A stretch of 64,000 bases of DNA, taken from positions 124,001-188,000 of the forward strand of contig NZ_AUIU01000012.1 of the NCBI RefSeq assembly GCF_000423865.1, in the 5' to 3' direction. This stretch comes from Thermodesulfovibrio thiophilus DSM 17215. Its GTDB lineage: Bacteria > Nitrospirota > Thermodesulfovibrionia > Thermodesulfovibrionales > Thermodesulfovibrionaceae. Of this stretch, positions 1-64,000 are shown one piece after another (position 1 is the stretch's first letter; every line of letters starts with the position of its first letter). Under the pieces are notes generated by a model that saw only the letters and a program-made list of their open reading frames with translations, had not been told where the DNA came from and searched no databases. The position numbers were made by a program, and so were the translations under genes.

Positions 1-1091
1 ATTAAAGCTTTCCCAGGAGGAACTGCTGGAGACACTGCAACATTGGCAAAAATTCCCTCTTCTTGAAGCATCATAACAAATTTGAAAGCAAGTTCATCCT
101 CTCCAACAATTACAGGAATTATGGGAGTTTCAGCAACACCAATATCAAATTCAAGCTCTCTGAAGCTTTTTAGCATCTTATTTGTATTCCTCCATAGTTG
201 TTCTCTGCGCTCTGGTTCATTTTCAATTATATCTATCGCTGCCGAGACTGCTGCTACTGACGCAGGCGGAGGACTCGCACTGAATATAAAAGCACGACCA
301 AAGTGTTTGATATAATTGATAACATCTCTTGCTCCTGCAATAAATCCTCCAATTGACGCAAGGGATTTACTGTATGTTCCCATTACAAGATCAATATCTT
401 CCTCAACACCAAAATGTTCGGATGTTCCACGACCTGTTTGACCAAGAACACCTATTCCATGAGCATCATCAACCATAAGTCTCGCACCATATTTTTTACA
501 TAGTTTCACAACTTCCGGTAGTTTGGCAATATCACCTTCCATACTGAAAACTCCATCCACAATAACAAGCTTTGGTTTCCCATTGCATTCCTTTAAAACT
601 CTTTCTAAATCTTCAATATCATTGTGTTTATATCTTTTAACTTCTCCAAAAGAAAGACGACAACCATCAACTATACTTGCATGATCCATTTTATCAATAA
701 TCACGACATCATCTTTGCCAATCAATGACGAAATAACACCAAGGTTTACCTGAAAACCTGTTGAAAATATCAGCGCTGATTCTTTTCTCATAAATTTTGC
801 AAGTTTTTCTTCAAGTTCTATATGAATATCGAGAGTTCCGTTCAAAAATCTTGAACCAGCACATCCTGTTCCATATTTTTTAATAGCATTAATTGCAGCT
901 TCTTTTACTTTAGGATGATTAGTCAGCCCGAGATAATTATTTGAACCAATCATTATCAGCTTTTTTCCATTCATTATTACTTCAGGCCCCTGAGCGGACT
1001 CAATCACTCTGAAATACGGATAAACTCCCTTCTTTTGAAGTTCGTATGCTGTCGTAAATTTAAAACATTTTTCAAACACATCTTTCCTCAT
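1..1091 (-). CDS. PLP-dependent alpha-oxoamine synthase, serine palmitoyltransferase-like (3' end off window)
   Basis: Open from ATG at 1091 to the left window edge (363 codons), so the C-terminus is missing. The family condenses an amino acid with an acyl-CoA or acyl-ACP using pyridoxal phosphate (KBL, BioF, serine palmitoyltransferase). Visible motifs are [10 protein letters not shown] followed by GRG, and [12 protein letters not shown], whose Lys242 is the predicted Schiff-base lysine. The [12 protein letters not shown] and SPAVPPG stretches look more like bacterial serine palmitoyltransferases than KBL or BioF. The ATG overlaps the TGA of the SDR gene upstream (ATGA), which favours this start; an ATG at 1097 is the alternative. 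It is the last visible gene of the operon that begins with the ferredoxin at 5483. The fold and chemistry are secure; the substrate is not. Confidence 0.85.
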
Positions 1092-2050
1092 ATCCATTTG
1101 TTTATTCTGTACCACTTTGCTGTCCATTGCATCCCTTCCTTTAGATTAGTTTTTGTTTTAAAGCCAAGCAACTGCTCCGATTTCTCTGTAGAACAAACCC
1201 AGCAGGGCTGACTGAGTTCTTTTAATTTATCGGTATTTATTATACTTTTTTTATCGAATTTTTGAAAGAGTTCAATAAAAATTTTACCAATTATCTCAGG
1301 AATCTTAATTCTAACAGGCTTTTTCCCTATTGCTTCTGATATAGCATCAACTATTTGATTTGTTCTATATGGTTCTGAGTCAGCTATAAAAAAGGTTTCA
1401 CCAATTGCTCTGGCACTTTTAGAAGCATTGATAATGCCTTCTACAAGGTCATTTGCATAAACCATAGAATAATGTCCTTCTTTGAAATATAAAACCATGC
1501 CTATTTTTACCATTTTAAAAAATGTAAGAAAATCACTATCTCTTGGACCATATACAGCAGGAGGTCTTACAATTGTAACAGGAACTTTATCTATGTAAAA
1601 CTGCACAGCTTTCTCACCAAGAAGTTTACTCCTTCCATACTCAGAAACAGGTTTTGGTTCAGTATTTTCATCCACTGGTTTTCCATTAATGCATGGTCCC
1701 ACTGCTGCAAGACTGCTTACATGCACAAATCTTTTAATCTCTTGATTAAGTTCAGCGACAAGTTCTATAAGATTTTTTGTTCCAGTATAATTTGACTGAA
1801 AAAATTCTTCAGGATGCGATGCTTTTGTAATTCCTGAAAGATTATAAACATAATCAAAATTCCATTCAATTTTTTTTAAGCTCTCCTTTTGAGAACAGTC
1901 TCCCTGGATTATCTTTACATTTAATCCCTTAAGAAAACGAAGTTTTAAAGGATTTCTTACAAGACAATATACTTCAACGCTGTCTTTTAAAAGTGCTTCT
2001 ACAAGATGGCTTCCTATAAAACCTGTTCCACCTGTAACAAGAGCTTTCAA
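1088..2050 (-). CDS. Extended SDR / NAD-dependent epimerase-dehydratase family protein
   Basis: A 320-residue extended short-chain dehydrogenase. The N-terminal Rossmann motif GGTGFIG (residues 7-13) binds NAD(P), and Tyr138-x3-Lys142 (YGRSK) is the catalytic pair, with SSLAAVG supplying the upstream serine. Relatives include sugar-nucleotide epimerases, 3-beta-hydroxysteroid dehydrogenase-like enzymes and the bacterial ceramide-pathway reductase CerR. The start is TTG, overlapping the nfeD stop as TTGA, and its own stop overlaps the next ATG, so translation of the three genes is probably coupled. Being sandwiched against a serine-palmitoyltransferase-like gene makes 3-keto-lipid reduction a reasonable hypothesis. 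A sugar epimerase is the default alternative. Confidence 0.85.
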
Positions 2051-3324
2051 TAGGCTTTCCTCACTTTCAGAGTAAGCCCTCTCACTTCTTCAACGATAAT
2101 TTCTTCATCTTTTTTGATTGCATCATCTGAAATAGCCTGCCATAACTCACCATGAACCATTACCATGCCATAGCGTTTATCAATATCTGTTTTTGCAATC
2201 CCTCTTAACCCTATAAGCCCCTCAACGCCTGTAATGGGCTTTCTTTTATGAGCTTTATATGCAAGCCTTAACAAAACTCCAAAAAATAATGCGGTAATAA
2301 TGCTAACAGGAATAATCACTGAAAGAGACAGTTTGAAAAGAGGGTTTGCTGTGTCAAATAACATTATTGAACCAAGTATAAAGCATATTATACCTCCAAG
2401 TGTAAGAACTCCATGAGATGGGAACTTAAGTTCAAGGATAAATAGAATAACACCCAGAAGAATCAATCCTCCTGCAGCATAATTTATTGGAAGAGTCTGT
2501 AAACTGTAAAATGCAAGAATCAGGGATATAGCACCAATTACACCCGGAAGAATTGCACCTGGATTGCTTAATTCAAATATAATTCCATATATCCCTATCA
2601 TTAAAAGAATATAAGCAATGTTTGGATCACTTATAAAATTAAGAAGTCTTTCTCTAAAATTCATCTCAATTCTATTTATATTTGCTGACTTTGTATTTAA
2701 AATAACTTCACCACGAACAGTTTTAACTTTCATACCATTTACATTTTTTATTAAAGAATTCAGATCATCAGCTATCAAATCTATAACCCCAAGTTTCAAT
2801 GCTTCAGTTTCAGTAGAGGATATACTTTTTATTACAGCCTGCTCCGCCCATTCAATATTTCTGCCTTTTTGTCTTGCTATTGATTTAATATAGGCCACAG
2901 CATCATTTGTGATCTTTTCAACCATTGTCTTATCCATTTTTTCTCCAATAGCAACAGGATGTGCTGCACCAATATTCGTTCCAGGAGCCATCGCAGCTAT
3001 GTGTGATGCTAAAGTAATAAACGCACCTGCACTGGCTGCTCGAGCTCCCTTTGGGGAAACATATACAATGACAGGTACCTGAGAGTTCAATATCTCTTTA
3101 ATTATAATTCTCATTGAAGTGTCAAGTCCTCCTGGAGTGTCAAGCTGAATTATAACAGCCTCTGCATTTTTTTCATGCGCCTTGTGGATTCCCTTTACTG
3201 TATATTCTGCGTGTGGAGGATTGATAACTCCATTTACAGTAAGAACTATAATTTCTTTAGCAGAAGCTTCTGAAGAAATAAAAAGACACAGGAAAATTAA
3301 ACAAATAAAGATATTTTTTACCAT
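2047..3324 (-). CDS. nfeD: NfeD-family membrane serine protease (NfeD1b, ClpP-like)
   Basis: A 425-residue protein of the long NfeD class. Residues 1-22 form a signal peptide. Residues about 25-220 are a ClpP/SppA-like protease domain with IQLDTPGG and the AASAGAF nucleophile motif (Ser98). About four membrane segments follow (roughly 235-350), and the C-terminus is the small NfeD OB-fold domain. Archaeal homologues cleave the C-terminal tail of stomatin-family proteins. The usual partner, a slipin/stomatin gene, is not adjacent here: upstream lies the aldehyde oxidoreductase with a 6-nt gap, downstream the SDR with a 4-nt overlap. It is likely cotranscribed with the tungsten/molybdenum enzyme; a functional link is unproven. 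Confidence 0.92.
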   Translation of the reverse strand: MVKNIFICLIFLCLFISSEASAKEIIVLTVNGVINPPHAEYTVKGIHKAHEKNAEAVIIQLDTPGGLDTSMRIIIKEILNSQVPVIVYVSPKGARAASAGAFITLASHIAAMAPGTNIGAAHPVAIGEKMDKTMVEKITNDAVAYIKSIARQKGRNIEWAEQAVIKSISSTETEALKLGVIDLIADDLNSLIKNVNGMKVKTVRGEVILNTKSANINRIEMNFRERLLNFISDPNIAYILLMIGIYGIIFELSNPGAILPGVIGAISLILAFYSLQTLPINYAAGGLILLGVILFILELKFPSHGVLTLGGIICFILGSIMLFDTANPLFKLSLSVIIPVSIITALFFGVLLRLAYKAHKRKPITGVEGLIGLRGIAKTDIDKRYGMVMVHGELWQAISDDAIKKDEEIIVEEVRGLTLKVRKAY

Positions 3325-3330
3325 GCAGAA

Positions 3331-5091
3331 TTATAACAAACTTTTAATCTTTTCTTTTAGTAGCGCAATTGCTCTATCTGTAAAATCTTTATTTATCAAA
3401 CCAATACTTGATGGAATTTCAAACACTCTTTTTGGTAAATTCACATTTTCAAGATTAAAACCGCAATTTACTTTAAATTTATATTTATTTGCATAAATTT
3501 CTCTACCAATTCTTAAAAGATCTTTGTCATTTAACTCATATCCTGAAAGTTTTAAGCATTTTAATATCATTTTCTGTGTATAAACCTCTCTTCCAAAAAA
3601 ACATATTACAAGACTTGAAATTATCTGTCGCCATTGTTCTTCTTCGAGAATATTTTCAACTAATTGTTCAGCAGTTATTGATTTTGTCATGGATTTTGTG
3701 TCAATGGAATATCCAGCACTATCAAGATGACTATGTCTTGCACCAAAAAGATATCCAATATGTGCTGCTGGTCCTGTGTGATATCCTGGCATTTCATTTT
3801 TGCCATATATTAACGCAAAGTCTTTACCACCATATTTTTCAGAAACATAATCAACTCCTTTACCAAGATCCTTATAGAATTCGCCTTCACTATAAACAAT
3901 TTTTTTGACTATTTCAATATAACCTTCTGCATTCCCCCATTGTGGAGATATTTCCTCAGTATGTTTTTCCGTTATAATGCCTTTCTGGAAAGCCTCTGTC
4001 ATCCAAGCAAGAGCAACTCCTGTAGACATCGCATCAACTCCCATATCCTCAACAATTTCAATTAATTTTAAAATATCAACAGAATCAGAAATTCCAAGCA
4101 TTGAGCCAAGAGCATAAATGAGTTCATAATCATAGGAAAGATAAATGGTTCTATAAAAATAGGGCTCATCCTCATAAGGTTTACGCAGAGCTGCAAGATG
4201 CACACATGCCACAGGACAGTGAGCACATGCAACTCTTCTGCCAAGATGTTTCGCTGCAAATAATTCTCCAGAGATATTTTCTACTCCCTGCATTTCATTT
4301 GTTAAAAGATTTTTTACTGGAAGTCCTTTTGAAAAACTAAGTGGAAGAATATTAGCAGGAGTTCCAAGTTCATGATATTTTTTCATCTTTTCAGACTCTC
4401 TAAGCTGTTTAACAAGCTCTATATATATTTGCTTGTACTCTTTAAAGTCAGTAACAGGCAGGTTTCTTTTACCAGCTATAAGAACTGCTTTTAGATTTTT
4501 ACTTCCAAATACAGCACCAAGACCAAGCCTTCCAAAATGCCGGTATGTTTCAAGAGTAGCACAGGCATAGCTGATAAGCTTTTCTCCTGCAGGTCCAATC
4601 CTTATGATTGTTCTTAATCCTGCACCTGGCTCTCTTTCTCTTATCAATCTTGCTGCTGATAACCCTTCATCAAGTCCCCAGAGAGTTGTAGCATCCCTGA
4701 AAAAGACTTTATCTGAATAAATCGATATATAGCATGGTCTTTCACTTTTGCCTTTTATTATAACTGCACCATATCCAGCCATTCTAATTGACAGAGCACT
4801 TCTACCTCCGGCATGAGACTCACCAAGATTTCCTGTATGAGGAGATTTAAACATGGCAACTGTTTTTGATGCTATAGGGAAAACTCCATTCAATGGCCCT
4901 ATTGCAAAAATAATCGGATTGTCAGGAGAAAAAGGATGAATTTCAGGTGGACAGTTTTCCTCAAGAAGTTTTATTGCAACACCTGTGCCACCAATAAACT
5001 CAGAGAATAATTCCGGTCTTTCTTCAATCCAGAACTTTTTTTTTGTTAAATCAATATAAAGAACTCTTTTTATAGGATCTTTTTCTATCAT
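3331..5091 (-). CDS. aor: Tungsten/molybdenum aldehyde:ferredoxin oxidoreductase
   Basis: A 586-residue member of the AOR family, which oxidises aldehydes to carboxylates (or the reverse) with a bis-pyranopterin tungsten or molybdenum centre and one [4Fe-4S] cluster. Cys289-x2-Cys292-x3-Cys296 (CAHCPVAC) and Cys497 (in VICFFGREV) match the four cluster ligands of the Pyrococcus enzyme in number, spacing and position. The N-terminal domain has the usual FIGGTGVAIKLL and GRSALSIRMAGYGA blocks. It overlaps the upstream polyferredoxin gene by ATGA, implying translational coupling and direct electron transfer between the two products. Cytoplasmic, no signal peptide. Which aldehyde it acts on cannot be told from sequence; formaldehyde-type and WOR5-like homologues are alternatives. 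Confidence 0.93.
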   Translation of the reverse strand: MIEKDPIKRVLYIDLTKKKFWIEERPELFSEFIGGTGVAIKLLEENCPPEIHPFSPDNPIIFAIGPLNGVFPIASKTVAMFKSPHTGNLGESHAGGRSALSIRMAGYGAVIIKGKSERPCYISIYSDKVFFRDATTLWGLDEGLSAARLIREREPGAGLRTIIRIGPAGEKLISYACATLETYRHFGRLGLGAVFGSKNLKAVLIAGKRNLPVTDFKEYKQIYIELVKQLRESEKMKKYHELGTPANILPLSFSKGLPVKNLLTNEMQGVENISGELFAAKHLGRRVACAHCPVACVHLAALRKPYEDEPYFYRTIYLSYDYELIYALGSMLGISDSVDILKLIEIVEDMGVDAMSTGVALAWMTEAFQKGIITEKHTEEISPQWGNAEGYIEIVKKIVYSEGEFYKDLGKGVDYVSEKYGGKDFALIYGKNEMPGYHTGPAAHIGYLFGARHSHLDSAGYSIDTKSMTKSITAEQLVENILEEEQWRQIISSLVICFFGREVYTQKMILKCLKLSGYELNDKDLLRIGREIYANKYKFKVNCGFNLENVNLPKRVFEIPSSIGLINKDFTDRAIALLKEKIKSLL

Positions 5092-5483
5092 GTTCTTTTA
5101 TACTCCAGTACATTGTATGGACAACTTCTTGCACACTCTCCACATTGAATACAGACTACTGGCTTATTTTTTATACTATCCCAGCCAATAGCATTAAAAA
5201 GGCATGCTTTTACACAGTAACCACAGCCATTACATTTAGCTTCATTTATTATTATTCCACCGCTCTTTCGCAAAATTAAAGCATCTTCAGGACAAGATCT
5301 TGCACAAGGAGGATCTTCGCATCCACGGCATACAAACACTGAAAATCCTCTGGATATTCCTCCCTGAGACCTCACTTTTATACAAGAACTCTCAACTCCA
5401 ACGGCCTGATGAGCACGTCCACATGCAAACACACAGATCAAGCATCCAACACATTTTTCAGTATCCTTTATTAAAACAGGCAT
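5088..5483 (-). CDS. Four-cluster [4Fe-4S] polyferredoxin, electron partner of AOR
   Basis: A 131-residue HycB/DmsB-like ferredoxin from the ATG at 5483. Sixteen cysteines form four binding motifs: CVGCLICVFAC, CRGCEDPPCARSC, CNGCGYCVKAC and CIQCGECARSC, each consistent with a [4Fe-4S] site. No Tat signal or membrane anchor is visible, so it is cytoplasmic like its AOR partner, with which it overlaps by 4 nt. The nine-residue extension upstream to 5510 was rejected because it would read through the predicted -10 element. The ATG lies 6 nt after a TATAAT on this strand with no Shine-Dalgarno, which predicts a leaderless transcript. Confidence 0.9.
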   Translation of the reverse strand: MPVLIKDTEKCVGCLICVFACGRAHQAVGVESSCIKVRSQGGISRGFSVFVCRGCEDPPCARSCPEDALILRKSGGIIINEAKCNGCGYCVKACLFNAIGWDSIKNKPVVCIQCGECARSCPYNVLEYKRT

Positions 5484-5489
5484 TATGAA

Positions 5490-5498
5490 ATTATAACA
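5490..5498 (-). promoter_or_regulatory. Extended -10 (TGTTATAAT) of the ferredoxin-AOR operon
   Basis: Reading the minus strand, TGT then TATAAT is followed by only 6 nt before the ferredoxin ATG at 5483. Transcription would begin at or next to the ATG. It is one half of the 16-bp palindrome TTATAACATGTTATAA at 5491-5506. Confidence 0.6.
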
Positions 5499-5507
5499 TG
5501 TTATAAT
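5499..5507 (+). promoter_or_regulatory. Extended -10 (TGTTATAAT) of the PAP2-GT operon
   Basis: The plus-strand half of the same palindrome gives a perfect TGnTATAAT. The start of transcription would fall near 5514, leaving a leader of about 43 nt before the ATG at 5557. The two opposed -10 elements abut, so RNA polymerase can probably load in only one direction at a time. Confidence 0.55.
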
Positions 5508-5548
5508 CACAAATTAGCTCTAAATATGGATTATTAATCACAAATTAG
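5504..5548 (+). repeat. Two 14-bp direct repeats (TAATCACAAATTAG)
   Basis: TAATCACAAATTAG occurs exactly at 5504-5517 and 5535-5548, offset 31 bp, about three helical turns. The first copy overlaps the plus-strand -10 and start site and the second lies in the leader. Same-face spacing suits a dimeric or tandem regulator. No known operator is recognised. Confidence 0.5.
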
Positions 5549-5556
5549 AAAGAAAC

Positions 5557-7635
5557 ATGGAAAAAGAAATATTATTATTTTTCAATAAAACAATCGCAAA
5601 CAGTTTTTTAGACACATTTATGGTTTTCTTTACTAAAGAAGGATGGATTTTATGGGTTCCTATTTTTCTATGGATCATCTTCAAATATCAAACAATAAAA
5701 AATTACAAATTCATCGTTTATTTAATACTATCACTGATTCTTGGATTTTTTATCTCAGATTGGATTAGTCTTGAGATAAAAAGTTTAATTCAGAGAGTTC
5801 GTCCTTGCTGGACAGAGTATTTTAGAGGAGTTGTTGGATGTACACGTTCTTACAGTTTTCCATCAAACCACGCAACAAACGCTGCAACAGGAGCGACTAT
5901 TTTATTTTTATTTTTGAGAGGCTTAAAGGAAAATGGTAGCGTTAAAATAAATTCAAATTTAATTAAAATCTTGCAGATATATACGATTTCATTAGCACTT
6001 CTTATAAGCATTTCAAGGGTATACCTTGGAGTTCACTGGCCCACAGATGTTTTAGGTGGAATTATTTTAGGAATAATTTATGGTTATGTAGTTTTTAAGG
6101 CTGTCACAGGATTAATTAGTTTTAAAAGAGTATTTTATTTTACACTTATAGTATTAAGTCTTTTCAGAATTTACTTTATTCTTCATGGACCTCTTGACCT
6201 AACTCCAGATGAAGCCCACTATTGGGAGTGGTCAAGAAGGCTTGACTTAAGCTATTACTCAAAAGGTCCGATGATTGCTTATTTAATAGCTATTTCCACG
6301 TGGATATTTGGAGACAATTCATTTGGAGTAAGGATTTTTGCAGTGGTATGTTCATTTTTAAGCAGTATTTTCGTTTCCAAGATAACAAAAAAATTTTTTG
6401 ATGAAAAAACAGGGTTTCTGAGCGGAATAATTTTTCAATTTATGCCAATTTTTACTACATTTGGAGTTATATTTACAATTGACAGCCCCTTTATACTCTT
6501 CTGGATTATATCAATTTATATTTTTCTGCTCGCTCTTGAAAACCAAAAAAAGTGGTGGCTACTACTTGGAATTGTAATTGGATTTGGCTTACTCACAAAA
6601 TATACAATGGCGTTTTTTTACCTGTGCATGTTTGTTTACTTAATAAAAGGAAAAAAATTTTTACTTCCAACTCAGTTCAGCACGGAGAATCATTTAAAAA
6701 ATCCATATATCTATTTTTCAATACTAATCTCTATAATTGTATTTTTACCTGTAATAATATGGAACATTCAACATGACTTTGTAACGTTAAAACACACTGC
6801 TGGTCAGGCACATGTTTTTGATGGATTGAAAATTTCATTGAACTATTTTCTTGAATTTATAGGAAGTCAATTTGTAGTTGTGACACCCCTGATTTTTATT
6901 CTTGGTTTATATTTTATCATTAAACCTGGAAGATTAAATATAAACCTTGCAGTAAAATGGTTTCTTATATCATTTTCAATGCCTGTTTTTTTATTTTTCT
7001 TAGTTAAAAGCATTCAGGGAAAAGTTCAGCCAAACTGGGCAATGACTGCCTATGTCCCTTTTGTAATTGTTTTAAGTTACGCATTAAAAGAAAAGTTTCA
7101 TAAAAAACTAGTTTTATCATCAATTATTATTGCCTTTATTTTTATGGTGGCAAACTTTGCTCTGCCATATCTCAATCTTCCGGCAAAGATTGATCCAACA
7201 GCAAGATTTAAAGGATGGAAAGAACTTGCTGAAACGGTTTCAGAAATACGTAAAGAACTTGAAAAAAATTCTCGTGTAATAATTTTTTCTGATAAATATC
7301 AGATTTCAAGCGAACTTGCTTTTTACTTAAAAGATAAACCAAAAGTTTACTGTATACCTTTTGGAAGAAGAATGAATCAGTATGATTTGTGGGAGTCTAT
7401 AAACAGTGAACTGGAATACTCTGCTACAACAAACTTAAACAGAAAAACAATTAACGGAATTTATATTGTTTATGGGGAAAAAAATAGTCCAAAACCACAG
7501 GTCTCTGCTGCATTTGAAAAATGCGAACCAGAGTATTTTACTGCTTATAAAAAGAACGTTAAAATTAAAGATTACACAATTTTTAAATGCTATAATTTTA
7601 GAGGCATGATATTATCAAAACCTGAAAGTTATTAA
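5557..7635 (+). CDS. PAP2 phosphatase - GT39/83 glycosyltransferase fusion
   Basis: A 692-residue polytopic membrane protein with two enzymes in one chain. Residues about 1-190 are a PAP2 phosphatase with all three signature blocks: K-x6-RP (KSLIQRVRP), PSNH, and SRVYLGVHWPTD. Residues about 200-690 are a GT-C glycosyltransferase of the PMT/ArnT type, recognisable from TPDEAHYWEWSRRLDLSYYSKGP at its start and its many hydrophobic segments. GT-C enzymes use polyprenyl-phosphate sugars as donors; PAP2 enzymes dephosphorylate polyprenyl pyrophosphate or other lipid phosphates. It starts an operon with a polyprenyl-phosphate glycosyltransferase 20 nt downstream, which would make the donor. The acceptor (lipid A, protein or glycan) is unknown. 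Confidence 0.88.
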   Translation: MEKEILLFFNKTIANSFLDTFMVFFTKEGWILWVPIFLWIIFKYQTIKNYKFIVYLILSLILGFFISDWISLEIKSLIQRVRPCWTEYFRGVVGCTRSYSFPSNHATNAATGATILFLFLRGLKENGSVKINSNLIKILQIYTISLALLISISRVYLGVHWPTDVLGGIILGIIYGYVVFKAVTGLISFKRVFYFTLIVLSLFRIYFILHGPLDLTPDEAHYWEWSRRLDLSYYSKGPMIAYLIAISTWIFGDNSFGVRIFAVVCSFLSSIFVSKITKKFFDEKTGFLSGIIFQFMPIFTTFGVIFTIDSPFILFWIISIYIFLLALENQKKWWLLLGIVIGFGLLTKYTMAFFYLCMFVYLIKGKKFLLPTQFSTENHLKNPYIYFSILISIIVFLPVIIWNIQHDFVTLKHTAGQAHVFDGLKISLNYFLEFIGSQFVVVTPLIFILGLYFIIKPGRLNINLAVKWFLISFSMPVFLFFLVKSIQGKVQPNWAMTAYVPFVIVLSYALKEKFHKKLVLSSIIIAFIFMVANFALPYLNLPAKIDPTARFKGWKELAETVSEIRKELEKNSRVIIFSDKYQISSELAFYLKDKPKVYCIPFGRRMNQYDLWESINSELEYSATTNLNRKTINGIYIVYGEKNSPKPQVSAAFEKCEPEYFTAYKKNVKIKDYTIFKCYNFRGMILSKPESY

Positions 7636-7655
7636 TAAAAGCAGTAGGAGGGACT

Positions 7656-8600
7656 ATGGATTTATCAGTTGTGATACCTCTTTATAATGAAGAAGAAAAT
7701 GTGAATGAACTCCATATAAAACTTACAGAAACTCTTAATAAACTATCGATTGCCTATGAAATTATCTATGTTGATGACGGAAGTATTGACAATACCTTGA
7801 AACTTCTCGAAGAAATTCAGAAAAATGATATTCATGTTGTAGTCCTTAGTTTCAGAAGAAATTTCGGACAAACTGCTGCATTTGCTGCAGGATTTGATTT
7901 TGCCAGAGGCGATATAGTAATTACAATGGATGGAGATTTACAGAATGATCCTGCAGACATCCCAAAACTTCTTGATGCAATAAAAGATGCTGATCTTGTA
8001 AGCGGCTGGAGAAAAAAAAGAAAGGACTCTTTTTTAAGCAGAAAGTTTCCTTCCATAATTGCAAATTGGCTTATTGGAAAAGTTACCGGCGTTAAACTCC
8101 ATGACTATGGATGTTCACTTAAAGCATATAGAAAAGAAGTTATCAAAAATCTAAGACTTTATGGAGAAATGCACAGGTTTATCCCAGCACTTGCAAGCTG
8201 GTACGGAGTAAAAATAAAAGAAATAGAAGTAATCCATCATCCAAGACGTTATGGAACATCAAAATATGGAATTGGAAGAACAATCAAGGTCTTACTTGAC
8301 CTTGTTAATGTAAAATTCTTACACAGTTTTTCAACCAAGCCAATCCAGTTTTTCGGTCCAATCGGCGCATTACTCATGGTTCTGGGTGTAATAATTATTG
8401 GATATCTCGTCTGGCTTAAATTTTCTGAAGGTGTAATGATTGGTAGAAGACCTCTGTTATTAGGAGGATTTTTTTCTGTTCTTATAGGACTTAATTTTAT
8501 CGGGATGGGATTTCTTGGTGAAATGATAGTAAGGGTTTATCATGAGACCCAGAAAAAGCCAATTTATATACTTAAAAAAATTCTGGGGCCTGGTGATTGA
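7656..8600 (+). CDS. Polyprenyl-phosphate glycosyltransferase (GT2, ArnC/DPM synthase-like)
   Basis: A 314-residue GT2 enzyme starting at an ATG with a clear AGGAGG. The N-terminal GT-A domain begins SVVIPLYNEEENV, has VDDGS for nucleotide binding and the MDGDLQNDP block containing the DxD metal site. Two hydrophobic segments near 235-300 anchor it to the membrane. The family transfers a sugar from a nucleotide donor onto undecaprenyl or dolichyl phosphate on the cytoplasmic face. With the GT-C fusion upstream and a multi-pass protein downstream it forms a plausible make-flip-transfer module. The sugar cannot be read from sequence. It ends in a TTGA overlap with the next gene. Confidence 0.9.
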   Translation: MDLSVVIPLYNEEENVNELHIKLTETLNKLSIAYEIIYVDDGSIDNTLKLLEEIQKNDIHVVVLSFRRNFGQTAAFAAGFDFARGDIVITMDGDLQNDPADIPKLLDAIKDADLVSGWRKKRKDSFLSRKFPSIIANWLIGKVTGVKLHDYGCSLKAYRKEVIKNLRLYGEMHRFIPALASWYGVKIKEIEVIHHPRRYGTSKYGIGRTIKVLLDLVNVKFLHSFSTKPIQFFGPIGALLMVLGVIIIGYLVWLKFSEGVMIGRRPLLLGGFFSVLIGLNFIGMGFLGEMIVRVYHETQKKPIYILKKILGPGD

Positions 8601-9487
8601 AAAAATATATCAAGTTATCAATTCGGTTAATAATATCTGTTTCGTTAATTTTTTATCTTTTTTACAAAGTTGATATAATACATGTTGCGAATTCGTTAAT
8701 TTTAATAAATCCTCTGTTTTTTCTGCTTGCTTCTTTTTTATATCTCCTTTCTTCTTACATATCAACTTTGCGATGGAAAATATTTATTTCAAATTCAGAA
8801 TTAACCACATCAAAACTATTTTCCATCTATCTAATAGGCTCATTTTTTAATATTGCTCTGCCAGGAACAGTTGGAGGAGATATAGTAAAAGTTTTTATGA
8901 TTAAAGAAAAAACAGGAGTTACAGAGGCATTGGCTTCTGTATTTATAGAAAGATATACCGGGTTGGCTGCGCTTTTAATAATCGGATTTGGATTTTTTTG
9001 TTTATTTTATAGAGAAATTCCAAAACAACCACTTATATGGACCGTTCCTTTAAGTTTTTTTGCTTTTATAATAGGGACTGCATTTCTACTATGGATCAGT
9101 AATTTTAAATTTTTTAAAACTTTTCGAGATTATATTTTGAGTTTTCAGAGAAAACAAATTATTCAGGCTCTGGTGTACTCTTTAGGGGTCCAGATCATTG
9201 TAATTCTGTCAGTTTATGTAATTTTTATAGGGCTTAATCTATCAATATCATTTTTTAAAGTGGCTATTTTTCTACCGATTATTATATTAATTACAATGCT
9301 TCCAATATCGATATCAGGAACAGGAGTAAGGGAGTGGTGTTTTATTTTATTTTTCAGTAATTCTTTAGGGCAGGCAAATGTTGTAGCTGTCTCTATTTTA
9401 TGGTTTCTTTCTCAGGTTTTAGCTTCTTTAGTTGGAGGAGTTGAATATTTAAGACTTAATAAGCCTTTGAATATAAAGAAAGAATAA
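8597..9487 (+). CDS. UPF0104 / LPG synthase transmembrane-domain family protein
   Basis: A 296-residue multi-pass membrane protein with about seven or eight hydrophobic segments. It matches the lysylphosphatidylglycerol synthase TM-region family by its overall pattern, including the FNIALPGTVGGDIVKVFMI block around residue 90 and a C-terminal GTGVREW block. No aminoacyl-transfer domain is attached, so it is not a complete LPG synthase. It starts at TTG and overlaps the GT2 gene by 4 nt, so it belongs to the lipid-linked sugar operon, where lipid handling or flipping is a guess from context. Its 3' end overlaps the convergent HDOD-AAA gene by 39 bp. Confidence 0.82.
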   Translation: MKKYIKLSIRLIISVSLIFYLFYKVDIIHVANSLILINPLFFLLASFLYLLSSYISTLRWKIFISNSELTTSKLFSIYLIGSFFNIALPGTVGGDIVKVFMIKEKTGVTEALASVFIERYTGLAALLIIGFGFFCLFYREIPKQPLIWTVPLSFFAFIIGTAFLLWISNFKFFKTFRDYILSFQRKQIIQALVYSLGVQIIVILSVYVIFIGLNLSISFFKVAIFLPIIILITMLPISISGTGVREWCFILFFSNSLGQANVVAVSILWFLSQVLASLVGGVEYLRLNKPLNIKKE

Positions 9488-11011
9488 AAACCTTTTTAAA
9501 TCTCTGAGATTCTCAGGAAATTGTTCAGTTTTAAGTTTTTCAACTATTGCTGGTTGCTCAAGTTTGTCTTGGATATTTAAATTATATTTGTTAACTATTT
9601 CGTTAGCTATATAGAAAATATCTTCTCTTCTCTCTCTTAATGGGAAAATTCTAAAAAAGAAAGGATTTAGAATCTTAATGAGAGTTTCAGAAAATTCTCC
9701 CTTTGCTGATTTAATTCTGACATCATCTCTATCAATAAAAATAAACTTTATATCCGGAAACTCAGTTGGTGATATATCTCCCACTCTGTAAAATCTTTTA
9801 TTCTGAAGCGCTTTTTGCAATTTATCCTGAAAGTCTTTTGGCATCCTAGAAAAATTTTTAATTACAAGCGTTCCTCCATCTGCATGTTTTAAAACACCTT
9901 GCATACCTTTTTTGCCAAGATAGCCATCTTTTACTCCAAAAAACTCTTCTTCGAGACTCTCAGGTTCCATATCACAAAAAATCATCACATATGGCTTATC
10001 TTTGCGTGGATTATCATCTGCTGTGTATAGTACTGCAGCAAGGAGTCTTCTGCCAACTGATCTTTCACCATAAATATAAATATTTCTATCATTTGCATTT
10101 TCTTCAAATAATTGTTTCAGCATATTTGCAAAAACAGGATTTTTTGATTCAAACTTAAACTTCCTTAACTTAAAAACTTTTTCAGTTGAAAGTTGAATTT
10201 CTTCAAACACATTGAATTCCCGGGCAATATCCAGCAATCTATCCATTGCATTCTGTAAAATTTCTAATGAATCTGATTCTTTAATTCTAAAATATTTTTT
10301 TGCAAGCTCAAGAAAAAGTTCACGATTATCAAAAACAGAAGGAAACATTAAAGCCTGAACACCATAGGTGGACACATCTGCAAGCAATGCAAGATCAAAG
10401 AAACTTTGCAAAGAAGAGCCTCTCACTGAGACAAAAGCTTTAATATGTTTTGACCCATCATCTGAAAATATTTTATTTAAGATATTAACCACATCTTTAA
10501 ATGGAGTATAAATTATATTTCTTTTAAGTGTATCAAGATGATTGGTTCCAAAAATTTGTTTCTCAAGAAAGACTCTATCCTCAATTGGAACTTTAATAAG
10601 AAACTGAATGATACTTCTGTATACTGGAAATTCATTTAGCATAAAAAGAAGTCCAAGACATGGCATCAATCCAGCAAAAAAGGCTTCATCTCGATGAATA
10701 TGAGAAAATTTTGCTGCGAGTAGAGAAGAAACTTCCGCACTTAAAATACCGTATACCCATATTGGTAAATCTTCATTATCTAGAAAAAGGTCTCTATCAA
10801 GTATTATCTGTTCAATTCTTCTAGTACCTAGATAGTTAAACATCTGTAAAAAGCTTGTTATTTCCGTTTTATTTGAAGATTTACTGACTTCTTTATACAG
10901 GAGATAGGCGAGCATGGGATCATATTTTATTAATATAGTAGCATTATCCGAATTTTTGGTAAAAAGCTCTTTAAATTTAGAAATAGTATGTCTAAATACA
11001 GGAAAACTCAT
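9449..11011 (-). CDS. HDOD domain - degenerate sigma-54-type AAA protein
   Basis: A 520-residue protein. Residues about 15-260 resemble an HDOD signalling domain (FNYLGTRRIEQIIL, then HRDEAFFAGLMPCLG where HD-type proteins read GLLHDIG). Residues about 290-505 follow the sigma-54 activator AAA fold (DGGTLVIKNFSRMP, then FFFRIFPLRERREDI). The Walker A is degraded to GERSVGRR, with arginine where the lysine should be, and the GAFTGA loop that contacts sigma-54 is replaced by DGYLGKKG. No C-terminal helix-turn-helix remains. It therefore cannot be a classical transcription activator; a scaffold or sensor is more likely. It starts 5 nt after a minus-strand TATAAT. Confidence 0.78.
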   Translation of the reverse strand: MSFPVFRHTISKFKELFTKNSDNATILIKYDPMLAYLLYKEVSKSSNKTEITSFLQMFNYLGTRRIEQIILDRDLFLDNEDLPIWVYGILSAEVSSLLAAKFSHIHRDEAFFAGLMPCLGLLFMLNEFPVYRSIIQFLIKVPIEDRVFLEKQIFGTNHLDTLKRNIIYTPFKDVVNILNKIFSDDGSKHIKAFVSVRGSSLQSFFDLALLADVSTYGVQALMFPSVFDNRELFLELAKKYFRIKESDSLEILQNAMDRLLDIAREFNVFEEIQLSTEKVFKLRKFKFESKNPVFANMLKQLFEENANDRNIYIYGERSVGRRLLAAVLYTADDNPRKDKPYVMIFCDMEPESLEEEFFGVKDGYLGKKGMQGVLKHADGGTLVIKNFSRMPKDFQDKLQKALQNKRFYRVGDISPTEFPDIKFIFIDRDDVRIKSAKGEFSETLIKILNPFFFRIFPLRERREDIFYIANEIVNKYNLNIQDKLEQPAIVEKLKTEQFPENLRDLKRFLFFLYIQRLIKS

Positions 11012-11016
11012 AATCT

Positions 11017-11024
11017 ATTATAAT
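11017..11024. promoter_or_regulatory. Overlapping divergent -10 elements (ATTATAAT)
   Basis: ATTATAAT is self-complementary. It supplies TATAAT on the plus strand (11019-11024, for mnmG) and on the minus strand (11022-11017, for the HDOD-AAA gene, 5 nt from its ATG). The mnmG leader would be about 30 nt and lacks a Shine-Dalgarno. Confidence 0.45.
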
Positions 11025-11059
11025 AAAAATTAGAACAAAAAATAAGACTGAAATAAAAA

Positions 11060-12934
11060 ATGTATAAAGAAAAAAATTTCGATATAATTATTGTTGGTGC
11101 AGGACATGCTGGCTGTGAAGCAGCCCTTGCATCTGCAAAAATGGGACTTGACACAGCGCTTTTTACAATTTATCTTGATACAATTGCACAACTCAGCTGT
11201 AATCCTGCAATTGGAGGCCTCGCAAAAGGCCATCTTGTAAGAGAAATTGACGCACTTGGCGGCATTATGGCAAAAGTTACTGATACGGCAGGCATTCAAT
11301 TCAGAATGCTCAATCGTTCAAAGGGTCCTGCTGTGTGGTCACTTCGTGCTCAGGCCGACAGAATTTTTTACAATGTATACATGAGAAAATTTCTTGAAGC
11401 ACAGGAAAATCTTGTTATAAAGCAGGCAATGGTCAATGAGATAGTTGTAGAAAATGGGAGAATTAAAGGAATTATTACCTCTCTTGATGTTTTCTATGGA
11501 GCACAGGCTGTAATCATTACTCCGGGAACATTTCTAAATGGATTAATTCATATCGGACCTGAGTCTTTTGAAGCAGGAAGGGCTGGAGAGTTTCCATCAA
11601 AAAGGCTTTCTGAGTCAATTAAAAAACTCGGACTTAAAATGGGCAGGCTTAAAACAGGTACACCTCCACGAATTGATGCAAAAACAATTGATTTTACAAA
11701 AACAGAAGAACAGACAGGAGATGATCCACCTTTACCATTTTCATACTCAACAAAAGAAATCACAAATCCACAGGTTTCATGCTTTATAACTTATACAAAT
11801 GAGAAAACACATGAAATTATTTTCAACAATCTTGACCGATCACCTCTTTACAGTGGAAAAATCAAAGGAATCGGACCACGTTACTGTCCATCAATTGAAG
11901 ACAAGGTTGTAAGATTCAGGGAAAAACCAAGACATCAGGTTTTTCTCGAACCAGAGGGACTCAGCAGAAAAGAATACTATGCCAATGGTATATCGACATC
12001 TCTGCCATATGATGTTCAGGTTGCCTTTTTAAAAACAATTTCGGGACTTGAAGAAGCTGAAATAATGAGACCAGGATATGCAATTGAATATGACTTTGTT
12101 TATCCAACTCAAATAAAGCATACCCTTGAGGTTAAAGGAATTGAAGGACTTTATCTCGCAGGACAGATAAATGGTACATCGGGATATGAAGAGGCAGCAG
12201 CACAGGGATTAATGGCTGGAATTAATGCAGCATTAAAGATAAAGGGAAAACCACCTCTTATTCTAGGAAGAGATGAAGCATACATAGGAGTTTTGATTGA
12301 TGATCTTGTAACAAAGGGAACTAATGAACCCTACAGAATGTTTACATCCCGTGCAGAGTTCAGACTTCTTCTTAGACACGATAATGCTGATTTAAGACTG
12401 AGAGATTATGGATACAAAGTAGGTCTTGTTAATGAAGAAACTTATCAAGAATTTATTCAAAAAAAGAGACTTCTTGAACAAGAAATAAAACGTTTAAAAA
12501 CCAAAACTTTAAAACCTTCAGAAGAAGTTAATAAAGCTTTAACAGAATTAAAAACAACTCCAATTGAAGAAGCCATATTTCTTGATAAACTTCTTAAGAG
12601 ACCTGAACTTAACTACGAATTCATAAAAAAATATGATCCCTCTGATGAATGTTTTTCAAAAGAAATAGAAGAGCTTGTTGAGATTTATATAAAATATGAG
12701 GGTTATATTCAAAAACAGATGGAAATGGTTGAAAGAATGAAACAGTTTGAAGAAAAGATTATACCATCTGATTTTGATTTCAATTTACCGGGGCTTTCAA
12801 GAGAGGTAATCCAAAAATTGAGTTCAGTAGCTCCAAGAACAATTGGACAGGCAATGAGAATTCCAGGTGTAACACCAGCTGCCATAGCAATACTTATGGT
12901 AGCAGTCCAAAAAGGAATAAAGGCTAAAAAATAA
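11060..12934 (+). CDS. mnmG: tRNA uridine-5-carboxymethylaminomethyl modification enzyme MnmG (GidA)
   Basis: A 624-residue FAD protein of normal family length. With MnmE it installs the cmnm5 or nm5 group on U34 of tRNAs reading NNA/NNG codons. The N-terminal dinucleotide motif is [17 protein letters not shown], followed by the family blocks [25 protein letters not shown] and [19 protein letters not shown]. The C-terminal helical domain ends normally. The gene opens a four-gene plus-strand operon; rsmG follows after 4 nt, the classic gidA-gidB order. mnmE is not in the window. No Shine-Dalgarno is visible before the ATG. Confidence 0.97.
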
Positions 12935-12938
12935 AACT

Positions 12939-13592
12939 GTGCAAGATTTAAAAGAGTTTTTAAAGCAATCTCTGAATTATATTGCTACATTGTCCGTGCT
13001 TTCTCAAAATAATCAAGAAAAATGTTTTAATAATGAAATTTTAGAAAAATTCATTATTTATCTTAACGAACTTAAAAAATGGAATAAAACTTATAACTTA
13101 ACCTCAATAGAAGATGATGTAGCAATCATTATAAAACACTTTCTTGATTCTCTTCTTTATTTATGTTTTATCCCAGAAAAGCAACTATCAATTGCTGATG
13201 TAGGCTCTGGAGCAGGATTTCCAGGAGTACCTATCGCAATTTTTAGACCTGATTTAAAAATTACATTGATTGAACCTTCATGGAAAAAGTCCGCTTTTTT
13301 GAAAAACATAAAAAACAAGCTCGAATTAAAACATGTTGATATAATTCAGGAAAATGCCGAGGTAATTAGAGAAAAATTTGACATTGTTATTTCAAGAGCG
13401 CTCTGGAGTATAAAAGATTTTTTAGAAAAATGTTCTCATCTCATTAAAATAAATGGATACTTTTTAATAAGTAAATCTTTAAAAATTAATGAAGAGATGA
13501 AAAAATTACCTGCATATTTTGAAACAGAAACAAAAGAATTTGTTCTTCCAGTGTTTAATGCAAAAAGATTTATAGTAAAATTAAAAAAATGA
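12939..13592 (+). CDS. rsmG: 16S rRNA (guanine-527-N7)-methyltransferase RsmG (GidB)
   Basis: A 217-residue SAM-dependent Rossmann methyltransferase. The SAM-binding block IADVGSGAGFPGVPIAIF (around residue 85) and the WNKTYNLTSI segment before it are diagnostic; VISRALWSI follows. It methylates G527 of 16S rRNA in the 530 loop. The start is GTG at 12939, 4 nt after the mnmG stop. The stop overlaps the tsaB start as ATGA, so the two are probably coupled. The first 35 residues are a little longer and less conserved than usual. Confidence 0.95.
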   Translation: MQDLKEFLKQSLNYIATLSVLSQNNQEKCFNNEILEKFIIYLNELKKWNKTYNLTSIEDDVAIIIKHFLDSLLYLCFIPEKQLSIADVGSGAGFPGVPIAIFRPDLKITLIEPSWKKSAFLKNIKNKLELKHVDIIQENAEVIREKFDIVISRALWSIKDFLEKCSHLIKINGYFLISKSLKINEEMKKLPAYFETETKEFVLPVFNAKRFIVKLKK

Positions 13593-14266
13593 GAATTCTT
13601 GGAATAGATACATCAACAAAATATGCCGGAGTTGCAATTGTAGAAGATGACAAATTAATTGCCGAATCCACAATGCAGTTTATGGCTACACATTCTGAAA
13701 AACTTCTTCCAGAAATCGCACATATTCTTAACACTATAAAAATTCCCATTGAAACTATTGACTACTATGCCATTACAGCAGGACCGGGTTCTTTTACAGG
13801 GCTTAGAGTTGCAGTTAGCACAGTAAAAGGACTTTCATTCGTAACCCAGAAAAAAGTAATTCCTATATCTACTCTGGAGGTGATGGCATGGGAGTTTCCT
13901 TTCTGCAACCATCAGATATGCCCAATTCTTGATGCAAGAAAAAAAGAAGTTTTTTCAGCTTTATTTAAGTGGAAAGATAATAAAATCTTGCGAATTAAAG
14001 AAGACTCAGTTTCAGAAATTGACAATTTAATCGAATTGATCAATGAAAAAACAGTATTCACTGGTAGCGGTGCAGAACTTTACAGAGAAAAATTAGTTGA
14101 AAAGCTCGGCAGTAAGGCTATATTTCCGCCTTTTTTATACTCCTACCCAAGTCCTCGTATTGTAGCTTATATAGGGTTTCAAAAAATAAATGATGCAATT
14201 GATGCAAAGGAATTACAACCACGTTATTTAAGAAAGTCAGAAGCTGAAATAAAAGTTATTGAATGA
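13589..14266 (+). CDS. tsaB: tRNA threonylcarbamoyladenosine biosynthesis protein TsaB
   Basis: A 225-residue ASKHA-fold protein. The N-terminus ILGIDTSTKYAGVAI is the phosphate-1 motif, and AITAGPGSFTGLRVAVSTVKGL (about residues 65-86) is the TsaB signature. TsaB is the non-catalytic partner that dimerises with TsaD so that threonylcarbamoyl-AMP can be transferred to A37 of ANN-decoding tRNAs. It overlaps rsmG and rimI by 4 nt each; the tsaB-rimI pairing is widespread. tsaD is not in the window. Confidence 0.95.
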   Translation: MRILGIDTSTKYAGVAIVEDDKLIAESTMQFMATHSEKLLPEIAHILNTIKIPIETIDYYAITAGPGSFTGLRVAVSTVKGLSFVTQKKVIPISTLEVMAWEFPFCNHQICPILDARKKEVFSALFKWKDNKILRIKEDSVSEIDNLIELINEKTVFTGSGAELYREKLVEKLGSKAIFPPFLYSYPSPRIVAYIGFQKINDAIDAKELQPRYLRKSEAEIKVIE

Positions 14267-14700
14267 TAAAAATAAGATCCTTACAGGAAAAAGACCTTCT
14301 TTGCGTTACAGAGATTGCCAGACAGAGTTTTTCAAAGCCATGGTCATTAAAATCATTCGAGACCGAACTTTTAAATAAACATAGTATACTTAAGGTTGCA
14401 GAGGTTAATGGAGAAATAGTTGGATATATTGTTTTGAGAATTATCTTAGATGAAGCAGAGTTACTTTCCATTGCTGTAAAACCTGATTTCAGACAAAATG
14501 GAATTGCTACAGCTCTTATAAAAAATGTACTTGATGAAATGAAAAACATTATAAAAATTTGTTTTCTTGAAGTAAGAATGTCTAACTATGCTGCCATAAA
14601 ACTTTATGAAAAATCAGGATTTAAACAAATAGGGGTTCGCAACAGATACTATATTTTACCTGAAGAAGACGCAATTATTATGAAGCTTGAAATATCGTAA
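14263..14700 (+). CDS. rimI: Ribosomal-protein-alanine N-acetyltransferase RimI
   Basis: A 145-residue GNAT acetyltransferase. The acetyl-CoA motif appears as AVKPDFRQNGIATALIKNV (about residue 70), with FSKPWSLKSFE near the N-terminus and NYAAIKLYEKSGF near the C-terminus, all RimI-like. RimI acetylates the N-terminal alanine of ribosomal protein S18. Overlap with tsaB (ATGA) and the conserved gene order support the assignment over a generic GNAT. It ends the mnmG operon. Confidence 0.92.
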   Translation: MIKIRSLQEKDLLCVTEIARQSFSKPWSLKSFETELLNKHSILKVAEVNGEIVGYIVLRIILDEAELLSIAVKPDFRQNGIATALIKNVLDEMKNIIKICFLEVRMSNYAAIKLYEKSGFKQIGVRNRYYILPEEDAIIMKLEIS

Positions 14701-14845
14701 TTCAAACTAATTATAGATATTATAAAAAACAACAACACTTTGATTTCAAAATTCCAAGATGATATTTAATGTTTACTATATATAGAATTTTGGATTAGAA
14801 TATACTCTGTTGAGTTATGTTTTATAAAAAAATTATTGAATTATC

Positions 14846-15955
14846 ATGATTGAAATAGTAGAAGTTAAAGATAAAAAACAACTTAAGGAGTTTGTAACCT
14901 TACCAATTGATCTATATAAAGATGATCCTTTCTATGCATCGCCTTTAATTAAAGACATGATGGAGCATTTAACTGATAAAAATCCATTTTTTAACAGAGC
15001 AAAGGCTAAATTCTTTATTGCTTACAACAATGGCAAGGCTGCAGGAAGAATTGCTGCAATAGTCAACTATGCTCATCTTGAATGTCACAACGACAATGTA
15101 GGTTTTTGGGGGCTTTTTGAATGTATCAACAATCAGACTATTGCTAATGCATTATTTGACATTTCAAGAAACTTTTTAATTGAGAATAATCTCCAGATAA
15201 TGCGTGGCCCCATGAATCTCTCAATAAATGAAGAATGCGGATTTCTCTATGAAGGATTTGATACACCTTCTATGATAATGATTCCTTATAATCCTCCATA
15301 CTATAACAGCCTCGCTGAAGGATATGGCATGAAAAAAGTCAAAGACCTTTACTGCTTTTTAGCTTCAGTTCCTGATAAACTTCCACAAAAAATAGATAGA
15401 ATATCACGTTTTGCTGAAAAACAGGGAATAAGCGTAAGAACAATAAGTTTGAATAATTTAAAACAAGAACTTTATGCCTTCATGGAAGTATACAATGATG
15501 CATGGAATGAAAACTGGGGATTTATACCTATAACAAAGGAAGAAATTGATTATATGGCTGAAAAACTAAAACCCATAGCCCTAACAGAACTTGTAATTGT
15601 TGCTGAAAAAAATGGAGAACCTGCTGGTTTTTTTGGTGCTATACCTGATTTTAACGAGGTTTTGAGAAAAATCAGAGGCAGACTGACTCCTTTAGCAATA
15701 ATTAAGGCATTGCATTATAGAAGAAAAATTCAATCGATGAGACTTCTTCTTTTTGGTGTAAAAAAAGCATTCAGACACAAAGGTGTGGAGTCAATCATGC
15801 TAAGGGAAGCTTTTAAGGGTGCTTTAAAATATGGATTTAAAAATATTGAATTTTCATGGATTCTTGAAGACAATTACGAAACAATTAATCTCACACAAAT
15901 AATAAATGCTAAACGTTATAAAATTTTAAGAATTTATGAAAAAAATATTGATTAA
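14846..15955 (+). CDS. YghO-like GNAT-superfamily protein of unknown substrate
   Basis: A 369-residue protein resembling the E. coli YghO family. The N-terminus (EIVEVKDKKQLKEFVTLPIDLYKDDP) and RGPMNLSINEECGFLYEGFDTP (about 118-140) are the recognisable family blocks. The C-terminal half has a GNAT-like segment with LLFGVKKAFRHKGVESIMLREA, comparable to an acetyl-CoA loop. No biochemical role is established for this family as far as I know. It stands alone, 145 bp after rimI, and has no strong Shine-Dalgarno. The 3' side is followed by a 100-bp AT-rich gap. Confidence 0.75.
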   Translation: MIEIVEVKDKKQLKEFVTLPIDLYKDDPFYASPLIKDMMEHLTDKNPFFNRAKAKFFIAYNNGKAAGRIAAIVNYAHLECHNDNVGFWGLFECINNQTIANALFDISRNFLIENNLQIMRGPMNLSINEECGFLYEGFDTPSMIMIPYNPPYYNSLAEGYGMKKVKDLYCFLASVPDKLPQKIDRISRFAEKQGISVRTISLNNLKQELYAFMEVYNDAWNENWGFIPITKEEIDYMAEKLKPIALTELVIVAEKNGEPAGFFGAIPDFNEVLRKIRGRLTPLAIIKALHYRRKIQSMRLLLFGVKKAFRHKGVESIMLREAFKGALKYGFKNIEFSWILEDNYETINLTQIINAKRYKILRIYEKNID

Positions 15956-16013
15956 TACTTAAAAATAATATTACTGAGATATTAAAAGACTTAATTGAAT
16001 GTCTAATATAAGT

Positions 16014-16041
16014 TTGTCCATATCAACTGTATGATTATGAT
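16014..16041 (+). promoter_or_regulatory. Possible promoter of the NCS2 permease (TTGTCC-16-TATGAT)
   Basis: TTGTCC at 16014-16019 and TATGAT at 16036-16041 are separated by 16 bp. The start site would be about 20 nt before the ATG at 16069. Matches are moderate. Confidence 0.35.
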
Positions 16042-16068
16042 AATGAATAAAAACATTTGTCACAGAAC

Positions 16069-17355
16069 ATGAAGTTCAATTATTCTGTTAATGAAGTACC
16101 CACTTTAAATATCTTAATTTTAAATGGGCTGCAGTGGTTTGTTCTGGTAATGCCGGTTATTATAATGGTTGGTAAAATTATAGGAGTTACTTTTCTATTA
16201 AACTCAAATGAAGAAGTTTTATATATACAAAAGCTTTCATTTATTGTTTCACTGTCGCTCTTTTTGCAGATATTGTTTGGACATTCATTACCTATTCTAT
16301 CAGGACCTGCTACTGTACTTCTTGTTGGGCTCATTGCTTCTAAGTCATACAATCCAACATCTCTATATACAGCTCTTTTGATAGGCGGTTTTTTCGTATG
16401 TTTACTCGGGCTTTTAAATATTACAAAAAAAATTATCTTATATTTTACAAAAAATATTATTTCTGTTGTTCTAATTCTTATTGCATTTACAATGTTACCA
16501 GCTATTTCAAATATGATTGTTAAACCAACAGGCATCCCTGCAGGTATAAATTTAATAATTGCAATATTAATAATTCTTCTTCTTTTTATTTTCGAAAAAA
16601 TTCTTAAAGGATTCTGGAAAACTTCATTAATACTGTGGGCTATGATATTTGGCACAGTAATATATATATTTGTCTTTGGAGGAAGTCCATATTCATACGA
16701 GGTGAGAGAAGTTTCACTATTTTCAAATTATTTTAAAGATTTTTTGCCTTTCTTTGATTTTGATGCGGGGCTGGTTTTAACTTTTATAATCTGCTATGTT
16801 GCACTTGTTATAAACGATGTGGGGTCAATGCAGTCAGTAAGCTCTTTTGTTGGTACCGGAAATGACTGGAAACCTATAAAAAGAGGTATATTTGTAACAG
16901 GTATCACTAATATTTTAGCTTCTTTTATATGCACTACAGGAGTGGTAAATTTTTCTTACAGTCCGGGTGTTCTTTTAATAACAAAATGTGCTTCTAAATA
17001 TGTGCTCCTTTTTACAGCGCTTTTGCTGTTTATATTATCTTTCTCGCCTTATCTTTTAGAGTTTGCAAACATGGTTCCGCATTTACTCATAGGTTCTATA
17101 TTTTTTTATGTTATGACATCGCAGATTTCAACAGGACTTTCCATGCTCTATGCTAATGGAGAGTTTAAATACACAGATGGAATAATTGTAGGTTGCTCTG
17201 TACTGCTTGGAACAGTAATTACAAATCTGCCGATTGATGTTACTGCGAGTCTGCCAGGTTTGTTAAAACCTCTTTTGGGAAATGGTTTTGTTATGGGAAT
17301 TCTGTTTGCTTTTATTTTAGAACATATAATATATAACAAAAAAAATCAATCTTAA
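16069..17355 (+). CDS. NCS2-family nucleobase (uracil/xanthine-type) permease
   Basis: A 428-residue membrane transporter with roughly 12-14 hydrophobic segments. The GHSLPILSGPATVLLVGL block (about 70-90) is the characteristic NCS2 substrate-site segment, and NDVGSMQSVSSFVG (about 245) corresponds to the second signature. These proteins import uracil, xanthine or urate with protons or sodium. The canonical acidic residues of transmembrane segments 8 and 10 are not obvious, so the substrate is open. I start at the ATG at 16069; a TTG four codons earlier is possible. No clear Shine-Dalgarno is present. The gene stands alone. Confidence 0.82.
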   Translation: MKFNYSVNEVPTLNILILNGLQWFVLVMPVIIMVGKIIGVTFLLNSNEEVLYIQKLSFIVSLSLFLQILFGHSLPILSGPATVLLVGLIASKSYNPTSLYTALLIGGFFVCLLGLLNITKKIILYFTKNIISVVLILIAFTMLPAISNMIVKPTGIPAGINLIIAILIILLLFIFEKILKGFWKTSLILWAMIFGTVIYIFVFGGSPYSYEVREVSLFSNYFKDFLPFFDFDAGLVLTFIICYVALVINDVGSMQSVSSFVGTGNDWKPIKRGIFVTGITNILASFICTTGVVNFSYSPGVLLITKCASKYVLLFTALLLFILSFSPYLLEFANMVPHLLIGSIFFYVMTSQISTGLSMLYANGEFKYTDGIIVGCSVLLGTVITNLPIDVTASLPGLLKPLLGNGFVMGILFAFILEHIIYNKKNQS

Positions 17356-17525
17356 AAGTGCGGATTTCTCTAAAAATGGTAATACTCCCAGTTTCTACTC
17401 AGATAAAAGAATCCTTGAGATAGATCATGTTATAGAATCTAAGCAATCCTTAAAAATTGATTTCTGCTTTATACTGTCAGTTTCTCAGTAATTTTGCACT
17501 TTGAAGTTATTTAATTATTTAAAGT

Positions 17526-18536
17526 TTAATTAACTTTAAGATTGAGTATTTGCACAATGTTTTTATAAAAAATTTGTTCTTTATCAGCATCAGATATTAA
17601 AGCAGAATTAATGGAACATATTGTTTCATTTGTGAAATTATAGCCACCATTTTCATCAAATGGCACATCTGTTCCAAAAAGCACATGATCTATACCAAAA
17701 AACATATAGGCATTTTGAATAAGCAGCGGTTCAAATCCTTGAGTTGCTGTATCTACATAAAAATTTTTAAAATGCTCAATAAAAGGCTCTGTTATCGTGG
17801 TAGTGCTCTTAAATGCTTCAAGGTTTTTGAAGAGTCTAAAGCCGGCATTAAGACGCTTTGAAAATAATCCGATTAGTGCGCCGTGATGGTGTATTATAAA
17901 TTTTATTCCTTTATATTTTTCAAATGCGCCAGAAAGTGTTAATCTTATCATAGCAGTACTTGAATCCATAAGCCATCCTATTGATTGCCAGATACCATAT
18001 TTTGACATGGATTCATTTATATAATCGCTGTAAGTTATTGGTCTTGAAGGATGAAGCCATACAGGAACATTATCTTGAACTGCCTTTTTAAAAAGACTAT
18101 CATATACAGAATCATCTATTGGTCTTACAGTCGGACCTACCACAAGGTAAATACCTTTGAATTTTAAGTTATATATAACTCTTTCATATTCAGCTAACAT
18201 TATATCTATATTGGTTGTAGGAATAACAGCTACAGGAATGAATTTATCAGAATATTTATTAACCAGATTTGCTAATTCATTGTTTAATATCTTAGCTGCT
18301 TCATGTGCTTTAACAGAATCCTCATAAACCTCTTTAACTGATTCAATCCATGGTAAAGGAATAATAACATGTTTATCAACCTGGTATTTTTCCATCAAAG
18401 CTAAACGACTATCAACATCAAGCATGGTTTTTAAATACCTGAATAGAGTTCCATAGCTAAATGGAGTTTTGGAATTGCGCTCTAAATATTTCAAGTAAGT
18501 TTCAAATGAAAAATGGGTATAACAATCAATTTTCAT
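17526..18536 (-). CDS. Amidohydrolase-2 family (ACMSD-like) TIM-barrel protein
   Basis: A 336-residue metal-dependent hydrolase/decarboxylase-type barrel. Visible motifs are VWLHPSRP (about residue 165), FIIHHHGALI (about 220) and FGTDVPFDENGGY near the C-terminus, the usual metal-site and catalytic aspartate positions of the family. The N-terminal HxH is incomplete: the protein reads IDCYTHF, with tyrosine in place of the first histidine. Homologues include decarboxylases that tolerate this, so activity is not excluded. It is monocistronic, with AAGGAT as Shine-Dalgarno and a strong promoter upstream. The substrate is unknown. Confidence 0.8.
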   Translation of the reverse strand: MKIDCYTHFSFETYLKYLERNSKTPFSYGTLFRYLKTMLDVDSRLALMEKYQVDKHVIIPLPWIESVKEVYEDSVKAHEAAKILNNELANLVNKYSDKFIPVAVIPTTNIDIMLAEYERVIYNLKFKGIYLVVGPTVRPIDDSVYDSLFKKAVQDNVPVWLHPSRPITYSDYINESMSKYGIWQSIGWLMDSSTAMIRLTLSGAFEKYKGIKFIIHHHGALIGLFSKRLNAGFRLFKNLEAFKSTTTITEPFIEHFKNFYVDTATQGFEPLLIQNAYMFFGIDHVLFGTDVPFDENGGYNFTNETICSINSALISDADKEQIFYKNIVQILNLKVN

Positions 18537-18553
18537 TTTATCCTTCTACTGAA

Positions 18554-18582
18554 ATTCTAAAACATAAAGAAAAGATTGTCAA
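18554..18582 (-). promoter_or_regulatory. Sigma-70-type promoter of the amidohydrolase (TTGACA-17-TAGAAT)
   Basis: On the minus strand a perfect TTGACA (18582-18577) is followed at 17 bp by TAGAAT (18559-18554), one mismatch from consensus. It lies 18 bp upstream of the ATG at 18536. Confidence 0.65.
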
Positions 18583-18661
18583 TATAGAAATAAGTTCATC
18601 TAAATTAAGGAAATAATGAGTTGATTCATCAAGATTTTTGATTGAATTAATAAATTAAACA

Positions 18662-19291
18662 CTAATAATTATAGTTAACTTTATTTATCTGCTCTCCGTA
18701 TAAAGCAGCTCCAAAAGCTCCAAGATATGGGCAAAAACTGTCGATTATAAGGTTTTTCCTCAGTCTGTTTTCTATAATTTTTTTTAGAAGACTGTTTGCA
18801 AAACATCCTCCAGCAAACACTATATCCTCTTCAACTGATATTTTATTTAGCATGCCTATAACTCTGTTTGCAATAGCCTTATTTATTGCAACAGCTATCT
18901 CTTCTCTTTTGAAACCACTCGCTATCATTGATACTACTTCAGATTCAGCAAATACAGTACACATACTGCTTATCTGTAGAGAACTGTTAAGGTCAAACTC
19001 TAAAGTATTAAACTCATCAATTGAATATTCAAGTGCCTGAGCCATTATTTCTAAAAATCTTCCTGTTCCAGCGGCACATCGGTCATTCATCTCAAATTTT
19101 TTTATTAGTCCATTTTCATCAATATTTATTACATTTGTATCCTGTCCTCCTATATCAAGTATTGTTCTACAGAAAGGAAAATAAGATTTACATCCCATTG
19201 CAAAGGCTTTAATCTCTGTTATAGTTGGTATGTTTTTGTCAAACCCTCCTCTTTTTGAAAAATTATAAAGAAAGGAATTTGCAAAATTCAA
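18662..19291 (-). pseudogene. N-terminally truncated BadF/BadG/HgdC-type dehydratase activator ATPase
   Basis: A 209-codon frame starting at TTG. It matches the central and C-terminal parts of 2-hydroxyacyl-CoA dehydratase activators and benzoyl-CoA reductase ATPase subunits: ILDIGGQDTNVI, NDRCAAGTGRFLE (whose cysteine ligates the bridging [4Fe-4S] cluster in HgdC), CTVFAESEVVS and VFAGGCFAN. Intact proteins are about 260 residues and begin with an ATP-binding GIDIGSTTT segment; that part, about 60-80 residues, is absent here. The sequence upstream to the in-frame stop near 19390 contains nothing similar. No dehydratase alpha/beta genes are adjacent. A decayed remnant is most likely; a free-standing truncated protein is the alternative. 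Confidence 0.65.
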
Positions 19292-19474
19292 ATAGATTAT
19301 ATTGATAAATATTTTTTGAAGTATCGAAAAATTCTATACTTATAATTTTTGAAAACTTTAAAATAGAAACATCTTAAGAGGTATAGCAGTTATAACACAT
19401 TATCTAAATTTTTACTATTAAGATTTGTTAAAAAAGAACAGTATTTTTTCTTTAGTTTTGAAGGAATCAGAAGA

Positions 19475-19547
<73 letters not shown>

Positions 19548-19555
19548 ACAACACT

Positions 19556-19585
19556 AGGATACAAAAAATCATGCTAACAGGTCAA
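19556..19585 (-). promoter_or_regulatory. Promoter of tRNA-Lys (TTGACC-18-TATCCT)
   Basis: Minus-strand TTGACC (19585-19580) and TATCCT (19561-19556) with 18-bp spacing. The predicted start is only a few bases upstream of the mature tRNA 5' end at 19547. Confidence 0.5.
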
Positions 19586-19629
19586 ATATCCGAAATTCTT
19601 AGATTAAAATGAAAACTTTCTAAATCATA

Positions 19630-19638
19630 TGCTATAAT
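19630..19638 (+). promoter_or_regulatory. Extended -10 (TGCTATAAT) of the ilvC operon
   Basis: A perfect TGnTATAAT with no good -35. The start site would be near 19645, giving a leader of about 29 nt that holds AGGAGG at 19661-19666, 7 nt before the ilvC ATG. Confidence 0.6.
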
Positions 19639-19658
19639 TATTGTTGAATTTTATATAA

Positions 19659-21303
<1,645 letters not shown>

Positions 21304-21307
<4 letters not shown>

Positions 21308-22131
21308 TACAATCAAGAAAAAAGAAAAAATTCCGGGACACTGATATAAAACCTGCAAAAGGGGTTTATATTCTTCCTAATGCTCTAACTCTTTGTGGAA
21401 TGTTTCTTGGTTTTTATGCAATTATTGCTGCGATAAATGGTAACTTGATTCATTCTGCATGGGCTATTGTTCTTGCAAATATTTTTGATGGTCTTGATGG
21501 CTGGGTGGCAAGATTGACAAGAACTGCTACAAGATTCGGTGGAGAACTCGACTCCCTCTCAGATATTGTGGCATTTGGCATAGCACCATCGATTCTTATT
21601 TATAAATGGGGTTTGTATGATTTTGGAAGGATTGGCTTTGCTATTGCTTTTCTTTTTGCAGCCTGTGGTGCATTAAGACTTGCAAGATTTAATATTCAGA
21701 CAGGAACTATAAAATCTTTTAAAGGCTTACCTATTCCTGGGGCTGCAACAATGATTGCTGCCACAGTGATTTTCTGTCATGAAATCTTGAATATTGCTCC
21801 TGAAAAAAATCTATTTTTTCCTGTTATAACACTTATATTATCTTTTATGATGGTCAGTAATATTAAATTTCATGGACTTAAAGAAGTTGATTTCAAAGAG
21901 AAAAAACCTTTCTGGCTACTTATTTTTTTCATTCTCTTACTTTTCTTAATAATAATTCATCCACATATTGCAGTATTTATACTTGCCTGTATTTACGTTT
22001 TATCAGGTATAATTGAAACTGTTATAATCTTTATTAAAAAAAGAAAAAAACTGGCAAAAAAATTATCTGAAGGTGAGAACCAGAAGACATTAAACACAGA
22101 GGTGTACGATGAAAAGAATAAAAATATTTGA
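21304..22131 (+). CDS. pssA: CDP-diacylglycerol-serine O-phosphatidyltransferase PssA
   Basis: A 275-residue CDP-alcohol phosphatidyltransferase with six to eight hydrophobic segments. The active-site signature is present as [26 protein letters not shown] (D-x2-DG-x2-AR-x8-G-x3-D-x3-D; about residues 60-86). It makes phosphatidylserine from CDP-diacylglycerol and serine, and psd immediately upstream decarboxylates the product, so this pair makes phosphatidylethanolamine. The charged C-terminal tail (about 240-275) overlaps the leuA start by 23 nt. Confidence 0.95.
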
Positions 22132-23623
22132 TACTACATTGAGAGATGGAGAACAATCTCCCGGTGCCTCAATGAACGTTGATGAAAAAATTCAAGTTGC
22201 AAAACAACTTAAAAAACTGGGTGTTGACATAGTAGAAGCAGGTTTTCCAATTGCATCTCCTGGAGATTTTGAAGCAGTTAACAGAATATCCAGAGAAGTT
22301 AAAGGTATCGTTGTTGCTGGGTTATGCAGAACCCGTGATCAAGACATTGAACGAGCTGCTGAGGCATTAAAACCAGCTGAACAAAAAAGAATACATACAT
22401 TCATTGCCACATCTGATATTCACCTGAAATACAAACTTCGTATGGATAAACAACAGGTTATTGAAGCTTCAGTCAGAGCTGTTAAAAAAGCCAGGCAGTA
22501 TACAGATGATGTTGAATTTTCAGCAGAAGATGCCACACGAACAGACTGGGATTATCTGTGTAAAATTACAGAAGAGGTAATAAAAGCAGGTGCTACCACA
22601 GTAAACATACCTGATACAGTTGGCTATACAGTTCCTCAAGAGTATGCTGAATTAATTGAATACCTTATAAATAAAGTTCCGAACATAGACAAAGCAATTA
22701 TAAGTGTTCACTGCCACAATGATTTAGGCCTTGCCGTAGCAAACTCTCTTACAGCAATACTTAAAGGAGCTGGACAGGTTGAATGTACAATCAATGGAAT
22801 TGGTGAAAGAGCCGGAAACGCAGCACTCGAAGAAATTGTGATGGCATTAAAAGTAAGAAATGATTTTTTCAAAACAGATACTAATATTGTAACACAGGAA
22901 ATTTACCGGACAAGCAGACTTATCAGCAAAATAACTGGCATGGTTATTCAACCCAATAAAGCAATTGTCGGAGCAAATGCTTTTGCTCATGAGGCAGGCA
23001 TTCATCAGGATGGAGTTCTTAAAGAAAGAACAACTTATGAAATAATGAAACCAGAGGACATAGGAATTCCAAGTTCCAAAATAGTTCTTGGCAAACACTC
23101 TGGAAGACATGCATTCAAGAAGAGACTTGAAGAACTTGGCTTCAGCTTAACAGATGAAGAGATAAATCGTGCATTTGAAAGATTTAAAAAACTTGCAGAT
23201 CAGAAGAAATATATATTCAATGAAGATCTTGAAGCACTTGTTTCAGATGAGTTTTTAAGAACTGCTGAAGTCTATCAGCTTGCAAACCTTGAAATAAGTG
23301 GCGGAATGAATAAAAAGCCTACTGCTACGGTTAAAATAAAAATTAATGATATGGAAAAAGAAATTACTGTTTCCGGTGACGGACCAGTAGATTCTGTGTA
23401 TAAGGCAATTACAGAGCTTACAAACTCAAAGGCAGAATTAAAAAAATTTGAAATTAAGGCAATAACAGGTGGAACAGACGCTCTTGGAGAAGTAACTGTT
23501 ATACTTGAAGAAGCCGGACATGCTGTAAGAGGACATGGTTCTGATATTGATATAATAGTTGCTTCTGCAAAAGCTTACATAAATGCATTAAATAAGCTTG
23601 CCTTAAAAAATTTGAAGGCTTAA
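22109..23623 (+). CDS. leuA: 2-isopropylmalate synthase LeuA
   Basis: A 504-residue enzyme of the long LeuA class, catalysing the first committed step of leucine synthesis from 2-ketoisovalerate and acetyl-CoA. The N-terminal TIM barrel has [31 protein letters not shown] (metal-binding HxH) and [23 protein letters not shown] and the C-terminal LeuA dimer (regulatory) domain with GGTDALGEV follow, implying leucine feedback. It starts within the pssA tail and its 3' end overlaps the convergent DUF815 gene by 21 bp. Citramalate synthase is a weaker alternative; the ilvC operon favours LeuA. Confidence 0.95.
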
Positions 23624-24340
23624 TACAAACTGATAGGCTGACCTGCCTGAAGTACCATGCACAAGAGCCCATTCATGGGCTCTTGTGATTAATTCCTCAT
23701 CAGATAAAATTAACTCAGCTTTTTTGGCATAATGTTTTACAACATTAAGATACTGTTCTTCTGAAAATCTGTAAAAACCTATTCTCAATCCAAATCTTTC
23801 AATCAAAGAAGCACGTTCCTGAATGCTGTCCTCAGGGAAGAGTTCATCATCAGTATTTGATATGGATGGCATAAGATGTCTTCTATTAGAAGTGGCATAT
23901 ATAACTGAATTTTCAGGAATCTCTTCAATACCACCATCCATAACAATCTTTAAATCTCTAAACTCCTGTTCATCTTCATTAAAAGATAGGTCATCTATAA
24001 AAATAATAAATCTAAAATTTTCATATTCATAAATAAGATCATAAAGATAAGGGATTGTTAGAATATCAGACTTTAAAACCTGAATCATACGTAAAGGAGA
24101 ATCTTTAAAATAAGTTAAAAGCGCTCGTATAAGAGTTGTTTTACCTGTTCCCCTTTCACCCCATAAAAGGACATTGTTAACCTCCTTTCCTTCAATAAAG
24201 GCTTTAGTATTTGAAAGCAACAATTCTTTTTGCCTTTCAATACCTAGAAGTTCGTTAATATCATATACGGGCAGTCTATTAACAATCTTTAATTTTTTCT
24301 CTTTACCGTTCCATACAAAGGCTTGATTTTGCTCAAACAT
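23603..24340 (-). CDS. DUF815-family AAA+ ATPase
   Basis: A 245-residue protein from the ATG at 24340. Walker A is [17 protein letters not shown] (about residue 60), Walker B is [10 protein letters not shown] (about 110), and [14 protein letters not shown] is the sensor-1 region; [14 protein letters not shown] closes the lid domain. DUF815 proteins are widespread stand-alone ATPases without an agreed function. The TTG two codons upstream lies inside the promoter spacer and is rejected. The ATG is 8 nt downstream of an extended -10 and has no Shine-Dalgarno, so a leaderless message is predicted. It overlaps leuA tail-to-tail. Confidence 0.88.
23661..23686. repeat. Perfect 10-bp inverted repeat with 6-nt loop
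   Basis: ACAAGAGCCC, a 6-nt loop, then GGGCTCTTGT. It lies just past the leuA stop and inside the DUF815 coding region (residues [10 protein letters not shown] region near the C-terminus). It could end leuA transcription, although no T-tract follows on the plus strand. Confidence 0.5.
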
Positions 24341-24348
24341 AGTCAATT

Positions 24349-24357
24349 ATTATAACA
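24349..24357 (-). promoter_or_regulatory. Extended -10 (TGTTATAAT) of the DUF815 gene
   Basis: On the minus strand TGT-TATAAT is followed by 8 nt and then the ATG at 24340. This is one of five extended -10 elements in the window placed so that the transcript would begin at the start codon. Confidence 0.6.
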
Positions 24358-24433
24358 TACAATATTTGGCTTTCATTAATAGAAGTTATCTCATAGTTTT
24401 AAATTTTCTTAAAAATATAAATTAAACCTTATA

Positions 24434-26887
24434 TCATACCTTAAACCACTCTGACATAGAATGCAATTCTGTAGCTAATTTTGATAAGTTTTCTGCTGCG
24501 CGTTTTATTTCACCAATTGAGTTACTTAGTTCTTTTGTTATTATTGAAATATTCTCCATGTTATGGGAAACCTCCTCAGATGCAGATGACTGTTCTTCTG
24601 TTGCCACTGCAATTCTCTGTACCATATCAGCAACACCTTCTACATACGATACGATTTCGTCTATGGCTTTCAATGTGTTCTCTACGTGTGCAAGCACTTT
24701 CCCTACAGATTCTCTCTCTTCCTTCATAAAGCCAACGGAATCTGAAATCTCGCTTTGCATTGTCTTGACTGTATTTGCTATGTTTTCTGTGGCTACTGTT
24801 GTCCTTTCTGCAAGTTGCCTAACATTGTCTGCCACCACAGCAAAACCCTTTCCCTGCTCCCCTGCACGAGCTGCTTCAATTGCCGCATTCAGTGCAAGAA
24901 GGTTTGTCTGGTCTGCTATTTCTTTTATCAAAGTTATTATTTCGTTTATCTCTTCTGATTTATGTCCAAGGGATTCAATTTTTGCAGCGGATTCTTTAAC
25001 TTGATCAGCAAATTTTTGTAGTTCTTCCATGGTTATATGCATTGCATTTTTACCTTGCAACGCTATCTGCTTCATCTTCTGTGCAGCCTCTGCAGTATGC
25101 GAAGCATTTTTTGCTACATCAAGTGTTGTCTGAGCCATCTCTGTCATTGCAGTAGCTGATTGTTCTATTTGGACATGCACGTCATTAGAATTTTTTTCAA
25201 GTGAGGTGGAAGTTGCCGATAATTCTTCTGAACTACTTGCAAGAGTTCCTGTAAACATCTTCATTTTTCCAACTATTTCCCTCAGATTCTCTATCATCTT
25301 ACACATTGATTTGTGCACTAACCCAATTTCATCTTGTGCGTATTCTGTCTTTGCACATGTAAGATCACCCTGTGCTATCTGGTCAGCACCCCATATGAGT
25401 TCACTCAAAGGTTTTGAAACAGAACGATAAATCCATGAACCAAATGCTATGCCTAGAATAATAGCTCCTATTCCTATGGCTGTAATAAGTATTGTGCTAA
25501 ATTGCACCATCTTATTTACTGTTCCAATAGCTTTTTCCTGTTCGCCTTGTGCGGTTGTAACTGTTTGCTTACTTTTTTGGGCTTGATTCATAACTATTTC
25601 TCTTAATCTTTCCGATGCCTGTTTTGCTTTTTCTTGCATCAAAATCTGATGGCGTATTTTGGATATAATACCATCCTTTGCTAATAATGCTTCTTTAATT
25701 GAAGTAAGAGCAATTTTTACATTTCGGAGCATTGAAAGTTCTTCTTTGGCCTCGAGTTTTGTAAGGGCCTTTTCAAGGCTTTTTTGTACAGAATCTATTT
25801 TTTCGTATATTGTTCTTATCTCTACCTCCACGCTATCAATATCTTTTGCTGATGTTAGGGTAAAAAGTCTTGTTGATAGCCCTTCTATGGATAGACCGAG
25901 AGATACAAGTTCTGAATTCGCTATCAGTACATTGTTTGCTATATTTGCTTGAGTAAAGACTTTATTCTGATTTTCTGTCTCTGATCTGTATTTCTCTTTG
26001 GCAGAAGTAATATCACGATCTATTGTTGATATTACGAATGCAAGTTTTCCTGCTATTTCTTTATTTATTATATCGAATCGTTTTTTCTGTTCACCATTGC
26101 CCTGTCCAATAATAGCTACCTGAATTTTTACAAGTTCTTCTACTTTATCTTCTATGGTTTTAATTTCCGAATGAAGGTTCTTTGATGCTTGGATGTAGTC
26201 ATTCTGAAGTGCTTTATTGATAACTGCCCCAACTTTGTCCTTTGCTATTGCCAGTGCGTTTTTATCTTGAGCTTTCTGTATTTCAAAAACTGCAATTTGG
26301 ATGTCTTTAAGCATTGTTTTCAACAGTTCTACTTCTCTAAGGTGAGATAATATACCTTTTGTGTCTTCAAGAGATGTCATAAAATGTGCCGACCGATTGA
26401 GTTGGAGAGCTTTTATCTTTGCATCCATATTTTTCAATCTATTTGAAGCTTCTTTAAGTTTCTGTATAATTGTTCTGTTTGCTATTCTGGCTTCTTCTTC
26501 AGCCTTGAGCCTATTTTCGGTAATATCAAAAATTTCGTTTGCTACAAGACTTAATTCATTATAAGTCTCCATTTTTATTCCGCCATATAGAGATTCAAGT
26601 GCATTTTGTGTATTTTTTACCTCCGACAGAGACTTCTCTGCCTCAGAGCGGTATATTTTATATTCATCCATGTTTCTTGATACACTAACTTTTACAAGGT
26701 CTGCAGTAGCACCATGTATTGCTCTCTGAAATTCAACTGTCCTCATCTGAAATGGGGTGCTCCTCTCCGTGAGATAAAACAGTTTACTCTTAACAAAGCC
26801 CATACCTATGATGCTTGTAGCTGCAACTACACCAACTATTATAATAACTATGATTACATTCAGTGTAAGTTTTGTTTTGATTGTCAT
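24434..26887 (-). CDS. Methyl-accepting chemotaxis protein with large periplasmic helical domain
   Basis: An 817-residue chemoreceptor. One membrane helix near residues 8-32, an all-helical periplasmic domain of about 430 residues, a second helix near 467-490, a HAMP domain ([19 protein letters not shown]), then the signalling hairpin with [33 protein letters not shown]. The sensor region is much longer than a four-helix-bundle Tar-type domain and looks like tandem or extended helical-bundle modules. It is the last gene of the Mo-reductase locus, 57 nt after the rhodanese gene, so sensing the respiratory substrate or a binding-protein complex is plausible. No other che genes are in the window. 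No pentapeptide CheR tether is visible at the C-terminus. Confidence 0.93.
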
Positions 26888-26905
26888 AATTTTCCTTTTT
26901 TAAGT

Positions 26906-26933
26906 AGTGGCAGAGTAGTCAAACCCTGCCACT
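26906..26933. repeat. Inverted repeat between rhodanese and chemoreceptor genes
   Basis: AGTGGCAG and CTGCCACT form a perfect 8-bp stem with a 12-nt loop in the 57-nt gap. On the minus strand no T-tract follows, so it is more likely a processing or partial-attenuation site than a full terminator. Confidence 0.4.
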
Positions 26934-26944
26934 CTATTTTTCCC

Positions 26945-27424
26945 TTACTCTGTAGGATAACCTCTCTTTTTCCAGTCGGGAAGCCCATCTCTGTACCAGT
27001 AAACCTTATAACCGAGAGAGTGCAACATTACAGCAACAGATGGTGAACGCCAGCATTTAATTCCATTACAGTACACAATATACTCTTTGTTTTTATCGAG
27101 TTTGTCTGCCATAGAAGGCCCTTGTTTAATTAAATCATCACAGAAAAACCATGTTGCACCAGGAATCCTTTCTGTATCATACTGTACTTTAATACGATTA
27201 TCCAAAAAAACAGCCTTTTTCGACTTCCATAATTCGTATGCCTTATCGCCACTAATATTGGGTATCCCTTCAATTGATGCAGGCATCTCTTTCTGTGCCT
27301 TCTCGAGCTCATGAATTTCATTTACCTTGTTCATTACTGCGTCAGGCCATGCAGCAGCGAAAGCAATACCAATTGCAACAAATATTACTACTAACATCAG
27401 CCCTAAACATTTTCTTCTGTTCAT
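26945..27424 (-). CDS. Exported rhodanese-domain sulfurtransferase
   Basis: A 159-residue protein. Residues 1-24 form a signal peptide, so it is periplasmic. The single rhodanese domain has AVFLDNR (entry to the domain), IPGATWF, the active-site loop YCNGIKCWRS and the C-terminal GYKVYWYRDGLPDWKKRGYP. The first loop cysteine aligns with the sulfur-carrying residue; a second cysteine five residues later is unusual. Rhodaneses bind and pass sulfane sulfur, and periplasmic ones deliver polysulfide sulfur in Wolinella-type respiration (Sud is the known example). Placement in an operon with a Psr/Phs-type reductase supports such a role here. Confidence 0.88.
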   Translation of the reverse strand: MNRRKCLGLMLVVIFVAIGIAFAAAWPDAVMNKVNEIHELEKAQKEMPASIEGIPNISGDKAYELWKSKKAVFLDNRIKVQYDTERIPGATWFFCDDLIKQGPSMADKLDKNKEYIVYCNGIKCWRSPSVAVMLHSLGYKVYWYRDGLPDWKKRGYPTE

Positions 27425-27476
27425 TTTACCTCTCCTCCTTAAATTATAATTAATTCACCAACGGTGAATTGTCGCC

Positions 27477-28313
27477 CTATTGTTGTGAAATATATTTCTG
27501 CCCTTCTCCTTTAATAAAATCAATTAATTTCTGGACATTAACAGTTGGATTGCCTTTTGTGAGTAACAGTATCGGCATCACTACCTCAGGTACTTCAAGA
27601 GCCTTTATCTCTTCTTCCATCCACGTTAGATCGCAAACCGAACATTTCTCTTCATGTGTTCCAGAATATACTGATGTGTCATTAACAATCGCTACAGATC
27701 CTATTCCTACTGCTTCAGGATGCGCAGCAACCTTCTGCTTTACGTCTTCTATTGTTAATGCTTCAAGGATATCCCTCCTAGGAGATTCACAATCTAAAAT
27801 ATTTTTTATAAATAAGCTGTTGATTTCAGATGTAAGTGTGCTCCAGACAACTACAACAGGCAGATTTTTACCACCCACATCCTTCCAGTTAGTTATATTA
27901 CCAGTAAATATTCTTTTTAGCTGTTCTTTTGAAAGTTTTGAAACCGGATTCTCTTTATGGACAAAAATAGCGATTTTAGCTTTCCCTATCACTACATGTT
28001 GTAGTGATGTCAAGTCTTTAATCTTCGTTTTTTCCTTTTTCATAGAATCCATCCAATCATTGCAACTAAAACCTATCGTTACAGCATCTACAGCACCATT
28101 TTCAAGATCCTCCAATGCAAGCTTGGGATCAGTAAAAGCAATCTGCAGTTTTATTCCTGACTCTCTTTCAAAATGTTTTTTTATTGGCTTCAGAATATTT
28201 TCAGCCGACACTGCACTTGCTTTTATTCTGATTTCATCCGCATAAGTACCAACACTTAATGATAAAAGAAAAATTATTACAGCTGTTACTAATAACAATT
28301 CATATTTTTTCAT
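27477..28313 (-). CDS. PstS-like periplasmic substrate-binding protein
   Basis: A 278-residue protein with a signal peptide (residues 1-25, cut near TYA). The PstS/PBP-like-2 fold is indicated by FERESGIKLQIAF, GAVDAVTIGFS and SKEQLKRIFTGNITNWKDVGG, typical of phosphate-type binding proteins. No ABC permease or ATPase genes are nearby, so transport is unlikely to be its job. A CSVCD motif near residue 225 is unusual and could bind metal or sulfur. Orphan binding proteins next to oxyanion enzymes (for example AioX) act as sensors; sitting between the reductase and a chemoreceptor suggests the same. It has its own possible -10 (TATAAT, minus strand 28342-28337). Confidence 0.82.
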   Translation of the reverse strand: MKKYELLLVTAVIIFLLSLSVGTYADEIRIKASAVSAENILKPIKKHFERESGIKLQIAFTDPKLALEDLENGAVDAVTIGFSCNDWMDSMKKEKTKIKDLTSLQHVVIGKAKIAIFVHKENPVSKLSKEQLKRIFTGNITNWKDVGGKNLPVVVVWSTLTSEINSLFIKNILDCESPRRDILEALTIEDVKQKVAAHPEAVGIGSVAIVNDTSVYSGTHEEKCSVCDLTWMEEEIKALEVPEVVMPILLLTKGNPTVNVQKLIDFIKGEGQKYISQQ

Positions 28314-28585
28314 ATTTCTACCATCCTATTAATTTAATTATAGCCCTGACAATTAAAAATTTTTATTAATATTTTATTAATTATATATATTTTATTAATT
28401 ATATAACCTGCTCATTATAATTTTTCCACCTTATAATAATATATATTTTAAAAGAGCATATTTATTAAATTGAATATAATTTTAAATTAAAATTGTCAAC
28501 TCCTCGAAATTCTTTAAAAAATCTTTCTGAAAAAATACTGTTTACACCCATTAGGCTCTATAAAAATTATAATATCTGAACATTA
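28314..28585. other. 272-bp AT-rich gap between torD and the binding-protein gene
   Basis: No gene is visible. It contains a minus-strand TATAAT (28342-28337) and, at about 28370-28404, TTTTATTAAT repeated three times within near-pure A/T sequence. The gap suggests that the binding protein, rhodanese and chemoreceptor can be transcribed separately from the reductase genes. Confidence 0.5.
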
Positions 28586-29251
28586 TTACGATATTTTCTG
28601 CGCTTCTAACGTTATAAAGTTTTCCAGCAATTTCCCTATCAATCTATAAAACTCTATAACTGTATATCGCTGAAGTCTCTGCGCAAAAGCTATAGCAAAA
28701 GAATATAAGTGGTCTTTAAGCATCTGTAACTGCAATCCTTTAGCTTTTTCAAGAACAACTATGTAATTGTTGGAATGCGCTTGGGCTTCTTGAAAACATA
28801 AATAAGACATAAATTCAAGCTCAAGAGCGATATGGTCTGGTGGCAGAGAAAAATTATCAACAACTTGTAATCCTGATCTGTGATAAAGACGAGCTACCTC
28901 GATTGTTGATTCTTGAAGCAGTTTGCCTTCCTTGTAAACTGATTCAAAAAGAGGAACCATTCGTGGTCGAGAAGTATGACAAAGCCTAGTGTATTCTTTC
29001 TGTAAGTCCAAAAGATAAGATTCTAATGTTGATTTCTGACCTATTATAACAACGTGACTTATAAACTCATCAATATTAATCTTAATCTGGATAATACCTG
29101 AGCTTATATCATCAAGGTTATCTTTGAAAAAATTCATTTCCTCATTAACCTGCTTGGAAAACAATTTATTTATAAATTCTGAATTTGGATAATCAAGAGC
29201 CTCTGCAAAGAATGAATAAAAATATATTCTTATATCATGATTCAATTCCAT
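28586..29251 (-). CDS. TorD-family chaperone for the molybdopterin reductase
   Basis: A 221-residue all-helical protein of the TorD/DmsD/NarJ family, which binds the Tat signal of a specific molybdoenzyme and assists cofactor insertion. Recognisable segments are YSFFAEALDYPNSEFINKLF at the N-terminus and LPPDHIALELEFMSYLC in the middle, the family's P-x2-H-x3-E-x2-F-type signature. It lies directly after the FeS subunit of the reductase. The start chosen is the ATG at 29251; a TTG two codons earlier is possible. The only Shine-Dalgarno is 29 nt away on the far side of a hairpin. Confidence 0.87.
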   Translation of the reverse strand: MELNHDIRIYFYSFFAEALDYPNSEFINKLFSKQVNEEMNFFKDNLDDISSGIIQIKINIDEFISHVVIIGQKSTLESYLLDLQKEYTRLCHTSRPRMVPLFESVYKEGKLLQESTIEVARLYHRSGLQVVDNFSLPPDHIALELEFMSYLCFQEAQAHSNNYIVVLEKAKGLQLQMLKDHLYSFAIAFAQRLQRYTVIEFYRLIGKLLENFITLEAQKIS

Positions 29252-29260
29252 AAACAATCA

Positions 29261-29291
29261 GGATGGGCAAAAACTTGCCCATCCCCCTCCT
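29261..29291 (-). promoter_or_regulatory. Hairpin between Shine-Dalgarno and torD start
   Basis: AGGAGG (minus strand 29291-29286) is followed by a perfect 10-bp stem, GGATGGGCAA with TTGCCCATCC, and a 4-nt loop (29284-29261), then 9 nt and the torD ATG. If folded, the hairpin shortens the effective spacing to about 10 nt. The same stretch also contains an ATG (29282) opening a 15-codon frame. Confidence 0.5.
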
Positions 29292-29301
29292 TTTAATTCA
29301 T

Positions 29302-29994
29302 TCATTGATTCTTCTTTTCTTCTATCTGTTTTCTACGGTCACTGTATTTCTTTAATCCCACATAAACAAGCGTTGCTACAGCAGCCGCTCCCATAATTGT
29401 AGATGGTCCTCTTCCTGTTATGGAGTAGCTTGCAACATCTGGATAACCAATATTAACAGGCTTTTCTTTCATAAGCATTATAACACTCGTGCCACCATTC
29501 TCTTCCATTCCATACATATATAACTTGTTAGCTTCCGATAGTTTTTGGGCGGTATTTAAAATTTCTCCACGATCTCCAAAAGTAAGCGCACCGGTTGGAC
29601 AAGCCTCAACACAAGCTGGATTTATACCTTTAAGCACTCTGTGAATGCACATCGTACATTTAACAAATTCCTTTTTCTGTAAATCCCACTGAGGTACATT
29701 AAAAGGACATGCTACAACGCAGGTTTTACATCCAATGCAATGTTGGGGATTATGAAGCACTATTCCCTCAGGCGTTTTATAAAATGCTCCACTTGGACAT
29801 GAAGCAACACAGGAAGGATTCTCACAGTGCATACATCTGTGTTGAAGTAAACCATTGTCCTGAATTAAAACCACTGTTCTTGAAAAACCTCTTGCTGCCT
29901 GTTGATGAAGTCTGTTTTCCTGCACGCATTTATAGAAACACGTATTACAACCAGTACAAAATCTGGTATCTATAAGAAATCCATAATTTGCCAT
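29302..29994 (-). CDS. Four-cluster FeS electron-transfer subunit (PsrB/DmsB-like) with C-terminal membrane anchor
   Basis: A 230-residue ferredoxin-type subunit. Four motifs are FCTGCNTCFYKC, RCMHCENPSCVASC, HCIGCKTCVVAC and KCTMCIHRV with CVEAC further on, for four [4Fe-4S] clusters linking the membrane subunit to the catalytic subunit. A hydrophobic stretch near 195-215 (IMGAAAVATLVYVGL) may anchor it. It has no Tat signal, as usual, and would travel with the catalytic subunit. Its ATG directly follows the TAA of the catalytic gene with no gap. Confidence 0.93.
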   Translation of the reverse strand: MANYGFLIDTRFCTGCNTCFYKCVQENRLHQQAARGFSRTVVLIQDNGLLQHRCMHCENPSCVASCPSGAFYKTPEGIVLHNPQHCIGCKTCVVACPFNVPQWDLQKKEFVKCTMCIHRVLKGINPACVEACPTGALTFGDRGEILNTAQKLSEANKLYMYGMEENGGTSVIMLMKEKPVNIGYPDVASYSITGRGPSTIMGAAAVATLVYVGLKKYSDRRKQIEEKKNQ

Positions 29995-32583
29995 TTATGA
30001 TCTACCTCCTTTCTTTATGCTTACATAAACATCTTCTACCCAGCCCATGCCCGTGGGATCATATTTTTTAACAATATTGGGATCTTTCTGAGGAATTAAA
30101 TCACCATCACGATACCCAAAACTCTTTGCATAACGGAGCTTAGGTGAACGATGTCCAAGTCCATGAAAAGTTATCACACAATCTTTGCGTGCCACTCTAC
30201 TGGAAATGTGAACCCGTGCCTTAACAGGACGCGGTAATACAGTCATATATTTGGGATTTGTCTCAAGTGTTACCCAATCACCTTCTGATATACCCATTTC
30301 CTGCGCTACCTGAGGATTTATCCAAACACGATCTATAAAATTTTTTTCACAAAGCGACTTAATTACAGGATTATTTAGAAAGTTAGGATCTGCATGCATA
30401 GTCCATGGCGCTCTTGTAACAATAAGTGAAAATCTGTAATCTCCTTCAGGTTCTGTCCATCGTTTTGCCCATTTTGGAAGTGGATCATGTCCAGCTTCTA
30501 AAATTTCATCTAAGTAAATTCTGATCCGACCCTCTGGACGTCCGTATCCGATTTCTCTAATTGTTCTCCAATTAGGATATGGCCTCTTCTGTATCCAGAT
30601 CCCTCCCTTTTGTGTTAAGAATTCTTTTGTATTATTGGCAATACCCTGTTTCTTAAGCGCATAATCTCCCGTATTAGTTGGTATAACTTTTTCAGGGTTA
30701 GTACTGCCATCAACAGTCCAGTATTCCGGAGCCAAAGCTAATCCTATCTTAACTGCAATGCCACCCCAGCCAATACAGTCTCCAGGAGACTTTTGAACAG
30801 CTGACCCAGCTACATAACATGGATACTTTGGATAGTACTGCCTAATATCCAGTTTAGCCTCTTCAAACTGATGTGTGCCAGGCAATATGTAATCACACCA
30901 GAAATAAGATAAATCATCCACATACAGATTCCAATCAACAACTAGTTCCATTTTTTCTAGCGCCTTCTCTACCATCTGTGGCTGAATTAGCGCATGCAGT
31001 CCTCTAAATGGATTTTTGAAAAAAACACATTTAATTTTTTTAGTATGATATAGCCCATAACCTATAATGCCATAATGACCTGGCGCAGAAAAGTCTTTCT
31101 TTTGATAAATATTTTCTGTTACCGAAAATTCATGCCTGAAATCCGGTGCCTCTGCTGGCAGAGGAGGATAAGGCTTTACAGGAGGAGCAATCTCTTCAAG
31201 CCACGGTATTTTGACATCAGATAAAAGTAACACTCCACCTTCATGATCAAAAGAACCTCCAAGAGCGTGAAGAATATTAATGGCATGCATCAATCTCCAA
31301 CTGTTAGCATAATTAGGACCAGCAGGGTCACGCTTAAGATTAGGAATACAACTGTAAGGAGATGCTTTTGCGTACTCTTCGGCAATTCTGGTAATTGCCT
31401 CCTGAGGAACCTCACTGATCTTTGATGCCCATTCAGCAGTATAATCTTTAATGCTTTCTTTTAAAAGTTGAAATACAGGATGAGCACTAATATGTTTCCC
31501 CTGATATTCAAATTCGTAAGGACCACCTTCTAACGCAGGGTCATCACACTTTCCTAACGGCTCAATTTTTTTATGTGTTTTACACCAGGCAAACCAATTA
31601 CCTTCGCTACCACCAATATGTAACTGAGTTTTTTCATCAACAAGAGCAGCAGAATCCGTATATTCTTTTAAAAATTTTTCATTGTAAAGTTTACGATCTA
31701 TAATAATTTTAATCATTGCCAGAGCTACAGCTAGGTCTGTTCCTGGTTTGATCGGATACCATTCATCAGCAAAACCATCAGCAATGGGAGTCTTCATAGG
31801 ATTAAATATGATAATCTTGGTTCCATTGCGTTTTCCTTCTGCGATATGATTGAGAATTCCTGCTTTTCCACATTTGGTAAAAGAATCAAAGCCAAACCAT
31901 ATCATATACTTAGTGGTACTGTAATCAAACCCCCAAACAGAATGTGTAAGAGTATATGTGCTTGAGTAATACTTATTTGGAGGATTGGTCAGCATAAGAG
32001 AATTGATGTAGTAATGAGTTCCGAAACATTCTGTCCGCTGATCGCTTCTCCTAACTCCAAGAGACCTGCAGAGACGATTGGTATAAGGGTCTCCTGGTGA
32101 ACAGAAAACAATCTCTTCTCTACTGAATTTTTTCATCCGTTGAATAATATCTGTTAAAGCGTCTTGTGTTGAAATTATCACCCATCCAGGATCCTCATTG
32201 AGACCCTTTTTAGGATTGGTTCTTTTTAAAGAAACAAGCAGCCTATCGGGATCATACATTGAATCTACAAAAGCAAGTCCCTTTATGCAATACTTACCTC
32301 TTGAAACAGGATCATCTTTCCATCCCTCAAGCGTTAAAGCTCTTTCCACTCCACTTTCTGAATCCTTACCAACCACAATATAATAAGCACAATCACATTC
32401 ACAGGCTCTTGCACATACTTGCGGTATTTTTTTTGTAATCGTGTATTTAAACTCTGTTTCTGTAGCTTCAGCAAAACTGGCAAAAGGTACTAAATTCTTA
32501 AAAATTGGAGAAAAACCAGCTAATAAAGCAGAAGTACTCCCCCATTTTAATAATTGTCTTCTGCTTAATTTCGCAGTTTCCAT
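29995..32583 (-). CDS. Periplasmic molybdopterin oxidoreductase catalytic subunit (Psr/Phs/Ttr-like)
   Basis: An 862-residue DMSO-reductase-family protein. A Tat signal with SRRQLLK (residues 7-13) precedes the catalytic domains. Cys57-x3-Cys61-x3-Cys65-x33-Cys99 bind the proximal [4Fe-4S] cluster. Cys186 (TECFGTHYY) sits where the molybdenum ligand lies, so a cysteine-ligated Mo as in polysulfide, thiosulfate, tetrathionate or arsenate reductases is expected. The C-terminal part has the molybdopterin-binding segments VWINPQVAQEMGISEGDWVTLET. With NrfD and FeS subunits it forms a quinone-linked complex facing the periplasm. The rhodanese nearby favours a sulfur substrate; the exact one cannot be read. 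Confidence 0.93.
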   Translation of the reverse strand: METAKLSRRQLLKWGSTSALLAGFSPIFKNLVPFASFAEATETEFKYTITKKIPQVCARACECDCAYYIVVGKDSESGVERALTLEGWKDDPVSRGKYCIKGLAFVDSMYDPDRLLVSLKRTNPKKGLNEDPGWVIISTQDALTDIIQRMKKFSREEIVFCSPGDPYTNRLCRSLGVRRSDQRTECFGTHYYINSLMLTNPPNKYYSSTYTLTHSVWGFDYSTTKYMIWFGFDSFTKCGKAGILNHIAEGKRNGTKIIIFNPMKTPIADGFADEWYPIKPGTDLAVALAMIKIIIDRKLYNEKFLKEYTDSAALVDEKTQLHIGGSEGNWFAWCKTHKKIEPLGKCDDPALEGGPYEFEYQGKHISAHPVFQLLKESIKDYTAEWASKISEVPQEAITRIAEEYAKASPYSCIPNLKRDPAGPNYANSWRLMHAINILHALGGSFDHEGGVLLLSDVKIPWLEEIAPPVKPYPPLPAEAPDFRHEFSVTENIYQKKDFSAPGHYGIIGYGLYHTKKIKCVFFKNPFRGLHALIQPQMVEKALEKMELVVDWNLYVDDLSYFWCDYILPGTHQFEEAKLDIRQYYPKYPCYVAGSAVQKSPGDCIGWGGIAVKIGLALAPEYWTVDGSTNPEKVIPTNTGDYALKKQGIANNTKEFLTQKGGIWIQKRPYPNWRTIREIGYGRPEGRIRIYLDEILEAGHDPLPKWAKRWTEPEGDYRFSLIVTRAPWTMHADPNFLNNPVIKSLCEKNFIDRVWINPQVAQEMGISEGDWVTLETNPKYMTVLPRPVKARVHISSRVARKDCVITFHGLGHRSPKLRYAKSFGYRDGDLIPQKDPNIVKKYDPTGMGWVEDVYVSIKKGGRS

Positions 32584-32621
32584 AATATTCCTCCCTTTAA
32601 TTTATTCTCCTAGCATATCTA

Positions 32622-33521
32622 CTACAGTAAATTACGAGATGTTCCAAGTATGCCAGCTGCAAGAATAAGATATCTCAATGTAAAACCACCTATAAAAACA
32701 CACAGGCCTGCAAGAATTCCTTTTGATATAAATTTAGGAGAAAGCTCTTCAATCTTTTTTAACTTCCATTCAAGATAAAATGGAGTAACCAATCCTACAA
32801 CAATTACTAAAAACCAAAATGATAAAGACAAAGCCCCTGTTAAAAGACGATTAACTGAAGCAATTGCTGCAGCATTTGATGACCAACCCATTGAAACCAG
32901 ATAAATTATTAGAATACATGTTTCAATGCCTATTCCCCACATATCAGCATGGCAGAGAAATTTCAAATTTTCAGCCTCTTGATTAATATCATGTTTCTTT
33001 GAAACAAAACCAAAAACTCCAATTAAAACTGCACTAATTCCAGTGGATATAGCCGAAGCTAGAAAGAGCAATGGCACCAGAAAGCTATTCCAGAAAGGAA
33101 CACCTCTGACGTCCCAGAGTAAAACTCCAGTGTAAAAAGCTGTTAAGATAGCAAGAACAAAACCTGTACCCCACAGTAAGCTTCCAGAAGATAATTTTTT
33201 ATTTCTAATATACCCAAGCCATTGAATACCACAGATAAAAAAGAAAAGTGTTAAGATCCAGGTTCCTGCTGCAATAACTGAACTATAAGGCCGTAAAAAA
33301 GCGTATACGAAGTTCATAGGCCTTCCTAAATCAAGAAATAAAAAAATAATACTCAAAATCAGACATGGAAGCGTTATTAAAATCCCTGTTCGAGTTGTTA
33401 AATTATCATCACCTCGTTTGTACCAGGCAAAAAATGCACTCAAATAAGCTCCTGCTGATACCCCTGCTAAAAAAAGATAAAGGGCAATCAGCCAACCCCA
33501 GGCTGTTTGGAGTTCTAGCAT
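32622..33521 (-). CDS. NrfD/PsrC-like quinone-interacting membrane subunit
   Basis: A 299-residue integral membrane protein with about eight hydrophobic segments. The N-terminus (LQTAWGWLIALYLFLAGVSAGAYL) is typical of NrfD/PsrC, and WDVRGVPFWNSFLVPLLFLASA is another family segment. It exchanges electrons between the menaquinone pool and the periplasmic FeS/Mo subunits. It is the first gene of the respiratory operon, which is the reverse of the common Psr order. An AGGAGG lies 7 nt before the ATG. Upstream is a 784-bp intergenic region. Confidence 0.92.
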   Translation of the reverse strand: MLELQTAWGWLIALYLFLAGVSAGAYLSAFFAWYKRGDDNLTTRTGILITLPCLILSIIFLFLDLGRPMNFVYAFLRPYSSVIAAGTWILTLFFFICGIQWLGYIRNKKLSSGSLLWGTGFVLAILTAFYTGVLLWDVRGVPFWNSFLVPLLFLASAISTGISAVLIGVFGFVSKKHDINQEAENLKFLCHADMWGIGIETCILIIYLVSMGWSSNAAAIASVNRLLTGALSLSFWFLVIVVGLVTPFYLEWKLKKIEELSPKFISKGILAGLCVFIGGFTLRYLILAAGILGTSRNLL

Positions 33522-34305
33522 AACTTTGCCTCCTTTCTCTTTTACTTACACTAAATAAATTTACATCTTGTTTCCTCTGACCAGAAGCTGTTTTTTAAAT
33601 CCTTCTCTGGCATCTTAGTTTGTACAATATAACCGTTTATCCTTTTTTTAAATGCATTAAACTCCTAATCTTTTCTCCTAACTTTTTCATTAAAAAATAT
33701 AATGCAAGAATAAAGCCAAAATGCATCTCAAAGAAAATAAAGCATTTACAAAAATGGAATCTTAATAAACTGAAACAAATGATTGCATTTTTATTAATCT
33801 TTTATATTAAAATTTTCAAACCATATGAAAATACAATATTTAACCAGTTTTTTTTAAATAAATTGCAACATTATATTGCGTATTATCATATCGATAGATT
33901 TAAATTAACTAAAAGCTAGTATTTTTCAGAATAGTTACTATCAATGAAATGAAAATATTTGTGGCAGCTTATAGTTAACCTTGAATATTTTAATTTTTCA
34001 AATTCTACTTATAAGGAATACCATACTTTGATCTAAGAAGTTATCCTTATCTCATAAGAAACTCCGAAGCCATGAAAGACCAAGGCAAATTGAAACTATA
34101 AAAACATTGTATATCCATCTTGATTGTTTATCTCTTCTAACTACACGGTATTTCTCTGCATTAACTGTTTAAGATGCCTAAAAATTAAGAAAGACCTTAG
34201 GGTTGAAGGATGATGAAAATTGAAAACAGTCAAGTCAGTATATTGCAAACAAAATTCAAGATGATTATAATTAATTATCCAATAATGTTTTAGGAGGATA
34301 GATAA
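33522..34305. other. 784-bp intergenic region between nrfD and the TPR gene
   Basis: No convincing gene is present. A 99-codon plus-strand frame at 33620-33919 is made mostly of K, N, I and F codons and looks like AT-rich chance reading. The Shine-Dalgarno sites of the two flanking divergent genes are visible. I found no FNR-type TTGAT-N4-ATCAA, sigma-54 site or strong hairpin. The length suggests complex control of the respiratory operon or loss of a former gene. Confidence 0.5.
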
Positions 34306-35106
34306 GTGGTTAAAAAATCTATACATTTTTTTTTAATTTTTCTGTTTCTTTTCTTATTTAAAAATAATGCCTTTGCAATTGATGAAATTCAAGAATGTTT
34401 TAATTATATTAATGCACAGGACTATAACAGAGCTATTTCTGTTGGTCAAAAAGCCGTAAATCTTTATCCAGCAAGTCATCTTGCTTATTTCTGTCTTGGA
34501 GAAGCTTACTATTTAACAGGAGAAATAAGTGATGCTATTGAAACTTTAAAAAAAGCGGAACAATACTCATCCTCAGATTCTGATTTAATACATGTTTATA
34601 ACCTGCTTGGACTTATATATCATAATAAAGGTGAACTTGATAAAGCTCTCTCTCATTATGAACAATCTTTAAACCTTAAAACTAATGAAAAAGACAAGAT
34701 TCCTGCTTACAATAACATAGCTAATATTTATTCTGATAAAGGTGATCTTAAACAAGCAATAGAATACCTGCAAAAAGCTATGGACATTTCTGACAAGTAT
34801 GATGATTACCAAAGTTTTGCACAAGTTGAAATTAATCTTGGGAATACTTACAGGAAAATGAAAGACTTTGACAATGCTCAAAACTATCTTTTTGATGGAC
34901 TAAAACGAATTCAGAAAATAGGAGATACATTCTGGGAAGGCATTGCCTATAAATGTATTGGATTTATGTATATGGATCAGGGAAATAAAACACCTGCAGA
35001 GCAATACTTAAACAAAGCTCTCGAAATTTTTAAATCAATTGGAGCACAAAAAGAATTAGAAGAGGTATCACGTTCTATTACATGGCTTAAATCTCAATCA
35101 AAATAA
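34306..35106 (+). CDS. Exported tetratricopeptide-repeat protein
   Basis: A 266-residue protein starting at GTG, 8 nt after AGGAGG. Residues 1-24 form a signal peptide (FALFLF-type core, cleavage near AFA). The rest is about six TPR units, e.g. AYNNIANIYSDKGDLKQAIEYLQKAM and VYNLLGLIYHNKGELDKALSHYEQSL. TPR domains bind other proteins; no catalytic domain is attached. It lies alone and is followed by a strong hairpin. Partner and function are unknown. Confidence 0.85.
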   Translation: MVKKSIHFFLIFLFLFLFKNNAFAIDEIQECFNYINAQDYNRAISVGQKAVNLYPASHLAYFCLGEAYYLTGEISDAIETLKKAEQYSSSDSDLIHVYNLLGLIYHNKGELDKALSHYEQSLNLKTNEKDKIPAYNNIANIYSDKGDLKQAIEYLQKAMDISDKYDDYQSFAQVEINLGNTYRKMKDFDNAQNYLFDGLKRIQKIGDTFWEGIAYKCIGFMYMDQGNKTPAEQYLNKALEIFKSIGAQKELEEVSRSITWLKSQSK

Positions 35107-35124
35107 TCAATACATATTGAAATA

Positions 35125-35165
35125 AAAATGAAAAGGAATTACAACGATCAGTTCCTTTTCATTTT
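35125..35165 (+). terminator. Hairpin terminator after the TPR gene
   Basis: AAAATGAAAAGGAA and TTCCTTTTCATTTT form a perfect 14-bp stem (35125-35138 with 35152-35165) and a 13-nt loop. The A-rich and T-rich arms make it able to act in both directions; it lies between the TPR gene and the convergent rubrerythrin gene. Confidence 0.6.
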
Positions 35166-35232
35166 GCCGCCTTATTGTAAAAAACTAATTTTTATTATTA
35201 TGATTGATTTTATTCTTAAAATAAACCTTAAA

Positions 35233-35742
35233 TTATACTGAGAATTCTTTATAAGCACTCTTTGGAGCACCGCATACAGGACATTTCTCTGGTGCTTCAT
35301 TCTCTACTGTATGCCCACACACAGGACATATATAAACTTTTCCTGCTGAATAGTCTTCATTTTTATCAACCAGTGTCTTTGCTTTTTTATACATCTCTGC
35401 ATGAATTTTTTCAGCTTCTAAAGCAAATTTTGTGCTTCTTTCTGCTCCATTTTCATTTTGAAGTTGAGCAGTATTATTATAAACAGGATACATTTCTTCA
35501 ATTTCAAAATTTTCACCATCTATACATTGTTGAACATTATTTGACATATCCTTGAGTAATCCCAATTCCTTATAATGATTTCTGGCATGGATATATTCAG
35601 CATAAGCTATGGCCCTGAAAAGATTTGCAAGCTTACTAAGTCCTTTTTTCTCTGCTTCTTCAGCAAAGATTGTATACTTCATATGAGCCATACTCTCTCC
35701 AGCAAATGCATCGTATAAAAATCTTTTCGTCATTTCTCTCAT
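35233..35742 (-). CDS. Rubrerythrin (ferritin-like diiron domain plus rubredoxin)
   Basis: A 169-residue peroxide reductase of anaerobes. The N-terminal four-helix bundle carries the diiron ligands (AGESMAHMKY, AEYIH and AEKIH motifs). The C-terminal rubredoxin domain has CPVCG at about residue 138 and CPVCGAPK at about 153, four cysteines for one iron. It reduces hydrogen peroxide with electrons from reduced rubredoxin or NADH systems. AGGAGG precedes the ATG. It lies next to the catalase gene in the same orientation, with 329 bp between them, forming an oxidative-stress pair. Confidence 0.96.
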   Translation of the reverse strand: MREMTKRFLYDAFAGESMAHMKYTIFAEEAEKKGLSKLANLFRAIAYAEYIHARNHYKELGLLKDMSNNVQQCIDGENFEIEEMYPVYNNTAQLQNENGAERSTKFALEAEKIHAEMYKKAKTLVDKNEDYSAGKVYICPVCGHTVENEAPEKCPVCGAPKSAYKEFSV

Positions 35743-36071
35743 TTTCTTTTCCCTCCTGAATAAAACTTTATAATTTATATTATATAATTTTTGATATAGT
35801 TTTATCCAAATATATTATTTGTCATAAATTAGCATCAAATATTTTATATCACTTATGTTGCTTTTAAAACTAATTTAAGTTATGTTTCATTTTTCAAAAA
35901 ATTTCTCTTAAATATAAGTCAGGTTTTCATTTTGAAATTATCAATTTTTTTAGAAATGAATGAAAAAATAATTTTAAATTAGCTATAAAAATGAGAAACT
36001 ACCCGCCATACTCTGTTATAGTTATAGCGGATAGCTTCTATTTATTTATTCTTCTTATAAACAAGGTTAGA
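35743..36071. other. 329-bp AT-rich gap upstream of rubrerythrin
   Basis: No gene. The katA-side hairpin (36003-36030) is the only clear structure. Near rubrerythrin there is dense A/T with several TATAAT-like words on the minus strand; I cannot choose one promoter or define a PerR box. Confidence 0.4.
36003..36030 (-). terminator. Hairpin terminator after the catalase gene
   Basis: On the minus strand CCGCTATA and TATGGCGG pair (one G-U) around a 12-nt loop, followed by GTAGTTTCTCATTTTT, a T-rich tail. It lies 42 bp past the catalase stop. Confidence 0.5.
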
Positions 36072-37526
36072 TTAATCGACTTTTATACCGCTATCTATGC
36101 GATCACCTATTTCTTTATCTATATTGCGCCAGTATTCAATAGCACGCTTTAACACAGGTTCAGAAACTCCGTTTTTCAGACTGTCTATCACGTTAGATAC
36201 CAGTCTTTCACGCTGGGCATCATCCATAACTTTGCGTACAAGTGTGCCAGCCTGACCGAAATCATCATCATCTTGTCTTCTGGTATATGCAGCTCGAATA
36301 AATTCACCACTTGCGCTCCAGACAGCAAGTTCCGGGTATCTTTCAGGATCGGCCTTGGGACCTCCTTTGGAGTTTGGTGCATAAACGGGATCAGAGACTT
36401 TGTCAATACGCATGGCACCTCCTTTGCTGTAACTGTATACAGGGCTCTTTGGTCGATTGACAGGGATCTGCTTGTAGTTTACTCCAAGTCTTGCCCGATG
36501 AGCATCAGCATAAGAAAGCAATCTAGCAAGAAGCATCTTATCAGGGCTCGGTCCAATACCCGGTACAAGGTTATTGGGCTCAAATGCTGCCTGTTCAATC
36601 TCAGAATGAAAATCGCCTGGATTACGGTCAAGTATGAGCTTTCCAACCTCATACAGTGGATAGTCACTATGTGGCCAGACTTTAGTCAAGTCAAAAGGAT
36701 TGAACCGGTAAGCCTCAGCCTCTTTAAAAGGCATAATCTGTATTTTGAGTGTCCAGCTTGGGTAATCTCCTCGATTGATTGCATCAAACAGGTCACGGCG
36801 GTGATAGTCAGCATCTTTACCTGCAATTAAGTCTGCCTCCTTCTGTGTGAGATTCTCAATGCCCTGGTCAGTCTTAAAATGGTACTTGATCCAGAACTTC
36901 TCACCTTTACCGTTTATCCACATGTAAGTATGGCTTGAGTAACCATTCATATGCCTGTAGCTTTTTGGAATTCCACGATCACTAAAAAGAATGGTGACCT
37001 GATGAGCTGATTCAGGAGACAGAGTCCAGAAGTCCCACTGCATATCATTGTCACGAAGCCCGTTGTCTGCACGACGCTTTTGAGAATGAATGAAGTGCTG
37101 GAACTTCATTGGATCACGAATAAAAAACACTGGAGTATTGTTTCCTACCATATCGTAGTTACCTTCTGTGGTGTAAAATTTCAGTGCAAAACCACGCACA
37201 TCTCTCCATGTATCTGGACTGCCACTTTCACCTGCAACTGTTGAGAATCTGGCAAGCACTTCGGTTTTCGTACCCGGCTGAAATACAGCTGCCCTTGTGT
37301 AATCGCTTACATCATGGGTTACCTGGAAGTATCCAAACGCGCCTGAGCCCTTAGCATGAGGCTGTCGGTCAGGAATCATCTCTCTATTAAAATTTGCCAT
37401 CTGTTCCATAAGATAATGATCATGTAATACAATCGGTCCATCGGGTCCTACAGTAAGAGAAAACTCATCGCTGGATACAGGAATGCCTGCATCATTAGTT
37501 AAAATTTTTTCATTTTTGTCCTTCAT
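36072..37526 (-). CDS. katA: Monofunctional haem catalase (clade 3, small subunit)
   Basis: A 484-residue catalase of full length. The distal histidine lies in [10 protein letters not shown] (about residue 60), the asparagine in [10 protein letters not shown], and the proximal haem tyrosine in [14 protein letters not shown] (about residue 340). It dismutates hydrogen peroxide to water and oxygen. No signal peptide, so cytoplasmic. GC content is visibly higher than its surroundings (three sampled 60-base lines gave 45-48 percent), with frequent GGC, CTG and CGG codons, which suggests horizontal acquisition. It has its own promoter, an AGGAGG 7 nt from the ATG and a 3' hairpin, so it is a monocistronic unit. 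Confidence 0.97.
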
Positions 37527-37976
37527 AAAAATGCCTCCTATTTAATATTAATTATAAACTCTATGGTATATAAATGAATGCAACAATGTCAAATCATTTT
37601 TTTATAATCTTTTTTAAAAGATTGTCTTTTAAGAATTCGCTAATTTTGTATTCATAGTTCAAAATTTTAAAACAATATTTAAAACTCTAAAAGATGACAA
37701 AAAGGGTTATTTTAAAGTAATACAACCAACTTCATTATTTATAAAAATAAAATATAAATATTGGAGTTTATGATTTTCTGTCAGATTGTACTGTATTAAT
37801 CAGTTTTTTAAATGAGTTTTTCTAAACAAACTTGGTTCTTTATTTAATTTTGTTTTTGAAATGTTAAACTACATTTGAATAATAAATCGCATAACAGGTA
37901 ACTATCCATATGCAGCCTATATTAAAATTTTATTTTTATATAACGAAATTATTAATCAACAAGTAATTGTTCAATT
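37527..37976. other. 450-bp intergenic region upstream of the catalase gene
   Basis: No gene. It holds the catalase Shine-Dalgarno (37534-37539) and promoter (37565-37592). The remaining 380 bp are AT-rich without a recognisable element. Confidence 0.5.
37565..37592 (-). promoter_or_regulatory. Sigma-70-type promoter of the catalase gene (TTGACA-16-TATACC)
   Basis: Minus-strand TTGACA (37592-37587) is perfect; TATACC (37570-37565) follows after 16 bp. The predicted leader is about 30 nt with AGGAGG. Confidence 0.55.
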
Positions 37977-38954
37977 TTATAAATACTCTTCCTTCCTGAA
38001 AATACCTTTTATTTTTTCTCTACTCACATACCTTTTTACATTATCTATGGCATGTTTTATTGCAATTGTAATAGCCTCCGGAACCATTGCAGAATTATGA
38101 GGACTACCTATAATATTTGGAAGGTCAAGAAAAGGATAATGCATCTCAAATTTCCCATGCCTGAAAGGTTCCACCCACCAAGCATCAATACCTGCTTTAA
38201 AATCAGGATGCGTTTTCAAAAATTCATAAAACACTCTTTCTTCTATTATCTCTCCTCTTGCTACATTGACAAGAATTGCATCTGGCTTCATCCATAATAG
38301 TTCTCTTTCACCAATCAATCCTTTTGTTGATTTTGTAAGTGGAAGTGATATAACTATAACATCAGCATTTTTAAGTACATACTCAAGGTCTTTAATTGTG
38401 CCAATAAAATCCACATTTTCATCAGTTTTACCACTGGTATTTAATGCAAAGATTTTACAGCCAAATGCTCGCATAAGATTAGCAGTTGCTTTGCCTATTC
38501 CTCCAAATCCAATAATTGCACAGATAGAACCTCTCAATGACTTGTTTAGCTTATACTGGTCAAAAATACCCTGCTTGAGTTTATTGTGTGCATCTTTAAG
38601 GTCCTTTGCTAATGCTAAAACCATAGCCATTACATGTTCAGCCATAGGAAGTGAATATGCACCCACATTGCCTGCTATATTAAAATCCATATTTAAAAGT
38701 TCAGCAGGAAGATGATCGCCGCCCGCAGAGAGCAACTGCATGAATTTAATTCTCTTCATAAGGGAATACTCCTCATTGTTAAATTCCCTGAGAGGGTTCC
38801 ATGCCAGTATGATATCAGAATATTCTATAGCTCTTTTTCTATCAAGAGCCTCATCTAAATATGAGATGTCGCATAAATCCATTAATCCATCATTAATTAA
38901 TTTTTTCTGGTTTAAGTCTGTCTTAAAGCTTACAAGAAGATTCACTTTTTGCAT
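37977..38954 (-). CDS. D-isomer-specific 2-hydroxyacid dehydrogenase family protein
   Basis: A 325-residue NAD(P)-dependent dehydrogenase. The Rossmann motif is IIGFGGIGKATANLM (about residue 148); the catalytic arginine lies in VNVARGEIIEE and the histidine in GSPHNSAM near the C-terminus. Substrates in this family include glyoxylate, hydroxypyruvate, D-lactate, phosphoglycerate and formate. Length and the missing ACT domain exclude SerA. It follows the old-yellow-enzyme gene with a 2-nt gap, so the two are cotranscribed. The substrate is not determinable. Confidence 0.88.
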   Translation of the reverse strand: MQKVNLLVSFKTDLNQKKLINDGLMDLCDISYLDEALDRKRAIEYSDIILAWNPLREFNNEEYSLMKRIKFMQLLSAGGDHLPAELLNMDFNIAGNVGAYSLPMAEHVMAMVLALAKDLKDAHNKLKQGIFDQYKLNKSLRGSICAIIGFGGIGKATANLMRAFGCKIFALNTSGKTDENVDFIGTIKDLEYVLKNADVIVISLPLTKSTKGLIGERELLWMKPDAILVNVARGEIIEERVFYEFLKTHPDFKAGIDAWWVEPFRHGKFEMHYPFLDLPNIIGSPHNSAMVPEAITIAIKHAIDNVKRYVSREKIKGIFRKEEYL

Positions 38955-38956
38955 AA

Positions 38957-39988
38957 TTACCTATACCTGCCCCTCTCATATTGAACTGGGATTATTTCAT
39001 CAGCCTTAAGCCTGTAAGCCGCATATATAGGCCAATATGGACGTCTCAGCAGTACTCGACCCAGCGCCACTAAATCTGCTCTTTGATTCCCTATTATCTC
39101 CTCAGCCATATCTGGCGCATCAATAAGTCCTACTGCCACGGTAGATATACCAACCTGTCTTTTTACTGCTTCAGCATAACCTATCTGATAGCCGGGATAG
39201 AGATCAATTCTCGGAGATAAAAGACCTCCTGAACTGCAATCAACAACATCTACAAGTTCTTTTACAATTTTCATAATCTCTATAGTTTCATCTATATCCA
39301 GTCCTCCTTCTACAAAATCTGTAGCAGATACACGCACAAATACAGGCATGGATTCAAATATATTTTTTCGAACTTCTTCAAGCACTTCTTTTAAAAATCT
39401 CACTCTATTTTGTCTTGAACCTCCATATTCATCCATCCTTTTATTAGACAACGGTGAGAGAAATTCATGAATGAGATAACCATGCGCTGCATGAACTTCA
39501 ACTGTGTCATAACCAACTTTTACAGCTCTTGCAGCAGCCTGTCCAAATGCTTTAACTATTTTCTTTATCTCTGTTTTGGTCAATTCTATAGGCACAGGGT
39601 AATCATCGCTCCAGTGCATGGAAGAAGGTGCTACTATCTTTTCACCTTTAATCTCGCACTTTCTTCCTGCATGAGCTAACTGCACACCCATTTTGCATCC
39701 AATTGAATGAACAAAATCAACTATTTTTTTAAGTGGCTCAATATGGCTATCATCCCATAAGCCAAGATCATTTGCTGTAATACGTCCTCGTTTTTCTACT
39801 GCTGTGGCCTCCTGCATAATGAGTCCAACGCCACCAACAGCTCGTGTGGCATAATGCACAAAATGCCAGTCAGTAGCCCTGCCCTCCTGTCCTGCGGAAT
39901 ACATGCACATTGGTGACATCATAATACGATTTTTAAGCTTTAACCCTTTAACTTCAAATGCTGTAAATAATTTGCTCATTAAAACCAC
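38957..39988 (-). CDS. Old yellow enzyme-type NADH:flavin oxidoreductase (YqjM/NamA-like)
   Basis: A 343-residue FMN TIM-barrel ene-reductase. Family blocks are LKNRIMMSPMCMYSA (cysteine near residue 27 as in YqjM-type enzymes), QLAHAGRK, VEVHAAHGYLIHEFLSP (substrate HxxH) and YGGSRQNRVRFLKE. It reduces activated alkenes with NAD(P)H. AGGAGG precedes the ATG by 7 nt. It forms a two-gene operon with the hydroxyacid dehydrogenase downstream. It lacks the FeS and C-terminal domains of 2,4-dienoyl-CoA reductase. Confidence 0.92.
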   Translation of the reverse strand: MVLMSKLFTAFEVKGLKLKNRIMMSPMCMYSAGQEGRATDWHFVHYATRAVGGVGLIMQEATAVEKRGRITANDLGLWDDSHIEPLKKIVDFVHSIGCKMGVQLAHAGRKCEIKGEKIVAPSSMHWSDDYPVPIELTKTEIKKIVKAFGQAAARAVKVGYDTVEVHAAHGYLIHEFLSPLSNKRMDEYGGSRQNRVRFLKEVLEEVRKNIFESMPVFVRVSATDFVEGGLDIDETIEIMKIVKELVDVVDCSSGGLLSPRIDLYPGYQIGYAEAVKRQVGISTVAVGLIDAPDMAEEIIGNQRADLVALGRVLLRRPYWPIYAAYRLKADEIIPVQYERGRYR

Positions 39989-40077
39989 CTCCTTGATTAT
40001 TATACATCGATCACAATTTAAACTAACAGAAATATTGATAACTAATAATCCCCAATATTAAGGCAAACCCTGAGAAT

Positions 40078-40107
40078 TTGACAAAGATTTCTTGTATTAT
40101 TTATTAT
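40078..40107 (+). promoter_or_regulatory. Promoter of tRNA-His (TTGACA-18-TATTAT)
   Basis: A perfect TTGACA at 40078-40083 and TATTAT at 40102-40107 with 18-bp spacing. The predicted start is about 14 nt upstream of the tRNA. Confidence 0.6.
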
Positions 40108-40127
40108 CATTACAAGAATCGTTTATT

Positions 40128-40204
40128 GGCGGACGTAGCTCAACGGTCAGAGCACTGGACTGTGGCTCCAGGGGCTGCGGGTTCGATCCCCGTCGTCCGC
40201 CCCA
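40128..40204 (+). tRNA. tRNA-His (anticodon GTG)
   Basis: The eight-base-pair acceptor (GGCGGACG with CGTCCGCC) includes the G-1:C73 pair typical of histidine tRNA. The anticodon stem CTGGA/TCCAG holds loop CTGTGGC. The T-loop is TTCGATC and CCA is encoded. A convergent gene ends 3 nt downstream. Confidence 0.97.
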
Positions 40205-40206
40205 GT

Positions 40207-41766
40207 TTAATAAAGTAATCTCGCAGGATAGTAATCTCCATGCCCTGGAAGTATTATTAAACCTTTACCCTTTTCTTTTAATCTCTCGTCAATTTCCTTG
40301 CTTATCTCTGTAAGAATTTGCATCTCTTTGCGGAATACTCTTGAGTCTGCATTTGTACTTGTCATTAAAAATTTTGGAATATTCAAAATATTTTTTTCTT
40401 CCTGAACTAAGCTTGGAACATAGAGAAGATAATCTCCTGTAAAAATTAATCCAGCAGAGTCGGATAAGAAAAATACCTGCCCTGGAACATGTCCACCCAG
40501 ACTTTCTATGACTTTAAATTGAAAGCCACCAATGTTAAAATAATCAATAACTCTAAAGTCTTTGATTTTCTCTTTAGTTTCATTGTTAAAGGCTGTCCAA
40601 TATTTTGGAAACCTACATTCAGTAAGTTCATGTACAAGAATTGTAAAGTAATGGTTCAATTCAACCAGAGGTGTTATAGCTCCAAATGCACGATTTTCGT
40701 TGTCTATAATTTCTTTAGAAGTTTCATGCATAAAAATTTCTGTACCGAATTCTTCTTCAAAATATCCACTTAATCCAGCATGATCTGCATCTGCATGAGA
40801 TATGTATATTTTTTTTATCTGTGATGGGTCAATGTCATTTTCTTGAAGCATCCTCTTAACATCTTCATAATAAACTCCATAGGAACCATCAATCATTACA
40901 AAGGTATCATTTTCTTGAAAAATATAAATGTTTCCACCGGTTGGTAGCTTAAACGAATGTAGTAAAATATCTCCAAATGGAAGCGTGGGAAGTCTATTAT
41001 ATGAAAATTTTTCGCCTGTTTTTGTTCTTGATGAGATTGCAAATGCTAGTATATTGGCAAAAATTTGTCCTGCTTCAAGATTTCTTCCTGCTTCTTTATT
41101 GAAGTTAATCAATATGTCAGAGAGATACTTTGATGTATTTATGATTTTTTGTATTACTTCAACATCTTCTTTATTAAGTATTTTTCTAAGCTTTAAAAAG
41201 AACCTTTCTATTAGATTAAGCCCAATAATTCTATTGGTGTTTTCCTTATCTCCTCCAGAGTATTCAAGGCTGTAGTAGTAAGCAGCTTCGTTCATTTTCT
41301 GTAAAAGGCTATTAATCTGCTCTGTATTTTTTATATAGAAGGCTATATCGGCTTTGTTTTCTGAAATCATTTGATTGTAAATCATGTAAACAACATTTGC
41401 TTCATGTTCTTTAAGTAAATTTGCAAAATGAGCAAGAGTTCCGGGTTTATTTTCAAGATATACAGAAATCTTAAGAATGTTATTAATATCTGTTATTTGT
41501 AGATGTTCCTCAAATAGTTCTTCAAATAGTTTTTCCTGTTGAAATTTTGTTCTGAGTGATTCAAAAGCCTCTATTTCAGAATGTTTCCCTTCAACAAGAA
41601 CAAGATTTGGATGTTCTGAACGATTATAATAAAAATAAGTTATATTGACTTCGTTTTTTGCAAATAAATATGCGATTCTTGCAAGAAGACCGGGTTTGTC
41701 AGGTACATATATTTTTGTTTTACATAAAAATAAATCTGACTCTGGTGAATGCCATATTTGAAACAT
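40207..41766 (-). CDS. ACT-ACT-metallo-beta-lactamase fold fusion protein
   Basis: A 519-residue protein. Residues about 14-75 and 105-165 are two ACT-like domains (KIYVPDKPGLLARIAYLFAKNEVNI and ISVYLENKPGTLAHFANLLKEHEANV), usually small-molecule binding. A helical linker follows, then from about 260 an MBL domain with SHADADHAG near 324, a later GGHVPGQVFF histidine, FTGDYLL and a terminal LPGHGDYYPA. The metal motif is HxDxDH rather than HxHxDH. No rubredoxin or flavodoxin domain is attached, so it is not a flavodiiron protein. An allosterically gated hydrolase or oxidoreductase is a guess. The ATG lies 7 nt after an extended -10. Confidence 0.8.
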   Translation of the reverse strand: MFQIWHSPESDLFLCKTKIYVPDKPGLLARIAYLFAKNEVNITYFYYNRSEHPNLVLVEGKHSEIEAFESLRTKFQQEKLFEELFEEHLQITDINNILKISVYLENKPGTLAHFANLLKEHEANVVYMIYNQMISENKADIAFYIKNTEQINSLLQKMNEAAYYYSLEYSGGDKENTNRIIGLNLIERFFLKLRKILNKEDVEVIQKIINTSKYLSDILINFNKEAGRNLEAGQIFANILAFAISSRTKTGEKFSYNRLPTLPFGDILLHSFKLPTGGNIYIFQENDTFVMIDGSYGVYYEDVKRMLQENDIDPSQIKKIYISHADADHAGLSGYFEEEFGTEIFMHETSKEIIDNENRAFGAITPLVELNHYFTILVHELTECRFPKYWTAFNNETKEKIKDFRVIDYFNIGGFQFKVIESLGGHVPGQVFFLSDSAGLIFTGDYLLYVPSLVQEEKNILNIPKFLMTSTNADSRVFRKEMQILTEISKEIDERLKEKGKGLIILPGHGDYYPARLLY

Positions 41767-41773
41767 AATTCAT

Positions 41774-41782
41774 ATTCTATCA
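41774..41782 (-). promoter_or_regulatory. Extended -10 (TGATAGAAT) of the ACT-MBL gene
   Basis: Minus-strand TGA-TAGAAT is followed by 7 nt and then the ATG at 41766, again predicting a leaderless mRNA. One mismatch from TATAAT. Confidence 0.5.
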
Positions 41783-41913
41783 CAGCAAGATTAAACTTTA
41801 TCAATTTATATTAGGTTCTAAATACTGCTTAATAGCAAAATCGCGTATGAGATTAATGGGTATCAGATCTTGTAGTTAGACTGGGTTGATAATCAAATAT
41901 TTTTCATAAATAA

Positions 41914-41988
41914 CGGTCCCAACGGGATTCGAACCCGTGTTTTAGCCTTGAGAGGGCTACGTCCTTGACCGGGCTAGACGATGGGACC
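41914..41988 (-). tRNA. tRNA-Glu (anticodon CTC)
   Basis: Cloverleaf on the minus strand: acceptor GGTCCCA/TGGGACC, anticodon stem TAGCC/GGCTA with loop CTCTCAA, T-arm with TTCGAAT. Anticodon CTC reads GAG. Discriminator G; no encoded CCA. Confidence 0.96.
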
Positions 41989-41997
41989 TTCCGTCCA

Positions 41998-42068
41998 CTG
42001 GGGAGAGAGGATTCGAACCCCTACAAGCAGATCCAGAGTCTGCCGTCCTGCCGTTAGACGACTCCCCA
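41998..42068 (-). tRNA. tRNA-Gln (anticodon CTG)
   Basis: Acceptor TGGGGAG/CTCCCCA, anticodon stem GCAGA/TCTGC with loop CTCTGGA, T-loop TTCGAAT. Anticodon CTG reads CAG. It lies 9 nt upstream of tRNA-Glu in the same direction, so the two are processed from one precursor. Confidence 0.96.
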
Positions 42069-42091
42069 ATTTCTTAATATTTTAAAGGTAT

Positions 42092-42116
42092 ATCATAAAA
42101 AATCTTATATTGTCAA
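42092..42116 (-). promoter_or_regulatory. Promoter of the tRNA-Gln/Glu pair (TTGACA-18-TATACC-like)
   Basis: Minus-strand TTGACA (42116-42111), then TGATATACC about 18 bp on, with an extended-10 TG. The predicted start is some 15 nt before tRNA-Gln. Confidence 0.5.
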
Positions 42117-42119
42117 ATT

Positions 42120-42239
42120 TTATGAAGAGTTTTTTAATCCCTGAGTGTCAAAATGATACGAAAATATTACAATGCTCTTTTCTGTATCACAACACATTCT
42201 GGGCTGATTCTGATCTCCGGTTAAATATTGTATTTTCAT
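42120..42239 (-). CDS. Possible small protein of 39 residues
   Basis: An open frame ATG to TAA in the 381-bp gap between tRNA-Gln and the O-antigen-ligase gene. It begins MKIQYLTGDQNQPRMCC and ends FDTQGLKNSS; I recognise no family. It starts about 28 nt downstream of the predicted start of a strong minus-strand promoter at 42274-42302. There is no good Shine-Dalgarno, so the transcript might instead be a small RNA or a long tRNA precursor. Confidence 0.3.
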   Translation of the reverse strand: MKIQYLTGDQNQPRMCCDTEKSIVIFSYHFDTQGLKNSS

Positions 42240-42273
42240 AAGGCTTTTTCTTTTTATAGTTTGATAGTTTTAA

Positions 42274-42302
42274 TTTATAATTAAAGTGAACCCCATTGTC
42301 AA
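42274..42302 (-). promoter_or_regulatory. Strong minus-strand promoter (TTGACA-17-TATAAA) with no annotated gene
   Basis: TTGACA (42302-42297) is perfect, spacing is 17 bp, and TATAAA (42279-42274) is one mismatch from consensus. It points towards the 39-codon frame and the tRNA pair, more than 200 bp away. The rest of the 42069-42449 gap holds nothing else I can name. Confidence 0.55.
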
Positions 42303-42449
42303 GACAGAAAACAAGCTTTTTAAGGTGTATTATTTATTCTAAATATGGAGCAGCTCAATCTTAATGATTATATAAAAATTGTATTTATTGGTTATAATAT
42401 TAGGTTTTAATTTGCTACAGGTAACTCCAATAAAGCGGAGAACTTAGAT

Positions 42450-43712
42450 ATGGAAAATACTTTTAATGCTAAATATAATCGTTTTTTTTATTTTTTCTTT
42501 TATAGCGGTTGGGCTGCCATTTGGATTGCATCTCTTTTTAGACATACCAAAGCATTTCTATGGACAGGAGACATTTTATTATTCATCTCTCTTGTATGTT
42601 TAATAAAGTCAAATCGCTTAAATATCTTTTCTCTTTCAAAAATTCTTAGTATTTTATTGGGACTTTTTTTAATCTGTCTTTTATGGTTTGTCATTATCAG
42701 CCCTTACCCTTCAGCTTCGCTGGAAGCTTTTTTATTAAATTATTTTTTTCATATTTCTTTATTTTTTCTTGTATTAATAATTATTTTAATTAGCAATTCC
42801 ATATCTTTCATATTCTGGTTAATACCATGTATTGCAATTATAGCATCGATTGTATACGACTTTTCTTTTGTGTTTATAACTTGTAATTTAAACCTTACAT
42901 GTGCATTAAAGTCAGGATTATATTTGTTAAACTCACATAACTCAATATTTAAAGGTCTTGTTATCACATCACCTGTTTATATGTTTGGTTTTTTTATATT
43001 TTTAGGTCTTTTTCTAAAATCAACCGGATATAAAAAGTTAATTTTTGGCGTAACTTCATTATCAAGTCTACTTGCTATGCTATGGCTTGGGAGAAGAGCT
43101 GCACTTCTGGGATGTTTTATAGCTTTTATAATCCTGCTTTTTTTGAGCAAAAAAAAATCTTTAAAGATACTTTCTCTTGGAATTCTACTTGTTCTTATTA
43201 TTGTGACAATAGCTGTGCTTAACTCACCATATGGAAAAGATATTTTAATAAGGAGTGATAACGTTCAACTTTTGTTTTCAGGAGAATATGAAAAATTTGA
43301 TGAGGCAGGATCATTAGGTCAAAGACTTTATGTGTGGCCAAAATATTTTAAAAAAGCTTTAGAACACCCCTTTTCTGGAACAGGCATTGCAAGAAGAGTT
43401 CAAAAAAGAGTTCTATCAACAACTGAATTGGGAGCACCATTAGAGCATTCCCATAATCTATTTCTCAATTTATGGCTTCAGGCAGGATTACATACATCAT
43501 TAGTTTTTTTAACTTTCTATTTGCTATCTTTTTATAAATGTTATAATTTATGGAAGTTTTCTGGAGAAGATTATTTTATAGGAGGGCTTTTACTTTTTTT
43601 AATAGGGTTTTTCATTATGTCTTTTTTTGAAGGCCTTGAAGAAGGAACACGTTTTACAACTTTCTGGATAGCAAATGGATTAGCGTGGGGATATGCACAA
43701 AAACGCTCCTGA
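42450..43712 (+). CDS. O-antigen ligase/polymerase family membrane protein (Wzy/WaaL-like)
   Basis: A 420-residue membrane protein with about 11-12 hydrophobic segments. A large periplasmic loop near residues 270-345 contains EHSHNLFLNLWLQAG, the histidine-containing motif of the Wzy_C/O-antigen ligase family, preceded by GQRLYVWPKYFKKALEHPFSGTG, typical of the same domain. These enzymes polymerise glycans or join them to lipid A core or protein. It overlaps the downstream glycosyltransferase gene by 20 nt. Ligase and polymerase cannot be separated from sequence. Confidence 0.87.
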   Translation: MENTFNAKYNRFFYFFFYSGWAAIWIASLFRHTKAFLWTGDILLFISLVCLIKSNRLNIFSLSKILSILLGLFLICLLWFVIISPYPSASLEAFLLNYFFHISLFFLVLIIILISNSISFIFWLIPCIAIIASIVYDFSFVFITCNLNLTCALKSGLYLLNSHNSIFKGLVITSPVYMFGFFIFLGLFLKSTGYKKLIFGVTSLSSLLAMLWLGRRAALLGCFIAFIILLFLSKKKSLKILSLGILLVLIIVTIAVLNSPYGKDILIRSDNVQLLFSGEYEKFDEAGSLGQRLYVWPKYFKKALEHPFSGTGIARRVQKRVLSTTELGAPLEHSHNLFLNLWLQAGLHTSLVFLTFYLLSFYKCYNLWKFSGEDYFIGGLLLFLIGFFIMSFFEGLEEGTRFTTFWIANGLAWGYAQKRS

Positions 43713-44829
43713 TAAAGTAGCTTTATTTATTGATAATGCTGTTAACAGAAGGCACTATATACAATTAATTGCGTTAAAGAATGCTGGATTTGACGCTAAA
43801 GTCATTATTTTTAAAGATACTAAAATTGATTATCTTATCGTTAAAGGGCTAAAAGATATATATTTACTTCTTGATTATAATAGACAAGAAGCAGTTAAGA
43901 AGTTTTCTTTTAAATGTGCTTTGAATCTTTTAGAATTAATAAAGCAAGAAAACATTTCCATTATCCTGACTCAACGATGGAAAGTTTTAAAGTATTTGAT
44001 TTTTTGTAAGTTTTTTAAAAAGAACCTGAAAATTATTCTTTATATTGTAGTGGCTGCAACCTTTCGAACTATTCGTAGACAAATACTGTTTAAGTTATTT
44101 AAAGCCAAAGTGAATAAAATTTTGGTGAACAGTGCTGATCTAAAAGAAGAATTGATCGCTCAAAAATTGACAATAGGAAAAGAAATTGATATATTGCATT
44201 CTGCGATTGATCCATCAGAATTTGAAATACCCATTTCTCAGAAAGAAGCAAGGCAAAAAATGGGATTTCCAGAAAATGATTTCATATTCGGGATGGTGGC
44301 GCGTTTTAGTAAAGAAAAAGATCAGCAAACTCTCATTTATGCTTTTAAAAATTTTTTAGATTCAGGCAATAAATCAAAACTTGTTCTTGTTGGAGATGGT
44401 CCTACAAAAAAAACATGTGAGGATCTGGCAAAAAAACTTGGCATAGGCAAAGAAGTCATGTTTACTGGCAGAATTGATCTAATGCAAATACCTGTTGTTC
44501 TCAGAGCTTTTGATGTTTTTGTGCATATTACATTACAGGAAGGAATGCCAATGGCTGTACATGAAGCAATGGCTGCCAGTCTTCCTGTTATCGCAACTGA
44601 CGCAGAAGGTGTTCCTGAAATTTTTGATACTTCTCTGACAATGGGTTTTCTTGTTCCTAAAAAAAATGTAGAAGAACTAACAAAAGCTCTTTTAAAAATT
44701 TATTCTCTCTCTCATGAAGAAAGAAAAATCATGGGAGAAAATGCAAGAATGCGCTTAAATGAAGCTTTTTCCCCAGAACAGTTAGCACAAAAAATAGTGA
44801 AAATATTTAAAGACTTACTAAATGGTTAA
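43693..44829 (+). CDS. Glycosyltransferase family 4 (GT-B)
   Basis: A 378-residue GT-B enzyme. The C-terminal donor-binding half is clear: FGMVARFSKEKDQQTLIYAF, LVLVGDGPTKKTCEDLAKKLG and EGMPMAVHEAMAASLPVIATDAEGVPE, with the ExFGxxxxE-type glutamates. The N-terminal acceptor half is divergent. It overlaps the O-antigen-ligase gene by 20 nt, so both belong to a polysaccharide or lipopolysaccharide unit. It is convergent with the asparagine synthetase-like gene, 5 bp away. The sugar is unknown. Confidence 0.9.
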   Translation: MHKNAPDKVALFIDNAVNRRHYIQLIALKNAGFDAKVIIFKDTKIDYLIVKGLKDIYLLLDYNRQEAVKKFSFKCALNLLELIKQENISIILTQRWKVLKYLIFCKFFKKNLKIILYIVVAATFRTIRRQILFKLFKAKVNKILVNSADLKEELIAQKLTIGKEIDILHSAIDPSEFEIPISQKEARQKMGFPENDFIFGMVARFSKEKDQQTLIYAFKNFLDSGNKSKLVLVGDGPTKKTCEDLAKKLGIGKEVMFTGRIDLMQIPVVLRAFDVFVHITLQEGMPMAVHEAMAASLPVIATDAEGVPEIFDTSLTMGFLVPKKNVEELTKALLKIYSLSHEERKIMGENARMRLNEAFSPEQLAQKIVKIFKDLLNG

Positions 44830-44834
44830 AATTT

Positions 44835-46322
44835 TTATTTAAGATATTTATTGTGGTTAAACCATGCTGAAATCAAGAAAAGCTTTGTATATAATTTTTG
44901 GAACAATTTATTTTTCTCAGCCCTTTCTTCAACTATTCTAAAAAGTTTTTGTATATGTTTACTGTCCCATAATTTACATTCTATAACTTCTTCTTTGACT
45001 TTAAAATCTATGTTCTTTAAAAATTTATACGCATTGAAACCATAGGAATACTTTCCCAGAACGTCTGAATCAAGGTCTAATCTTTCTTTTAAAAGCCGAC
45101 GCAGAGGAAGTTTATTTTTAAATCTTTTTCTATCAAAAAGACATTTTTCTGAAACCTTGCCCACATACTTTGCTATCTCTCTGTTAGTCCATGGTAAGAT
45201 AAGGTTTATATCAAAAACCTCAGCAAAATTTCTCACTTTTCTTATTACTAAATCAAAATGAGCACTGGCCCCTCGAATATCATTCGATCGTAAATCAAAA
45301 TAATCCCAATTTTTTCTTTCTTTATCCTCCTCTTTCCAATAAGGATAAATCTGGACAGCATCAGGATAAATCTTCTTTGCATCCCTATAAGTAAAACCTG
45401 TTAATCCCATCATTTTACATATCATCTCACAGCGAGTAAGAGCAAGTCTTTGCAGGATATTACCAGTTGGCAATTGTTCTGCAAGAGGCCTTAAAAATAT
45501 AAACTTGGGATAGACTTTTTGTCTTTTGTATTCTACTGGTCTTGGAACAAGTCCAAAGTAAATATCGTTTCCACTCCCATCAATAATATTAGTGTCTTTA
45601 AAATCTATTAAAGTTGCATAAAGAGGATAAACAAGAGCGACCCCATCGAGGCATGGAAGAGATATATGCGTAAAATAATAGTCTATGACATCGAGAAGTT
45701 TCTTTTCAATTTTCGATGGCAAAGTAAGTTTTTGATGTTTAAAACCAAGTTTAGCCGCAACCTTGGAGGCTATTTCACTTTCATCTTTTCTATCTTTTGT
45801 GGATAAAGTAACACATGTTACCTTATTTTGTAGTCCTGCTTCAGCAAGAGCAAGAGCTATAGTGTTGCTGTCTTTCCCGAGACTCTGGAATAAAAATATT
45901 GGCTTTTCAGGAATTAGTCTATCAAAAACAGCCTTTGAAATAAGAGAAAGAAGATAATTAACATCAAGCTCAAGCTGTGGATTTCTTTCTGAATTGAAAA
46001 ATGGGAATTTATTAAAAAATTCAAGTTCGATTTTCCCTTCTCTAGATGTTACATTAACTCTGTCACCTATATTAATAACAAAAATATTTTCATATATTGT
46101 CTTGGGCGTAAGAATAACACCTTTTTGGAGATAAAAAGAAAGACCTTCTGAAGAAATCGAAAGAGGTTTTTTTATGTCAGTAGAAGCTAAAAGTTCTTTT
46201 ATATTGTCTGAATACAGTAAATATTTTTTATCAGAGTCAAGATATAAATAAATTGGTTTTTCTCCACCTACATCTCCTTCTATAATTTTAGGACAATCTG
46301 AAGAAGTTACTTTAGAAACCAT
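44835..46322 (-). CDS. Asparagine synthetase-like protein lacking the glutaminase cysteine
   Basis: A 495-residue protein. The ATP-pyrophosphatase core begins near residue 145 with FQSLGKDSNTIALALAEAG, where asparagine synthetases have SGGLDS; the second serine and the aspartate are kept, the glycines are replaced by Leu-Gly-Lys. TKDRKDESEIASKVAAKLGFKH follows as expected. The N-terminal 140 residues resemble only the last part of a class II amidotransferase domain (GVILTPKTIYENIFVINIGD); the Cys2 nucleophile region is missing, so glutamine hydrolysis is not expected. Position beside glycan genes suggests amidation or adenylation chemistry on a surface molecule. Function unknown. Confidence 0.75.
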   Translation of the reverse strand: MVSKVTSSDCPKIIEGDVGGEKPIYLYLDSDKKYLLYSDNIKELLASTDIKKPLSISSEGLSFYLQKGVILTPKTIYENIFVINIGDRVNVTSREGKIELEFFNKFPFFNSERNPQLELDVNYLLSLISKAVFDRLIPEKPIFLFQSLGKDSNTIALALAEAGLQNKVTCVTLSTKDRKDESEIASKVAAKLGFKHQKLTLPSKIEKKLLDVIDYYFTHISLPCLDGVALVYPLYATLIDFKDTNIIDGSGNDIYFGLVPRPVEYKRQKVYPKFIFLRPLAEQLPTGNILQRLALTRCEMICKMMGLTGFTYRDAKKIYPDAVQIYPYWKEEDKERKNWDYFDLRSNDIRGASAHFDLVIRKVRNFAEVFDINLILPWTNREIAKYVGKVSEKCLFDRKRFKNKLPLRRLLKERLDLDSDVLGKYSYGFNAYKFLKNIDFKVKEEVIECKLWDSKHIQKLFRIVEERAEKNKLFQKLYTKLFLISAWFNHNKYLK

Positions 46323-46344
46323 ATAAACATTTTCCCCCTTTTGC

Positions 46345-46363
46345 TATTGCTATTATAGCAATA
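46345..46363 (-). promoter_or_regulatory. Palindrome overlapping the extended -10 of the asparagine synthetase-like gene
   Basis: TATTGCTA-TTA-TAGCAATA is a perfect 8-bp inverted repeat. On the minus strand it contains TGCTATAAT (46360-46352). The leader would be about 23 nt, with a G-rich Shine-Dalgarno. An operator covering the -10 is the simple reading. Confidence 0.5.
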
Positions 46364-46626
46364 TTATAAATTATTTTATATCTTAATTTCTCAAAAAAAC
46401 TAAGCCATTTATCAAAACAAAAGATAAAACAAAATAATTAACCTCTTCACTTACACTAATTAATGCCTTACCAGTCTTAGTCTCAGTTTAATTATGTTGG
46501 AATTTTTGACCTGGTAGAGGTAAAAAATGCCTATTTTTTGACATATAGCTTCTCATAAATTAAGATTTATAATAATTTTCATAATGGCATAGATTTTGAT
46601 TTATTCTCGAGACAAAGGAGGCTACA
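46364..46626. other. Intergenic region upstream of the diguanylate cyclase
   Basis: No gene in the rest of the 304-bp gap. Apart from the two promoters nothing is recognised. Confidence 0.4.
46538..46566 (+). promoter_or_regulatory. Promoter of the diguanylate cyclase (TTGACA-17-TAAGAT)
   Basis: A perfect TTGACA at 46538-46543 and TAAGAT at 46561-46566 with 17-bp spacing. AGGAGG-type Shine-Dalgarno lies just before the ATG at 46627. Confidence 0.5.
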
Positions 46627-47385
46627 ATGAGTCCTAAAATAATAGTAATTCATTTGACAAAAGATATAAATAGATTTCTCGTATTGAACATATTGGCTGT
46701 TATGCTTATTTTATCTTGTATTCTTGTATTTGAAGGTTACGATAAAAAAGAAATGATTTTAGGTATTTTCATTGCTTTTACGTGTTCATTAATAATAAAT
46801 TTGATTATAGGACGCGTCATAAAAAGAAAAATGGAAAAAATAATAAACTACTCTTTTGAAAAATTTGAAACACAGCTTTATGTTGATGAATTAACCTCGG
46901 TTTACAACAGAACTACTGGAATAAATAGATTGATAGAAGAGATGTCAAGAGCAAAAAGACATAAACAATCACTATCAATAGCAATGCTCGATATAGACAA
47001 TTTTAAATTAATTAATGATACGTATGGACATCTTGTAGGAGATAGAGTCTTAAATCATATTGCACTTCAAATTAAAAATCTTATCAGGAAAAGTGATGTT
47101 GTATCAAGATATGGAGGAGAAGAATTTTTGATCATATTGCCTCAAACCGATGAAATAAACTCATTTATTGTATTAGAAAGATTAAGAGAACATATTGCAA
47201 AACAACCTGTTTCAATAGGAAATCAAGAGCTTTACATAACAGTAAGCATTGGAATAACAGAAGTTGATATAAATGACAGTTTAACCGATACGATACAGAA
47301 AGCAGATATAGCACTTTATCAGGCAAAAAGATCAGGAAAAAACAGAGTTGAGATTGCACCAAAGTACTTCAACGCAGAAGTCTAA
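46627..47385 (+). CDS. Membrane-bound diguanylate cyclase (GGDEF)
   Basis: A 252-residue protein. Two hydrophobic segments (about 18-36 and 43-62) form a short membrane anchor without a sensor domain. The GGDEF domain (about 80-248) has AMLDIDNFKLINDTYGHLVGD for metal and nucleotide binding and the active-site SRYGGEEF. RKSD five residues before GGEEF is a proper inhibitory I-site, so product feedback by c-di-GMP is expected. No EAL domain. The 3' end overlaps recG tail-to-tail by 4 bp. Confidence 0.94.
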   Translation: MSPKIIVIHLTKDINRFLVLNILAVMLILSCILVFEGYDKKEMILGIFIAFTCSLIINLIIGRVIKRKMEKIINYSFEKFETQLYVDELTSVYNRTTGINRLIEEMSRAKRHKQSLSIAMLDIDNFKLINDTYGHLVGDRVLNHIALQIKNLIRKSDVVSRYGGEEFLIILPQTDEINSFIVLERLREHIAKQPVSIGNQELYITVSIGITEVDINDSLTDTIQKADIALYQAKRSGKNRVEIAPKYFNAEV

Positions 47386-49454
47386 ACTGTTCTAAATACA
47401 TCGATTTTACCTCTCCAGAATTCTTCTAATAAAGCTCGTATTTCAGGATATAACCTCAAATTTTTATCTTCAGCTAATAAAATTTCTGCTTCTTTCCTTG
47501 CAATTTCAAGACAAAATTGATCACGCAATAAATCAGCGACTTTTAAATCTGGCATCCCTGATTGTCTAACTCCAAAAACTTCGCCAGGCCCTCTTATTTT
47601 CATATCTTCTTCTGCTATTTTAAAACCGTCAGAATAGTTTACAATTGCCCTCAGTCTCAACTCCGCCTCTTCAGTTAATTTATAAGGCAGTAGTATGCAT
47701 TTTGAAGGTCTTATACCTCTACCAACTCTTCCACGTAATTGATGTAACTGAGCAAGCCCAAATCTCTCAGCATGGATTATTATCATTAAAGTAGCATTTG
47801 GAACATCCACGCCAACCTCAATAACTGTCGTTGCAACAAGTATATGTATAATGCCATTACGAAACTTTTTCATAATTTCTTCTCTTTCTTTTGAAGACAT
47901 TTTGCCATGAATGAGTCCAACACCGTATTCAGGGAAAAGCTTTTTTAAAGCTTCATATCCATGTGTTGCTGATTTTAAATCGATTGTTTCAGATTCTTCT
48001 ATGAAAGGATAGACAATGTAAACCTGGCCACCGGACTTAATCTCATCATCAATCATTTTATATACTAATTTTTTATTTTCCGGTTTGATAACCTCTGTTA
48101 AAACAGGTTTTCTTCCTTTAGGAAGTTCATCAAGTATTGAATAATCAAGGTCTCCATAAACAGTAAGTGCCATTGTTCGCGGAATAGGAGTTGCTGTCAT
48201 TACAAGAGTATCAGGATTAAGTCCTTTTTTTCTAATCGCTCCTCTTTGAACCACTCCAAATCTATGCTGTTCATCTATTACCACAAGCCCTAAATTTTTA
48301 AAACGAATATCTTCTTGAATTAATGCATGTGTACCAACCACCAGGTCTACAGCTCCTGACCAAATGAGATGGGAATACTTATTATATGATGATGTGAGTA
48401 TGAGCACATTAACAGGAAGCCCTTTAAGTAATGAAGAGATATTTAAATAGTGTTGTTCTGCCAGTATCTCTGTTGGTGCCATCAACGCTGCCTGATATCC
48501 TGCTTCTATGGCAGCGAGCATTGCCGCAACAGCAACAACTGTTTTACCAGAACCAACATCTCCCTGAAGAAGCCTATTCATTGGCGTTGTTTTTTTCATA
48601 TCATCCAGAATTTCTTTTATTACCTTTTTCTGCGCTGAAGTAAGTTCAAACGGAAGATTTTCAAAGAATTTTTTCAATAGCTTGCCTTCAGGATTGAAAG
48701 AAAGCCCTTTTTCATAAAATCTATTCTGTTTCATCAGGAGAATTCCAAGCTGTAGAAAAAACAACTCATCGAAAATTATTCTTCTGTGAAAAAGTGATAT
48801 TTTTTCATTTAATAGCTTAATATCCATATCATTAGGAGGAAAATGTACATATTTAATGGCTTCTTTCAAATATGGAAAATTTAATTTTTTTAAAATACTT
48901 TCAGGTAAATACTCATCTATAAATGGAATTGCCAATTCTAAAGCAGACTGAATTATTGAATGCATCTGTCTCTGAGATAAACCTTCAGTAAGTCTATATA
49001 TAGGAAGAATATTCTGATTTTGGTGATTTGAAATCTGATCTACCAATTCATACTCAGGATTTAGTATTTCTATATATTTTCCCCAGTAATCAACCTGAGT
49101 TTTTCCAAAAAGTTTTATCTTTTGTTTTTCTTTAAAAAGTTTTTTTAAAAAAATCTGGTTAAACCACTTTGCTTTTAGAAAGCCTGTTCCATCTGATATC
49201 ACTATTTCTATAATTGATAGTTTAGTTTTTGTTTTGATTTCATTAATCTGAACTATCTTACCTTCCGCAGTAACAAATTCACCTGGTTTTATCTCAAAGA
49301 TATTTTTTTTATTTCTTCTGTCTTCATACTGGTAAGGTAAATAATATAAGGCGTCTTTAACTGTTTCTATGCCTAATTTTCTAAGAAGACTTGCTTTTCT
49401 AGGACCTACGCCTTTTAGATATTGAATAGGAAGGGTTAACCCGTGAGTCAGCAT
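47382..49454 (-). CDS. recG: ATP-dependent DNA helicase RecG
   Basis: A 690-residue SF2 helicase, about the usual length. The N-terminal wedge/OB domain (about 1-240) binds branched DNA. The motor has Walker A LLQGDVGSGKTVVA, DEQH (VVIDEQHRFGV), TATPIPRT and QLRGRVGRG (motif VI), followed by the RecG-type C-terminal block. It remodels stalled replication forks and Holliday junctions. It is third in the rimP-nusA-recG order on the minus strand, 8 nt after nusA. Confidence 0.97.
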   Translation of the reverse strand: MLTHGLTLPIQYLKGVGPRKASLLRKLGIETVKDALYYLPYQYEDRRNKKNIFEIKPGEFVTAEGKIVQINEIKTKTKLSIIEIVISDGTGFLKAKWFNQIFLKKLFKEKQKIKLFGKTQVDYWGKYIEILNPEYELVDQISNHQNQNILPIYRLTEGLSQRQMHSIIQSALELAIPFIDEYLPESILKKLNFPYLKEAIKYVHFPPNDMDIKLLNEKISLFHRRIIFDELFFLQLGILLMKQNRFYEKGLSFNPEGKLLKKFFENLPFELTSAQKKVIKEILDDMKKTTPMNRLLQGDVGSGKTVVAVAAMLAAIEAGYQAALMAPTEILAEQHYLNISSLLKGLPVNVLILTSSYNKYSHLIWSGAVDLVVGTHALIQEDIRFKNLGLVVIDEQHRFGVVQRGAIRKKGLNPDTLVMTATPIPRTMALTVYGDLDYSILDELPKGRKPVLTEVIKPENKKLVYKMIDDEIKSGGQVYIVYPFIEESETIDLKSATHGYEALKKLFPEYGVGLIHGKMSSKEREEIMKKFRNGIIHILVATTVIEVGVDVPNATLMIIIHAERFGLAQLHQLRGRVGRGIRPSKCILLPYKLTEEAELRLRAIVNYSDGFKIAEEDMKIRGPGEVFGVRQSGMPDLKVADLLRDQFCLEIARKEAEILLAEDKNLRLYPEIRALLEEFWRGKIDVFRTV

Positions 49455-49462
49455 TTATCTTG

Positions 49463-50560
49463 CTATTCATTTTTTTGCTTCTGACTGTTTTCTTTTAATG
49501 ATTCTTCTGTTTCTTTAAACTTCATCTGGGTATACTCAGATTCACTTAATACATCAATACTCCAACCTGTTAATCTTGATGCCAGCCTTACATTCTGTCC
49601 CTTTTTGCCAATTGCTAAAGAGAGCTGGTCATTTTCAACAACTACCACTGCTGTTTTCTCGTTTTCATTGGTACCAACCTTAAGAACGGTTGCTGGAGTG
49701 AGAGCTTTTGCAATAAAAAAACTCATATCTTCACTATAAGGAATTATATCAATTCTCTCACCTTTTAACTCTCGAACAACAGCCTGAACTCTGGTTCCTT
49801 TCATGCCAACGCATGCTCCAACAGGATCTACTGAAGTATCCTTTGAGTAAACAGCTATTTTGGTTCTTTCTCCAGGGTCTCTTGCAATACCTTTTATTTC
49901 AACTATTCCATCTTGAATCTCGGGTACCTCTAAATTAAATAACCCTATTACAAAATTAGGATGCGTTCTTGAAAGTTTTATTACTGGTTCCTTTATCGCC
50001 TGTTTTACTTCATATATGTATGCTTTTACTAAATCTCCTCTTTTTAAATTATCCTGTGGAAGTATCTCTTTTTCCGGGAGTATAGCCTCTGCCTTACCCA
50101 CAAGGATATAAAAATTGCCCTTTTCCTTTCTAAGCACTGTTCCGCTAACAATATTACCAACTTTATCTTTAAATTCTTCATAAATAAGAGATCTTTCAAT
50201 TTCTCTTATTTTCTGAAAAAGTACATGTTTTGCAGTTTGCACCGCAATTCTTCCAAAATCTTGAATCGATAAAGGAACTTCTACTGTATCACCAATCCCC
50301 TTATCTACATAGTTTTGTTGTGCCTCTTCAATTGAAATTTCTGATGAAGGATCGGTAACCTGCTCCACTACTTTTTTAATTTCAAAAATATTAATATCAA
50401 AACTTTGAGGATCAATCTTTATTTTAATTGAAGATTTATTACCATATTTTTTTCTTATTGCGGAAATAAGAGCTGTCTCAAGAAGCTCAATAACAGCATC
50501 TTTGTTAATCCCCTTTTCTCTCATTATCTGTTCTACTAAAAATTTAAGTTCTTTTCCCAT
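49463..50560 (-). CDS. nusA: Transcription termination/antitermination protein NusA
   Basis: A 365-residue NusA with the N-terminal RNA polymerase-binding domain (about 1-130), an S1 domain (about 135-200; VGNIVSGTVLRKEKGNFYI) and two KH domains (about 230-345; DPVGACVGMKGTRVQAVVREL and LSLAIGKKGQNVRLASRLTGW). The C-terminal acidic repeats of proteobacterial NusA are absent, as in many phyla; a short charged tail ends the protein. It follows rimP by 4 nt. The usual downstream infB is replaced by recG. Confidence 0.97.
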   Translation of the reverse strand: MGKELKFLVEQIMREKGINKDAVIELLETALISAIRKKYGNKSSIKIKIDPQSFDINIFEIKKVVEQVTDPSSEISIEEAQQNYVDKGIGDTVEVPLSIQDFGRIAVQTAKHVLFQKIREIERSLIYEEFKDKVGNIVSGTVLRKEKGNFYILVGKAEAILPEKEILPQDNLKRGDLVKAYIYEVKQAIKEPVIKLSRTHPNFVIGLFNLEVPEIQDGIVEIKGIARDPGERTKIAVYSKDTSVDPVGACVGMKGTRVQAVVRELKGERIDIIPYSEDMSFFIAKALTPATVLKVGTNENEKTAVVVVENDQLSLAIGKKGQNVRLASRLTGWSIDVLSESEYTQMKFKETEESLKENSQKQKNE

Positions 50561-50564
50561 AAAA

Positions 50565-51074
50565 CTACCCTATATAAATTTGTGCTTTCAGTATTTTATT
50601 AAAAGGAATAAATAAAAGTTCGGTTTTTTCTTTTTTCTTAATTCCTTTTATTTTTGGGTTATAAATTTCTATTCTCACCCAGTCATCTCCTGCTTCAAGG
50701 ATTTTACCTATAAAAAAAGTTCGGTCTGCTATTTTTTCTTTTGTAGTAATCTGTACATTTCTTCCTATATTTCTTAAAAAATCTCTCTTATCTTTAAGAG
50801 GTCTATCAAGACCTGGAGATGAAACCTCAAGAGTATAAGAGCTGTTTATTGGATCCTCAACATCCAGGATAGCTTCTATATCTCTTGAAAAATGTTCACA
50901 ATCTTTTATGGTTACTCCTCCTTCTTTATCAATAAAGATTCTTACAATTAATCCCCTACCCCCGGGATATATTTCTACACTACGAAGTTCAACTCCCTCC
51001 TGTTCACTTACTATAGTTGCATAATTTGTTATTATTTCTTTTAATTCTTTAAAATTCATCTTATGATTATTCAA
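50565..51074 (-). CDS. rimP: Ribosome maturation factor RimP
   Basis: A 169-residue protein of the RimP family, needed for late 30S subunit assembly. Recognisable blocks are GRGLIVRIFIDKEGGVTIKDCEHFSRDIEAILD and SYTLEVSSPGLDRPL, followed by the C-terminal SH3-like domain. It heads the rimP-nusA pair, the most conserved context of the gene. A hairpin (51079-51102) sits directly upstream. Confidence 0.96.
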   Translation of the reverse strand: MNNHKMNFKELKEIITNYATIVSEQEGVELRSVEIYPGGRGLIVRIFIDKEGGVTIKDCEHFSRDIEAILDVEDPINSSYTLEVSSPGLDRPLKDKRDFLRNIGRNVQITTKEKIADRTFFIGKILEAGDDWVRIEIYNPKIKGIKKKEKTELLFIPFNKILKAQIYIG

Positions 51075-51078
51075 AATA

Positions 51079-51102
51079 AAAGAGTGGGATAACCCACTCT
51101 TT
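51079..51102 (-). terminator. Hairpin between the Ala-Pro lipoprotein gene and rimP
   Basis: AAAGAGTGGG and CCCACTCTTT form a perfect 10-bp stem with a 4-nt loop. On the minus strand TTATTTTGAA follows. It may end or attenuate transcripts entering rimP, whose start is only 5 bp further on. Confidence 0.5.
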
Positions 51103-51131
51103 TGAAGAAGTTTAACATTTTTAGATAGTTT

Positions 51132-51165
51132 AAAGCAACACCAGGAAACATCCCGGTGCTGCTTT
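51132..51165 (-). terminator. Second hairpin downstream of the Ala-Pro lipoprotein gene
   Basis: A 14-bp stem (two G-U pairs on the minus strand) with a 6-nt loop, 20 bp after the lipoprotein stop. No T-run follows, so with the 51079 hairpin it may form a tandem terminator or protect the 3' end of an abundant mRNA. Confidence 0.5.
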
Positions 51166-51185
51166 TGTAGTTACTCCTTATAAAA

Positions 51186-51422
51186 CTATTTTTTCTCAGG
51201 AGCTTTTTCAGGAGCTTTTTCAGGAGCATTTGGAGCTTCAGGAGCTTTTGGAGCCTCAGGAGCTTTTGGAGCCTCAGGGCCTGGTGCAGGAGCTGGTGCT
51301 GGTGCAGGAGCTGGTGCTGGTGCCTCTGCTGGTTTCTGCTCCTCAGCCTTTTTGCATCCTAATGCAAAGCTAAAGGATACCATTAGAATTAAAGAAAGTA
51401 CTAATGCCAATAATTTTTTCAT
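51186..51422 (-). CDS. Small Ala/Pro-rich lipoprotein
   Basis: A 78-residue protein. Residues 1-22 are a lipoprotein signal ending FALGC, with Cys23 as the lipidated residue. The mature part is almost only A, P, E and K: an (AP)n run followed by four to five copies of APKAPE/APEK-type units, then EKK. Such Pro-Ala stretches are extended and span space, as in TonB or periplasmic linkers. The coding DNA is a tandem repeat (about 51190-51330). A hydrophobic or folded domain is lacking. It has an AGGAGG-type Shine-Dalgarno and its own terminator region. It may act as a periplasmic spacer; no function known. Confidence 0.8.
   Translation of the reverse strand: MKKLLALVLSLILMVSFSFALGCKKAEEQKPAEAPAPAPAPAPAPAPGPEAPKAPEAPKAPEAPNAPEKAPEKAPEKK
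51190..51330 (-). repeat. Imperfect tandem repeats coding Ala-Pro units
   Basis: On the plus strand GGAGCTTTTGGAGCCTCA and GGAGCTGGTGCTGGTGCA units recur in succession. Copy number may vary by slippage. Confidence 0.7.
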
Positions 51423-51531
51423 CTTATTTAGTCACCTCCTTTCTACTTATTTTTAAACTAAAAACTGAAATCCCTTTGATTTATTTTTTTACCATTGGTT
51501 TTATCTTTTTGTCAACTCTTATCAATTATTA

Positions 51532-51909
51532 CTATTTCACCGCTACTTTATGGCCTGTAAGATTGATAATTAACACAACTAACGCTATAATAACAAGGGC
51601 TAAAATTACCGCAGCTCCTGCATCTCCTGCTACTTTTAATTCATCAATCTTCAAAGCAAGCTCGTGAATTGTCTGTTCATCAAGTGTAGAAAGTCTATCC
51701 ATAATCTCTTTTTCAGAATAGCCTAAATCTTTAAGTCTCTGTGATATAACTTTCATTTCAAGAGTTTTTTGAATTTTTTCAATGTCCTGAGTTTTTGTGT
51801 TAAGTGTTAAGTCAGAAGGAATAAAAGCAGCACCTGCAGACTGAACCATTCCGATTGTCAAGATTGCTACTGCTAAATAAATAACAAGAAATTTCTTAAA
51901 CATAACCAT
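51532..51909 (-). CDS. PA2779-family small membrane protein
   Basis: A 125-residue protein. An N-terminal signal or helix (about 5-28) is followed by a helical region with LGYSEKEIMDRLSTLDEQTIHELALKID and a second hydrophobic helix (about 97-117), as in the PA2779 family of uncharacterised proteins. An alternative start is the Met at residue 3. In pseudomonads the partner gene PA2778 encodes a C39-peptidase-like protein with TPRs; here the gene upstream encodes only a TPR lipoprotein. It lies 56 bp after that gene and is probably cotranscribed. Confidence 0.75.
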   Translation of the reverse strand: MVMFKKFLVIYLAVAILTIGMVQSAGAAFIPSDLTLNTKTQDIEKIQKTLEMKVISQRLKDLGYSEKEIMDRLSTLDEQTIHELALKIDELKVAGDAGAAVILALVIIALVVLIINLTGHKVAVK

Positions 51910-51965
51910 ACCTCCTTATATGCTTTTTACAACCAATATGGTTGATTTGTTTAATATAAAGCATT

Positions 51966-52421
51966 TTATTCATATTGTACTTTCAGTTTTTGGATTTTTT
52001 CAATTGTATCCTCATAAATTTTAACTTTATCAGCATTATTTTTTTCAATTTCGATTGCTTTTTTTACTAATTCTTCAGCTTCATCAAGATTTTTTCTTTG
52101 TAAACAGTAAACCCACGCAAGATTATTATAAGCATCAGCAAGTTTATCGTTTTTTCTGATTGCTTTTTTATAATATTCTTCAGATTTATCATAATTATTT
52201 TTATTCAAATAAAGATTACCAAGAAAAAGAAATCCCTTTGCATCTTCTTTGGATGCTTCTTCATAATGTTTTATAGCATCTTCAATAAGCCCCTTTTTTT
52301 CATAACTAAGTCCGAGTTGAAGATGTTCTTGAGGCGTTAAAGGGTCATGTAAAACAGCAATGCTTGGCATGCTGCAGCCTGTTATTATAAGACAGCCTAT
52401 TATCAGGTATTTAGATAACAT
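51966..52421 (-). CDS. TPR lipoprotein resembling the C-terminal part of PA2778
   Basis: A 151-residue protein. The signal ends ITGC, so Cys16 is the lipidation site. After it, DPLTPQEHLQLGLSYEKKG and two to three TPR units follow (FLFLGNLYLNKNNYDKSEEYYKKAI, AYNNLAWVYCLQRKNLDEAEELVKKAI). The DPLTPEEH-type entry and the PA2779 neighbour recall PA2778-family proteins, but the C39 peptidase-like domain is absent. The ATG is 8 nt downstream of an extended -10 without a Shine-Dalgarno, again predicting a leaderless mRNA. Confidence 0.75.
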   Translation of the reverse strand: MLSKYLIIGCLIITGCSMPSIAVLHDPLTPQEHLQLGLSYEKKGLIEDAIKHYEEASKEDAKGFLFLGNLYLNKNNYDKSEEYYKKAIRKNDKLADAYNNLAWVYCLQRKNLDEAEELVKKAIEIEKNNADKVKIYEDTIEKIQKLKVQYE

Positions 52422-52429
52422 TGACTAAC

Positions 52430-52438
52430 ATTATATCA
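52430..52438 (-). promoter_or_regulatory. Extended -10 (TGATATAAT) of the TPR lipoprotein gene
   Basis: Minus-strand TGA-TATAAT is followed by 8 nt and the ATG at 52421. It is the same arrangement as at 5490, 24349, 41774 and 55049. Confidence 0.6.
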
Positions 52439-52468
52439 TAACTTTTACTCAAATTCAACGCCACGAAA

Positions 52469-52508
52469 TTGTTGGGATAGAGTAAAATATTTTGCTCTAT
52501 CCCAACAA
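52469..52508. repeat. 40-bp near-perfect palindrome (20-bp arms, no spacer)
   Basis: Two 20-bp arms meet without a loop, with a single mismatched pair. The arms contain TTGTTGGGATAGAG and CTCTATCCCAACAA. It lies between fabF (178 bp away) and the TPR gene. It could be a bidirectional terminator or a relic of a mobile element; no copy elsewhere in the window was noticed. Confidence 0.65.
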
Positions 52509-52549
52509 AGGCTTTATAGAATCAAATTTTTCAAAAATGGAATGTCAGT

Positions 52550-52681
52550 ATGCCAGAGATAGGAAAAATGACAAAATTAGAAGAAGCACTTGAAGAGTTT
52601 ATAATAAGCGTAAGTATAGAGTTTCATAAATCTTACAACTGTAAACTTCGCACTGAATCTGAAAACAATCTATTTTCTTGA
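52550..52681 (+). CDS. Possible 43-residue protein or gene remnant
   Basis: An open frame ATG to TGA (with a second ATG at 52568), containing MTKLEEALEEFIISVSIEF and a single cysteine. It sits between the 40-bp palindrome and the fabF 3' end and is convergent with fabF. Not recognised. No Shine-Dalgarno is visible. It may be a remnant. Confidence 0.25.
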   Translation: MPEIGKMTKLEEALEEFIISVSIEFHKSYNCKLRTESENNLFS

Positions 52682-52685
52682 AAGA

Positions 52686-53933
52686 TTAAGTATCTATAAA
52701 TTTTTTAAATAAAAGGGACGCATTTGTTCCACCGAAACCGAAGGAATTACTCATAGCATATCTTACTTGTTTTTTTCGTGGTTTATATGGAACATAGTCA
52801 AGATCACATTCAGGATCAGAGTTATCAAGATTAATGGTTGGAGGAACGATATCCTCATAAATACTCAATATGGTGAAGATTGCTTCAACTCCACCCGCTG
52901 CACCAAGAAGATGTCCTGTCATTGATTTTGTTGAACTGACAGAAAGTTTATAAGCATGTTCACCGAAAACTGTTTTGATGGCTTGGGTCTCAAGTTCATC
53001 TCCCTGTTTTGTGCCCGTTCCATGTGCATTTATATAATCTACTTCCTCTGGAGATATACCAGCGTCATTTAGTGCCATTTTCATACAGGATGCTCCACCT
53101 GTTCCAGCTGGTGCAGGTGCGGTGATATGATAGGCATCTGAACTCATTCCATATCCAACGAGTTCTGCATAAATTTTAGCTCCTCTTTTGATTGCGTGTT
53201 CAAGTTCTTCGAGGATAATAATACCAGCTCCTTCACCCATGACAAATCCATCTCTGTTAAGATCAAAAGGTCTGCTCGCTTTTTCTGGTTCATCATTTCT
53301 GGTTGAAAGAGCTCTCATAACTGCAAATCCTGCAATAGCCATAGGTGTAATAACAGCTTCTGCTCCTCCTGCGATAATTACATCCGCATCTCCATACTGA
53401 ATCATTCTGAAGGCTTCACCGATTGAATGATTACCTGTAGCACAGGCAGTTGTTACTGCAAGAGTTGGTCCCTTTATTCCATATCTTATTGATATCTGTC
53501 CGGCAGCAAGATTAACAATCACCATTGGAATAAAAAAAGGACTTACACGTTTCCAGCCTTTTTCAAGCAATATCCTATGATAGTATTCAATAGCCGGCAG
53601 TCCACCCATTCCAGAACCAATAACAATTCCTGTTCTTTCAGCATTCTCAGGAGTAATTTTCAGCATGGAATCCTCAAATGCCATATGAGTAGCAGCAACT
53701 GCAAAATGTATGAATCTGTCCATTTTCTTTACTTCTTTAAGTTCAATATAATTGGAGGGATCAAATCCTTTTACTTCAGCCGCGATTCTCACTGAATAAT
53801 CACTTACATCAAAATGAGTGATATATCCAACTCCTGATTTACCTTCAATAACAGCCTTCCATGAAGACATCAAATCAAGACCGAGAGGGGAAACCATTCC
53901 CATCCCGGTAACAACAACTCTTCTTTTAGCCAT
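52686..53933 (-). CDS. fabF: 3-oxoacyl-[ACP] synthase II FabF
   Basis: A 415-residue thiolase-fold condensing enzyme. The Cys-His-His triad is visible: [14 protein letters not shown] (about residue 165), [11 protein letters not shown] (about 305) and [17 protein letters not shown] (about 340). It elongates acyl-ACP with malonyl-ACP in fatty-acid synthesis. It is last of the fabG-acpP-fabF unit, 6 nt after acpP. fabD and fabH are not adjacent, so the usual full fab cluster is split. Confidence 0.97.
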
Positions 53934-53939
53934 AAACTA

Positions 53940-54176
53940 TTATGCCTGATCTGTTTTGTTTTTTATGTAGTCAATTGCGTCTTTTACTTTAGCAATTTTT
54001 TCAGCATCTTCATCAGGAATCTCAATACCAAATGCCTCTTCAAACGCCATAACTAGCTCAACAGTGTCAAGTGAGTCTGCTCCAAGGTCTTCAACAAATG
54101 ATGCCTCCGGTGTTACCTGAGAAGCCTCAACTCCAAGCTGCTTTGCTATGATTTCTTTTACCTTTTCTTCTACCAT
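53940..54176 (-). CDS. acpP: Acyl carrier protein AcpP
   Basis: A 78-residue acidic protein of standard length. The phosphopantetheine attachment serine is in [13 protein letters not shown] (about residue 37). It carries growing acyl chains for FabF and FabG, whose genes flank it. It has an AGGAGG-type Shine-Dalgarno 5-8 nt upstream. Confidence 0.98.
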
Positions 54177-54197
54177 TACTTACCTCCCTTTTCTTTT

Positions 54198-54935
54198 TTA
54201 TACGTACATTCCGCCATTTACATGAATAACCTGACCGGTTATATATCCTGATTCTGGCAAAGCCAGAAATATTATAGCATTTGCAACATCCTCAGTTGTG
54301 CCAAATCTTCCAAGAGGAATCATTCTTAACATCTCCTCTTTAACTTTTTCAGGTAACTGCTCTGTCATGGCTGTCTGAATAAACCCAGGTGCAACTGCAT
54401 TCACAGTAATTCCTCTTGATGCATACTCTTTTGCAATAGTCCTGGTTAAAGCTACAAGCCCAGCCTTTGATGCTGAATAGTTAACCTGGCCTGGATTACC
54501 CATAAAAGCAACAACAGAGGCTAGATTTATAATTCTACCATATTTTATTTTTGACATAATTTTAACAGCTTCTCTTGAGCATAAAAAAGCTCCTTTTAAA
54601 TTAATGTTAAGCACAGCATCCCATTCTTCATCTTTCATTCTTATTAAAAGATTGTCTCTCGTTATACCTGCATTGTTTACCAGAATCTCTATTTTGGAAA
54701 ATTTTTTAACAGCTTCATCAAAAAGTTTTTTTACATCATCTGATTTAGAGATATCAGCTTTTATCCCAAGTGTTTCAACTCCATACCGGCTTTTAATTTC
54801 CTCTGCTACTGTCTCAGCATTGCCTCCATTTATATCAACAATTATTATATTTACGCCTCTTTTGGCAAACTCTTCGGCAGTTGTTCTACCTATTCCTCTT
54901 GAAGAACCTGTTATTATTGCTGTCTGTCCTTTCAT
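54198..54935 (-). CDS. fabG: 3-oxoacyl-[ACP] reductase FabG
   Basis: A 245-residue classical SDR. NADPH motif TGSSRGIGR (about 8-16), NNAG, and the catalytic Ser-Tyr-Lys with YSASKAG (about 150) are present; the C-terminal GYITGQVIHVNGGMYV is the standard FabG ending. It reduces 3-oxoacyl-ACP. I start at 54935 because AGGAGG lies 5 nt upstream; the earlier in-frame ATG at 54953 would place that Shine-Dalgarno inside the gene. First gene of fabG-acpP-fabF. Confidence 0.96.
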   Translation of the reverse strand: MKGQTAIITGSSRGIGRTTAEEFAKRGVNIIIVDINGGNAETVAEEIKSRYGVETLGIKADISKSDDVKKLFDEAVKKFSKIEILVNNAGITRDNLLIRMKDEEWDAVLNINLKGAFLCSREAVKIMSKIKYGRIINLASVVAFMGNPGQVNYSASKAGLVALTRTIAKEYASRGITVNAVAPGFIQTAMTEQLPEKVKEEMLRMIPLGRFGTTEDVANAIIFLALPESGYITGQVIHVNGGMYV

Positions 54936-55048
54936 GAAAACCTCCTTATGCATTATTCAGAAAATCAAATTATAAAAAAATTTTATCTAAAATTTCTACT
55001 CCTGAAATTGACCGGTGAACTATTGAAGCTAGTAATTCTAAATATGTA

Positions 55049-55057
55049 TGATATAAT
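55049..55057 (+). promoter_or_regulatory. Extended -10 (TGATATAAT) of the ROK kinase operon
   Basis: TGA-TATAAT ends 7 nt before the ATG at 55065. The start site would coincide with the A of the ATG. No Shine-Dalgarno and no good -35 are present. Confidence 0.6.
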
Positions 55058-55064
55058 ATTACTT

Positions 55065-55988
55065 ATGCCTTACATTGGAATCGATATAGGTGGCACTAAT
55101 ATTAAAATTGGAGTAATATCCACAGACTGGGAAATCATTAAAATATCTAAATGTCCAACCGGTAATAATCCTTTTGACTTAATCTTACAGGAAATAAATA
55201 ACATTTTAAATGAATATAATATTGAAGGAATTGGTATTGGCATAGCTGGCCTGGTGGATACAGATGGTAATGTTATTAAAGCTGCCAATATACCCTTTTT
55301 TAACAATTTCCCCTTACATAAAGAATTGGTAAACAGATACCATTTAAATCTAAAAATAGAAAATGATGCAACAGTAGCAACAGTTGCCGAAGCTTTATTT
55401 GGAGAAGGCAAAAACTGTAACAGATTTATTATGCTTACTCTTGGAACAGGAATTGGAGGAGGATTGTGGTTTAATGGAGAAATTGCCCCGTTTCCAATGG
55501 AAGTTGGACATATAAGCATTGATTATCATGGAAAATCATGTAGTTGTGGTAATGCAGGATGTTTTGAAATATACGCTTCAGCAAGAGCTATAAAAGATAG
55601 TTTAATATGGAACATTGAAAACAGCAAGGAACTTTCCATTAAAGAACTCTACGGAGGCAATTTTTATAAACTAACATCAGAAGACATATATAAAATGGCA
55701 ATGGAAGGCGACCCTCTGTGCAGAAGTGTTCTTAAGGAAGCAGGAAAAGCTTTAGGAACAGGAATGGCAAATTTAATAAACATTTTCGGTCCTGAAAAAA
55801 TCATATTAACAGGAGGGCTTTCCAATGCTGTTAACATTTATCTTGAAACAGCAATTCAGGAAGCTAAAAAAAGAGCAATGAAAGGGCTTGCTGAAAATAC
55901 TGATATAGTTCAATCATCACTGGTTGATAAAGGCGGGATATTAGGTGCTGTTGCAATTCTGAGAAATCAGGATGAGATAAAACTTTGA
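55065..55988 (+). CDS. ROK-family sugar kinase (glucokinase-type)
   Basis: A 307-residue ASKHA kinase. The phosphate motif is [15 protein letters not shown] at the N-terminus, GIGIAGLVD and [15 protein letters not shown] follow, and the ROK zinc motif is [14 protein letters not shown] (about residue 165). The most likely substrate is glucose, with N-acetylmannosamine or fructose as alternatives. There is no N-terminal DNA-binding domain, so it is a kinase and not a NagC/XylR repressor. The upstream in-frame ATG at 54948 would add 39 unrelated residues and run over the promoter. Its stop overlaps the lepA start. Confidence 0.9.
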
Positions 55989-57769
55989 TGCAAAAAATAA
56001 GAAATTTTTCAATCATTGCTCATATAGATCATGGTAAATCAACTCTTGCTGATAGACTTCTTGAAATTACTGGTGCTGTTAATTTAGGTGGCAAAATGGG
56101 GCAGATTCTTGATTCTATGGACCTTGAAAGAGAAAGAGGCATTACAATTAAAGCTCATGCTGTAAGATTACACTACAAAAGTCAGGATGGTCAAACATAT
56201 ATTCTGAATCTTATTGACACACCAGGTCATGTGGACTTTTCCTATGAAGTATCACGATCTCTTGCATGCTGTGAAGGCAGTCTTCTTGTGGTTGATGCAA
56301 CACAAGGAGTAGAGGCTCAAACTGTTGCAAATGCTTATCTTGCAATAGAACACAACCATGAAATAATTCCTGTAATAAATAAAATAGACCTTCCTCAAGC
56401 TGATCCTGAAAAGGTTAAAAAACAAATAGAAGATATTCTGGGAATAAGTTCTAAGGAAGCGATACCGGCTTCTGCAAAGGAAGGAACTGGTGCAAGAGAG
56501 ATTCTGGAAGCAGTTGTAAAAAAAATACCTCCGCCAAAAGGTGATCCTGAAGCACCGCTTCGGGCTATGATATTTGATTCATGGTTTGACAACTATCTCG
56601 GGGTTATTGTTCTTGTGCGAGTTTTTGATGGAATAATCAAGCAGGGAATGAGGATAAAATTCTTTGCAACTCAAAAGGAGTATGAGGTTCAGAGACTCGG
56701 TATTCTCACTCCACTTCCTAAGGATATTGAAAAGCTCACAGCAGGAGAAGTTGGATTTATCATAGCTGGAATAAAGAATATTGCTGATACAAAAATAGGA
56801 GATACAATTACTGATGCAGGCAATCCTGCAAAGCAACCACTGCCAGGCTTCAGAGAAGTTAAACCAATGGTATTCTGTGGACTCTATCCAACAGAAACTC
56901 ATCAGTATGAAGAGCTAAAACTCAGTCTGGAGAAACTCAGACTTAATGACTCGTCATTCTTTTTTGAACCGGAAACCTCAGCAGCTCTTGGTTTTGGTTT
57001 TAGGTGCGGTTTTTTGGGATTACTTCATATGGAAATCATTAAAGAACGTCTGGAAAGAGAATTCAATCTTTCCCTTATAAGCACCGCACCCACTGTAAGA
57101 TATAAAGTTGTCGATAAGAATGAAGAATATCTGATTGATAGCCCGAGCAAAATGCCAAAACTCTTTGAAAGAATTGAAGAACCCTTTATGAAAGTTTCAA
57201 TAATCGTTCCAGAAGAATTTGTGGGAGAAATTCTCAAACTCTGCCAGGAACGAAGAGGAATTCAAAAAGAATTCTCATACATAACAAAAGACAGAATTCT
57301 TCTTGTTTATGAAATGCCTTTGAATGAAATTCTCTGGGATTTTTACGATAAACTAAAATCACTTTCCAGAGGATATGCATCAATGGATTATGAGTTCAGT
57401 GGATATCGACCTTCTGATCTTGTAAAGCTTGATATTCTTATTAATGGGGAACAGGTGGACGCTCTGTCAGTTATTGTTCATAAAGACAAAGCTTACTATA
57501 AAGGTCGTGCAATAGCTCAGAAATTAAGAGAAGTTATTCCAAGACAGCTTTTCGAAGTTGCCATTCAGGCAGCTATTGGTGGCAAAATTATAGCAAGGGA
57601 AAGCATTGCTCCATTGAAAAAAAATGTTCTTGCAAAATGTTATGGAGGCGATGTAACAAGAAAGAGAAAATTGCTTGAAAAACAGAAGGAAGGTAAAAAA
57701 AGAATGAAGCAGATAGGACGGGTTGAAATACCTCAGGAAGCATTTCTTTCAGTTTTAAAAGTTGAGTAA
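55988..57769 (+). CDS. lepA: Elongation factor 4 (LepA)
   Basis: A 593-residue translational GTPase. G1 is [10 protein letters not shown]2/G3 follow as [10 protein letters not shown] and DTPGHVDF, and NKIDLP is G4. The LepA-specific C-terminal domain (about 485-593; [38 protein letters not shown]) identifies it over EF-G or TypA. It acts on stalled or mistranslocated ribosomes and in 30S maturation. The start is ATG at 55988, overlapping the ROK stop by one base. lepB follows by 9 nt, a classic lepA-lepB pair. Confidence 0.98.
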
Positions 57770-57778
57770 GGAGAGAAA

Positions 57779-58384
57779 ATGACAGGCAAAAAAATTCTTG
57801 AATACATAAAAAGTATCGGTATCGCTATATTAATCGCTCTGTTTATAAGAGCATATATTGTTCAGGCATTTAAAATACCTTCCGGATCAATGATTCCAAC
57901 TCTATTAATAGGTGATCATCTTCTTGTAAATAAATTTATTTATGGAGTAACACCTCCGCTTTCAGAGAAAAAATTTTTAGTTCTGGACAAACCTGAAAGA
58001 GGAGACATAATAGTTTTTAAATATCCTGAAGATCCAAGTAGAGATTTTATAAAAAGGGTTATAGGAGTCGGTGGAGATACTGTGGAGGGGAAAAACAAAA
58101 AAATTTTTGTTAATGGGATTGAGATTAAAGAACCATATGTCAGACATACTGATCCCAGCATTCACCCAAGAGATCTTGACCCAAGAGATAATTTTGGACC
58201 TGTAAAAGTACCTGAAGGAAAGCTCTTTGTAATGGGAGATAACAGAGACCAGAGCTACGACAGTAGATTCTGGGGCTTTGTTGATTTGAAGGCTGTAAAG
58301 GGTAAAGCGCTTATCATATACTGGTCATGGGACAATGATAACAACAAGCCAAGACTTCAAAGAATTGGTAAACTTATAAAGTAA
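57779..58384 (+). CDS. lepB: Signal peptidase I (LepB)
   Basis: A 201-residue type I signal peptidase with one N-terminal membrane segment (about 10-30). Box B carries the catalytic serine in PSGSMIPTL (about residue 38), box D the catalytic lysine in RDFIKRVIGVGGD (about 88), and box E is GDNRDQSYDSRFWG. It cleaves Sec and Tat signal peptides in the periplasm, including those predicted for several proteins in this window. The stop overlaps the ribE ATG by one base (TAATG). Confidence 0.97.
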   Translation: MTGKKILEYIKSIGIAILIALFIRAYIVQAFKIPSGSMIPTLLIGDHLLVNKFIYGVTPPLSEKKFLVLDKPERGDIIVFKYPEDPSRDFIKRVIGVGGDTVEGKNKKIFVNGIEIKEPYVRHTDPSIHPRDLDPRDNFGPVKVPEGKLFVMGDNRDQSYDSRFWGFVDLKAVKGKALIIYWSWDNDNNKPRLQRIGKLIK

Positions 58385-59034
58385 TGTTTACGGGAATTAT
58401 TGTTGAAGTTGGAATGGTTTATGAAATTCAGAAATTTGCTCAAGGAGCAAGAATAAAAATATTTTCAAAAAAAGTTGTACCCCGTTCAAATCCTGGTGAT
58501 AGCATTTCTGTTAATGGAGCCTGTCTTACTGTTTCTGAGATAGATAAATCAAAAAGTATCTTTTCTTTTGATGTATCCCATGAAACACTGGATAAAACAA
58601 CACTTGGCATGCTAAAAAAAGATGATCCTGTTAACCTTGAACCAGCTCTCACACTTAATACTCCACTTGGTGGACATCTTGTAAGCGGTCATGTTGAAGG
58701 AGTTGGCAGAATAAAAAAAATTGAAAGCATCGGAAATGATTTAAAAATAGAAATTAACGCTCCTGAAGACATCCTCAGATACTGTATAAAAAAAGGTTCA
58801 ATTGCTGTAGATGGAGTCAGCCTTACAATTGTTGACCTTTTTTCAGATTCCTTTACAGTAGTTATAATTCCTCATACTGCAAATACAACAACAATAGGAG
58901 CAAAAAAAATTGGAAGCTCAGTTAACCTTGAATCTGATATAATTGCCAAATATGTAGAGAAATTTGCAAATCAAGCACCAAGAGATAAGGAAGATAGGTT
59001 TATAGAAAAACTGAAAAATTATGGATTTATTTAA
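58384..59034 (+). CDS. ribE: Riboflavin synthase alpha subunit
   Basis: A 216-residue enzyme with two lumazine-binding repeats (about 1-97 and 98-200). The N-terminal MFTGII, VNGACLTV, FDVSHETLDKT and the second-repeat VDGVSLTIVD are diagnostic. It dismutates two 6,7-dimethyl-8-ribityllumazines to riboflavin. Other rib genes are not adjacent; it sits inside the lepA-lepB-manC run, 1 nt overlapped with lepB and 12 nt before manC. Confidence 0.96.
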   Translation: MFTGIIVEVGMVYEIQKFAQGARIKIFSKKVVPRSNPGDSISVNGACLTVSEIDKSKSIFSFDVSHETLDKTTLGMLKKDDPVNLEPALTLNTPLGGHLVSGHVEGVGRIKKIESIGNDLKIEINAPEDILRYCIKKGSIAVDGVSLTIVDLFSDSFTVVIIPHTANTTTIGAKKIGSSVNLESDIIAKYVEKFANQAPRDKEDRFIEKLKNYGFI

Positions 59035-59046
59035 GCAGGAGGAACA

Positions 59047-60465
59047 ATGAAATTTATAGTTCTTGCTGGTGGTTCAGGAACAAGGCTATGGCCTCTTTCA
59101 AGACAAAACTTTCCAAAGCAGTTTTTAAAACTTCCAACTTCAACTAACCACGAAAATGAAAGTTTTTTTCAGAACACATTGAAAAGACTCTGTCTTTATC
59201 CTGAAGTGCATATTTTTGTCATAACAAATGAAAAATATAAATTTTATGTAATCAATCAAATAGAAGAAATATCAGATAAACTGAAAAATAAACCTGAAAT
59301 AGAGCTTGTTTTTGAACCAGCATCAAAAAATACAGCACCTGCAATTGCCCTTGCCATAAAATATGCACTAGAAAAAGGAGTTTCTCCAGAGGAAGTCTTC
59401 TTTGTATGTCCATCAGATCATCTAATTAAACCAGATGAAAGATTTATTGAATACATAAAAGCTTCTAAAGAAGTTGCTCAAAAAGGATATATCGTAACAT
59501 TTGGGATAAAACCATCCTGCCCTGAAACAGGCTATGGCTATATAAAAGTCAAAACAATTTCAAAAATAGAACCATTTTATAAAGTCGAAAAATTTGTTGA
59601 AAAACCGGATATTGAAACAGCAAAAAGATATGTTCAGTCAGGAAATTATTTCTGGAACTCCGGTATATTCGCCTTCAGAGCTGACACAATAATTGAAGAC
59701 TTCAAAAGATATACTACTCAATTAGGTGAATTTTTTGAAAAATCATATGAAGATGTACTGAAAAATTTTCAAAATCTTGAGGATATATCCATTGATTACG
59801 CCATTATGGAAAAAACAGATAAATCAGCTTTAGTTGAGCTTGATGTATTATGGTCTGATATAGGTTCATGGGAAAGTCTTTATGATATCCTTGATAAAGA
59901 TGAACATGGTAACGCAATAACAGCCAGATCAATAAATATAAATACAACGGGAAGTCTCATTGTTGGCACTAAACGATTAATCACAACACTGGGTCTTGAG
60001 GATGTAATAGTTGTTGAAACAGAAGATGCTCTGCTTATTGCCAGAAAAGGTGAATGTCAGAAAGTTAAAGATATTGTAAAAATTCTCTCTGATAAAGCAA
60101 TGCCTCAGGTTAAAGATCATCTCACAGTTTATAGACCATGGGGAAGCTATACTCTTCTTGAAGAGGGATTAAGATATAAAATAAAGAGACTTACAGTAAA
60201 ACCTGGAGAAATGTTATCCATGCAGATGCATCATCATCGCTCTGAACACTGGGTTGTTGTAAAGGGAACCGCAAAGGTAAAGATTGGTGATGGAGAAATA
60301 TTTGTTCACGAAAATGAGTCAGTGTATGTGCCCAAAAGTACTCTTCACAGACTTGAAAATCCAGGTAAAATACCATTAGAGATAATAGAAGTTCAGGTAG
60401 GAGAATATGTAGAGGAAGATGATATAAAAAGAATTGACGATATATATGGAAGAGAGAATCTTTAG
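59047..60465 (+). CDS. manC: Mannose-1-phosphate guanylyltransferase / mannose-6-phosphate isomerase
   Basis: A 472-residue bifunctional type II enzyme. The N-terminal nucleotidyltransferase has LAGGSGTRLWPLSR with FPKQF, and EPASKNTAPAIALA. The C-terminal cupin domain (about 355-472), starting PWGSYTLLEEG with MQMHHHRSEHW, is the isomerase. It makes mannose-1-phosphate into GDP-mannose and can isomerise fructose-6-phosphate. AGGAGG lies 5 nt before ATG. manB overlaps its 3' end by 20 nt, so the two give GDP-mannose for glycans. Confidence 0.95.
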   Translation: MKFIVLAGGSGTRLWPLSRQNFPKQFLKLPTSTNHENESFFQNTLKRLCLYPEVHIFVITNEKYKFYVINQIEEISDKLKNKPEIELVFEPASKNTAPAIALAIKYALEKGVSPEEVFFVCPSDHLIKPDERFIEYIKASKEVAQKGYIVTFGIKPSCPETGYGYIKVKTISKIEPFYKVEKFVEKPDIETAKRYVQSGNYFWNSGIFAFRADTIIEDFKRYTTQLGEFFEKSYEDVLKNFQNLEDISIDYAIMEKTDKSALVELDVLWSDIGSWESLYDILDKDEHGNAITARSININTTGSLIVGTKRLITTLGLEDVIVVETEDALLIARKGECQKVKDIVKILSDKAMPQVKDHLTVYRPWGSYTLLEEGLRYKIKRLTVKPGEMLSMQMHHHRSEHWVVVKGTAKVKIGDGEIFVHENESVYVPKSTLHRLENPGKIPLEIIEVQVGEYVEEDDIKRIDDIYGRENL

Positions 60466-61825
60466 AGAGTATGACATAAGAGGTATTTATGGAAAAGACC
60501 TCACAGAAGAGATTTCCTGTTTAATTGGGAAAGCCTTTGTCTCTTTAGCATGCAGGGAACTCAAAAGAAAACCTGAAAAAATCTCAATTGGAATGGATGC
60601 AAGGCTTTCATCTGAATGCCTGAAACAGGCATTAATGCGAGGAATTACAGAATGCGGAGTGAATGTTGTGGATATAGGGCTTTGTCCAACACCACTTCAG
60701 TATTTTTCCCTTTTCAGACTTTCTCTTGATGGTGGAATAATGGTAACAGGAAGTCATAATCCGCCTGAATTCAATGGATTTAAACTGAGCATCGGTAAGG
60801 ATACTATTCATGGAGAAAAGATAAAATCATTAAAACAGATTATTGAAAAAGAGGATTTCATTAGCTCTCCTGTAACAGGTCAAGTAGAACAATACAATAT
60901 AATGAATGACTACATTGAATATATGTTAAATCAATTTTTATCTTTCAAAGGAATAAAGGTCGTTCTGGATTCTGGAAATGGCACAGCAGGTATTGTTGCG
61001 CCTGTTATTCTAAAAAAACTCGGCGCAGAAGTGATAGAACTCTACAGTGAACCTGATGGTAGATTTCCAAATCATCATCCTGATCCCATTGTTCCTGGTA
61101 ATATCATAGATTTAAGAGAAACGGTTTTAAAAGAAAAAGCACATCTAGGGATTGGTTTTGATGGTGATGCAGACCGCATAGGAGTAATTGATGAAGCAGG
61201 AGATGTGGTATGGGGTGATAGGCTTATGATTATATTTGCAAGAGATATCTTAAAGGAAAATACCGGAGCAAAAATAATTGGAGAAGTAAAATGCTCAAAT
61301 TTAATGTATGAAGAAATCCAAAAAATGGGCGGTGTAGCAATTATGTGGAAAACAGGGCATTCTCTTATAAAGAGAAAAATAAGAGAAGAAAAAGCCCTAC
61401 TTGCAGGTGAGATGAGCGGGCATATATTTTTTAATGATAGATATTTTGGATATGATGATGCCATCTACGCATCTTTGAGACTTGTTGAAATATTAAAAAA
61501 ATCAGGCGAACCATTTGGATTAAAAAAATTTTTTAAAGATTTAAAAAAAGTGTACAGCACTCCTGAAATAAGAATCGACTGCCATGATGAACAAAAATTC
61601 ATGATTGTGGAAAAAATCAAGGAATATTTTAAAGAATTTGAATGCAATTTTATAGATGGAGCAAGAATAAATTTTCCAAATGGATGGGCTTTAATAAGGG
61701 CTTCCAATACTCAACCTGCACTGGTTATAAGATTTGAAGCTGAAACAGAAGATGACCTTGAAAATATTAAAGATCTTGTTCATCAAAAGCTTTTTGAAGT
61801 ATTTCAAATTTCTAAAATTTTATGA
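60446..61825 (+). CDS. manB: Phosphomannomutase/phosphoglucomutase
   Basis: A 459-residue alpha-D-phosphohexomutase. The phosphoserine loop is VTGSHNPPEFNGFK (about residue 100), the metal loop GFDGDADRIGV (about 240), the sugar loop GEMSGHIFF (about 320), and the C-terminal phosphate-binding loop RASNTQPALVIRFEAE. It interconverts mannose-6-P and mannose-1-P, supplying manC immediately upstream. I start at the ATG at 60446; a TTG four codons earlier is possible. It overlaps manC by 20 nt. Confidence 0.95.
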   Translation: MEERIFREYDIRGIYGKDLTEEISCLIGKAFVSLACRELKRKPEKISIGMDARLSSECLKQALMRGITECGVNVVDIGLCPTPLQYFSLFRLSLDGGIMVTGSHNPPEFNGFKLSIGKDTIHGEKIKSLKQIIEKEDFISSPVTGQVEQYNIMNDYIEYMLNQFLSFKGIKVVLDSGNGTAGIVAPVILKKLGAEVIELYSEPDGRFPNHHPDPIVPGNIIDLRETVLKEKAHLGIGFDGDADRIGVIDEAGDVVWGDRLMIIFARDILKENTGAKIIGEVKCSNLMYEEIQKMGGVAIMWKTGHSLIKRKIREEKALLAGEMSGHIFFNDRYFGYDDAIYASLRLVEILKKSGEPFGLKKFFKDLKKVYSTPEIRIDCHDEQKFMIVEKIKEYFKEFECNFIDGARINFPNGWALIRASNTQPALVIRFEAETEDDLENIKDLVHQKLFEVFQISKIL

Positions 61826-61859
61826 TATACTTAAAAACTTTGTTAACAAGAGGTTCTTT

Positions 61860-64000
61860 GTGAAAAAATTCAAAGTTGCTCCGATTTTACTCTCTTTAAC
61901 TCTTCTATTATTTTCACTTCAATCCTTTGCAGAAGAAAACCAACAGGAACTTCCTTTAATTACAGGTATTCAGATAAAAGGACTTAAAAGAATTGAAGAG
62001 GGAGCTGTAAAAAATAGAATTTCTATTAAACTTGGAGAAGTTATTTCCAGAGAAAAAATTTCTGAAGATATAAAATCTATCTATAAAATGGATTATTTTG
62101 AAGATGTAAAAGTTGATATTGAACCTTTTGAAGGTGGAGTAAAAGTAATCTATACAGTTAAAGAAAAACCAACAATTGTTAAAGTAAGTTTCGAAGGTAA
62201 TAAAGAATATAATGAAGATAAACTCAAGGAAATTGTAACCATTACTGCCGGTGCAATTGCAGATGTAACTCTTATTAATGACAATGCTTTAAAACTTAAA
62301 GCCTTTTATGAATCAGAGGGCTATTATTTTGCTAAAATTGTTCCCGTATTAAAGCGAAAAAATGATGAAGAAGTTGAGCTAACTTATGTGATAGAAGAAA
62401 ATAACAGAGTTAAAATAAAAGCAATAAAATTTGTAGGTAATAAAGCCCTATCCGCAAGTAAAATTAAAAAAGCCATGTCAACATCTGAAAGAAAATTTTA
62501 CTCTTTCATAACAGGAAGTGGCTTTTATAAAAAATATGAAATGCTGCAGGATTTAGAAAAAATAAAAAATCTTTACTATGACAATGGATTTCTCAAGGTT
62601 TCTGTTGGAGAACCAAAAATTGAATTTTCTGAGGATAAAAAGTGGATGACATTAACAATTCCAATTTCTGAGGGACCTCAATATAAAGTATCTTCAGTAA
62701 AAATTACTGGATACAAAGATCAGAAAGAAGAGGCAGAACTTAAAAAACTTATCAAGCTTAAACCGGGTGAAATTTTTAGCAAATCAACAATGCGTAAGGA
62801 TATTGAATCCATAACATCATTTTATTCAGATAAAGGCCATGCACTTGTATCAGTATCTCCAGATATTATGCCAAATGAAGAAAAATTAACAGCAAATGTA
62901 ATTTATAATATCCAGCCAGGTAATAAATTCACAATTGGAAGAATAAATATCTCAGGAAATACAAAAACAGTTGATAAAGTAATAAGAAGAGAAGTCAGAG
63001 TCGATGAAGGGGAAGAATACTCTGCTTCAAAAATACAGAAAAGCAAAAAAAGACTTGAAGACCTTCAATATTTTGAAACAGTTGACATAAACCAGAAACC
63101 TGATCCTGATAAAAAAATAGTTGACTTGGATGTGAATGTTAAAGAAAAGGAAACAGGATTTTTAACATTAGGAGGTGGATACAGCTCTATTGATAATGTT
63201 ATTGGAATGGCTGATATAACACAGACAAATTTATTCGGAAAAGGTTATATTTTAACCTTAAGAGGAGAGCTCGGTGGACAGAGCAATTACTCTACTCTAA
63301 TTTTTAGAGATCCCTGGTTTCTGGACAAACCTCTTCTTTTTGGTGTAAGTGCTTACAGAGACAACAGAGAATATGAAAACTATACAAGAAATGCATTAGG
63401 ACTTGCTATTACATTCGGCAAGAGATATGGAGAAGACTGGTCTACATCAATAACTTATGATATTGAAAGATCCCATGTTACAGATATTGATGACGATGCT
63501 GATTCAATAATAGAAGACATGGAAGGAAACCTTATTACAAGTTCGATTACTTTTGACGTTACAAATGATACAAGAGACAGTATAATTGATACTACAACAG
63601 GTAGAAAACATTCGCTAAGTGTAACAATGGCAGGACTTGGAGGAAATACAGCTTTCTGGAAGAGTCTGCTAGATTTTGGTTGGTATTTACCGGTCTTTGA
63701 GGAGTCAACTCTGCATTTAAGAGGAAGATTGGGAATGTCTGCAATGATGTTCGATAAAAAATATCCACTTTATCAGAGATTCTACGTTGGTGGACCTGAT
63801 ACAATAAGAGGACTGGATTATGGTGAGGCTGGGCCAAAAGACAGCGATGATGACCCTATTGGAGCAAAAAAAATGATGGTATTTAATGTTGAATACCTTT
63901 TTCCACTGGTAAGCGAGATGAAACTTAAAGGACTTGTATTTGTTGATACTGGTAAAGGATGGAATAACGGAATATTGAAACTTGGAGAGTCAGAAGATGC
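61860..64000 (+). CDS. bamA: Outer membrane protein assembly factor BamA (3' end off window)
   Basis: Open for 713 codons from GTG at 61860 to the window edge; the C-terminus is missing. AGAGG precedes the GTG. Residues 1-24 form a signal peptide ending SFA. Five POTRA domains follow (about 30-420; first one begins ITGIQIKGLKRIEEGAV). From about 430 the protein is a beta-barrel (LTLGGGYSSIDNVIGMADITQTNLFGKG), with GGPDTIRGLDYG corresponding to the VRGF loop motif of barrel assembly factors. It inserts beta-barrel proteins and proves an outer membrane. TamA is a less likely alternative, as five POTRAs are present. Confidence 0.93.
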   Translation, partial: MKKFKVAPILLSLTLLLFSLQSFAEENQQELPLITGIQIKGLKRIEEGAVKNRISIKLGEVISREKISEDIKSIYKMDYFEDVKVDIEPFEGGVKVIYTVKEKPTIVKVSFEGNKEYNEDKLKEIVTITAGAIADVTLINDNALKLKAFYESEGYYFAKIVPVLKRKNDEEVELTYVIEENNRVKIKAIKFVGNKALSASKIKKAMSTSERKFYSFITGSGFYKKYEMLQDLEKIKNLYYDNGFLKVSVGEPKIEFSEDKKWMTLTIPISEGPQYKVSSVKITGYKDQKEEAELKKLIKLKPGEIFSKSTMRKDIESITSFYSDKGHALVSVSPDIMPNEEKLTANVIYNIQPGNKFTIGRINISGNTKTVDKVIRREVRVDEGEEYSASKIQKSKKRLEDLQYFETVDINQKPDPDKKIVDLDVNVKEKETGFLTLGGGYSSIDNVIGMADITQTNLFGKGYILTLRGELGGQSNYSTLIFRDPWFLDKPLLFGVSAYRDNREYENYTRNALGLAITFGKRYGEDWSTSITYDIERSHVTDIDDDADSIIEDMEGNLITSSITFDVTNDTRDSIIDTTTGRKHSLSVTMAGLGGNTAFWKSLLDFGWYLPVFEESTLHLRGRLGMSAMMFDKKYPLYQRFYVGGPDTIRGLDYGEAGPKDSDDDPIGAKKMMVFNVEYLFPLVSEMKLKGLVFVDTGKGWNNGILKLGESED

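Follow-up and report, generated by a model that had tools for sequence, protein, structure and literature searches.

The seven genes at positions 24434–33521 of the window (the whole stretch of DNA analyzed here, 64,000 nucleotides of the Thermodesulfovibrio thiophilus DSM 17215 genome) are likely to be two independently inherited modules placed head to tail: a respiratory reductase, NrfD-A-B-TorD (module 1), and an indirect chemosensory unit made up of a PstS-like binding protein (PBP), a rhodanese and a chemoreceptor (MCP) (module 2). A first-pass annotation had treated all seven genes as a single module, a reading that gives way on comparison of genome neighborhoods: in the relatives read, the reductase and the last three genes do not travel together, as module 1 stands alone in Bacillota and the trio occurs without this reductase in other Nitrospirota. 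New here are a putative variant of binding-protein-dependent chemotaxis, namely the unit of PBP, rhodanese and chemoreceptor with its receptor family, and a reductase clade that appears to move laterally. The case also carries a warning, in that adjacency in one genome may mimic a functional module.

Gene Content and Layout of the Locus

The window genome comprises 18 contigs and 1,871,474 bp of low GC content, and T. thiophilus is described as an organism from thermophilic sludge with a genome of 1.87 Mb and 34.4% GC (PMC5165239, Table 2). Seven open reading frames, all on the minus strand, were found where the first-pass annotation had placed them, with the type of each backed by Pfam. Module 1 opens with the quinol-oxidizing membrane anchor NrfD (32622–33521; PF03916, 3e-33), followed by the Mo-bisMGD catalytic subunit A (29995–32583), the four-cluster FeS subunit B (29302–29994; Fer4_11 and others by Pfam) and a TorD/NarJ-type chaperone (28586–29257; PF02613, 1e-25). 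Module 2 consists of the exported PBP (27477–28313; PF12849, 2e-18), an exported rhodanese of 159 aa (26945–27424; PF00581, 7e-13), and an MCP of 817 aa with HAMP and signaling domains (24434–26887; MCPsignal 2e-44, HAMP 7e-8). The finer points of the annotation hold as well: A has a Tat leader (SRRQLLK) and a Cys ligand that aligns with Cys173 of Thermus Psr, no ABC transporter genes adjoin the PBP, the rhodanese loop carries two cysteines (C119-N-G-I-K-C124), and the MCP has a large periplasmic domain (~435 aa) that is predicted to be all-helical.

The intergenic distances are 38 bp (NrfD to A), 0 bp (A to B), 44 bp (B to TorD), 272 bp (TorD to PBP), 52 bp (PBP to rhodanese) and 57 bp (rhodanese to MCP), such that the only large gap, unmentioned in the annotation, falls exactly at the junction between the modules (28314–28585). 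We examined this AT-rich junction through the gene coordinates, the sequence and a promoter scan. It contains a perfect TTGACA; a well-spaced –10 element and a strong terminator were looked for in these 272 bp and neither was found, and the promoter scan gave a score not above that of shuffled sequence. Elsewhere in the window, a catalase gene (36072–37526) has a GC content of 43.8% and a GC3 of 37%, clearly above its neighbors, in a host that is a strict anaerobe, and was possibly acquired.

Subunit A and the Psr/Phs Enzymes

The architecture of the reductase, its Cys ligand to Mo and its NrfD anchor support its assignment as a quinol-linked enzyme of the Psr superfamily and, judged by its sequence, A belongs to an uncharacterized clade of such reductases. 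The protein carries the FeS motif CARACECDC...C, with the Mo-ligand Cys lying within SDQRTECFGTHYY, and its best PDB match is Thermus Psr (2vpw, 144 bits). It is 22–30% identical to PsrA and PhsA, and scores 180 bits against the curated NCBIfam PhsA model, below the cut-off of 694. The motifs SPGDPY, SDQRTECFGTHYY and KRDxAGPNY are common to the A clade. His145 and Arg332 (2vpw numbering) are residues that we take to belong to the Psr active site; the position equivalent to His145 is not conserved, being occupied by SPGDPY throughout the A clade, and the Arg332 column reads Lys-Arg in A. Among the 73 enzymes of our tree, the A clade forms a deep, isolated branch (stem 1.55) in the Psr/Phs half with a support of 94, at a point where long branches meet.

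Module 1 resembles PsrABC and PhsABC in its Tat-exported A subunit, FeS0 cluster, Cys-ligated Mo, four-cluster B subunit and NrfD anchor, but differs from them in having TorD inside the operon, as well as in an insert of ~55 aa in A that is missing in most Psr rows of the alignment. The window genome encodes two other Psr/Phs homologues (C11:3590, 464 bits, and C10:61566, 437 bits), of a kind that is widespread in the genus. The motifs and tree position of A thus suggest that it works like a Psr-type quinol-linked reductase, while its substrate is not readable from sequence; the acceptor is most likely a small inorganic molecule, and specifically a sulfur or selenium species. We note that T. 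thiophilus does not use elemental sulfur as an acceptor (PMC5165239, Table 2), which weakens the case for either S0 or polysulfide as the substrate of A. In the mechanism that we propose for module 1, TorD would mature A, A and B would be exported by the Tat system, NrfD would take electrons from menaquinol, and B would wire these on to the Mo site of A, where the small inorganic acceptor would be reduced.

Relatives and Distribution of Module 1

Within Nitrospirota, A has no match at E ≤ 1e-60 in the other 147 genomes of our first sample, seven members of the genus included. The best matches among 296 Nitrospirota genomes reach merely 88–115 bits, and the protein is found in no other sampled member of the genus. 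A contig scan with A alone as the query returned no relatives, and the same scan with a two-row A alignment returned three Bacillota MAGs (65–66% identity). Six further relatives (64–70%) come from sampled genomes of the phylum to which a Peptococcaceae genome belongs, such that A is 64–70% identical to its counterparts in all nine Bacillota genomes. Plasmid relatives were absent at 80% query coverage.

Three of the Bacillota loci (L257, L258 and L259) have the order NrfD-A-B-TorD exactly as in the window, and the NrfD proteins upstream of A in these loci are 55–58% identical to that of the window. The partners of A follow it more generally, at 56–66% identity for B in Bacillota_B (63–66% in L257–L259) and 47% in L140, and at 43–52% for TorD in Bacillota_B (46–52% in L257–L259) and 39% in L140. 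Other arrangements are A-B-C'-TorD, with a different membrane subunit C', in L261 and apparently also in L260, where the B frame is masked by a longer antisense ORF, and A-B-TorD-mobA in L140, the MAG relatives there being without NrfD next to A. The stretches read around A in the nine A-clade genomes, some of which stop at contig borders, hold no PBP, rhodanese or MCP gene. A separate search for the PBP in the three Bacillota MAGs, run without a positive control, was likewise negative. Upstream of A in two of the Bacillota MAG loci (L057:142-9000 and L058) are genes for Tat-exported flavoproteins and an FMN-binding-like protein, and further tatA/tatC, an fdhD-like gene and an HEPN/MNT-like pair. 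Module 1 is a self-contained respiratory operon, probably acquired from Bacillota_B-like bacteria, and the A clade represents an uncharacterized enzyme of respiration in anaerobic Bacillota that appears to cross phylum boundaries.

Two described systems invite comparison. The MOLY cluster (MolyA, MolyB and a TorD chaperone), a candidate for sulfur disproportionation, shares the A-B-TorD gene set with module 1, which, unlike MOLY, is usually accompanied by NrfD; in the pattern-limited contig scan with A, no hit from Desulfobacterota exceeded ~27%. The Srr selenite reductase of B. selenitireducens, which we compared by gene set, likewise combines A, B, anchor and chaperone with nearby rhodanese-domain genes, which are part of the srr operon (PMC12481199). 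However, SrrE and SrrF are proteins of 38 and 45 kDa encoded inside that operon, whereas the window rhodanese has 159 aa and is encoded in the chemosensory unit. Eight Syntrophales-type loci (L075:1034-3768, L116, L078, L060, L077, L074, L093 and L110) encode an exported rhodanese immediately before a psrA-like gene, with B, TorD and NrfD coming next; here Psr and rhodanese are truly arranged together, although the rhodanese is of another lineage than that of the window.

Ancestry of Module 2 and the Insertion Site

Querying Nitrospirota with the PBP and the rhodanese jointly identified the adjacent pair in several genomes of another family within the same order. In three genomes (G014, G067 and G087), PBP, rhodanese and MCP are adjacent within the main chemotaxis operon, which reads flhF, flhG, fliA, a HEAT protein, cheR, cheY, cheA, a cheV-like gene, PBP-Rhd-MCP and cheB (names assigned by eye, the trio excepted). 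The trio is thus conserved as a unit in other Nitrospirota, in keeping with the earlier view that these three proteins belong together. Its locus variants are a rhodanese with three PBPs (L178), PBP-MCP (L176, L179, L182, L184 and L185) and Rhd-MCP (L188–L191), and no A/B/NrfD/TorD operon stands beside trio relatives in the loci read.

The window PBP is 62–63% identical to that of G014, which itself adjoins a rhodanese and an MCP, and 49% identical to that of G067; the rhodanese is 81–85% identical to the chemotaxis-operon rhodaneses of these two genomes, and the MCP periplasmic domain 72 and 69% identical to theirs, respectively. In one quick tree, the window MCP is nested in genus g3 of this other family as sister to G014 (SH-aLRT 97). 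Nesting within a foreign clade suggests that the trio, too, was probably acquired and, with the trio missing from its other members, the genus would have needed many losses, a less economical course than acquisition; we weighed acquisition against repeated loss from the distribution and this one tree. The probable source of module 2 is the chemotaxis operon of a relative that belongs to a different family within this order.

We compared 16 genomes of the genus, the window genome included, five of which are incomplete. The leuA-DUF815 end is kept across all 16, and the block ilvC-psd-pssA-leuA-DUF815 is whole in the four relatives read. The 15 other genomes lack the stretch that runs from NrfD to MCP, except for a few matches of <100 bp and the MCP signaling region, where the matches are to other MCPs. 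The cluster adjoins the conserved DUF815 gene (23603–24434), and the genes past DUF815 differ among the relatives read (L021, L022, L023 and L024), which makes the insertion site a variable one. The DUF815 side is a candidate insertion hot spot.

The proposal made at first pass, in which one integrated module detects a substrate, directs swimming toward it and respires it, the rhodanese being the sulfur carrier, draws on the adjacency of the genes on one strand, on the shared absence of both sets from the 15 other genus members, which could mean that they were fixed together, and on the real occurrence of exported rhodaneses beside Psr-like enzymes in the eight Syntrophales-type loci and the Srr operon (PMC12481199). 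However, neither set carries the other in any relative read, the 272-bp gap falls at their junction, the two sets have separate ancestries, and the insertion site is variable; we thus consider an integrated module unlikely, and retain the reading of two modules. Adjacency and shared presence in this one genome do make a joint find-and-respire function in T. thiophilus possible.

The Chemoreceptor Family and Its Upstream Partners

The periplasmic domain of the MCP has no Pfam match, and a search with it recovered relatives in 22 of 296 Nitrospirota genomes; a profile search of 395 genomes from the phylum to which a Desulfobacteraceae MAG belongs found it in 20. By a hand tally (34 Nitrospirota genes besides that of the window), an exported partner is encoded directly upstream of the receptor in 32 of 33 readable Nitrospirota cases and in 14 of 16 from Desulfobacterota. 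In Nitrospirota, the upstream gene is a PstS-like PBP, alone or followed by a rhodanese, in 23 cases, a rhodanese alone in 4, a Tll0287-like gene in 3, Peripla_BP_6 in 2 and another MCP in 1, with 1 contig edge. The Desulfobacterota partners are PstS-like (6), Peripla_BP_6 (6, in two of which a small ORF intervenes), cytochrome c (1) and an NHL-repeat protein (1), with none evident in 2 and a contig edge in 4. That the receptor gene so regularly follows genes for exported proteins of unrelated types supports a receptor with interchangeable partners (PstS-like, LivK-type, rhodanese or Tll0287-like), which could make this family a model for modular sensing. The rhodanese is a partner in nine cases besides the window, in Nitrospirota only, and a receptor-plus-rhodanese query of eight genomes from other phyla gave no match.

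The Tll0287-like (PF11845) exported partners, possibly heme-type sensors, lie upstream of the receptor at L196:3625-7087, L195 and L197, and hemerythrin genes adjoin PBP and receptor in family f9 (L184:10643-11050, L185:7229-7636 and L183:13289-13696). Neighbors of this kind, together with the cytochrome c case, are what would be expected if module 2 sensed redox state or oxidants, with the C-x4-C rhodanese reporting redox state and not sulfur. We regard this as improbable, as PstS-like and Peripla_BP_6 proteins have folds that bind ligands, and several of the PBP/rhodanese loci lie near sulfur genes.

Proposed Indirect Sensing and the Binding Protein

AioX and ArrX are orphan oxyanion-binding proteins, of which AioX feeds a histidine kinase. 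They resemble the present case as orphan binding proteins close to a metalloenzyme, but belong to a different PBP family, and no histidine kinase or response regulator is encoded among the ORFs at 19.7–39 kb of the window. The AioX-type parallel drawn previously is thus a poorer fit than indirect chemotaxis of the CtpL/PstS type. In P. aeruginosa, phosphate itself is not bound by the CtpL ligand-binding domain, which instead binds Pi-loaded PstS 1:1 with a KD of 3.7 μM (PMC4926252). Common to both systems are a PstS-like protein and a chemoreceptor whose periplasmic part is large and helical; however, the PstS of P. aeruginosa is part of a Pi transporter, whereas the window PBP is an orphan encoded with its receptor, has diverged in the Pi loop and is accompanied by a rhodanese.

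A single-sequence prediction of the MCP periplasmic domain is all helices (pLDDT 69), and the top Foldseek match of this moderate-quality model is the McpZ sensing domain (8f7n; E 2e-5, prob 1.00, TM 0.36–0.41), with the TorS-TorT complex (3o1i) also among the matches. Both have a long helical sensing domain, as the model predicts for the window MCP, and in the TorS-TorT complex the binding protein TorT sits on the helical sensor; neither matches the window MCP by sequence, and TorS, unlike the window receptor, is a histidine kinase. From the upstream partners of the receptor and these analogies, we infer that module 2 senses indirectly, as in CtpL/PstS or TorS/TorT. The exported PBP and the exported rhodanese would each capture a ligand and, as gene order and the single-sequence model suggest, the loaded proteins would then bind to the MCP at its extended helical domain in the periplasm, and the receptor would signal to CheA.

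Phosphate taxis by a true PstS/CtpL equivalent, with the rhodanese incidental, would suit the PstS-like fold of the PBP and has CtpL/PstS itself as a precedent. Yet the PBP scores 76 against the curated PstS model TIGR02136, below the cut-off of 206.6, the Pi loop RAAGSGSR of 4exl aligns to STLTSEIN in the window protein, and the receptor is accompanied by a rhodanese alone in four genomes, which together leave this explanation highly improbable. We also considered a specially re-tooled ligand pocket in the PBP and rejected it: 19% of the family-conserved columns are broken, which is inside the range of 2–26% seen in the others. The predicted structure of the PBP (pLDDT 36) was unusable.

The Rhodanese and Its Sulfur Context

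Aligned with eight relatives, the window rhodanese shows C119 and C124 to be kept in every sequence, as would suit chemistry by way of a persulfide or a disulfide. Genes for TusA, Sulf_transp (YeeE/YedE type), an exported rhodanese or a sodium:sulfate symporter-type protein are found ~5 kb or less from the PBP in two genomes (G114 and G067), where TusA and Sulf_transp were assigned by Pfam and DsrE by eye only; the YTD cluster has been put forward as a marker for the disproportionation of sulfur (PMC12998232). These surroundings make sulfane sulfur the favored ligand class of module 2, which the rhodanese would plausibly hold as a Cys persulfide.

The Psr/Sud parallel suggested at first pass, with the rhodanese as partner of the reductase, is weak, since its closest kin (81–85%) are located in chemotaxis operons and it is missing next to A in the Bacillota stretches read. 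The related possibility that rhodanese and PBP serve the enzyme and not the receptor, by delivering substrate to A, is very doubtful: while their genes adjoin the reductase here and rhodanese kin elsewhere adjoin sulfur-related genes, both genes adjoin the receptor in genomes without such a reductase nearby, and neither protein is encoded beside the Bacillota reductase operons in the stretches read. The rhodanese could also merely protect or reduce the PBP or the receptor.

A literature search found no paper on a rhodanese paired with a chemoreceptor, and this partnership, which appears to be undescribed, suggests sulfur taxis. We tentatively propose, as a possibility short of an even chance, that the exported rhodanese acts as a sulfur-taxis antenna that loads sulfane sulfur on a cysteine of its loop and docks with or in place of the PBP, and that in T. 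thiophilus a copy of this unit came to lie next to a reductase acquired recently. There is little to explain the way in which anaerobes of the sulfur cycle locate zero-valent sulfur, and the rhodanese-linked receptor family would be a testable candidate for such sulfur taxis. A second conserved, sulfur-looking locus is found in many Nitrospirota (L264, L265, L266, L270, L271 and L273), in which a paralogous exported rhodanese lies between UspA-like genes and a gene for a PF03601 (YeiH-type) membrane protein.
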